A DNA stretch of 36,756 nt from Acetofilamentum sp. (GTDB lineage Bacteria; Bacteroidota; Bacteroidia; Bacteroidales; DYOH01), in assembly GCA_020720625.1 (NCBI GenBank), contig DYOH01000033.1, positions 1-36,756 on the forward strand, given 5' to 3'. Numbering within the stretch: position 1 is the first letter of the stretch; every line of letters begins with the position of its first letter. Below the pieces are notes generated by a model, which saw nothing but the letters and a program-made list of their open reading frames with translations, was not told where the DNA came from and ran no database searches. Made by a program: the position numbers and the translations under genes. This document shows, one piece after another, positions 1 to 36,756 of this stretch.

Positions 1-255
1 AATAAGGTTTAGCTATTACTTTAAAAAGACTGACTACTAAGGCGTAAATAGCAGATAAGGTTTCTGATGCCCTTACGTGTGGGGGTACACCTTAGTAGAA
101 AAAAACTGTAGCTTTAATTTCTACCTTATTACCTTATCATATTTTAGTATAGGGTTTTCGCACTTTCTACTTTAAAAAGCTTGCATGCGAAATTATAATA
201 TATAGAAGTAATATGCTAAGGAACTTATTTTTAGCGTTATTTCAGCAGCCCCTAA
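1..255. mobile_element. Right part of a MITE-like non-coding palindromic element (partial copy)
   Basis: The first 126 bases match 36630-36756 at the far end of the window in the same orientation, at about four fifths of positions by eye and almost perfectly over the last 40 or so. Inside it, CTACTAAGGCGTA (34-46) pairs with TACACCTTAGTAG (86-98), and TACCTTATTACCTTAT (122-137) is the complement of a block at 36622-36637 in the other copy. TTTCAGCAGCCCCTAA (240-255) is the inverted form of the TTAGGGTTTGCTGAAA block that opens the right-hand copy, so it is a plausible terminal inverted repeat. I infer a small (about 340 bp) non-autonomous element; no coding capacity is seen. Confidence 0.55.
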
Positions 256-409
256 ATTAACTCCCTTACATGCATATTTTTTGCTCTATTACCTAAATAC
301 CTAATTCAATAAAATTATAATTTTTAAGCCTATAATGCACATTAAAAATACCTATAAATAGGGATTTCAATCTCCGCATAAACAATCTACTTTTACAAAA
401 AAAGTATAA
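256..409. other. AT-rich upstream region of the His-rich gene
   Basis: This stretch separates the repeat from the first gene and shows no coding sequence. TACTTTTA (388-395) differs by one base from the Bacteroidota -7 consensus and lies 14 bases before the ATG, so it could be the promoter. No convincing -33 TTTG is present at the expected distance, only TTTC at 365-368. No Fur-like or other operator could be recognised by eye. Confidence 0.3.
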
Positions 410-769
410 ATGAGTGTTTATCGTAGAATACAATCATATTTCACAATAATACAGCTGCTTATAATCTTTTCGCTATTTTTCAATAATATAGCATTTCAAC
501 ACAAGCATTCTCTTTCTAACGGCGATATTGTGGTGCACTCACATCCTTTCGCCAAAAAACAAAAATCGCAGGAACAGCATAGCCACAATAATAATCAATT
601 ACAAATTATATCATTAGTAAATCATGCATTATGGCATATTTTAATTCTCATTACATTAATAAAATACCTAAGTTATTTTCCATCTGCTAGAAGTAACAAT
701 TATTCGCGTTTTAATAAGCCGATTTTTGCACAATTTCAGTATCAGCTTAGAGCCCCTCCGTCCATTTAG
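410..769 (+). CDS. Small His-rich membrane-associated protein upstream of a TonB receptor
   Basis: This 119-residue protein has no firm family assignment. A hydrophobic N-terminal segment (about residues 10-28) acts as a signal peptide or membrane anchor. It is followed by a His-rich stretch, HKHSLSNGDIVVHSHPF (about 31-47), and more His around residues 58-60. A second hydrophobic segment spans about 70-90, and the C-terminus ends in a Pro-rich LRAPPSI. From memory, similar short proteins with HxH and HSHP motifs often precede TonB-dependent receptors in Bacteroidota, which would suggest handling of a metal ion or metal complex; that role is inferred. The gene lies 203 bases before the likely receptor start on the same strand. 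The ATG start fits the signal segment, and there is no clear Shine-Dalgarno. Confidence 0.6.
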   Translation: MSVYRRIQSYFTIIQLLIIFSLFFNNIAFQHKHSLSNGDIVVHSHPFAKKQKSQEQHSHNNNQLQIISLVNHALWHILILITLIKYLSYFPSARSNNYSRFNKPIFAQFQYQLRAPPSI

Positions 770-972
770 CATATCTGCTCATCTGAGCTAAGCTAAAACC
801 ACTCAATATAACGCAAAACCATCAGTAATTCTAAAAAAAAAAATGGATATGCTATATCCTGAAAACAAAAAAAAATAATCTTAAATAACTAATTATGAAA
901 CAGATACACAATAAATATACAAAACAAAAAAATACAAAAAAAGCCACTATTACCGAGATAAGAAATCAAAAT

Positions 973-3288
973 ATGCCTGCAACGTTATTGAATTTCTTAA
1001 GAAAAAGCCTCTCAGTGTTTGTGCTTGCCATAGCATTTACCACCATTACAATGGCCCAAAAAGCCCCTACAAATGCCAATATATCAGGCCATGTGCTATG
1101 CAGCGGGGAACAATTACCCTATTTTAGCATAATTATCGAAGGCACTACAATCGGAACGGTAAGCAACAGCAATGGATACTATCACTTGAACAACCTGCCC
1201 GAGGGAGAATTTACTATAAAAGCCCAATCTGTTGGTTATAAATCACAAACAAAAATAGTACACACTCAGGCAGACGAAACGATAGAACTAAATTTTAATG
1301 TAGACAAAGACATCATAGCATTAGAGCAAATAGTTGTAAGTGCAAACCGTAACGAGGTAAACCGGAAGGAAGCATCTAGCATTGTAAACACAATAACAGC
1401 GCAGTTGTTTGAAAGTACCAATTCCGTAGCACTCTCCGAAGGCATGAGTTTTCAGCCGGGATTAAGGGTTGAAACAAATTGCCAAAATTGTGGGTTCCAA
1501 CAAATAAGAATAAACGGTTTGGATGGACCGTATACCCAAATACTAATTGACAGCAGGGCCATTTTTAGTGCATTATCGGGTGTTTATGGAATTGAACAAA
1601 TACCGGCGAATATGATTGAACGAGTAGAAGTTGTAAGAGGTGGCGGCTCAGCATTATTTGGTTCAAATGCCATTGCAGGTACAGTAAATATTATAACCAA
1701 AGAACCAAACTATAATTCTTTTCAGGTAAGCACAAATTTATCTATTATAGATAAAAACACGTTAGATCAAAGCATAAATCTAAATAATTCAATGGTTTCA
1801 GAAGACAATAAATCCGGGATAATGTTTTTTGGTTCCATACGAAATAGAGATTATTACGATGCCAATGCTGATGGGTTCTCAGAACACGGAATCCTAAATA
1901 ATAGCACATTAGGATTCAGGGCATACTACAAAACAGGGAATTTTTCGAAGTTAGAAATTGAATATCACCATTTAAATGAATTTCGAAGAGGCGGAAATAA
2001 ATTTGAATTACAAGCCCATGAAACAGACATCACAGAGCAAACCGAACATAATATACATTCCGGGGGCTTAACTTATACCATGCTATCTAAAAACTATAAT
2101 TCCAGATTATCCATTTATACCTCGGCACAACAAACCAATAGAAATAGCTACTATGGTGCAGAACAAAACCCCAATGCTTATGGACATACCGATGACATGG
2201 CATTTGTGGCCGGAACACAATTTAGCTACGAGTTTAAAAAATTAATTCTTGCCCCGGCTACCATCACTACCGGTTTAGAATATCAGCTAAATAATCTGCA
2301 CGACAAAATGCCCGGATATCAAAGAGATTTAACCCAAAATATCAATATTATTGGTTATTTTGCGCAAAATGAGTGGAAATCGAAACACTTAAATGTTTTA
2401 ATTGGAGCAAGAGCAGATAAGCATAATTTAATAGATAAAATAATTATTAGCCCAAGAGCCAATATTTTATATAAAATTACCGACGATTTATCTGCCAGAT
2501 TAACTTATTCTAAAGGTTTTCGGGCTCCGCAAGCCTTCGACGAGGATTTGCATATAATGGCCGTAGGTGGCCAAGTAATGCTTATTACGCTGGCCGATGA
2601 TTTAAAAACAGAAACATCAAACACATATAGCAGCTCATTAGACTACTATTTCGAGTTTTTAGGCTTGAAAACCAATTTTCTGATAGAAGGTTTTTTCACC
2701 AAACTTACGGATGTATTTGTTACCGAAGAAATTGGAACAGATGTACAGGGCAATATGTTGGTAGAAAGAAGAAATGGTTCCGGAGCAAAAGTATATGGAA
2801 TGAATACAGAATTTCGTAGCGCACTGAATAACTTTTTGCAACTGCAAATGGGTTTTACAGCGCAAAAGAGCCAATACATTCAAGCCGAACAATGGTCTGA
2901 TGATAATACCTTGAAGCCAAGCAAAAATATGATGCGCACACCAAATCATTATGGATACTTTACGCTGAATTACGACCCCACAAAACAATTTACCACTTCA
3001 TTATCAGGTATTTATACAGGGAAAATGTATGTTGGGCACTACGCCGGGTATGTAAATAACGATGTATTAGAAAAAACCCCCAATTTTATGGAGCTTAACA
3101 TTAAAGTTGCGCATAATTTTAATCTTGGTTCGCAATTAAAATTGGAACTAAACGGTGGAGTTCAAAATATTTTAAATAGCTATCAGACCGATTTCGACAA
3201 AGGAGTATATCGTGATGCAGGATATATCTATGGACCAAACCGACCGAGAACCTATTTTTTGGGTATCAAAATTGGAAATGTGATTTAA
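973..3288 (+). CDS. TonB-dependent outer-membrane receptor with CxxC plug motif
   Basis: Outer-membrane receptor that would import a bound substrate using TonB energy. I chose the ATG at 973 because it opens a standard signal peptide (MPATLLNFLRKSLSVFVLA, ending near MAQ); an upstream ATG at 895 would add 26 polar residues. After the signal come a carboxypeptidase-regulatory-like beta-sandwich (about residues 35-110), a plug domain containing CQNCGFQQIRINGLDG and VEVVRGGGSALFGSNAIAG, and a long beta-barrel ending in an aromatic-rich strand. At about 771 residues it has the usual length. The paired Cys in the plug and the His-rich neighbour upstream suggest a metal, heme or metal complex as substrate, but the substrate cannot be read from sequence. 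The gene ends just before a bidirectional terminator. Confidence 0.9.
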   Translation: MPATLLNFLRKSLSVFVLAIAFTTITMAQKAPTNANISGHVLCSGEQLPYFSIIIEGTTIGTVSNSNGYYHLNNLPEGEFTIKAQSVGYKSQTKIVHTQADETIELNFNVDKDIIALEQIVVSANRNEVNRKEASSIVNTITAQLFESTNSVALSEGMSFQPGLRVETNCQNCGFQQIRINGLDGPYTQILIDSRAIFSALSGVYGIEQIPANMIERVEVVRGGGSALFGSNAIAGTVNIITKEPNYNSFQVSTNLSIIDKNTLDQSINLNNSMVSEDNKSGIMFFGSIRNRDYYDANADGFSEHGILNNSTLGFRAYYKTGNFSKLEIEYHHLNEFRRGGNKFELQAHETDITEQTEHNIHSGGLTYTMLSKNYNSRLSIYTSAQQTNRNSYYGAEQNPNAYGHTDDMAFVAGTQFSYEFKKLILAPATITTGLEYQLNNLHDKMPGYQRDLTQNINIIGYFAQNEWKSKHLNVLIGARADKHNLIDKIIISPRANILYKITDDLSARLTYSKGFRAPQAFDEDLHIMAVGGQVMLITLADDLKTETSNTYSSSLDYYFEFLGLKTNFLIEGFFTKLTDVFVTEEIGTDVQGNMLVERRNGSGAKVYGMNTEFRSALNNFLQLQMGFTAQKSQYIQAEQWSDDNTLKPSKNMMRTPNHYGYFTLNYDPTKQFTTSLSGIYTGKMYVGHYAGYVNNDVLEKTPNFMELNIKVAHNFNLGSQLKLELNGGVQNILNSYQTDFDKGVYRDAGYIYGPNRPRTYFLGIKIGNVI

Positions 3289-3305
3289 AAATTTACCACA
3301 AAATT

Positions 3306-3337
3306 AAAAGGGATAAACACTTAAGTTTATCCCTTTT
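3306..3337. terminator. Bidirectional hairpin terminator
   Basis: A perfect 13-bp inverted repeat, AAAAGGGATAAAC (3306-3318) and GTTTATCCCTTTT (3325-3337), with a 6-base loop. It sits between the receptor gene (+) and the barrel gene (-), which converge here. The A/T-rich outer stem gives a U-rich 3' end in both directions, so it can serve both transcripts. Confidence 0.8.
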
Positions 3338-3366
3338 AAAATCAAAACAGACAATTTACTATCACA

Positions 3367-4038
3367 CTATTTTCTTTTGCGCCATTTTCTGCGGTCTGCC
3401 AACCTTGCTTTTTCTTCGTCGGTCATAAAAGTAAATCTAACGCCAAGATGCGCAACAGCAGAAACTTCTTTGTGCAAAGAGCTTTTTCCATAAGATTTGT
3501 ATTCGAGTTCCGGCCTAACATAAAAGCTAAATTTGCGAATTCCAATTTCGGCAATAATACCTACATTTCCAAACATGGCGGTGGTGTCTACCTGAGTGCT
3601 ATCCTTTGCATTTCCGAAAGCACCCAATTTGGTACCAAAACCAATATTAATAGGGCTGTACTTAAAAAGCATCCAATCGTACATTAAATAGCCTTTGGTT
3701 ACATTAGAAGTTTGATTAAGGACTAAACGACCAAGATTTTCGGGCGTTAAAAAAAATTCTTTACCCACACCAAATCCAAAACGATGGTGTCTAACTTTAA
3801 ATAAGAAATCGAAATGAGTAGGAATAAGCGCACCTGAGTTTACAATATTTGTACTAATTACAGCACCCGCACCCAATCCGGTACCAAAAATAAAAGCATC
3901 CAAACCACTAGGTTCAGTTTGCGCATTTTGCTCTCCGTTTTTTGGATCTTCGGTTTTTTGTTCCGGATTTATGTTAATTTGCGCCATTAACCATACTCCT
4001 TGCAACATAATCAACAATAAAACAACACTTTTTCTCAT
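3367..4038 (-). CDS. Putative outer-membrane beta-barrel protein
   Basis: A 223-residue protein with a clear signal peptide (MRKSVVLLLIMLQGVWLMAQ). A polar Gln/Glu-rich linker (about 21-45) follows, then alternating hydrophobic/aromatic strands with Gly-rich turns (about 48-205) and a very basic tail ending RRKWRKRK. The strand pattern is typical of small porin-like or OmpA-type barrels, but I do not recognise the family. It lies 140 bases downstream of gyrB on the same strand, separated by the gyrB terminator, so it is probably transcribed alone. Localisation to the outer membrane is inferred from the signal peptide and strand pattern; the function is unknown. Confidence 0.65.
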   Translation of the reverse strand: MRKSVVLLLIMLQGVWLMAQININPEQKTEDPKNGEQNAQTEPSGLDAFIFGTGLGAGAVISTNIVNSGALIPTHFDFLFKVRHHRFGFGVGKEFFLTPENLGRLVLNQTSNVTKGYLMYDWMLFKYSPINIGFGTKLGAFGNAKDSTQVDTTAMFGNVGIIAEIGIRKFSFYVRPELEYKSYGKSSLHKEVSAVAHLGVRFTFMTDEEKARLADRRKWRKRK

Positions 4039-4118
4039 ATTTTTATGTATAAATGATAAATTGATCTTAGTAATTTACAAAAAAAAGACATCAAACCTAT
4101 CGCCATCAATGGAAATGC

Positions 4119-4157
4119 AAAAAAAATCTTCCATGAACAATAAGTTCACAGAAGATT
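4119..4157 (-). terminator. Rho-independent terminator of gyrB
   Basis: Read on the minus strand, a two-part stem pairs AATCTTC with GAAGATT (4151-4157 with 4125-4131) and TGAAC with GTTCA (4144-4148 with 4134-4138), and is followed by a run of eight U. It starts 22 bases after the gyrB stop codon and would insulate the barrel gene from gyrB transcription. Confidence 0.8.
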
Positions 4158-4178
4158 AATTCTAAAGAGAAAAAGAGC

Positions 4179-6466
<2,288 letters not shown>

Positions 6467-7282
6467 TTAAACAAACAAAAAATACAAGGTATACAGATCC
6501 ATAATAACCGCAATGATAGAAAAATCTACAATTTGCCCTGATTTTTTTTCTTTAAAACCTCCCACGAACGAAAAAATAAGCAACATAATGGGCGCAAACA
6601 TAAAAGCCGTATAAATACCATAAGCCGGATGAGCTTCTATATTAAAATTATCAACAGTCACCCATGCGGCCATGCGCAATTGAATTTCGGGATTCACGGC
6701 AGCTTTCATTTTTAGATTAGTACCCAGGATAGGTGTTTGGTAAACCACAAAATTCTCGGACCACCGCATGGAGCTAATAAATTCTTGATTACTGAGAGGA
6801 AAATCTACATCAGCCGCTATAATATGAATTAATTCGTCGTGCTTAATCTTAAAATTTTCCAGCTGAATCTCGCGCGATGGCAATAATGCATCCACAAAAA
6901 GAAAAATAGCAAAAAAGAAAGAAATGCGGTTTATCCACTTAGCCCACAAAATGGCTCTTTTGCTGTATACATTTTTTTTTGATGAACGCACTTTTACTTT
7001 TACCCTGCGGTAAACATGTTGGTTTGCAGTAGGTTTTACATCATACGCGGTGGCACTGAAAAACATAAATTGTGCCTGATAAGCCAAATCGTATTCTTTT
7101 TTTTTCTCCGCATCTGAGAGCACCTGGTAAGCTTCGTTAATTTGGTTAAATCTTTGCCTGGCCAAAGGAGTATCGTTTTTATCGGGATGAAATATCATGG
7201 CCAACTTGCGGTAGGCCTTTTTAATTTCTTCGGCTCCGGCGTTCTTTTCCAGCCCTAAGTCGCTATAGTAATTCCGAAGCAT
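6467..7282 (-). CDS. Membrane-anchored J-domain protein
   Basis: A 271-residue protein with an N-terminal J domain (residues 2-68; HPD at 32-34; the helices [20 protein letters not shown] and [20 protein letters not shown] are typical). This domain stimulates ATP hydrolysis by an Hsp70 (DnaK). It lacks the Gly/Phe-rich, zinc-finger and substrate-binding regions of DnaJ. The remainder is basic (about 90-110), then has a hydrophobic segment (about 112-130), a non-cytoplasmic-looking domain, and further hydrophobic segments near 222-243 and 255-271, so it is probably an integral membrane co-chaperone. Its ATG shares one base with the stop codon of the HD gene (TAATG), indicating translational coupling and co-transcription. 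It is the last gene of a four-gene operon. Confidence 0.85.
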
Positions 7283-7707
7283 TAATATGCAGATTCAATT
7301 ATTTTAATGGCCTCTATATATTTGTTCAAACGAATTAAATCCTTATCGTCCAGCTTATTTAATCGAAGAATATCCGTATTGTCTAATAAATCGTATAATT
7401 TAACTCTTCTTGCCAGGCTATTTTCTAAAACTCTATAGATAAATGAGATGTAATCTTCATCAGGTCTGTGAGAAAGCGCTAAAATAGCATCTACAATCTC
7501 GGAAGAGAAGCCTTCTTTAAGCAAGTCCAAAGCCGTAATATCCGAATCTTCGATTACATCGTGCAATACCCCCACAATTTTTTCTTCAATGCTAAGCCCT
7601 CTAAGCATCACCCTCAAAGGATGGAGAATATAATCGCTACCGGCTTTATCTTTCTGTCCGGCATGTGCATGAAGTGCAATCTGAATGGCTCTCTCGAGTA
7701 CAGTCAT
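7282..7707 (-). CDS. HD-domain phosphohydrolase, SpoT/MESH1-like
   Basis: A 141-residue single-domain HD hydrolase. The metal site is visible: H29 in [10 protein letters not shown]49-D50 in [10 protein letters not shown], and D106 in LYDLLDN. The surrounding sequence ([11 protein letters not shown] near 13-23, [10 protein letters not shown] near 103-112) matches small relatives of the (p)ppGpp 3'-pyrophosphohydrolase domain of SpoT and of MESH1. No synthetase domain is present, so it could only degrade (p)ppGpp or a related nucleotide; the substrate is inferred. It starts one base after the dacB stop and overlaps the J-protein start, so all are co-translated. Stop codon, length and motifs are complete. 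Confidence 0.8.
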
Positions 7708-7708
7708 A

Positions 7709-9151
7709 TCAATAGTTTTCGAAAATGTAATTCAAATACAATTCCATATCTTGTTTTACTAGCGACCCACTACCCATATAATTATTAATTATTAAGGCAA
7801 AAGCATACTCTTTACCCGATCTTGCACGGATATAACCGGCCATTGACCTTACCCCACGAAAAGAACCTGTTTTTGCCCAAATAGTGCCGGTAGGAAAAAT
7901 TTTTGCGCCAAACGACAGTAAAGTGCCATTTAGACCGTTAACAGGCAAGGAATTAGCAAACTCAAAATAATATGGTGATTGATGCATATAGTTGAGCAAA
8001 AATACCAAATTATTGGCCGACAAAGTATTTTGCCTCGACAAACCACTTCCATCTGCCATAAAAAAAGCATCCATGGGCATAAGTTTGGTTTTCCAGAACT
8101 CTGTAATAAAACCTACACCTTCTCTAATTCCGGCCTTTTGCCCTGGCAAATCAGACAAATTAGCTGCCAACTGATCGGCAAAATGGTTTAAGCTCCGTTT
8201 GTTTGTTTTGTAAATAATTTCGGCCAAAGTAGGTGATTTTAGTCTGCCAATGTATTTGGTATTTTTCACTAAATCAAAACTTACCCAAGGCCTGAGTTTT
8301 GTAATCAATAAGCGGCTATTCATCACACTATCGAGATAGTACACATAATAAAGATTTGGATTAGGAATAGCCCCCTTTACCACAAATTCGGTTTTGCCTG
8401 TAGGTATAGTACCACGTATTATCACTTCATTTTCAAAAGGTTGCCCGAAAATATAGGCCAAATCTTCCTTATCTTTTGAAGAAAGTACCCGATTATCTAT
8501 ATTTAAGCCGGGTATATATGGCTCTAACTTTGCTATGGAGCACAATTGCCCCGAAACAGCCGGCGAATTGTAAAAAATACGGTAGGTATTGTCGAAAAAA
8601 GGCATAGCGTAAGCACCTGAAGCATAATAATTGGCCATGTCTTCCCATGATGTTGCCGGCGCCACGGCTTCGTCGGTAAAAGTGCTGGCATCGGCAATAA
8701 TAGCACCATTTATAGTAAAAATACCGTTATTCTTACAAATTTGAATAACGGAATCCACAAAACTATTTATTTTCTCGGCCCGAAAAAAATACTCCGAGCC
8801 AGAAGTAGGGTCTCCAAAGCCTTTTATAATTAAATCTCCGTTGAGTACTTTTTTATCCTTATCAATTTCTCCGCGATAATAAATTAAAGTTTGGAAACGA
8901 TGATTTGGCCCCCATTTCTCAAGAGCAGTGGCAGTTGTAAAAAGTTTCATGGTAGAAGCCGGAATCATTGCTTTTTTCTCGTTAAAAGTTAAAACGAATG
9001 CTTTTTCTTTTATATCGAATAAAGAAAAAGCAAGCAAAGCCGGTTCATAATCCGGTTTATTCCATATCTTATGCAAGTTATTTTGTTGGGAATGAACAAA
9101 GAATACAGAAAAAAAAATCAGATTAAGAAAGAAAAACCGCAATTTAATCAT
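7709..9151 (-). CDS. dacB: D-alanyl-D-alanine carboxypeptidase/endopeptidase, PBP4 type (S13)
   Basis: Periplasmic peptidoglycan peptidase that trims D-Ala or cleaves D-Ala cross-links. The 480 residues start with a signal peptide (about 1-21, ending VHSQ). The catalytic SxxK is S66-T-M-K69 within MIPASTMKLFTTA, the DGSGLSRQN segment typical of peptidase S13 carries the second motif, and K427-T-G lies in WAKTGSFRGVRSMAGYI. The long stretch between the first and second motifs accommodates the extra domains characteristic of PBP4/DacB. The gene overlaps the upstream DUF2071-like gene by 8 bases and is followed one base later by the HD hydrolase gene, so it belongs to that operon. Confidence 0.92.
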   Translation of the reverse strand: MIKLRFFFLNLIFFSVFFVHSQQNNLHKIWNKPDYEPALLAFSLFDIKEKAFVLTFNEKKAMIPASTMKLFTTATALEKWGPNHRFQTLIYYRGEIDKDKKVLNGDLIIKGFGDPTSGSEYFFRAEKINSFVDSVIQICKNNGIFTINGAIIADASTFTDEAVAPATSWEDMANYYASGAYAMPFFDNTYRIFYNSPAVSGQLCSIAKLEPYIPGLNIDNRVLSSKDKEDLAYIFGQPFENEVIIRGTIPTGKTEFVVKGAIPNPNLYYVYYLDSVMNSRLLITKLRPWVSFDLVKNTKYIGRLKSPTLAEIIYKTNKRSLNHFADQLAANLSDLPGQKAGIREGVGFITEFWKTKLMPMDAFFMADGSGLSRQNTLSANNLVFLLNYMHQSPYYFEFANSLPVNGLNGTLLSFGAKIFPTGTIWAKTGSFRGVRSMAGYIRARSGKEYAFALIINNYMGSGSLVKQDMELYLNYIFENY

Positions 9152-9896
9152 TGTATTTTAAAAATTTTATGTCGTACTGTTGCGTGCTTTCTGCAAAGGC
9201 AACAAATGGAGATTTCATTTCCTCAGTAGTAAGCAAGCATAAATTTTGCATTACCTCGGCCTGAATGTTTTCGATTTTTAAATATTGCCGGGATTTTGGC
9301 ATACGATTAAGCTTAAAAAAATGTAATTTATGCTTATTGCTTAAGTTTTCGAAACAATAAAATGCCGGATTTTGAATATTCTCTAAATCCTCGAGGATAT
9401 ATTGTTCGTCGATAGAAAAATCGGCATGTGTGTTTGCATTTAAACTTAGCGCCAATTGCGCCCCAATATTTGAAATATCGATATGGTTCAATGTATTATC
9501 GCTAATATCAGACTTTACCAAAAACTGAGCCGTATACCATGGTGCATTCCAAACCACTGCTTTCCAGAATTTTAAGAAACCTGAAACTACACCACCCCAA
9601 TAAAAAATTCCATAATCATTAGATTTATTTTTCCGAACAAAGCTAAAATAATTGGTAATGTGAGACGAAAACTTGTTGTAAGGTAATGCCGAAAGCCAAA
9701 CCGCATTTTGAAAAATAAATTCTATTCCGATGTAGGCAAATGCCTTACCATCTCTAGTGAAAGAAGGAATGTTGAATACCTCAGGAATATGCGGCCGTAA
9801 TCGTCGCACCGGAACTTTATACAAAACAATAATTCTTTGAGAATAATTTCCTCTAAATAAAAGTCTTTCAGCGCTATTTAAAGTAACTTCTGGCAT
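9144..9896 (-). CDS. DUF2071-like (acetoacetate decarboxylase-fold) protein
   Basis: About 250 residues with no signal peptide or membrane segment, probably cytoplasmic. The N-terminal half has the pattern of DUF2071/acetoacetate decarboxylase-like proteins: VPVRRLRPHIPEVF, then AYIGIEFIFQNAVW, then NYFSFVRKN with YGIFYWGGV. The family is poorly characterised, and I cannot name a substrate. I place the start at the ATG at 9896; a TTG six bases upstream is in frame but unlikely. It is the first gene of the operon continuing into dacB, the HD hydrolase and the J-protein, with an 8-base overlap with dacB. The family call is moderate. Confidence 0.6.
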   Translation of the reverse strand: MPEVTLNSAERLLFRGNYSQRIIVLYKVPVRRLRPHIPEVFNIPSFTRDGKAFAYIGIEFIFQNAVWLSALPYNKFSSHITNYFSFVRKNKSNDYGIFYWGGVVSGFLKFWKAVVWNAPWYTAQFLVKSDISDNTLNHIDISNIGAQLALSLNANTHADFSIDEQYILEDLENIQNPAFYCFENLSNKHKLHFFKLNRMPKSRQYLKIENIQAEVMQNLCLLTTEEMKSPFVAFAESTQQYDIKFLKYND

Positions 9897-9902
9897 CGGC
9901 AA

Positions 9903-10208
9903 TTCTTTTTCAACTTCAAATGTACCAAATTTCTCCGATTATAAAACAATATTTATATTGAAAATAAACTAAACAATACAAATTCAATTACTTAATACAT
10001 CAAAAAAATAAAGTACCTAATTATCAAACCATAACACACGAGTTCAAAAGTTTTAAAAGCGAAAGAAAAAAAAACCCGAATAATCAGGGTTGCGTACGTG
10101 TGCGTTAATTTGATGTTAAACTGCTGAAAAAGAAAAACAAAATCAAGTATTTCTATTTATTTTTTGTAAATTACAACTTTAAATCTCACTTCAAAAAAAA
10201 CTTACGCC
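9903..10208. other. Divergent intergenic region
   Basis: This region separates the minus-strand dacB operon from the plus-strand genes at 10209. It holds the operon promoter at 9917-9949. A weak hairpin, AACCC (10073-10077) with GGGTT (10087-10091), has a ten-base A run beside it and would look like a terminator only on the minus strand, with no obvious gene to serve. CTGCTGAAAAA (10121-10131) matches the start of the repeats at 36253 and 36543 but without their flanks. Upstream of 10209 TTTTTTG (10160-10166) is present but no clear -7 box. Confidence 0.4.
9917..9949 (-). promoter_or_regulatory. Candidate promoter of the DUF2071-dacB-HD-J operon
   Basis: On the minus strand TACATTTG (9917-9924) is an exact TAnnTTTG -7 box, with TTG (9947-9949) 22 bases upstream. 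The ATG at 9896 would lie about 20 bases after the -7 box, so the leader would be short. Confidence 0.5.
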
Positions 10209-10409
10209 ATGAAAACTTTTAGCAAAGAAAAACTTGCTGAATTAAACCAGGTTTATTTCAGCTTGGATGCTCCAACACAGGCAAAAGAAAATCAATCGAA
10301 AAAAAAAGAATTGCCTGACAATAAATTAAAAGAAGAGAAGAAAAAAACGGATGAATTTATTCTGGGTTGGGAGATGGTAGACAAAAAAACGCAGCTGCCA
10401 CATCCTTAG
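10209..10409 (+). CDS. Small charged protein of unknown function
   Basis: A 66-residue, highly charged protein. The middle (residues about 26-48) is almost entirely Lys, Glu, Gln and Asn, and the C-terminus (FILGWEMVDKKTQLPHP) looks more ordered. There are no membrane segments, Cys or recognisable motifs. It has a proper ATG and ends 48 bases before the debranching-domain gene on the same strand, so the two may be co-transcribed. The composition and the isolated position make it credible as a real small gene, but I do not recognise a family and give no function. Confidence 0.5.
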   Translation: MKTFSKEKLAELNQVYFSLDAPTQAKENQSKKKELPDNKLKEEKKKTDEFILGWEMVDKKTQLPHP

Positions 10410-10457
10410 GTCTCTTGACGAAAAAATTCTACAAACCCAAATTAATCCTTCCGAGAA

Positions 10458-11252
10458 ATGAAAAAACTGAACATAAGCAAAACACAGCTTACAAATTACG
10501 ATTACATTAGCAACAAGGCAATTAAGGTAAAAAACCATAAGAACACGGTTCTTTATACAAATCTGGTATTTTCGAACAGAAAAAAAGAACAAGGTGTTTT
10601 TATTGCGCAACTAAGCCAGCCAAGCGAAGGATTTTTTGTATTACTAGCCTCATTAAAAGAAACATTAAGAATGAACGAATTTGAATATCGGCTTTCGGTA
10701 TGCAAATTAGGCGAGGAATACAAAACTTCGGGTTTAAGATATATTACTCACATTGAGACAAATCCGTATCCGAGAATTCATTACGCATTAGGCAACATCG
10801 ATTTGGTAAAAAGTTTTATTCTCGACCAGCAGCTCAATATTTTATTTATAGAATATGAATTGGAAGAGGCCCCCGTGAAAACCACATTCGAGATATCGCC
10901 GCTTCTGGCTTTTAGAGAAATAAACAAACTTTCGTTTGAAAACGAAAATGCCAAAACAGAAGTAAAAAAAGCAACTTCCGGTTATGCCATGCGGATGTAC
11001 AAAGAATTTCCGTGGCTATATTTTACATCAACCCACGATTTGACGTTCTCGCCGAATGGCCACTGGATAAAAGGATTTGAATACCCCATGGAACTAGCCG
11101 AATGCGAGTACGAAGATTTGTATATTCCCGGAAGTTTAAGTTTTGAGCTTTCGGCAGGCGAGAAAATGACACTGGCCATTGGGCTCGACAAAATTGAGAA
11201 AGAACAAATCAGGCATGAATTTATCAACAGTATAAATAGAATTTACAACTAA
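10458..11252 (+). CDS. Stand-alone glycogen debranching enzyme N-terminal-like domain
   Basis: A 264-residue protein that resembles only the N-terminal beta-sandwich of bacterial/archaeal glycogen debranching enzymes. Recognisable blocks are TTFEISPLLAFREINKLS (about 151-168), GYAMRMYKEFPWLYF (about 184-198) and ECEYEDLYIPGSLSFEL (about 222-238). In the full enzymes this domain is followed by an (alpha/alpha)6 amylo-1,6-glucosidase catalytic domain of roughly 350-400 residues. Here the stop codon comes directly after the first domain, and the next gene is rlmD. It may bind glucans without cleaving them, or be a relic. No signal peptide is seen, so it is cytoplasmic. The family assignment rests on pattern memory; the absence of a catalytic domain is plain from the sequence. 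Confidence 0.65.
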   Translation: MKKLNISKTQLTNYDYISNKAIKVKNHKNTVLYTNLVFSNRKKEQGVFIAQLSQPSEGFFVLLASLKETLRMNEFEYRLSVCKLGEEYKTSGLRYITHIETNPYPRIHYALGNIDLVKSFILDQQLNILFIEYELEEAPVKTTFEISPLLAFREINKLSFENENAKTEVKKATSGYAMRMYKEFPWLYFTSTHDLTFSPNGHWIKGFEYPMELAECEYEDLYIPGSLSFELSAGEKMTLAIGLDKIEKEQIRHEFINSINRIYN

Positions 11253-11280
11253 ATGAAATTTATTTTGAGGTAATTTTTTC

Positions 11281-11288
11281 TATCTTTG
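11281..11288 (+). promoter_or_regulatory. Candidate -7 box of rlmD
   Basis: TATCTTTG is an exact match to TAnnTTTG and lies 18 bases before the GTG at 11307. A TTTG at 11264-11267 is closer than the usual 19-21 bases, so the -33 element is uncertain. The box contains the in-frame TTG at 11286, which argues against that TTG being the start codon. Confidence 0.45.
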
Positions 11289-11306
11289 CCCGCAAAAATT
11301 ATTCAA

Positions 11307-12719
11307 GTGGGACGAAAAAAAAATAAGCTTCCGTTACTGGAAAATATCAAAATAGAGAACATAGCAGCCGAAGGAAAAGCACTTGCACGGGTAAACGAGC
11401 GGGTGCTTTTTGTTCCAATGGCTGTGCCGGGCGATATTGTAGATGTGCAGATATCAAAGAAAAAAAATTCTTTTATGGAAGGTTATGTAAAAACCTATAA
11501 AGAACTATCTTCGATGAGAATAAAACCAAAATGCAAGCATTTTGGTACCTGCGGCGGATGTAAATGGCAAATGCTCCCCTACAAAAATCAATTAGAATTT
11601 AAGCAACAGCAAGTAATAGATGCCCTGCAACGGATTGCAAAAGTAGAACTCCCCGAAATATGCCCGATTATAGGTTCTGAAAATGATTATTACTACAGAA
11701 ATAAATTAGAATATACCTTTTCGAACAAGCGTTGGTTTACAGAAGAAGAGATGAATGAACCAGATGTGGAAAATACCGCCGGAGTGGGTTTTCATATACC
11801 CAAAATGTTCGATAAAATACTAGACATTACAGAATGTCATCTGCAAGCCGAACCCACTAATGCTATAAGAAACTGGCTTAGAACGTATGCTTTAAACAAT
11901 AAACTTAGTTTTTACAATGTGCGCATGCACGAAGGTTTTTTGCGCAATTTAATCATACGCAATACCTCTACAGGAGAGTTAATGGTGATAATGATTTTCG
12001 GTAAAAACGAGCACGATCAAATACAAAACTTATTGCATCAGATGCAAGCAAACTTTCCGCAAATTACATCATTGCTATATGTTATAAACCAAAAGAAAAA
12101 CGACACCATAAACGATTTGGAAGTATTGCACTTTGCCGGAAAAAACCACATAATGGAAAAAATGGAGGAACTGAACTTTAAAATCGGGCCAAAATCTTTT
12201 TACCAAACAAATTCGGCACAAGCCTACCAACTTTATTCTGTGGCAAGAGAATTTGCAGCCCTTACGGGAAAAGAAATTGTATACGACCTATACTCGGGCA
12301 CAGGAACCATCGCCAACTTTGTGGCGCACAAGGCAAAAAAAGTGATTGGCGTAGAATTTATACCAGAGGCCATTGAAGATGCCAAAGAGAATGCACTTTT
12401 AAATGAGTTAGGCAACACAATATTTATTGCCGGCGACACCAAGGATGTGTTAAACCATGATTTTTTTGATACCAACGGAAATCCGGATGTAATAATACTC
12501 GACCCTCCGAGAGCGGGTTTGCACACTGATGTGGTAAAAATGCTTATTTGGGCAGCACCGCAAAAAATTGTATACGTTAGTTGCAATCCGGCCACACAAG
12601 CCAGAGACATTGCCCTGCTAAACGAAAATTATAAACTTATTAAAGTTCAGCCAGTTGATATGTTTCCGCAAACACATCATGTAGAAAATGTAGTACTTTT
12701 AGAAAAAAGAGAAAACTAA
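11307..12719 (+). CDS. rlmD: 23S rRNA (uracil-5-)-methyltransferase, RlmD/RumA type
   Basis: SAM-dependent enzyme that methylates C5 of a uridine in 23S rRNA (U1939 in E. coli numbering). An N-terminal TRAM domain (about residues 10-70) precedes the [4Fe-4S] cluster motif KCKHFGTCGGCKW, with the fourth Cys probably in ITECHLQ. The Rossmann methyltransferase domain has VYDLYSGTGTIANFVA, DPPRAGL and the catalytic Cys in YVSCNPATQARD. The likely start is GTG at 11307 (MGRKKNKLPLLE), because family members begin this way and the upstream in-frame TTG at 11286 falls inside the -7 box. From this start the protein has 470 residues, normal for the family. A TrmA assignment is less likely because the Fe-S motif is present. 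Confidence 0.92.
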   Translation: MGRKKNKLPLLENIKIENIAAEGKALARVNERVLFVPMAVPGDIVDVQISKKKNSFMEGYVKTYKELSSMRIKPKCKHFGTCGGCKWQMLPYKNQLEFKQQQVIDALQRIAKVELPEICPIIGSENDYYYRNKLEYTFSNKRWFTEEEMNEPDVENTAGVGFHIPKMFDKILDITECHLQAEPTNAIRNWLRTYALNNKLSFYNVRMHEGFLRNLIIRNTSTGELMVIMIFGKNEHDQIQNLLHQMQANFPQITSLLYVINQKKNDTINDLEVLHFAGKNHIMEKMEELNFKIGPKSFYQTNSAQAYQLYSVAREFAALTGKEIVYDLYSGTGTIANFVAHKAKKVIGVEFIPEAIEDAKENALLNELGNTIFIAGDTKDVLNHDFFDTNGNPDVIILDPPRAGLHTDVVKMLIWAAPQKIVYVSCNPATQARDIALLNENYKLIKVQPVDMFPQTHHVENVVLLEKREN

Positions 12720-12867
12720 AACGATAGAACAGAAAACCACTAAAAAAGGCAGCATAAATATTTGGTAAGGACATGCTTATTTTTTTAGGCAATAAAATAC
12801 TAAATGCCATTTTGGGGATAGTATAGTTTAATCAGACATAAGTAATAAACCGATTATTACCAATATC

Positions 12868-13071
12868 TTAATTATGACCTAAACCTTTATTCAAAATATT
12901 TTTTATTAATTTATCGTCTGGCACAATTTCTTTACTTCTTAGCGCATCAAAAATTTCATTTAATTTTTTTTCGTCGGCCAGAATCTCATTTAATAAAAAA
13001 ACAGAATTATAATCAATTAAGCTAGAGTCCAAATTCTGAATTTGTACAATAAAAGGGTAAAGTTTTTTCAT
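12868..13071 (-). CDS. Small hypothetical protein
   Basis: A 67-residue protein starting MKKLYPFIVQIQNLDSS, with several short amphipathic segments and a Lys/Asp/Glu-rich C-terminal half. It has no Cys, membrane segment or recognised motif. The ATG at 13071 is preferred over an in-frame TTG at 13077. It sits alone between rlmD and dapB and points the opposite way to both. The sequence shows normal amino-acid variety, which favours a real gene, but there is no homology that I can recall, and a chance open frame cannot be excluded. Confidence 0.4.
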   Translation of the reverse strand: MKKLYPFIVQIQNLDSSLIDYNSVFLLNEILADEKKLNEIFDALRSKEIVPDDKLIKNILNKGLGHN

Positions 13072-13077
13072 CGGCAA

Positions 13078-13402
13078 AATATCTTTAGCGTTTTTTTATA
13101 TAACTATAACGCAATAGTTAAGGTTGTATTATAAAAAAAAATAGTTTTTTAGATTTATTAAGGATTTCAAATAATTTACGTAGAATAGGTAAGCGTATCC
13201 TCAATTCCGGCGTAATTTATTAGACTTACAAGACAGTCAAAAAAAAGCCTAAGAATATAGTTATCAACACAATATGCTATAGCATCAAACACAATATGAA
13301 GCAGGTTTCAATTTTTTAAGTTTTTTTCGACTGCATATAACTAAAGAAATTATAATTTAGTGCCAAAATTATCATCAAAAGGAAAAAACAAGCATCTAAA
13401 GA
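13078..13402. other. Intergenic region upstream of dapB
   Basis: These 325 AT-rich bases carry no gene that I can support. Short dyads are present: AACTAT/ATAGTT near 13100-13120, and the palindrome ATGCTATAGCAT near 13272. TAATTTAG (13353-13360), 42 bases before the dapB ATG, matches the -7 consensus at all but one position and may be the dapB promoter. Confidence 0.4.
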
Positions 13403-14119
13403 ATGAAAATAGCCCTTATAGGATATGGAAAAATGGGAAAAACCATTGAAAAACTGGCCATAGAAAGAAATCACGAAATAGTAAGTATCATAGACCAAGA
13501 CAATCAGCATGATTTCGATTCAGCAGCATTCTTGGACGCCGATGTTGCCATAGAATTTACAAACCCCGAAACAGCCGTAGCCAATTATTTGCGATGCTTT
13601 GAAAGAGAGATTGCCGTTGTATCGGGCACTACAGGCTGGCTAGCGGAATTACTCAACATAGTTAGCCTGGTAGAACAACAGCAAAAAAGCTTTCTCTACG
13701 CTTCAAATTTTAGCATAGGCGTAAATATCATGTTTTGGCTCAACAAGCAATTGGCCGTTCTGATGAATAAATTGCCGGGTTATGAAGCAAAAATGTTGGA
13801 AATACACCATACCCAAAAAAAGGATGCACCAAGCGGCACCGCAATTACATTGGCAGAAGATATTATACACAAAACAGAAAGATTAAACAAATGGGTACTT
13901 GACGAAAAAAAAGCTGACTATGAATTGCCCATAAAAGCAATCAGGGAAGGTGGTGTTTTTGGCTATCATCAGGTGCAATACGAATCTAACGAAGATACCA
14001 TTCTGCTCTCTCACAATGCCAAAAGTCGCGACGGATTTGCTCTCGGAGCCATTATGGCCGCAGAATTTCTATATGGGAAAAAAGGATTTTTTACAATGGA
14101 CGATGTTTTAAAATTATAA
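13403..14119 (+). CDS. dapB: 4-hydroxy-tetrahydrodipicolinate reductase
   Basis: Catalyses the NAD(P)H-dependent reduction step from hydroxy-tetrahydrodipicolinate to tetrahydrodipicolinate in the lysine/diaminopimelate pathway, supplying both lysine and peptidoglycan precursor. The 238 residues show the nucleotide-binding IALIGYGKMGKTIE at the N-terminus, VVSGTTGW (about 73-80), and the catalytic/substrate-binding block EIHHTQKKDAPSGTA (about 133-147). FGYHQVQYES and the C-terminal block (FALGAIMAAEFL) are also typical. It starts the cluster dapB-lepB-second S26 gene; lepB begins 16 bases after its stop, so they are likely co-transcribed. Confidence 0.96.
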   Translation: MKIALIGYGKMGKTIEKLAIERNHEIVSIIDQDNQHDFDSAAFLDADVAIEFTNPETAVANYLRCFEREIAVVSGTTGWLAELLNIVSLVEQQQKSFLYASNFSIGVNIMFWLNKQLAVLMNKLPGYEAKMLEIHHTQKKDAPSGTAITLAEDIIHKTERLNKWVLDEKKADYELPIKAIREGGVFGYHQVQYESNEDTILLSHNAKSRDGFALGAIMAAEFLYGKKGFFTMDDVLKL

Positions 14120-14135
14120 TAGAAAATTTTTAAAA

Positions 14136-15488
14136 ATGACTAGCAAAATAAATGCATTATTAACCAACAAATGGTTTAAATTCGGAGTAGCATCCTTCTT
14201 CTATTTATTATGGGTAATTTGGCTCGGTAATTATTGGTTTTTAATCGGATTAGCCATCTTATTTGATATCTACGTATCAAAAAAAGTACATTGGGCTTTC
14301 TGGAAGAAAAAAGGAGTGGAACAACAAACCAAAACAGTAGAATGGATAGACGCTATTATTTTTGCAGTAATAGCCGCAAGCTTTATACGCACATTTTTTA
14401 TCGAAGCTTATACAATTCCTACATCATCCATGGAAAAAACTTTGCTTGTAGGCGATTATCTCTTCGTAAGCAAATATAGCTATGGACCGCGCTTACCCAT
14501 GACCCCCATTTCGGTGCCTTTTGCTCATCACACAATGCCTTTTACACAATTCACCCCGTCTTTTTCCAACTGGTTAAGCCAACCCTACAAAAGACTTAAA
14601 GGCCTTTCTAAAATTGAAAGAAACGACGAGGTTGTATTTAACTTTCCGGAAGGCGATACCGTTGTGCTTCAACATCAGGACCAAAGCTATTACGAGCTTG
14701 TTCGGGAACTTGGACGCGAAAGATTATGGTCTAATTTCGACATTGGAATAAGACCTGTAGATAAACGCGAAAATTATATAAAAAGATGCGTTGGTATACC
14801 CGGAGATACAATAGAACTAATTCATGGTCAGTTATTTATAAACAATAAAGCGCAAAAAAAATACAGCGGTATTCAATACAAATACATTATCGAAACCGAT
14901 GGTTCGCGCATTAACGAAAAAATACTACAGGACATGGGTGTAAGCAAAGAAGACATTAACAACTCTCTTATCACACCAAGTACTTATATTTTACCGCTAA
15001 TGGACGAAAATCTTGAAAAAATAAAGAATTTTAAAATTGTAAAAAGTGTAACGCGCTACGAAAGACCGGCCGGACAGCGATCGGAATATATTTTTCCGCA
15101 CAATGCACAATTCAATTGGAACGAGGATAATTTTGGACCTATTTATCTGCCCAAAAAAGGAGATATTATTCAGCTAGATAATAGTAATATCTTAATTTAC
15201 AAAAGATTAATTGAAACCTACGAAGGCAATAAAGTGGAACTCAAAAACAACGAAATTTTTATTAACAGAACAGCCGCCACTAGCTATCAGGTAAAAATGG
15301 ATTATTACTGGATGATGGGCGACAGCCGCCACAATTCGCAAGATGCCCGTTTCTGGGGTTTCGTACCCGAAGACCACATTGTTGGAAAACCAGTATTTAT
15401 TTGGCTTTCGATTGACAAGGACAAATCTTTCCCTGCCAATATTCGCTGGAGCAGGCTTTTCAAAAGAATAAAAGGCCACAATGAGTAA
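14136..15488 (+). CDS. lepB: Signal peptidase I
   Basis: Membrane-bound protease that removes signal peptides from exported proteins. The 450 residues begin with two hydrophobic segments (about 14-47), then a third (about 70-88) leading into the catalytic site IPTSSMEKTLLVGDYLFVSK, where S98 is the nucleophile. The general base is K216 in YIKRCVGIPGDTIEL. The last conserved box is GDSRHNSQDARFWGFVP (about 412-428). It is long because of a large insert between the Lys box and the GDSR box, common in Bacteroidota. It lies 16 bases after dapB and overlaps the next gene by 8 bases. Confidence 0.95.
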   Translation: MTSKINALLTNKWFKFGVASFFYLLWVIWLGNYWFLIGLAILFDIYVSKKVHWAFWKKKGVEQQTKTVEWIDAIIFAVIAASFIRTFFIEAYTIPTSSMEKTLLVGDYLFVSKYSYGPRLPMTPISVPFAHHTMPFTQFTPSFSNWLSQPYKRLKGLSKIERNDEVVFNFPEGDTVVLQHQDQSYYELVRELGRERLWSNFDIGIRPVDKRENYIKRCVGIPGDTIELIHGQLFINNKAQKKYSGIQYKYIIETDGSRINEKILQDMGVSKEDINNSLITPSTYILPLMDENLEKIKNFKIVKSVTRYERPAGQRSEYIFPHNAQFNWNEDNFGPIYLPKKGDIIQLDNSNILIYKRLIETYEGNKVELKNNEIFINRTAATSYQVKMDYYWMMGDSRHNSQDARFWGFVPEDHIVGKPVFIWLSIDKDKSFPANIRWSRLFKRIKGHNE

Positions 15489-16254
15489 ATCGCCCGGATT
15501 AAGATATTGGATAATTATATCGACAGCAAGTTTTCTGCTGTCGATTTTATTTATAGCTTATTTCGGCGAATTTTTCAAGCTAAAACCCTTTCATTTTGAG
15601 AAAGATAACATAAAAAGCCATTGGGTTTTTATTAATAAGTGGAACACAAAATTGCAAAAAGAGCGTTTATACCTTATCAAAAAAAGAAATATAACCTTTG
15701 TTGCCCGATGTATTGCCCTGCCCGGAGATACTTTCCAAATAAAAAACGGAAAATTCTACATCAACAACAAACAGTTTTATCCAAAACACATTCAATACTT
15801 CTACGAATTTATTTCCGAACAAAGCATTAGAGACAGCCTAAACAAATACAATGTTGTTTTTAACGAAACAAATGCCCAAGGATTATTTATCAGTAGTGCT
15901 ATTTTAGCTCCGGGTTATCAAACTTATTTTGCATCTATTAAAGGCGTTTATTCAACAAAAAGACAAAATCGGTCATTTGAAAATGAAAGCAATATCGACT
16001 TTTTTGGTCCGGTAATAATGCCTAAAAAAAACCAAAAAATAAAATTCGATAGCAATTTAATTGATTTTTATGCGCCATTAGAATCGGAAAAAATAATACA
16101 GATTAGTAACACTGAATATGAATTTACCGCAAGGCAAAACTACTATTTTTTTCTGAATGATATTCAGAATGTAGTATTGGATTCGCGCAATTTGGGACCA
16201 ATAAAAGAATCTGATGTTGTAGGATTAATAAAAAAACACTTCGAAATTAACTGA
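15481..16254 (+). CDS. Catalytically degenerate S26 (signal peptidase I-like) paralogue
   Basis: A 257-residue relative of LepB with one N-terminal membrane segment (about 10-28). It keeps structural landmarks: RCIALPGDTFQIKNGKFYI matches the LepB Lys box, FFGPVIMPKKNQKI matches LepB FGPIYLPKKGDII, and DSRNLGPIKESDVVGLI matches the GDSR box. The catalytic residues are lost: aligning HWVFINK with LepB YLFVSK puts H38 where LepB has S98, and A75 where LepB has K216. It is therefore probably not a protease, though it may partner LepB or bind signal peptides (inference). It overlaps lepB by 8 bases and has an intact frame and no internal stops, which argues against a decaying pseudogene. From memory, a second S26 gene after lepB is common in Bacteroidales. 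Confidence 0.8.
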   Translation: MSKSPGLRYWIIISTASFLLSILFIAYFGEFFKLKPFHFEKDNIKSHWVFINKWNTKLQKERLYLIKKRNITFVARCIALPGDTFQIKNGKFYINNKQFYPKHIQYFYEFISEQSIRDSLNKYNVVFNETNAQGLFISSAILAPGYQTYFASIKGVYSTKRQNRSFENESNIDFFGPVIMPKKNQKIKFDSNLIDFYAPLESEKIIQISNTEYEFTARQNYYFFLNDIQNVVLDSRNLGPIKESDVVGLIKKHFEIN

Positions 16255-16603
16255 TACTAAGCACAGTTTTTAACAACTGCGAAATATTGTAAGGCTTATA
16301 AAAGGTTTCGATATTGGTAAAGCTTTTTACCTCGTGCTTTTGAAAAGGAATAGAACTCACAATAATAATGGGAACCCTAGATGCAGTACGTATTTTGTGC
16401 AATAATTCCACTCCAATTAAATCGGGTAGATACAAATCGGTTATAACCAGACCTATCTGACTATTTGCGTTAAGAATAGTCAGTGCTTCTACGGCACTTG
16501 AACAATTAATAATTTTAAATTCTGAAGCACTAAATATTTCAGAATACAAAAATTGCTCAGTTTGAGAAGGTTCTATAATTAATATGATTAGATTTTGACT
16601 CAT
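16247..16603 (-). CDS. Stand-alone response-regulator receiver domain
   Basis: A 118-residue single CheY-like domain with no output domain. The phospho-acceptor is D56 in LVITDLYLPD, the conserved Thr/Ser lies in IIIVSSIPF, and the Lys is K103 in FYKPYN. The acidic pair near the N-terminus is reduced to E11-P12, so Mg2+ binding may be altered. No histidine kinase is encoded nearby. It converges on the degenerate S26 gene and overlaps its 3' end by 8 bases. It is divergent from divIC, with 107 bases between starts. A role as a phosphorelay intermediate or a local adaptor is possible, but no partner is visible. Confidence 0.85.
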   Translation of the reverse strand: MSQNLIILIIEPSQTEQFLYSEIFSASEFKIINCSSAVEALTILNANSQIGLVITDLYLPDLIGVELLHKIRTASRVPIIIVSSIPFQKHEVKSFTNIETFYKPYNISQLLKTVLSIS

Positions 16604-16658
16604 TTAAACCTTAATGATACAAATTTTAGACCGTAATAAAATCGAAGGGGATTAAAAA

Positions 16659-16692
16659 TTGCTTTCTAAGTAACAAAATTAAGCTAATTTTG
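16659..16692 (+). promoter_or_regulatory. Candidate promoter of the DivIC/FtsB gene
   Basis: TAATTTTG (16685-16692) is an exact TAnnTTTG -7 box, with TTG (16659-16661) 23 bases upstream. The ATG at 16711 lies 18 bases after the -7 box. An in-frame TTG at 16690 falls inside the box and is therefore unlikely to be used for translation. Confidence 0.5.
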
Positions 16693-16710
16693 CAAAAACA
16701 AAAAACTATT

Positions 16711-17016
16711 ATGTGGAAACAAATTTTAAATAAGTGGTTTCGTCTGATTATCAAGTATAAATTTTGGGTAAGCCTTGGTTTATTTTTATTTTGGAGTTTT
16801 ATCATCGATAGTAATAATTATTTTACGCGAAAAGAAATGAAAGTCGAAATTCACGAATTAGAATCGCAAAAGGATTATTACGTAAAAAAGATAAGCGAAG
16901 ACTCCGTTAGGCTATATTATTTGAAATCGGACAACGAAGTATTGGAAAAATTTGCACGTGAACAATATCTTATGAAAAAAGCAAACGAAGATTTATTTAT
17001 TATTGTGGAAAAATAA
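16711..17016 (+). CDS. Septum-formation initiator, DivIC/FtsB family
   Basis: A 101-residue bitopic division protein. It has a short basic cytoplasmic N-terminus, one membrane helix (about residues 18-37), a coiled coil (about 43-80) and the family-typical C-terminal block LEKFAREQYLMKKANEDLF. These proteins act with FtsL and FtsQ in activating septal peptidoglycan synthesis. The start is the ATG at 16711, placed 18 bases after a -7 box. It ends one base before the 3' end of the convergent glycosyltransferase gene, with no room for a terminator between them. Confidence 0.88.
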   Translation: MWKQILNKWFRLIIKYKFWVSLGLFLFWSFIIDSNNYFTRKEMKVEIHELESQKDYYVKKISEDSVRLYYLKSDNEVLEKFAREQYLMKKANEDLFIIVEK

Positions 17017-17017
17017 G

Positions 17018-18268
17018 TCAAACTTCTTCTTTATCTAATCCACGATAGAAAACCAATAAATCAAGATTCTCGCAGGCAGTTTTGGGCACTAAAAACAATG
17101 CTGCTTGCTCAACCCTTATCTTTGGCAAAAAATCAGTTGAAAAGTTGCAGTATTTCACCATTTTAAAACCATTAAACCACTGAAAAAACTGCTTTATAAA
17201 TAAGTTTTCGTTGGAAACATTCTGTTTTATTCTGCCAATTTCCAAACAAAAATTATTCTCGTGCAAAAATATTTCTAAAAATCCGGTCAAATTTAGGCTC
17301 GCTAAAAATCCGGAGCAATCGGAAACCGCATAAAAACCAGAAACTTGCTTAAATAGTACTTTCAAAGCGACAAAAATAGCGGGATTATATGTAAGCACAT
17401 CATAATCATTATTTAAACTATGCTCACGAATAAATGCCCCTGTTCCAAAAGGCACTCTGTGCGAAACCCTGGGTGATGGCATAACCGTGGTTTGGGTAAT
17501 ATTACCCAAATCGCCCAAAGCAGTTAATTTGTGTAAAAAATAAAAATCTTCGCCGGCTTTCCTCCTATTCATACCATTTTGTTTTACATAGGCGAATGCT
17601 TTCACCACAAAAGCAGAGCCCAAAGTGTGAAAATAAAACGGAAAACCGGAGTATTTAAGCATTTGAGAATAGTAACGCAAATGCAATTCGTAATTGTACA
17701 TCAATTGGTACTGCGCTAAAGAGAAATCGCTGCCATGCAAAGGATGCTCAAAGTAAATATTGGCAGCCAGGTGCTGCCTATTCTGCTGAAAATGAGAAAA
17801 AATTGCTGTAAAATAGTTTTCATCTACCACAGAATCAGCATCTAAATTAATAATTAATCCATTTGGCTGATTTATCGTATTAAAGCATTCCACGGCTAGA
17901 TCCATACCAATTTTACGTGCATATCCGGCACCGGCAAACTTTTTCGCGAGCAGTGGCGGCATTAGGGCATAAATGCTAAGATTTTCGGCCTTATGTTGCA
18001 AATTAAACGCCAAAATCTGAGTATAGCTTATTCGATTCGTATCCAAAGTGCTTTCGCTTGCATCCTCGGGGGCATTAATAACCACAAACACATACAAAAT
18101 CTTCTTGGTTTGCAAAGCAGCTTTAAAAAGCGAATTTAAAGTCGGAAAAATATCCGGCTCTTCGTAACTCGGTATAACAATGCAAGCATCCAAATTTTGG
18201 AGCGGCAGATTTAAAGCAAAATTATGCTTATAAGCATATTTCAGTAAATAATGATTGGCAAAAGCCAT
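17018..18268 (-). CDS. Family 2-like glycosyltransferase
   Basis: A protein of about 416 residues with a GT-A fold. The nucleotide-sugar site opens with ACIVIPSYEEPDIFPTLNSL (about 28-47), and the metal-binding DxD equivalent is INLDADSVVDENY (about 142-154). AGYARKIGMDLAVECF before it, and GEDFYFLHKL (about 235-244) after it, fit the acceptor side of GT2 enzymes. No clear membrane segments are seen, so it is probably cytoplasmic or peripheral. The acceptor is unknown, and no polysaccharide cluster is nearby. It follows the two-TM gene almost immediately; a GTG at 18274 is one base after that stop and is an alternative start, but I prefer the ATG at 18268. Confidence 0.75.
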   Translation of the reverse strand: MAFANHYLLKYAYKHNFALNLPLQNLDACIVIPSYEEPDIFPTLNSLFKAALQTKKILYVFVVINAPEDASESTLDTNRISYTQILAFNLQHKAENLSIYALMPPLLAKKFAGAGYARKIGMDLAVECFNTINQPNGLIINLDADSVVDENYFTAIFSHFQQNRQHLAANIYFEHPLHGSDFSLAQYQLMYNYELHLRYYSQMLKYSGFPFYFHTLGSAFVVKAFAYVKQNGMNRRKAGEDFYFLHKLTALGDLGNITQTTVMPSPRVSHRVPFGTGAFIREHSLNNDYDVLTYNPAIFVALKVLFKQVSGFYAVSDCSGFLASLNLTGFLEIFLHENNFCLEIGRIKQNVSNENLFIKQFFQWFNGFKMVKYCNFSTDFLPKIRVEQAALFLVPKTACENLDLLVFYRGLDKEEV

Positions 18269-18275
18269 TAGCACT

Positions 18276-18785
18276 TTATTCTTTAAGCTGATTTATTTGT
18301 TTTTCGATAGCCGGATCAAGGCCAATTCCGGTAAACTGATTAATAAAATCGTCCCATTTGTCTTCGGCGTTTTGCTCTCTCAATCGACGAATAAAATCAC
18401 CTTTATGCTCTTTTAGAAGAGAATAAATGGTTTTAAGCCACAATGCTTTATTGTTTTTAAGCTTTTCTACTTCCTCCGCAGTGTATTGGGCATGAATTTT
18501 TTCGTCGAGCGGTTTTACAATACAATCGCAAATAACTTTGTCGATGCCTTTTTCGCCACAATACATCTCATTTAAATCCATTAATTTGAAATCGGAAGCC
18601 GAAACCTGAAAATTATTCATATCCATTTTGCCTGTACCCACAAGAAAGCCAACCACGATAGCCCCAAAGACAAAAGTAGTTCCCAAAATTTTTAAGCCTG
18701 TTTTAAAGACTAATCTAAAAATCAGGAGGCCGACAACAAAAATGCCGGCAACAACGGCCATAGTATTCATATCCATGTTCATCAT
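18276..18785 (-). CDS. Two-TM protein of unknown function
   Basis: A 169-residue protein with two hydrophobic segments near the N-terminus (about 9-26 and 31-50). A soluble domain follows with a three-Cys stretch, MYCGEKGIDKVICDCIV (about 74-90), and an amphipathic, charged C-terminal half. The Cys cluster may bind a metal or form disulfides, depending on topology; neither can be read from the sequence. I do not recognise a family. The gene precedes the glycosyltransferase by a single-base gap, so the two are likely co-transcribed. Its ATG (MMNMDMN) is Met-rich and the precise start is uncertain by a few residues. Confidence 0.6.
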   Translation of the reverse strand: MMNMDMNTMAVVAGIFVVGLLIFRLVFKTGLKILGTTFVFGAIVVGFLVGTGKMDMNNFQVSASDFKLMDLNEMYCGEKGIDKVICDCIVKPLDEKIHAQYTAEEVEKLKNNKALWLKTIYSLLKEHKGDFIRRLREQNAEDKWDDFINQFTGIGLDPAIEKQINQLKE

Positions 18786-18844
18786 ATAAAAAATTAGATT
18801 TTAAATTTACGAAAGATTGAAAAGAAAAAAAAATTAAAACTCAG

Positions 18845-18875
18845 AAAAAAACCATTGGCCATATTCGCCAATGGT
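18845..18875 (-). terminator. Rho-independent terminator of the yjbQ-iorA-iorB operon
   Basis: A perfect 9-bp stem, ACCATTGGC (18851-18859) with GCCAATGGT (18867-18875), has a 7-base loop. On the minus strand it is followed by a run of seven U. It lies about 120 bases beyond the iorB stop codon. Confidence 0.8.
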
Positions 18876-18997
18876 AATAATTGTTAACCTAAAACCGATA
18901 ATTGTGTTTTACAAAATAGTATAAAACACTAAGTATTTTCTACGCAAAATTGCAAAAAAAGGATGAATACCTAAGGTTAAAAAATACTAACAATCTG

Positions 18998-19573
18998 TTA
19001 TCCTCTTGCAATGTCTTGTCCGGCGTGCAATGCAGCTAAATTAGCCTGCACCACATCTTCGCCTTTGGCGATAAAAATTTGTCTTAGAGCAGCTTCGAGT
19101 AAATTAAAATCAAGCCCGAGTTTTTGGGCCGCTGCCCCCACCAAAACAATATTGGCCGACTTTGAAGTATTTAATTCCTTTGCCACTTCATCGGCATCAA
19201 TAATCAGGTGGTTTTTATACTTTCGAATTTCGCTGTAAATCTCTTCTAATGGCGGATAATTGCTAATATTTTCGTAGGGCTTAGCGTTGGTTACAATCCA
19301 CCCGTTTTGGCCCAGATAAGGCAAATAACGCAAAGCTTCCATTGGCTCCATCGACAAAATCATATCGGCTTTGCCTTTGGTAACCAAATCCGACAGGATA
19401 GGCTCGCTGCTCAAACGAAGGTGAGATTGCACAGCTCCACCCCTTTGCGCCATACCATGCACTTCCGACTGTTTCATGTTTAGCTGGCCAATAAGAGCAG
19501 CCGTTCCAATGGTTGCTGCAATAGACAGAATACCTTGTCCGCCTACTCCTGCAATGATAATATCTTTTTTCAT
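18998..19573 (-). CDS. iorB: Indolepyruvate oxidoreductase subunit beta
   Basis: Small subunit of the ferredoxin-linked enzyme that oxidatively decarboxylates aryl-pyruvates (indolepyruvate, phenylpyruvate) to aryl-acetyl-CoA, or runs the reverse reaction. The 191 residues begin KKDIIIAGVGGQGILS, the classic gamma-domain start, with QSEVHGMAQRGGAVQSHLRL (about 36-55) and SMEPMEALRYLPYL (about 74-87). The ATG at 19573 is chosen because the motif begins immediately; the in-frame extension upstream has no family support. It lies 91 bases after iorA and before the operon terminator. Confidence 0.92.
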   Translation of the reverse strand: MKKDIIIAGVGGQGILSIAATIGTAALIGQLNMKQSEVHGMAQRGGAVQSHLRLSSEPILSDLVTKGKADMILSMEPMEALRYLPYLGQNGWIVTNAKPYENISNYPPLEEIYSEIRKYKNHLIIDADEVAKELNTSKSANIVLVGAAAQKLGLDFNLLEAALRQIFIAKGEDVVQANLAALHAGQDIARG

Positions 19574-19664
19574 TCGATAATTATTTTTAAGCTGGACGAA
19601 ACCCGCATGATGAATTATCATCCGTTAAAGTTTTTCACGAACCATGCCCGTTTTGTAAAATTGA

Positions 19665-21281
19665 TTATTCGCTTTTCTTTTTAGCAGCTGCTTTTTCGCT
19701 CATTCTGCGATCGATAATGCGCACACATTCGCGACGCGCCACAATAACCGAAATACCATCATAATCCACTTCTTCCTGAAGCATTTGAACAAAATCCTGA
19801 TGGCTCTTGGGAAGTGGTTTAATGGTTCTAACGTGGTCCGGATGAACACCCAATCCAAGGCAAATTTTCTCCAATTGCTCTTCTTTTGCCGGAGAAAACT
19901 GGCCGCCGGTCATGGCCGCTGCACTATTATCAGAAATAATAAGAACCATACGGGTATTTTCGGTAATGGCATCCAGTAAACCGGTCATGCCGGAGTGAGT
20001 AAATGTAGAATCGCCAATTACAGCAATAGCCGGATGTATGCCGGCATCGGCAGCTCCTTTAGCCATGGTAATGGAAGCGCCCATATCGATGCATGTTTCG
20101 ATGGAGTTAAACGGAGCATAAGCTCCCAAGGTATAACATCCTATATCTGAAAAACTTCTAATATCTCCATATTTTTGGGTTACCACGTTTACAGCCCTAA
20201 AAACATCCATGTGGCCGCAACCCGGACACATAGCCGGCGGACGAGCAGCTAAAACAGACGGAACAGCAGGACCTTCGGCATCTTCCAGGCCTAATGCCTT
20301 TGCAAGATAATTTGGATTAAGCTCTCCTGTTCTGGGTAAATAGCCATCGAGTTTGCCATGAATTTTGGGATTTCCCATAATACCTACCAAACCCTCCTCT
20401 ACATAAGGAAATCCTTCTTCAACGACCAAAATTTGGTCGCAAGAGTTTACAAAATCGCGAATTTTTTTTGTTGGATACGGATATTGCGAAATTTTAAGAA
20501 TCGGAAAACTACATCCATCTGGAAAATTTTCCATCACATAATTGTAGGCAATACCGGTGGCAATAATGCCCCAAGATTTATCTTTGCCGGGATAAAAAAT
20601 ATTGTAAGCCGATTCGTCGGACTCTAATTCAAATCTAATCTGGTCGTTGACCAAAACCTGGTATCTTTGTCTGGAAATAGAAGGAAGTAAAATAAACTGT
20701 TCCCTGTTCTTTGGCAATCGAATTTGATTTTGCGGTAATTTTTCGCGGGTATATACAGAACTGCGAGAGTGCGCAATTCGGGTTGTAATCCGAATAATAA
20801 TTGGCGAGCCCAGTCTTTCGCTCAGTTCAAAGCCAGAGTAAGCCATTTCGTAAGCTTCTTGCTGATTAGAAGGCTCAAGCACGGGAACCAGGGCAAATTT
20901 ACCATAAAAACGGCTATCCTGCTCATTTTGAGAAGAGTGTTGCGAAGGATCGTCGGCCACAACCACTAATAATCCACCGTTTGCACCCGAAATAGCCGAA
21001 TTTACAAAAGCATCGGCGGCCACGTTCAAACCTACATGTTTCATAGTAACAATAGCTCTTTTTCCTGCCCACGACATTCCCAGAGCCTCTTCCATGGCCG
21101 TTTTTTCGTTGGCCGACCATTGATTATGGATTTTTCTTTCCAAAGCCAATTTATTGCGCTGAATGTATTCAATAATCTCGGTTGACGGAGTTCCGGGATA
21201 GCCATAGGCACCCGACATTCCGGCATCGATAGCGCCCTGAGCAATAGCTTCATCTCCCAACAATAAAAGTTTTTGCATCAT
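19665..21281 (-). CDS. iorA: Indolepyruvate oxidoreductase subunit alpha, lacking the ferredoxin domain
   Basis: Large catalytic subunit that binds thiamine diphosphate and, with IorB, oxidises aryl-pyruvates using coenzyme A and ferredoxin. The 538 residues contain GYPGTPSTEIIEYIQ near the N-terminus and VVADDPSQHSSQNEQDSRF in the pyrimidine-binding part. MCPGCGHMDVF opens the diphosphate domain, and the ThDP motif starts at GDSTFTHSGM and ends near IISDNSAAAMTGGQ. Archaeal IorA proteins continue with two 4Fe-4S ferredoxin motifs; here the protein ends in a Lys/Ala-rich tail with no Cys cluster. I believe this short form occurs in other Bacteroidota. The gene starts 17 bases after yjbQ ends, so the three genes probably form one operon. 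Confidence 0.93.
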   Translation of the reverse strand: MMQKLLLLGDEAIAQGAIDAGMSGAYGYPGTPSTEIIEYIQRNKLALERKIHNQWSANEKTAMEEALGMSWAGKRAIVTMKHVGLNVAADAFVNSAISGANGGLLVVVADDPSQHSSQNEQDSRFYGKFALVPVLEPSNQQEAYEMAYSGFELSERLGSPIIIRITTRIAHSRSSVYTREKLPQNQIRLPKNREQFILLPSISRQRYQVLVNDQIRFELESDESAYNIFYPGKDKSWGIIATGIAYNYVMENFPDGCSFPILKISQYPYPTKKIRDFVNSCDQILVVEEGFPYVEEGLVGIMGNPKIHGKLDGYLPRTGELNPNYLAKALGLEDAEGPAVPSVLAARPPAMCPGCGHMDVFRAVNVVTQKYGDIRSFSDIGCYTLGAYAPFNSIETCIDMGASITMAKGAADAGIHPAIAVIGDSTFTHSGMTGLLDAITENTRMVLIISDNSAAAMTGGQFSPAKEEQLEKICLGLGVHPDHVRTIKPLPKSHQDFVQMLQEEVDYDGISVIVARRECVRIIDRRMSEKAAAKKKSE

Positions 21282-21298
21282 ACAGAATATTTAAATCA

Positions 21299-21709
21299 TT
21301 ATGAATATATAGTAAATACTAGTTTTCGGGCACCTCCTTTGTGCCTGAACTCGCATAAATAAATGCCTTGCCATTGTCCTAAATTAAGTTTACGGCCGGT
21401 AATCGGAATATGGACAGAACTACCTGTAAAAGAAGCTTTTATGTGCGCTGGCATATCATCATTTCCTTCCATGGTGTGGGTAAACATTTTGGGATCGTCG
21501 GGAATTAATTGTGTTAAGAAGTTTTCGAAATCTGCCCGCACCGCCGGATCAAAATTTTCGCTAATCGTAAGAGCAGCAGAGGTGTGCTTAATAAAAATAT
21601 GCAAAACGCCCATTTCAGGCCATTCGTCAATGGTTTTTAAAACAGTATCCGTAATTAAATGATAGCCTCTTTGATATTCAGGTAATTGAATTTCTTTTTG
21701 CCAAATCAT
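21299..21709 (-). CDS. YjbQ family protein (UPF0047)
   Basis: A 136-residue cytoplasmic protein of the YjbQ/UPF0047 family. The signature stretches are HTSAALTISENFDPAVRADF (about 42-61), HTMEGNDDMPAHIKASFTG (about 78-96) and GQWQGIYLCEFRHKGGARKL near the C-terminus. Family members have been reported to have low-level thiamine-phosphate synthase activity in E. coli, but the physiological role is unsettled. It is the first gene before iorA (17-base gap). Since IorA uses thiamine diphosphate, a functional link is possible but only inferred. Confidence 0.88.
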   Translation of the reverse strand: MIWQKEIQLPEYQRGYHLITDTVLKTIDEWPEMGVLHIFIKHTSAALTISENFDPAVRADFENFLTQLIPDDPKMFTHTMEGNDDMPAHIKASFTGSSVHIPITGRKLNLGQWQGIYLCEFRHKGGARKLVFTIYS

Positions 21710-21737
21710 ATTTCTTTTCGTTTAGAAAGTAAAACTA

Positions 21738-21745
21738 CAAATTTA
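21738..21745 (-). promoter_or_regulatory. Candidate -7 box of the yjbQ-iorAB operon
   Basis: On the minus strand TAAATTTG is an exact TAnnTTTG, 28 bases before the yjbQ ATG. A TTTG occurs upstream only 11 bases away (21757-21760), closer than the usual spacing, so the match is partial. Confidence 0.35.
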
Positions 21746-21940
21746 AAATTGAATATCAAAATTTGCTTATATATTTTAAGTATTTTGATGAAATGTTTTG
21801 CGAAATGTAAGTGGAATGAAGGTTTTTCTTTCATGTTGCTGTTTTTTCATGCATTGATTTTCCATTTACAACAAAAAACACATAGAGTTGATAGTGTGGG
21901 TGTATTTTTATGAGATCTATAAATGAGTCGAGTCTAAAAA

Positions 21941-22019
21941 CCCTGCCAGCGTTGATTTTTATAAAATGCTGTAACTGTACTAAACAGTTTATAAGTCAAT
22001 TAAGAAAACGCTGGCAGGG
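21941..22019. repeat. GC-rich 13-bp inverted repeat forming a long hairpin
   Basis: CCCTGCCAGCGTT (21941-21953) and AACGCTGGCAGGG (22007-22019) are perfect inverse complements in otherwise very AT-rich DNA. The 53-base interval contains its own small dyad, AACTGT with ACAGTT (about 21973-21989). It could be a small mobile hairpin element, a structured RNA or a terminator remnant. No open frame uses it. Confidence 0.6.
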
Positions 22020-22192
22020 GTATAATCATTTTTTCAATCTTTTTAGACTGAACTCAATATCCTATAAAAATATCTTGCATACCCAAAATTTTGCATCCTC
22101 TAAAAACCTTGTATTTTTGGAGCAAAAGGGTTTGGCACGATATATTTTACTGCATTTACAAGCAATCCTATTGGTTAAAATTTCATCAAAAT

Positions 22193-22239
22193 AAAAAATC
22201 GGGAGACAGCCTATCCTTTTCAATAGCTACATCTCCCGA
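22193..22239 (-). terminator. Rho-independent terminator of hydG
   Basis: TCGGGAGA (22199-22206) pairs with TCTCCCGA (22232-22239), and part of the 25-base loop can pair further (CTAT with ATAG). On the minus strand the stem is followed by six U. It begins 21 bases after the hydG stop. Confidence 0.7.
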
Positions 22240-22259
22240 AAAAGAATACAATGAAGAAT

Positions 22260-23687
22260 TTAAAAATACAAATCGCGTTCTCCTTGTTTGAGTCGCTCTA
22301 ATTTACTTTCCAATTGCGTAGTTTTTTGGAATTTGGCTAATTCCAGCATTTTTCTTTCAATCATGGCATAACCTTTTTGTTTTTGTTCTGCTGATGCATA
22401 ATCTTCGAGATATTCAGCCAGCGTAAGTATGGCATTTGGAGCACAGTATCTTTTAATAAAACCGGGCACAGAAAATTCCATAAAATGTTCGCCTGTCCGG
22501 CCTAAACGATAACATGCAGTGCAAAAAGAAGGCAGATAATCTGTATCAATCAATTCATCAATCACTTCGGCCAGCGAGCGGGTATCGTTAATTTCGAATT
22601 GTTCCATTTCTAAATCCTGATTTTGCTCATTTTTGTTGGTATAACCTTCCATTTGAATATTTGTGCCACCATCAATTTGCGAAACGCCGAATCTCAGCAC
22701 TTCGTTGCGTACCGATACAGGCTCACGGGCGGTTAGAATCATTCCGGTGTAGGGCACAGCCAGTCGCAAAATGGCAACTAATTTTGTAAAATCGTCATCA
22801 CTTACCAGGTATTTATCATCAATATTCAGTTCCGAAGCATTTTTTATGCGCGGAAAAGAAATGGTATGCGGCCCCACGTTGTAAACTTTTTCGAAATGAT
22901 TTACATGCCTAACCAGCGCCAGCACTTCGTATCTCCAATCATATAAGCCGAATAACGCACCAATTCCCACATCGTCTATTCCTGCTTCCATGGCCCTGTC
23001 GAGCGATGTAAGACGGTTTTCGAAATTGCGTTTATTTCCGCCCAAATGCACCTTAGCATAAGTTTCGGGATGATAAGTTTCCTGAAAAATCTGATAAGTA
23101 CCAATTCCGGCCTCGTGCACGGTTTTAAATCCTTCGATTGTCATTGGGGCAGCATTAATATTCACACGTCTGATTTCGCCTTTTCCGTGCTTAACACTAT
23201 ACACCGTTCGCACAGAATCGGCAATAAATTCGGGCGTATACATGGGGTGCTCCCCATAAACGAGAATGAGCCTTTTATGTCCGTTATCTTCCAAAGCAGA
23301 AACCTGCGCCACAATTTGCTCTTTCGATAAAGTAATACGTTGCTGTTTTTTGTTTGTAACCCTAAAACCACAATACTGACAATTATTTGTGCAATAATTA
23401 CCAATATATAAAGGAGCAAAAAGCACGATTCTATCGCCATAAACAGTTTCCTTTAGTTTTCGGGCACCTTGCTTAATTTCTTCAATAAGCCCTGCATCGG
23501 TTGTTTGCACCAGAATAGCAGTTTCTTCAAGTGAAAGTCGGTTTTTGTCCAAAGATTTTTGAATAATCTCCCTTACCCTATCTTCAGAAGGCTTGGCAGT
23601 ATTTAAAAAATCCCAAATTTCTTCGGCATCGATAAAAGATTCCATAGCTTTGTCTTCTATCCGGTAATTTTGCGTTGAGTATTTCAT
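22260..23687 (-). CDS. hydG: [FeFe]-hydrogenase maturase HydG, radical SAM
   Basis: Radical SAM enzyme that cleaves tyrosine to make the CO and CN ligands used to assemble the H-cluster. The 475 residues have the radical SAM Cys motif in NYCTNNCQYCGFR (CX3CX2C, about residues 98-110). HydG-type blocks YQIFQETYHPETYAKVH and GIGALFGLYDWRYEVLAL follow, and the C-terminal second-cluster Cys motif SFCTACYRLGRTG with CAPNA is what separates HydG from the thiamine enzyme ThiH. It follows the TM1266-like gene by 20 bases on the same strand and ends at a terminator. HydE, HydF and the hydrogenase itself are not in this window. Confidence 0.94.
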   Translation of the reverse strand: MKYSTQNYRIEDKAMESFIDAEEIWDFLNTAKPSEDRVREIIQKSLDKNRLSLEETAILVQTTDAGLIEEIKQGARKLKETVYGDRIVLFAPLYIGNYCTNNCQYCGFRVTNKKQQRITLSKEQIVAQVSALEDNGHKRLILVYGEHPMYTPEFIADSVRTVYSVKHGKGEIRRVNINAAPMTIEGFKTVHEAGIGTYQIFQETYHPETYAKVHLGGNKRNFENRLTSLDRAMEAGIDDVGIGALFGLYDWRYEVLALVRHVNHFEKVYNVGPHTISFPRIKNASELNIDDKYLVSDDDFTKLVAILRLAVPYTGMILTAREPVSVRNEVLRFGVSQIDGGTNIQMEGYTNKNEQNQDLEMEQFEINDTRSLAEVIDELIDTDYLPSFCTACYRLGRTGEHFMEFSVPGFIKRYCAPNAILTLAEYLEDYASAEQKQKGYAMIERKMLELAKFQKTTQLESKLERLKQGERDLYF

Positions 23688-23707
23688 GCACTATTTATAT
23701 TAAATCG

Positions 23708-23968
23708 TTAATCTTTATTTTCCAATGGTTTATGCATGCAACTTTTAACTTCGACAAATGGAATACGACCAATTTTTCCGGAAAGAGCGTTAATTTCCTG
23801 ACTTGTTGCCTCAACAATAATAGACATTAAACTCATTTTTATGTTGTGGATAGGCAATCCGGTTCGGCTTAAAATGAACTGTGCGTAAGCCGAAAGAACA
23901 GTATTAATAGCATTTACTGCCCGAAAATCTTTAATCAGAATCAGAATAGAACCATATCTCTTTTCCAT
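23708..23968 (-). CDS. TM1266-like iron-only hydrogenase system regulator
   Basis: An 86-residue ACT/NikR C-terminal-like protein starting MEKRYGSILILIKD. The pattern AVNAINTVLSAYAQFILSRT followed by ISQEINALSGKIGR-like sequence and a closing FVEVKSC matches the small TM1266 family, found beside [FeFe]-hydrogenase maturation genes and proposed to regulate them. The ATG at 23968 is fixed by a strong Shine-Dalgarno AAGGAG (complement of 23975-23980) six bases upstream; an in-frame upstream start is therefore rejected. It leads into hydG, which supports the assignment. The role in regulation is from family annotation, not from sequence. Confidence 0.8.
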   Translation of the reverse strand: MEKRYGSILILIKDFRAVNAINTVLSAYAQFILSRTGLPIHNIKMSLMSIIVEATSQEINALSGKIGRIPFVEVKSCMHKPLENKD

Positions 23969-24046
23969 TGGACACTCCTTTGGATTAGTAATGCAAAAAA
24001 CCATTAATCATTGGGAAAAGAAAAACTTGCCCCTTTGAATTAAACA

Positions 24047-24073
24047 CAAAATTAGTATAAAGATAAACACAAA
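24047..24073 (-). promoter_or_regulatory. Candidate promoter of the TM1266-like gene and hydG
   Basis: On the minus strand TAATTTTG (24047-24054) is an exact TAnnTTTG. TTTG (24070-24073) lies 15 bases upstream, shorter than the usual 19-21, so the pair is imperfect. The leader to the ATG would be about 70 bases. Confidence 0.35.
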
Positions 24074-24246
24074 AAACTGAAATTAATCATGCTTGTTTGT
24101 ATTTAGAAAAAAAACAGGATACCAAAAGATATTCAATAAAAAACCTAAAAAAATTTCGTTGATAAAATACTAGAATACATAAAATGCACTATCTTGCGGA
24201 GCGAAAACGAAATTAACATGGAATCAGAAATACGCTATAAATTAAG

Positions 24247-26922
24247 ATGATAAAAAACTATCTACTATTTATACTGCTCATCTGCACACAAATAATACAA
24301 GCACAGCAGAAATATTATGCCGTAAATGGCGAAATAGATTTAAGCACTGTAAATTTTGATGATAACGAAATAATTAAACTAAACGGAGATTGGAACTTTT
24401 ACTGGAACGCCCATATCCCACCACAAGATTTTATCGAAAATGTAGAGCCAAATCAAACAGGATATTTTCGTCTGCCGGGTCTCTGGAACGCATATATTGT
24501 TGATGGCACATCCGTTGCCGGAAAAGGATTTGTAACCTACCATTTAAAAATAAAACTCCCGGCGGAGAAAAAAATGTATGGATTACGAATTCCGCGAATA
24601 GAAACCAGCTACCGCCTCTGGGTAGACGATAAATTGCTTAAAGAAGCAGGCATTGCCGGAACTTCAACAGAGAATACCATACCATCGTGGGAAACCGCTT
24701 GGCTCATTTTTTATCCACAAGGAACAAGCGTGCACATCACCATACAAATCTCGAATTTTGACCATAGAAAAGGAGGAATTGCGCAAAGTATAGAATTTGG
24801 GAGCCAAACAGCCGTAAGAGGCACACAAAACAGGATATACAATATCAACATCTTTTTATTGGCGGTACTAATTATAATGACTTTCCATCACCTGGGAGTA
24901 TATTTTCTAAATAAAAAAGAGAAAAAATCGCTGTCTTTTGCCATTCATACAGCTTCTACAGCGCTATACTTGGCATCGCACGGCGAAATGATAATTAATT
25001 ACTTATTCGGAACGCTCAATTACGAGTTTAACGTAAAACTAAGCTGGTGGTCGGTACTATTTGGCATATTATCGTTTACATGGTTTTTATACTACGCCTT
25101 TCCAAAATTTTATAATAAAAAATACATTCGCATCCTCACCATAGTAATAGGAATATTTTCAATCGTCATTTTAGTTCTTCCGGCACTCTATTTTACCTAT
25201 TTACTGCTGGTTTTATTTATTCTGATATCCGTAATGCTGATATTTACCTTACAAGGAATCTTAAAAGCATCGCTGGTAAAAGAGATTGGAGCCCGACTAT
25301 CGTTAATCGGAACACTTATATTTATGCTGGCCGCCTTGAACGATATGCTTTATGATAACGGAACTATAAAAACTTTTTTGGCCGTACCGGTTGGAACCTT
25401 TGTATTTATTCTGATTCAGTCTTTTATGCTCTCCTTAAAAAGCTCAATTGCCCAAAAAGAACTCGAAGCAGTAAATAAAAAAATAAAAGCACTCGACACC
25501 ATTAAGGGCCGACTTTTATCCGAACCAAACTATAAATTAAGTTTAGCCGCTCAAATACTAAACCAGGAATTAGGTTTCTACAAAACCTATTTTATCATAC
25601 CCGACGATGATGCCCTTATAGTACAAGCAGCCAACGACCCCGACGCTAAAATGTACGAAAACAGGCTTCCCGAACTCATGATGATTGAACAAAAAACGGA
25701 ACACAACTTTATACCTTTAGAGTTAATAATCAAGCATTTAGAAAAAAAAGAGCCAACGCTTATCAGCGATTTTGAAAAAAACATCATCTCCATTAATTAT
25801 TTTAAAAAATCGAGCACAAATTATTGCTATATCTATCCAATTATCGAGAACCAGAATATTAAGCTCATTTTGTATTTCGAAGGAAAAGGAAATTTAAATG
25901 CATTTAAAACCGAACTTCTCTCCCTTTTGGAATCGCAGATTATTACCATTTTAGAGAACAATAAGTTTCTTACAGAACTAGAAGAACTGAATAGAACCCT
26001 AGAAGAGAAAGTAGAACATCGTACAGCAGAAGTTTATCAGCAAAAAGAAGAAATTGCTGCGCAGAGAGACGAAATCGAAGAAAAAAATACCAGACTAAAA
26101 ATTGCCCTTGAACAAAAAGAATACGTAAACCGAACACTAACCGATAGTATCAACTATGCCAAAAAGATTCAGCAATCTTTGCTGCCATCCAAAAAGGCCT
26201 TTACAGGAATATTTCCCGATTCTTTTGTATTTCTAAAACCCAAAGACATTCTAAGCGGCGATTTCTATTGGATAAAACAAATAGATCTAAATATTCTTGG
26301 TCAATCGAACCGGTTTAAAATAATTGCGGCCATAGATTGCACCGGACATGGAGTTCCGGGTGCGCTAATGTCTATAATAGCCAACGACCTGCTCGACCAA
26401 GCCATTATAGAGCACCATTTAATAGAACCATCGCTGATACTAGAATCGATGGAATATGGTCTTAGGTCGCGCTTGCAGAGCGACAAATACGACGAAAGAA
26501 GCAAAGATGGAATGGACATGTCGTTGATTGTAATAAACGAAACCAAAAAAGAGTTTAAGTTTGCCGGAGCACACAATCCGGTATACTATTTACCCGCTGG
26601 AGTAAATGAAATGGAAGTATTACCGGCAACACCCTATTCTATAGGCGGTTTCGAAGTAAAAGACATAAAGAAACAGTTCAAACAAACCACGCTCCAGTAT
26701 AAATCGGGAGAAACAATATACATGTTTTCAGATGGTTACTACGATCAGATAGGCGGAATAAAAGAAAGAAAATTTATGAAAAATGCATTCAAAGAGCTTT
26801 TATTAACTATCTACGAAAAAAATATGGCTGAACAACACAATATTTTAGAAACCACACTAAATAACTGGAAATCAAGCTCAAAACAGATAGACGATATCCT
26901 GGTTATAGGTTTTAGGTTCTAG
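24247..26922 (+). CDS. 7TMR-DISM sensor with SpoIIE-type PP2C phosphatase domain
   Basis: An 891-residue membrane signalling protein. In order: signal peptide (1-19), a periplasmic jelly-roll sensory domain of the 7TMR-DISM extracellular kind (about 25-190; LNGDWNFYW, PGLWNAY), and seven membrane helices (about 200-405). A GAF-like region (about 420-590) and a coiled coil (about 595-655, Glu/Lys-rich) follow. The SpoIIE/PP2C phosphatase domain ends the protein (about 665-891), with LSGDFYW, DCTGHGVPGALMS, MFSDGYYDQIGG and DDILVIGFR carrying the metal-binding Asp residues. It likely dephosphorylates a serine on an anti-sigma-factor antagonist in response to an external ligand; neither partner nor ligand is visible. 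It stands alone on the strand. Confidence 0.88.
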   Translation: MIKNYLLFILLICTQIIQAQQKYYAVNGEIDLSTVNFDDNEIIKLNGDWNFYWNAHIPPQDFIENVEPNQTGYFRLPGLWNAYIVDGTSVAGKGFVTYHLKIKLPAEKKMYGLRIPRIETSYRLWVDDKLLKEAGIAGTSTENTIPSWETAWLIFYPQGTSVHITIQISNFDHRKGGIAQSIEFGSQTAVRGTQNRIYNINIFLLAVLIIMTFHHLGVYFLNKKEKKSLSFAIHTASTALYLASHGEMIINYLFGTLNYEFNVKLSWWSVLFGILSFTWFLYYAFPKFYNKKYIRILTIVIGIFSIVILVLPALYFTYLLLVLFILISVMLIFTLQGILKASLVKEIGARLSLIGTLIFMLAALNDMLYDNGTIKTFLAVPVGTFVFILIQSFMLSLKSSIAQKELEAVNKKIKALDTIKGRLLSEPNYKLSLAAQILNQELGFYKTYFIIPDDDALIVQAANDPDAKMYENRLPELMMIEQKTEHNFIPLELIIKHLEKKEPTLISDFEKNIISINYFKKSSTNYCYIYPIIENQNIKLILYFEGKGNLNAFKTELLSLLESQIITILENNKFLTELEELNRTLEEKVEHRTAEVYQQKEEIAAQRDEIEEKNTRLKIALEQKEYVNRTLTDSINYAKKIQQSLLPSKKAFTGIFPDSFVFLKPKDILSGDFYWIKQIDLNILGQSNRFKIIAAIDCTGHGVPGALMSIIANDLLDQAIIEHHLIEPSLILESMEYGLRSRLQSDKYDERSKDGMDMSLIVINETKKEFKFAGAHNPVYYLPAGVNEMEVLPATPYSIGGFEVKDIKKQFKQTTLQYKSGETIYMFSDGYYDQIGGIKERKFMKNAFKELLLTIYEKNMAEQHNILETTLNNWKSSSKQIDDILVIGFRF

Positions 26923-27013
26923 TTGTTAATAAGTTTTTAACGAAATATTTTGCACAGAAAAAAAAATGGCCTATTTTTAGCGCCACATGATTATTAAAGT
27001 AATCAACAAAAAA

Positions 27014-28015
27014 ATGAAATTTAGGAAAACACAATATCAGTTTGACCCGGAATCGCTAAGTTACACCTTAATTGAAAGGGACTTTTTTAGCTGGGTACTG
27101 AAAACATTATTACCACATTCTGCATTAGCAACAGTATTAGGTGTAGCCTTATACTTTGTATTCTCTTACTATTTCGATAGCCCTGAGCAAAACGATTTAA
27201 AAATAAAAAATCAGGAATTACTGGCCCAATACGAAATTTTATCAGAACAGCTTCATGCCTCATTAAACGAATTAACCGAAGTACAAAACCACGACGACAA
27301 CATTTATAGGGTAATTTTCGAGCAATCGCCCGTACCAAGTTCAGTGCGGCAATCAGGTTATGGCGGTATAAATAAGTACAAAAATCTGGAAGGAAATGCC
27401 TTTAGCGACATAGTAATACTCAACAATATCAAGCTAGACAGATTCGAAAAGCAATTGGTTGTTCAAAGCAAATCTTTCGACGAAATAGTAAAACTCGTTA
27501 TCAGCAAAGAGAAAATGCTGGCCAGTATTCCGGCCATTCAACCTATCGCAATAAAGGATTTAACGCGCTTTGGCTCACCTTTCGGAATGCGCATGCACCC
27601 AATCCATAAAGTTCCGAAAATGCATACGGGCATTGACCTTACGGCTCCAACCGGAACAAAAATATTTGCTGCCGGAGATGGAGTTGTTTCAAAAACCGAA
27701 TTCTCTAACAGAGGCTACGGAAATGAAATTAGAATTGAACACGGCTATGGTTATATGACACTTTATGCCCACCTAAGTAAAATACTGGTGAAAGAAGGTC
27801 AACAAATAAAACGCGGCGACATAATTGGCTTAGTAGGAAACACCGGACTATCAACAAGTCCACACTTACATTACGAAGTTAGAATAAACGGAAAACCAGT
27901 AAATCCGGTTAACTATTACTTCAACGATTTATCGCCCGAAGAATATGAGAAAGTAATAGAAATTGCCCAAGACTCAACCACCCATACATTCGACTATGAA
28001 GACATTATGGATTAA
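27014..28015 (+). CDS. M23 family metallopeptidase, membrane anchored
   Basis: A zinc peptidase acting on peptidoglycan cross-bridges or serving as a division/envelope activator. From the ATG at 27014 it has 333 residues; an in-frame ATG at 26987 is possible, but relatives typically begin near MKFRKTQYQFDPESL. A single membrane helix (about 38-55) is followed by a coiled coil (about 62-95) and the LytM/M23 domain, with SPFGMRMHPIHKVPKMHTGI (first His and Asp ligands) and SPHLHYEVRING (last His pair). Both Zn-binding motifs are intact, so it may be active rather than an EnvC-like pseudoenzyme. The gene overlaps the next one by 20 bases. Confidence 0.88.
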   Translation: MKFRKTQYQFDPESLSYTLIERDFFSWVLKTLLPHSALATVLGVALYFVFSYYFDSPEQNDLKIKNQELLAQYEILSEQLHASLNELTEVQNHDDNIYRVIFEQSPVPSSVRQSGYGGINKYKNLEGNAFSDIVILNNIKLDRFEKQLVVQSKSFDEIVKLVISKEKMLASIPAIQPIAIKDLTRFGSPFGMRMHPIHKVPKMHTGIDLTAPTGTKIFAAGDGVVSKTEFSNRGYGNEIRIEHGYGYMTLYAHLSKILVKEGQQIKRGDIIGLVGNTGLSTSPHLHYEVRINGKPVNPVNYYFNDLSPEEYEKVIEIAQDSTTHTFDYEDIMD

Positions 28016-29513
28016 ACTTCCAAATACCGGATTTTTAAAAACCGCCATACTTTTGGCGGTTTTGTTTTTTTCCTGTCAAAATAAAGGCGAAAATGCAAAT
28101 CTTTCGGAGAATATAACGAAAGATACCATAGCCCCCTATTCCGAAAAGATAGAATTTATTAATCCTACATTTTTGGGAAATTTCCACAGGAATTATTACG
28201 GCGACTCCATTCCTGACAACCTGGAGCTAAACTGGAAACTGGTGCTTGGAAGCGGAAAAACCAAAGTAGGAAACGATACCCTACATTGGTCGGGAGCCGG
28301 CTGGACAGGCCAACCACTGATGATAAAGGAAGACAGTGTTTTATATTTATTTCAGGGCGCTTACGACCACCATTTAAGAAAAATTGAAGCATCAAGCGGA
28401 AAAGTAATTTGGAAATATCAGTTCGAAGATGTTTTGAAAGGCACCGGAACACTCTGGAAAAACGAAAAAGAAAAAGACTCCATAGAACTACGATATCTTA
28501 TTATGCAAGGTTCGCGATTTGGTTTTAACCGAAGTATGGGCTCGGCAGTTGTACCAAGCTATAGGGCGGTTTCGCTAGTAAGCGGCGAAAACTTATGGCA
28601 ATTAAATGTATGGCGCACCAAAAGCTACAGCCGCGATGTAGATGCATCGGCAGCCTGGATTGGCGACACCGCCTATATTGGCCTTGAAAACGGCAGATTT
28701 ATTAGTTTTCTGCCTGATGCAAGAAAAGCCAAAAAAAAGGAAGGCATTATTCAACCCAAAATTTTAGATACGGCCGAACTTTATAATCAGCAGGATTTTA
28801 TTAGCCATAAAGGAAATTTGGTAACCGAAGCATCTCCTGCAATTTTAAACAATAGGGTTTACCTTGCTTCTGGCTCTGGACACGTTTACGGCTACAACTT
28901 AAAAACAAAAAAAATTGACTGGACTTTCGATATCGGAAGCGATATCGATGGCAGCCCTGTGGTTACAAACGACAATTGCCTGCTTATCAATGTTGAAAAA
29001 GAATATGTGAAAGGACTTGGAGGGGTAATAAAACTTAATCCATCGAAAAAAGATAGTTTGGCCGTAGAATGGTACTTCCCGGTGCCCGACCGAAATTTTG
29101 CCACATGGAAAGGTGGTATTATTGGCACAAGCGCTATCTCGGACTACTACCAACCCGACTCGGCACAACAACTGGCCGCTTTCTCAACCATTAGCGGAAA
29201 ACTCTATGTAATTATGCATAACAAATTAGATTCCGGACAAAAAGTGAAAGATTTTAACCTACAACATCAGTATAATAAACCAAAAGAAATATTCAGCTAT
29301 AATATTGGACCATCAATTTCCACACCACTTATAATTCCACCCAGAATAATCGCCGCAGGATATAATGGTATATATATTTTTGAATACGACAAAAATTATC
29401 TATTTAAATTAATTGCCAAACGCGAAGGTGGATTTGAAGCTACACCTTTTGTTTACAAAGGAAAAATTTATATTGCATCGCGCGATGGCCATCTTTATTG
29501 TTTGGGAAAATAA
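27996..29513 (+). CDS. PQQ-like beta-propeller lipoprotein
   Basis: About 505 residues starting at the ATG at 27996. The N-terminus is a lipoprotein signal, hydrophobic TAILLAVLFFSC with Cys at the predicted lipidation site. The rest has repeated beta-propeller blades in the style of PQQ/BamB-type WD proteins: GYNLKTKKIDWTFDIGSDID, then SPVVTNDNCLLINV, and a final SRDGHLYCLGK blade. No PQQ-binding catalytic residues are evident. Likely tethered to the inner or outer membrane facing the periplasm. It overlaps the M23 gene by 20 bases, so the two are probably translated together, and an envelope assembly role is an inference. Confidence 0.75.
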   Translation: MKTLWIKLPNTGFLKTAILLAVLFFSCQNKGENANLSENITKDTIAPYSEKIEFINPTFLGNFHRNYYGDSIPDNLELNWKLVLGSGKTKVGNDTLHWSGAGWTGQPLMIKEDSVLYLFQGAYDHHLRKIEASSGKVIWKYQFEDVLKGTGTLWKNEKEKDSIELRYLIMQGSRFGFNRSMGSAVVPSYRAVSLVSGENLWQLNVWRTKSYSRDVDASAAWIGDTAYIGLENGRFISFLPDARKAKKKEGIIQPKILDTAELYNQQDFISHKGNLVTEASPAILNNRVYLASGSGHVYGYNLKTKKIDWTFDIGSDIDGSPVVTNDNCLLINVEKEYVKGLGGVIKLNPSKKDSLAVEWYFPVPDRNFATWKGGIIGTSAISDYYQPDSAQQLAAFSTISGKLYVIMHNKLDSGQKVKDFNLQHQYNKPKEIFSYNIGPSISTPLIIPPRIIAAGYNGIYIFEYDKNYLFKLIAKREGGFEATPFVYKGKIYIASRDGHLYCLGK

Positions 29514-29704
29514 ATGTAAAAATTGACAATGCCCTAATCAGAAAAAATTGCCTTAATATGCATTATCAGCAAAAAAGTATTGCTAGCTTAAATGCAAATA
29601 TGCATCAAGTAACATAAGAAGAGCATTACATAAACAATACCATTAAACTAAAAAAAATAGAAAATATTACTTTTTTACATTATTTAATAGTTATCAATAG
29701 TTTA

Positions 29705-29739
29705 TTGTTAGGGCAATTGGCAAATATTTCTTAATTTCG
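29705..29739 (+). promoter_or_regulatory. Possible promoter of ppk1
   Basis: TAATTTCG (29732-29739) matches the -7 consensus at all but one position, with TTG (29705-29707) 24 bases upstream. The ATG at 29758 is 18 bases downstream. The match is imperfect in both box and spacing. Confidence 0.3.
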
Positions 29740-29757
29740 CATTAAAATTTTGGGTAT

Positions 29758-31920
29758 ATGGGGCAAAACGAATTATTTAATCGTGATGTAAGTTGGCTAT
29801 CCTTTAACTTGAGAGTATTAGAAGAAGTAGAATCAGAAGATTTACCACTATACGAAAAAATTAAATACCTTGCTATTTACACATCCAATTTAGACGAATT
29901 TTACAGAGTACGAGTAGCGTCTTACAGAAGCTTATTGGATTTAACGCCCGAGAGCAGAGCAAAATTGAGTTATGTACCCGAAAAAATACTTGCCGAAATA
30001 ACCGAAGAAGTAAAATCTCAACATAAGAAATTTACAGAGCTATTCTATGGTCATATCTTAAAAGAACTCCGAAAAAAGAACATTATACTGCACATGCCGA
30101 GCGATAAACTGCACAAAGAACATGTGGAATTTATCGATTCGTATTTTTTTCAGGAAATATTGCCCCACATACAACCAACTTTACTCTCAAAGGGCGATAT
30201 AATATCTTTTCTCGAAGACAACGTAATCTATCTGGCAATTCGACTATTTAAGAAGAGACAGCTAGATAAACTGCATAATCACAGCAAAGTTAAACATGCT
30301 GTAATAAAAATACCCACGCATCATCTTCCCCGATTTATAGAAATGCCGCGCCTTGACGATACGCACTATTATATCATATTTCTGGATGACATTATACGCT
30401 ATAATTTGCACAAAATTTTCCCGGGATATTTTGTTGATGCGGCCTATAGCATGAAAATATCGCGCGATGCAGAATTAAATATCGAAGACGAATTTCGTGG
30501 AAATCTGCTCGAAAAAATTCGACGTTCTCTTTCGAAAAGAAAAACAGGCGATCCGGCACGTTTTCTATACGATCAAACCATACCCAAAGACTCGCTGAAA
30601 TTTATCAGACAAGCATTTAATTTGTCTAAAGAAGACCTTGTACCCGGCGGTAGATACCTTAATTTACACGATTTACATAATCTGCCCAATCCCTTATCGC
30701 CCGATATGGAAGTAATACCATGGAATCCGCTTCCGCATCCGCAATTAATGAATTACGACAGTATTTTCGAAGCCATGCGTCATAGGGATTACATGTTACA
30801 TTTTCCGTATCAGAGTTTCGATTATGTATTGCGCTTCTTAAACGAAGCAGCCATTGACAGCAAGGTTGAAGAAATAAAAGTAACCCAATACCGCGTGGCC
30901 AGTAACTCGGCTGTAGTAAATGCACTTATAAGTGCCGCCCGAAACGGAAAAAAGGTTACTGTTTTTGTAGAGGCCAAAGCCCGTTTCGACGAAGAATTAA
31001 ATATCTATTTTGCCGATTTGATGGCCAAAGCCGGTATAAAAATTATTCCAAGCATCCCCAATATAAAAGTACACTCCAAAGTAGCCCTTGTGCTAAGGAA
31101 AAGCTCAGGAAAAGCAAGCAGAAAAGGATTTGCCTTTGTTAGCACCGGCAACTTAAACGAAAAAACAGCCAAAATCTATGCCGACGATGGTCTTTTTACT
31201 GCGCGGCAAGAGATTATTGACGAGCTGAAACAATTGTTTATTTACCTTGAGACATTAAATAAAGAAATAGTTTTTAATCATTTACTCGTACCAAACTTCA
31301 ATATGCGGACTACCTTTAAAAACCATATTGATGCCGAAATTCAACATGCCAAAGAAGGAAAAAAAGGCTATATCTTACTAAAAATGAACAGCCTTGAAGA
31401 AGAGAGAATGATAGAAAAACTCTACGAGGCAAGTATAGCAGGTGTAAAAATAGACCTCATTATCAGGGGTATTTGCAGGGTAATTCCAAACCAGGAATAT
31501 AGCAAAAATATAAAAGTAATACGAATTGTAGACCGATATCTGGAGCATTCGCGGGTATTTGTATTTTACAATCTCGGCAAATACCATACATATATCTCCT
31601 CTGCCGATTGGATGAAAAGAAACCTATATCGAAGAATAGAAGCTTCGGTACCCATTTACGATAAAAATATCAAAAAAGAATTACTCGATACACTAAAAAT
31701 ACAGCTCAACGATAATGTAAAAGCACGCGTTTTAAACGAGAATCTGGAAAATATTGTGATTGAAAGAACACCAGGCCAAAGAAGAATAAGGGCACAAGAA
31801 AAAACATACATGCTTTTAAAAGCCAAGTACGAAAGAGCCAAAGAGATGAAAGAAGCCGAAAAAAATAATCACAGCAATCATTCCACAGAAAATTCAGACA
31901 AAAAGGAAGAAAAGCCATAA
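29758..31920 (+). CDS. ppk1: Polyphosphate kinase 1
   Basis: Catalyses reversible transfer of the ATP gamma-phosphate to polyphosphate, peripheral to the inner membrane. The 720 residues start with NRDVSWLSFNLRVLEE, the N-terminal PPK1 signature. LAIYTSNLDEFYRVRVASYR comes next. The catalytic His is H439 in IKVHSKVALVL, with H597 in LEHSRVFVF as the second conserved His. SSADWMKRNLYRRIEASVPI is the closing motif. Length and order match PPK1. The C-terminal 40 residues are Lys/Glu/Asn/Ser-rich and probably disordered. It is followed after 154 bases by the LOG-family gene; no terminator is obvious between them. Confidence 0.95.
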   Translation: MGQNELFNRDVSWLSFNLRVLEEVESEDLPLYEKIKYLAIYTSNLDEFYRVRVASYRSLLDLTPESRAKLSYVPEKILAEITEEVKSQHKKFTELFYGHILKELRKKNIILHMPSDKLHKEHVEFIDSYFFQEILPHIQPTLLSKGDIISFLEDNVIYLAIRLFKKRQLDKLHNHSKVKHAVIKIPTHHLPRFIEMPRLDDTHYYIIFLDDIIRYNLHKIFPGYFVDAAYSMKISRDAELNIEDEFRGNLLEKIRRSLSKRKTGDPARFLYDQTIPKDSLKFIRQAFNLSKEDLVPGGRYLNLHDLHNLPNPLSPDMEVIPWNPLPHPQLMNYDSIFEAMRHRDYMLHFPYQSFDYVLRFLNEAAIDSKVEEIKVTQYRVASNSAVVNALISAARNGKKVTVFVEAKARFDEELNIYFADLMAKAGIKIIPSIPNIKVHSKVALVLRKSSGKASRKGFAFVSTGNLNEKTAKIYADDGLFTARQEIIDELKQLFIYLETLNKEIVFNHLLVPNFNMRTTFKNHIDAEIQHAKEGKKGYILLKMNSLEEERMIEKLYEASIAGVKIDLIIRGICRVIPNQEYSKNIKVIRIVDRYLEHSRVFVFYNLGKYHTYISSADWMKRNLYRRIEASVPIYDKNIKKELLDTLKIQLNDNVKARVLNENLENIVIERTPGQRRIRAQEKTYMLLKAKYERAKEMKEAEKNNHSNHSTENSDKKEEKP

Positions 31921-32074
31921 AACAATAATATAGCATCGCTTTTGCCGGCATTTATTGCGCTCCCTTGCCATAATTATTCAGGCCCAAAGGAGTAGGTGCG
32001 GCATTAAAATGATACAACAAAAGCATAAAATAAATGCCTTGTCAAAAAAAAAATGAAACAAAAGAATTAATAAA

Positions 32075-32659
32075 ATGAAAATTTGTATCTATTGCTCATC
32101 GAGCGATGCCCTAAAACCGGAATATTACGAACTTGCCAGAAAAACAGCACAAATATTAGCCCAACGCGGCCATGTATTGGTTTATGGCGGCGCAAGAGTA
32201 GGAATAATGGGCGTTTTAGCCAACGAAATGCTTTCGCACCATGCTCAGGTTATCGGCATAATACCAAAAGTAATAGAAGCCAAAGAAATTGCACACAAAG
32301 GAATAAGCGAGTTACATATTACAGAAACAATGCAGCAACGAAAACAAATGCTGCAAGATATTTCCGATGCCTTCTTAGTACTTCCCGGAGGATTTGGCAC
32401 CTTGGAAGAACTTTTTGAAACACTTACAGCCAAACAACTGGAATTTTACGACAAACCATTGGTAATTCTGAATAGCTTTAATTTCTACAGCCCTCTACTC
32501 GAGCAATTTGAACATTTTTTTCAGGAAAATATCACCAGAAAAGATTACGCCAATTTATACCACATTTGTCAATCGCCCGAAGATTCTGTTGCCTTTATTG
32601 AATCGTACAAACAAGCAAATATTCAAAGTAAATGGTACAAAGACAATTTGAATCTCTAA
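32075..32659 (+). CDS. LOG family protein (TIGR00730), nucleoside-5'-monophosphate phosphoribohydrolase
   Basis: A 194-residue cytoplasmic protein. The LOG signature is PGGFGTLEELFETLTAKQLE (about 108-127), with the preceding VYGGARVGIMGVLANEML (about 36-53). Members cleave the N-glycosidic bond of cytokinin riboside monophosphates or simple NMPs; in bacteria the natural substrate is usually unclear. It begins MKICIYCSSSD, typical of the family. The next gene starts 27 bases before this one ends, in another frame. Confidence 0.9.
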   Translation: MKICIYCSSSDALKPEYYELARKTAQILAQRGHVLVYGGARVGIMGVLANEMLSHHAQVIGIIPKVIEAKEIAHKGISELHITETMQQRKQMLQDISDAFLVLPGGFGTLEELFETLTAKQLEFYDKPLVILNSFNFYSPLLEQFEHFFQENITRKDYANLYHICQSPEDSVAFIESYKQANIQSKWYKDNLNL

Positions 32660-33597
32660 AGGATATAGATTTTATAGGCGACATACATGGCTTTGCAGAC
32701 GAACTAAGTGTTTTACTTCAAAAAATGGGCTATGTGTTATCAGCCTCCGGATTTTTTCATCCCGAAGGCCGAAAAGTAATTTTTGCTGGCGATTATGTTG
32801 ACAGAGGCCCCAAAATTAGAGAAACATTGCAGATAGTTAAAACCATGCACGATTCGGGCAACGCAATGGCCTTAATGGGAAATCATGAGTATAATTTGCT
32901 GGGATTTTTTACAGAAAAAAATAAAGGTCAATTCTATAGAAGCCACAGCATCAACAAAATATATCAAAAAATTGAAACGCTCTACGCCTTCAAACATAGT
33001 AAAAAAGAAATGGAGATGTATCTGGAATGGATGTTTTCGCTTCCGCTTTTCTATGAGAATGAATATTTTAGAGTAGTGCATGCCACCTGGAACAAGGGCC
33101 TGATAAAAAATTTAGAGACCTTGTTGCAAGGCAATAAATTTCGCCATTTAAATGATTTTACGGAAAGTTACAATGAAGAAAATGCACTATTCGCACCCAT
33201 TAATACCATTCTAAAGGGTCTGGAATTTACGCTCCCGAACGGAATAAAAATAGAATACGGAGACTTTGTAAAACGCGATTCGGTGCGCATAAAATGGTGG
33301 GAAAATCAGTTTTCGCAAAGAACCTATCGTCAAATGAGCGTTCATCAGGATGATTTTATTCCGGATATGCCCATTACGCCGCAGGATGAAAACAGATTCG
33401 AAAATTATTCCGAAAGCGAAAAACCGGTGTTCTTTGGCCACTATTGGATGCGCGGCGATGTAGGCTTGCTGAGAAGCAACATTTGTTGCCTGGATTTTAG
33501 CATTGCAAAAGAACACAAACTTGTAGCCTACAGGTTTGGTGGCGAAAAAATACTTGATACAAAAAATTTTGTATGGGTAAATTGCTGCGAAAATTAG
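32632..33597 (+). CDS. Metallophosphoesterase, calcineurin-like
   Basis: A 321-residue cytoplasmic hydrolase with the dinuclear metal motifs in order: FIGDIHGFADEL (about 14-25), FAGDYVDRGPKI (about 46-57), LMGNHEYNLLG (about 80-90), and GHYWMRGD near the C-terminus. This is the PPP-like arrangement of serine/threonine phosphatases, ApaH and related polynucleotide phosphatases; substrate cannot be assigned. The ATG lies 28 bases inside the LOG gene, which suggests translational coupling. Its stop overlaps the convergent beta-helix gene stop by a few bases. Confidence 0.85.
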   Translation: MVQRQFESLKDIDFIGDIHGFADELSVLLQKMGYVLSASGFFHPEGRKVIFAGDYVDRGPKIRETLQIVKTMHDSGNAMALMGNHEYNLLGFFTEKNKGQFYRSHSINKIYQKIETLYAFKHSKKEMEMYLEWMFSLPLFYENEYFRVVHATWNKGLIKNLETLLQGNKFRHLNDFTESYNEENALFAPINTILKGLEFTLPNGIKIEYGDFVKRDSVRIKWWENQFSQRTYRQMSVHQDDFIPDMPITPQDENRFENYSESEKPVFFGHYWMRGDVGLLRSNICCLDFSIAKEHKLVAYRFGGEKILDTKNFVWVNCCEN

Positions 33598-35060
33598 AAA
33601 TCGAGCGTAAACTCAAAAGCCCCAATATCCGGATAAAAATTTTGTTTACGCTGCTCCCCGGCCAAATCAAACTCCGGTAGCACAATATTCTCGTCTTCGA
33701 GTAACCACATATCAATACAAGGCGACGACTCCTGCAATTTAAAATCGAAAGCCGACAATTCGACAAACAAAGGATTTGTATCAATAATATCCATCCAATA
33801 AGACTTTATTTCCTCATCTTCCGATGCCAAACGCACGCTGTTTACACCGTTTTGGATACAGCAATACTGTATGTTAGGCGGAAAAGTACCCGATTTTACC
33901 AACACCTGAAAAGAATCGGGCGAAGCATTATAGTATAAAATATTCCCTGAGAAAGAAACAGGAGCTTCTGCCGACATAAAAACGGCCGCCCCCGCAATGG
34001 CAGTATTTTGCACAATTGTATTTCCGTACACAAACACCGATGTATTAAAAAGAGCCAAAGCACCACCAAATTTTGCCGAATTGCTATAAATCAGATTATT
34101 CGAAATATTTAGCGGAAAACCAAAATCGTCGACATTAATAGCTCCGCCATACATATACGCCACATTATTACTAAATCTGTTTTTCTGAATAAAAGAGGCA
34201 GAGTTTGATCCCGTTTGTATAGCACCACCATTATTTAAAGCCACATTCTCCTGAAAAATATTATCCAAAATCCTGGCCTTAGATTCAAAATCTATCATCA
34301 AAGCACCGCCATTCTCAAGTGCTTCATTCCCCTTAAAAATATTATACAAAATATTGGTTTTATCTCTGCTGGTAAAAATAGCACCACCCGAATTTTGTGC
34401 TTTATTATTCAAAAAATATGTATCGCTCACTCTGGCCTGCGTTTTTTTAAAGGCAATAGCACCGCCCGAACCAAAACTAAAATTATTCTCGAAAACACAT
34501 TGCTCGATACGTGCATGCTCAGCGCCATTGGCCATATATACCGCACCACCATCTCCAAAGGAGACATTATTTTTTAAATTGCAATGCTTTAAAATAAAAA
34601 AATTAAAATTCTTGATATAAAATACCCCTCCATTTTCGATTTCGTTAAACTCTTCATCCAAAGAATCAGTATTGAGGGCATTACAAAAAGATGTATAGGC
34701 AAAAAATACAGAATCATCGTCTAATTGCATAAAATTGCGCGTAATTTTTATGCCTCGCCAATATTTATTCTCCCTGGTGCTCGTAAAAAAGATAGAATCC
34801 TTTGGAGTTCCGATGGCTAGCAAAGCCCCCTTTACCGTAAATGAATAATATCCGGCAAACTCTACTCTTACACCCTCTTCAATAGACAAAGAAGCACCGT
34901 AGGGCAATAAAATATCGCATGTAATAATATACGGCGACAAATTTTTTGTCCATTTACCCGAAACAATATCTTTATCGATAATGGTCTGCGCGTAAAGCTC
35001 AGGCAAAAACAAAAATAAAACACTAAAAATGAGACCGATTGCAGAAAATTTATTATGCAT
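33594..35060 (-). CDS. Secreted parallel beta-helix protein with Pmp-like GGA[ILV]/FxxN repeats
   Basis: About 488 residues, starting at the ATG at 35060 (signal peptide MHNKFSAIGLIFSVLFLFL, ending near YAQ). An upstream in-frame ATG at 35144 would add a polar extension and cross the divergent promoter, so it is unlikely. The central part repeats a right-handed beta-helix pattern of about 25 residues: FENNFSFGSGGAIAF, FLNNKAQNSGGAIFT, FKGNEALENGGALMI, FQENVALNNGGAIQT and FSNNVAYMYGGAINV. This FxxN...GGA[ILV] pairing is the hallmark of Chlamydia Pmp passenger domains and related adhesins. No autotransporter barrel or type IX sorting domain is seen at the C-terminus. Surface or periplasmic function is inferred. 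Confidence 0.8.
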   Translation of the reverse strand: MHNKFSAIGLIFSVLFLFLPELYAQTIIDKDIVSGKWTKNLSPYIITCDILLPYGASLSIEEGVRVEFAGYYSFTVKGALLAIGTPKDSIFFTSTRENKYWRGIKITRNFMQLDDDSVFFAYTSFCNALNTDSLDEEFNEIENGGVFYIKNFNFFILKHCNLKNNVSFGDGGAVYMANGAEHARIEQCVFENNFSFGSGGAIAFKKTQARVSDTYFLNNKAQNSGGAIFTSRDKTNILYNIFKGNEALENGGALMIDFESKARILDNIFQENVALNNGGAIQTGSNSASFIQKNRFSNNVAYMYGGAINVDDFGFPLNISNNLIYSNSAKFGGALALFNTSVFVYGNTIVQNTAIAGAAVFMSAEAPVSFSGNILYYNASPDSFQVLVKSGTFPPNIQYCCIQNGVNSVRLASEDEEIKSYWMDIIDTNPLFVELSAFDFKLQESSPCIDMWLLEDENIVLPEFDLAGEQRKQNFYPDIGAFEFTLDF

Positions 35061-35063
35061 GCC

Positions 35064-35092
35064 TTGTATTTTAAAAAAATAATCTAGCTTTG
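35064..35092 (+). promoter_or_regulatory. Candidate promoter of the nitronate monooxygenase gene
   Basis: TAGCTTTG (35085-35092) is an exact TAnnTTTG and TTG (35064-35066) lies 18 bases upstream. The ATG at 35118 follows 25 bases after the -7 box. It sits in the 57-base gap between this gene and the divergent beta-helix gene. Confidence 0.6.
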
Positions 35093-35117
35093 TATTCACA
35101 TGTAAAAATAATACAAA

Positions 35118-36128
35118 ATGAAATTCAATACTACACTTAACCAACTTTTAAATATTCCAACGCCCATCATTATGGCACCCATGTTTCTGATATCGAATGC
35201 AGCCATGGTAAAAGCCGCCATGAAAGCCGGAATTGCAGGCACTTTTCCAACCCTGAACTACAGAAACGAAGGCGAACTGGAAAATATACTTGACGACATA
35301 AACGAATTTATTGCCAAAGAAAAACCAAATGGCACTTATGGAGTAAACCTCATCGTGCAAAAAAGTAATCCACTCTATAAAAAACACTTAGAAATTTGTG
35401 TGGCAAAAAAGGTACCGTTTTATATTACATCACTAGGAAACCCCGACGAGACCATAAAAGCTGGTACAAGCTATGGAGCCAAAGTTATTTGCGATGTTAC
35501 AAACCTGGAACATGCGCATAAAGTAGTATCGCAAGGCGCTCACGGCCTAATTGCCGTAGGGCAAGGAGCAGGCGGCCATGCAGGTCCAAATCCGCTGCAA
35601 TTGCTCATCCCTGCATTAATTAAAGCATTTCCGCAAATGCCTGTTATTGGCGCTGGCGGCATAGCCAGTGGCGAAGGTATTTTATCGCTGCTTTCACTGG
35701 GAGCTGCGGGCGTTTCGGTGGGCACACGCTTTATTGCCAGCCACGAGGCCTCTGTTGCACAAGAATATAAGCAAGCCATTGTAGATGCCAAAATGACCGA
35801 TATTATACTCACCGAAAAACTTTCGGGAACACCAAGCGCAATAATAAACACAGCTTATGCAAAAAAAATTGGAACAAAACAGAGTTTTATCGAAAGGGCT
35901 TTATCGAAAAATTCGCGAACAAAAAAATACTTTAAAATGCTTGTGCAGATTAGGGGTATGAAAAAACTCGAGAAAAGTGTAAAACCCGGAAATTACAACA
36001 ATCTGTGGGGTGCCGGACAATCGGTAGAATTAATAAACGATATTTTGTCGACTCAGGAAATTGTAAATAATCTAATCTCCGAAACCGAAAAGGCATATCT
36101 TCAACTCCAAAAAAATATCCTGATATAA
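35118..36128 (+). CDS. Nitronate monooxygenase-like FMN protein
   Basis: A 336-residue TIM-barrel flavoprotein of the nitronate monooxygenase/2-nitropropane dioxygenase family, which oxidises alkyl nitronates or acts on related substrates. Visible motifs are PIIMAPMFLISNAAMVKA at the N-terminus, GLIAVGQGAGGHAGPN (about 139-154, with the conserved active-site His) and IGAGGIASGEGILSLLSLGA (about 176-195), with VSVGTRFIAS binding FMN phosphate. No enoyl-ACP reductase context is present, though FabK is a related alternative. It has its own promoter and terminator and is therefore probably monocistronic. Confidence 0.88.
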   Translation: MKFNTTLNQLLNIPTPIIMAPMFLISNAAMVKAAMKAGIAGTFPTLNYRNEGELENILDDINEFIAKEKPNGTYGVNLIVQKSNPLYKKHLEICVAKKVPFYITSLGNPDETIKAGTSYGAKVICDVTNLEHAHKVVSQGAHGLIAVGQGAGGHAGPNPLQLLIPALIKAFPQMPVIGAGGIASGEGILSLLSLGAAGVSVGTRFIASHEASVAQEYKQAIVDAKMTDIILTEKLSGTPSAIINTAYAKKIGTKQSFIERALSKNSRTKKYFKMLVQIRGMKKLEKSVKPGNYNNLWGAGQSVELINDILSTQEIVNNLISETEKAYLQLQKNILI

Positions 36129-36150
36129 AATATCAAACACAAAATGAATC

Positions 36151-36187
36151 AAAAACCGGCAAAAACGATTGTTCTGCCGGTTTTTTT
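36151..36187 (+). terminator. Rho-independent terminator
   Basis: AAAACCGGCA (36152-36161) pairs perfectly with TGCCGGTTTT (36175-36184), followed by three more T. It lies 23 bases after the stop of the nitronate monooxygenase gene. Confidence 0.85.
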
Positions 36188-36252
36188 ATAAATATCCGCA
36201 TTTTACGGTTCGTTTTGTGCCAACGATTTCGGTTCAAACCGTGCCACTTTAC

Positions 36253-36270
36253 TTAGGGTCTGCTGAAAAA
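36253..36270 (+). repeat. Diverged repeat end, first copy
   Basis: TTAGGGTCTGCTGAAAAA differs by one base from 36543-36560 in the same orientation, and its inverse occurs at 240-255 with one mismatch over 16. Downstream flanks of the two direct copies share only short words (GCAAGA, TTTATTTTCA), suggesting diverged copies of one element end. The sequence resembles terminal repeats of some insertion sequences. Confidence 0.5.
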
Positions 36271-36407
36271 GTATTTAATTCATTAAAGAGTGCTCAGTAA
36301 CAAAAAGTGCAAGAATCAAAAGCATAATATTTATTTTCAGTTAGGTACATTTTTCAATGAATAATTTGAAAATATGCTGAATTGGGTTGGTATATTGAGA
36401 TAATGAG

Positions 36408-36541
36408 TAGCCGTAGCATTTATGCTACGAAATGCATGAATATATTATAATACGGGGCTTTAGCCAAAAATTTATTGATATTTTTTAGGCTAAAGCCGAT
36501 TATTGATGTCAAATTTTACCGTAGCATAAATGCTACGGCTA
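36408..36541. repeat. Nested palindromic element (REP/MITE-like)
   Basis: A perfect 22-bp inverted repeat bounds 134 bases (36408-36429 and 36520-36541). Each arm is itself a palindrome: CGTAGCATTTATGCTACG on the left. Inside, GGCTTTAGCC (36456-36465) and GGCTAAAGCC (36488-36497) form a second nested pair with A/T runs between. No coding sequence lies inside. It sits between the two direct TTAGGGT repeat ends, as if inserted into an older element copy. Confidence 0.7.
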
Positions 36542-36542
36542 A

Positions 36543-36756
36543 TTAGGGTTTGCTGAAAAACTTAAATAGCAAGATTTTGAAATAGAATTTAAGAAATTTA
36601 TTTTCATTTCTTTGGGTAAATAATAAGGTAATAAGGTATTGCTATTCCTTTTACAATATTGTGTACTAAGGTGTAAATAGCAAATAAGTTTTTTTTAAGC
36701 TCTTATGTTTGGGGTACACCTTAGTAGAAAAAAAACTGTAGCTTTAATTTCTACCT
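36543..36756. mobile_element. Left part of the MITE-like palindromic element (partial copy)
   Basis: It opens with TTAGGGTTTGCTGAAAAA, carries AATAAGGTAATAAGGTA (36622-36638), the complement of the block at 122-137 in the other copy, and then ACTAAGGTGTA paired with TACACCTTAGT. Its last 127 bases match 1-126. Joined to the left-hand copy it gives an element of about 340 bp with terminal inverted repeats. The window ends within it. Confidence 0.55.

What the first reader, a model, noticed from the sequence alone, without database searches (positions are those of the whole stretch)
15481..16254. A signal peptidase-like protein beside lepB that has lost Ser and Lys
The paralogue keeps the fold-defining boxes but has H38 and A75 where LepB has S98 and K216. 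The frame is intact and overlaps lepB by 8 bases, so it is likely expressed with it. An inactive partner of signal peptidase would be a plausible regulator or substrate-presenting subunit, and I know of no described function.
Basis: partly seen in the sequence, partly recalled or inferred. Interest (0 to 1): 0.6.

Follow-up and report, generated by a model that had tools for sequence, protein, structure and literature searches.

The report
Catalytically dead signal peptidase twin
Next to its working signal peptidase gene this bacterium carries an intact gene for a look-alike that has lost every catalytic residue; such dead twins turn up beside lepB in about twenty related bacterial families, so they are probably a used non-enzymatic part of the protein-export machinery rather than junk.

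Summary
Window 15481-16254 encodes a 257-residue S26 (signal peptidase I) paralogue overlapping lepB (14136-15488) by 8 nt. The Ser nucleophile is His38 and the Lys base is Ala75. Two further active-site positions are also lost: Ser278 (E. coli numbering) is Val and Gly272 is Asn. The AlphaFold model is confident (pLDDT 89.5); its best structural match is Streptococcus pyogenes SipA, itself a dead signal peptidase. It and lepB are the only S26 genes in this genome.

It is not unique. I found S26 second genes with a broken dyad in 21 of about 120 sampled families of the order, beside lepB in 17 of them, usually as dapB-lepB-lepB2. Frames are intact, dN/dS is 0.11-0.21 where measurable, structural residues are kept, and losses were repeated. 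Decay is therefore unlikely for the class, though the window copy is very divergent. An accessory, non-catalytic role is the best reading, but no partner or function is shown. SipA and S. aureus SpsA are precedents.

Unexpected: a terminator-like hairpin lies 38 nt inside the gene. Such hairpins exceed synonymous-codon expectation in 10 of 51 dead genes, against 0 of 153 later segments of those genes.

The parts
13403..14119 (+). dapB (dihydrodipicolinate reductase), first gene of the conserved dapB-lepB-lepB2 layout
   Evidence: DapB_C and DapB_N Pfam hits; same order in many relatives
14136..15488 (+). lepB, active-type signal peptidase I, 450 aa, S98 (codon 14427-14429) and K216 (14781-14783), box E GDSRHNSQDAR
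   Evidence: Pfam PF10502 146 bits, TIGR02227 129 bits, alignment
15481..16254 (+). lepB2: catalytically dead S26 paralogue, 257 aa, one N-terminal TM helix (residues 7-28), S26 fold
15481..15488 (+). 8-nt overlap of lepB stop with lepB2 start
15592..15594 (+). codon CAT, His38 at the position of the catalytic Ser (E. coli Ser90)
15703..15705 (+). codon GCC, Ala75 at the position of the catalytic Lys (E. coli Lys145)
16156..16188 (+). box E remnant NDIQNVVLDSR (residues 226-236); Gly272 -> Asn226, Ser278 -> Val232, Asp273, Asp280 and Arg282 equivalents kept
15519..15545 (+). perfect 10-bp hairpin, 7-nt loop, inside the lepB2 frame (38 nt after the ATG begins, 31 nt after the lepB stop); terminator-like
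   Evidence: p = 0.002 against 6000 synonymous-codon shuffles
15546..15555 (+). T-rich tail TTTATTTATA following the hairpin

Best explanation
LepB2 is a non-catalytic, membrane-anchored protein with the signal peptidase I fold, made from the lepB operon. SHOWN by computation: S26 descent, predicted fold, loss of the dyad and of two neighbouring active-site residues, lepB linkage, and recurrence in many families under purifying selection. [quoted passage not shown] In the window's lineage several residues lining the signal-peptide pocket are also lost, so a scaffold or LepB-binding role is favoured there over signal-peptide binding. The hairpin inside its first codons would let part of the dapB-lepB transcripts end before lepB2, keeping it below LepB in amount (inferred).
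For: Dyad and Ser278/Gly272 mostly lost while R146, D273, R275, D280 and R282 equivalents are kept in 48-50 of 51 dead genes. 53 S26 genes lacking the full dyad collected, nearly all complete frames, many directly downstream of an intact lepB and often overlapping it (28 dead pairs, gaps from -68 to 266 nt). dN/dS 0.11-0.21 for second genes, against 0.04-0.09 for lepB in pairs where dS was usable. AlphaFold pLDDT 89.5, pTM 0.84; SipA is the top VIA match, Z 16.1, rmsd 1.9 over 122 residues, then SpsB and E. coli LepB. Gly272 -> Asp in 31 of 51 dead genes, a derived conserved change. Precedent of a dead SPase with an essential non-catalytic role: SipA (PMC4049620). Hairpin enrichment.
Against: No interaction, expression or phenotype data. 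Adjacency does not prove partnership. The window copy is very divergent (end branch 2.46, at most 27% identity to any relative), and the copy of the one same-family genome (G002) has also lost D280 and R282, so constraint in this family is weak. In one genus two of three genomes have no recognisable S26 gene after lepB, so it is dispensable in places. No close relative of the window copy exists in the data, so selection on it could not be measured directly.
Confidence: 0.5

Rival explanations
1. SipA-like client adaptor: LepB2 keeps a peptide groove and presents or shields particular exported proteins (for example type IX secretion cargo, which this genome encodes) instead of acting on LepB.
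For: Best structural match is SipA, which keeps a peptide-binding cleft and is essential for pilus assembly. M91 (45 of 51) and hydrophobic 84/86/144 positions are mostly kept across dead relatives. The genome has 39 T9SS sorting-tail hits.
Against: In the window copy P87, M91, L95, G98 and D99 are all replaced. SipA itself showed no measurable peptide binding. T9SS tails are as common in genomes where no lepB2 was found (G012, G226).
Confidence: 0.25
2. A decaying duplicate of signal peptidase on its way to loss, most of all in the window's own family.
For: Very long branches for the window and G002 copies, degraded box E in G002 and G129, absence in G012 and G226 of the same genus as G129.
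Against: Intact 257-codon frame with a confident fold after more than two changes per site; purifying selection in relatives; parallel retention in about 20 families; no internal stops seen other than those past a shortened C-terminus (checked for G086).
Confidence: 0.17
3. Still a peptidase, using other residues, or with the Ser/Lys supplied by LepB in a heterodimer.
For: Some second genes in the same clade keep Ser and Lys, and a number keep Lys only.
Against: Replacements are diverse (K, R, N, G, A, L, H, E, T, Q, D) and no substitute nucleophile or base is conserved. In SipA the residues at the dead site play no part in activity (PMC4049620).
Confidence: 0.05

Closest known systems
Streptococcus pyogenes SipA (PDB 4n31; PMC4049620)
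   Same: SPase I fold with both dyad residues replaced (Asp48, Gly85); best structural match here (Z 16.1)
   Different: Gram-positive, in a sortase pilus cluster, needed for pilus polymerisation; LepB2 lies in a dapB-lepB operon of a diderm with no pilus genes beside it
Staphylococcus aureus SpsA (PMC12445088)
   Same: Inactive SPase I homologue lacking two catalytic residues, in a genome with an essential active SpsB; neighbouring genes (adjacency from memory)
   Different: Dispensable, no function assigned; a different lineage; not compared residue by residue here
E. coli LepB / signal peptidase I (PDB 1t7d, 1b12)
   Same: Homologous catalytic domain, membrane anchor, retained box D and E structural residues
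   Different: S90, K145, S278 and G272 equivalents all replaced; 257 aa with one anchor helix
Active second LepB of other Bacteroidota (Marinilabiliales, Flavobacteriales, Mucilaginibacter)
   Same: Same operon position after dapB-lepB in many cases
   Different: Keep Ser, Lys and Ser278

Membership tests
Peptidase family S26 (signal peptidase I), by descent | Score above the curated cut-off of PF10502 / TIGR02227 | tested here: met
   50.3 bits against 22.9; 57.0 against 47
Peptidase family S26 (signal peptidase I), by descent | S26 fold | tested here: met
   AlphaFold pLDDT 89.5; SipA, SpsB and E. coli SPase at Z 12-16
Active signal peptidase I | Ser nucleophile and Lys general base | tested here: not met
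   H38 and A75
Active signal peptidase I | Ser278 and Gly272 next to the base | tested here: not met
   Val232 and Asn226
Active signal peptidase I | N-terminal membrane anchor | tested here: met
   Predicted helix 7-28, hydrophobic; one helix only
SipA family (pilus assembly pseudo-peptidase) | SPase fold with dyad replaced | tested here: met
SipA family (pilus assembly pseudo-peptidase) | Encoded in a sortase/pilin cluster | tested here: not met
   Flanked by dapB-lepB and a response regulator
SipA family (pilus assembly pseudo-peptidase) | Conserved peptide-binding cleft | tested here: inconclusive
   Mostly kept in relatives, largely replaced in the window copy, by sequence only
Intrinsic terminator (hairpin at 15519-15545) | G+C-containing stem followed by a T-rich tract | tested here: met
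   10 bp, 5 G-C pairs, 7 T in 10
Intrinsic terminator (hairpin at 15519-15545) | Stops transcription | not testable with these tools
   needs RNA 3'-end data; terminators in the first 100 bp of a frame do work in E. coli (PMC4824070)

The most novel reading that the evidence does not exclude
Many Bacteroidales have a two-subunit signal peptidase: LepB plus a dead LepB-fold subunit that controls or addresses it, with the ratio set in some lineages by a transcription terminator buried in the first codons of the dead subunit's gene.
Probability: 0.2. Interest if true: 0.75.

Novelty: new variant of a known kind. Interest (0 to 1): 0.52.

Why it matters
Signal peptidase I is essential and a drug target, and is treated as a single-subunit enzyme in bacteria. 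A recurring dead homologue encoded beside it would suggest a regulated or heteromeric form in Bacteroidota, a phylum with unusual export rules (the Q-rule, type IX secretion). It is directly testable by tagging and deletion. The hairpin inside the downstream gene would be a compact way to set subunit ratio in an overlapping gene pair.

Tried and rejected
Viral contigs: only three weak S26 hits, 178-aa proteins. G001 (same genus): contig C470 ends inside lepB, so its lepB2 cannot be seen. YN00 dN/dS failed for most pairs and NG86 dS is near or beyond saturation in several, so values are rough. A single origin of the dead state is not what the tree shows (6 changes, at least 3 forced by starred branches), but the quick tree cannot place the long window branch; the AU test was not run. 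The hairpin as a by-product of TM codons was tested with synonymous shuffles and does not explain it. The hairpin as a universal lepB2 feature is rejected: most dead lineages lack it, including the added f63 genomes. Rfam: nothing at 13000-18500. One Pfam call failed on a wrong coordinate and was repeated.

Full report
WHAT IS THERE. The frame at 15481-16254 (+) is open, 257 aa, and starts within the last 8 nt of lepB. It is homologous to signal peptidase I by profile and by direct comparison with the neighbouring LepB (27% over 229 columns, E 1e-14). LepB S98 and K216 align with H38 and A75. The rest of the active site is also gone: E. coli Ser278 is Val232 and Gly272 is Asn226. The genome holds only these two S26 genes. 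LepB itself has all four residues.

FOLD. AlphaFold with 40 family sequences gives pLDDT 89.5 and pTM 0.84, with one helix (7-28) followed by a beta-rich domain. The VIA second look ranks SipA 4n31 first (Z 16.1, rmsd 1.9 over 122 residues), then SpsB (14.5) and E. coli SPase (12-13). Foldseek ranks SpsB and E. coli SPase first with weak whole-chain TM-scores; a sub-domain at about residues 106-168 matches unrelated ferredoxin-like folds instead, which may explain this. The profile of the family finds the same solved structures.

HOW WIDESPREAD. Searching 60, then 295, then 393 genomes of the same order, plus named genome contigs, and reading the loci, shows a common layout dapB-lepB-lepB2. 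I collected 53 S26 genes lacking the full Ser-Lys pair, two of them cut by a contig end. By my count over the family codes they come from 21 of about 120 sampled families; in 17 of these a lepB lies directly beside the gene on the same contig. In one family (G024, G137, G233) lepB is flanked by a dead copy on each side. The replacements are diverse: Ser becomes K, R, N, G, A, L, H, E, T, Q or D; Lys becomes S most often (23 of 51) but stays Lys in 20. By contrast the R146, D273, R275, D280 and R282 equivalents are kept in 48-50 of 51, and Gly272 has become Asp in 31 of 51. So the site that does chemistry is free to vary while the frame of the fold is held. Second genes that keep Ser and Lys occur in Marinilabiliales, Flavobacteriales and others. 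On a quick maximum-likelihood tree, with the catalytic columns left out, the dead state needs 6 changes, at least 3 forced by starred branches, so loss was repeated.

SELECTION. In pairs of related genomes the second gene has dN/dS 0.11-0.21 and lepB 0.04-0.09 where dS was usable; several pairs are near saturation. Frames are intact; the stops reported inside some matches lie past a shortened C-terminus, as checked for G086. The window copy itself has no close relative: the same-genus genome G001 breaks off inside lepB, and the same-family G002 copy is only 18% identical and has lost further box E residues. Its end branch is 2.46 changes per site. It is therefore fast-evolving but still a complete, confidently folding frame. 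Two of three genomes of one genus (g12) have no recognisable S26 gene after lepB while the third has a degraded one, so the gene can be lost.

AN UNEXPECTED FEATURE. A perfect 10-bp hairpin with a T-rich tail lies at 15519-15555, inside the frame, 38 nt into the gene and 31 nt after the lepB stop. It exceeds 6000 synonymous-codon shuffles at p = 0.002; the G002 copy has a different hairpin at +58 with p = 0.0003. Across dead genes 10 of 51 reach p <= 0.01 in the first 180 nt. In the next three 180-nt segments of the same genes it is 0 of 153, in lepB 1 of 74, in other genes with an N-terminal TM 1 of 46. The dead-versus-control difference is significant also when collapsed to lineages by my own count (about 7 of 36 against 6 of 241, Fisher p about 3e-4). 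Limits: the T-tail score was designed after seeing the first cases. In a follow-up set only 1 of 6 further lepB2 genes of this type had it, and that one belongs to the already known G090 lineage (which keeps Ser and Lys but has lost Ser278), while 3 of about 38 active genes from other orders also passed. In 675 kb of this genome, 5 of 139 tightly spaced downstream genes and 1 of 255 distant ones pass; the two strongest are both in this window. So such hairpins are a rare general arrangement that is over-represented in dead lepB2 genes. In E. coli a terminator 30 bp into a frame kept most of its efficiency, whereas one a few bases after a stop codon is suppressed by the translating ribosome (PMC4824070), so partial termination is plausible here. 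None of this is shown experimentally.

INTERPRETATION. Its inference of a partner or regulator remains inference. It overlooked precedents: SipA (Asp and Gly in place of the dyad, essential for pilus assembly, no measurable peptide binding) and S. aureus SpsA (inactive, dispensable). I found no paper in the searched library describing the Bacteroidota class. The best reading is a non-catalytic accessory of the lepB operon. Because P87, M91, L95, G98 and D99 are all replaced in the window copy, I favour LepB binding or scaffolding over signal-peptide binding in this lineage.

NOVELTY. Dead signal peptidase homologues are known, so the kind is known. A recurrent, lepB-linked class in diderm Bacteroidota, with repeated loss, a gained Asp at Gly272 and terminator-like hairpins inside some of the genes, is a new variant as far as this search shows.

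Noticed in passing
window 28038-28063: A second strong hairpin with T tract (AAAACCGCCATACTTTTGGCGGTTTT-GTTTTTTTCC) lies 42 nt inside a frame that starts by overlap with the upstream M23 peptidase gene (ATG 27996, PQQ beta-propeller lipoprotein). Same arrangement as in lepB2.
   Followed up: partly
L044, L124, L138, L185: lepB flanked by dead S26 copies on both sides (upstream copy G/A-S-S, downstream H/R/K-S-P); the upstream copies form a separate clade nearer lepB.
   Followed up: partly
L116, L117, L267: Second genes with Ser and Lys intact but Ser278 lost and box E changed to DDN, nested among dead genes and carrying the intragenic hairpin: possible intermediates.
   Followed up: partly
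window 16247-16603 (-): Single-domain response regulator whose 3' end overlaps the lepB2 3' end by 8 nt, convergent.
   Followed up: no
window 3304-3339: 15-bp inverted repeat between the convergent ends of a TonB-dependent receptor gene and the gene at 3367-4038; likely bidirectional terminator.
   Followed up: no
L272-L301: In other orders of the class the short LepB type most like lepB2 (about 350-420 aa) keeps Ser and Lys, so lepB2 may descend from a short active form.
   Followed up: no
L213:5326-6561: Saccharicrinis aurantiacus second S26 protein keeps the Ser but has Ser for the Lys.
   Followed up: no
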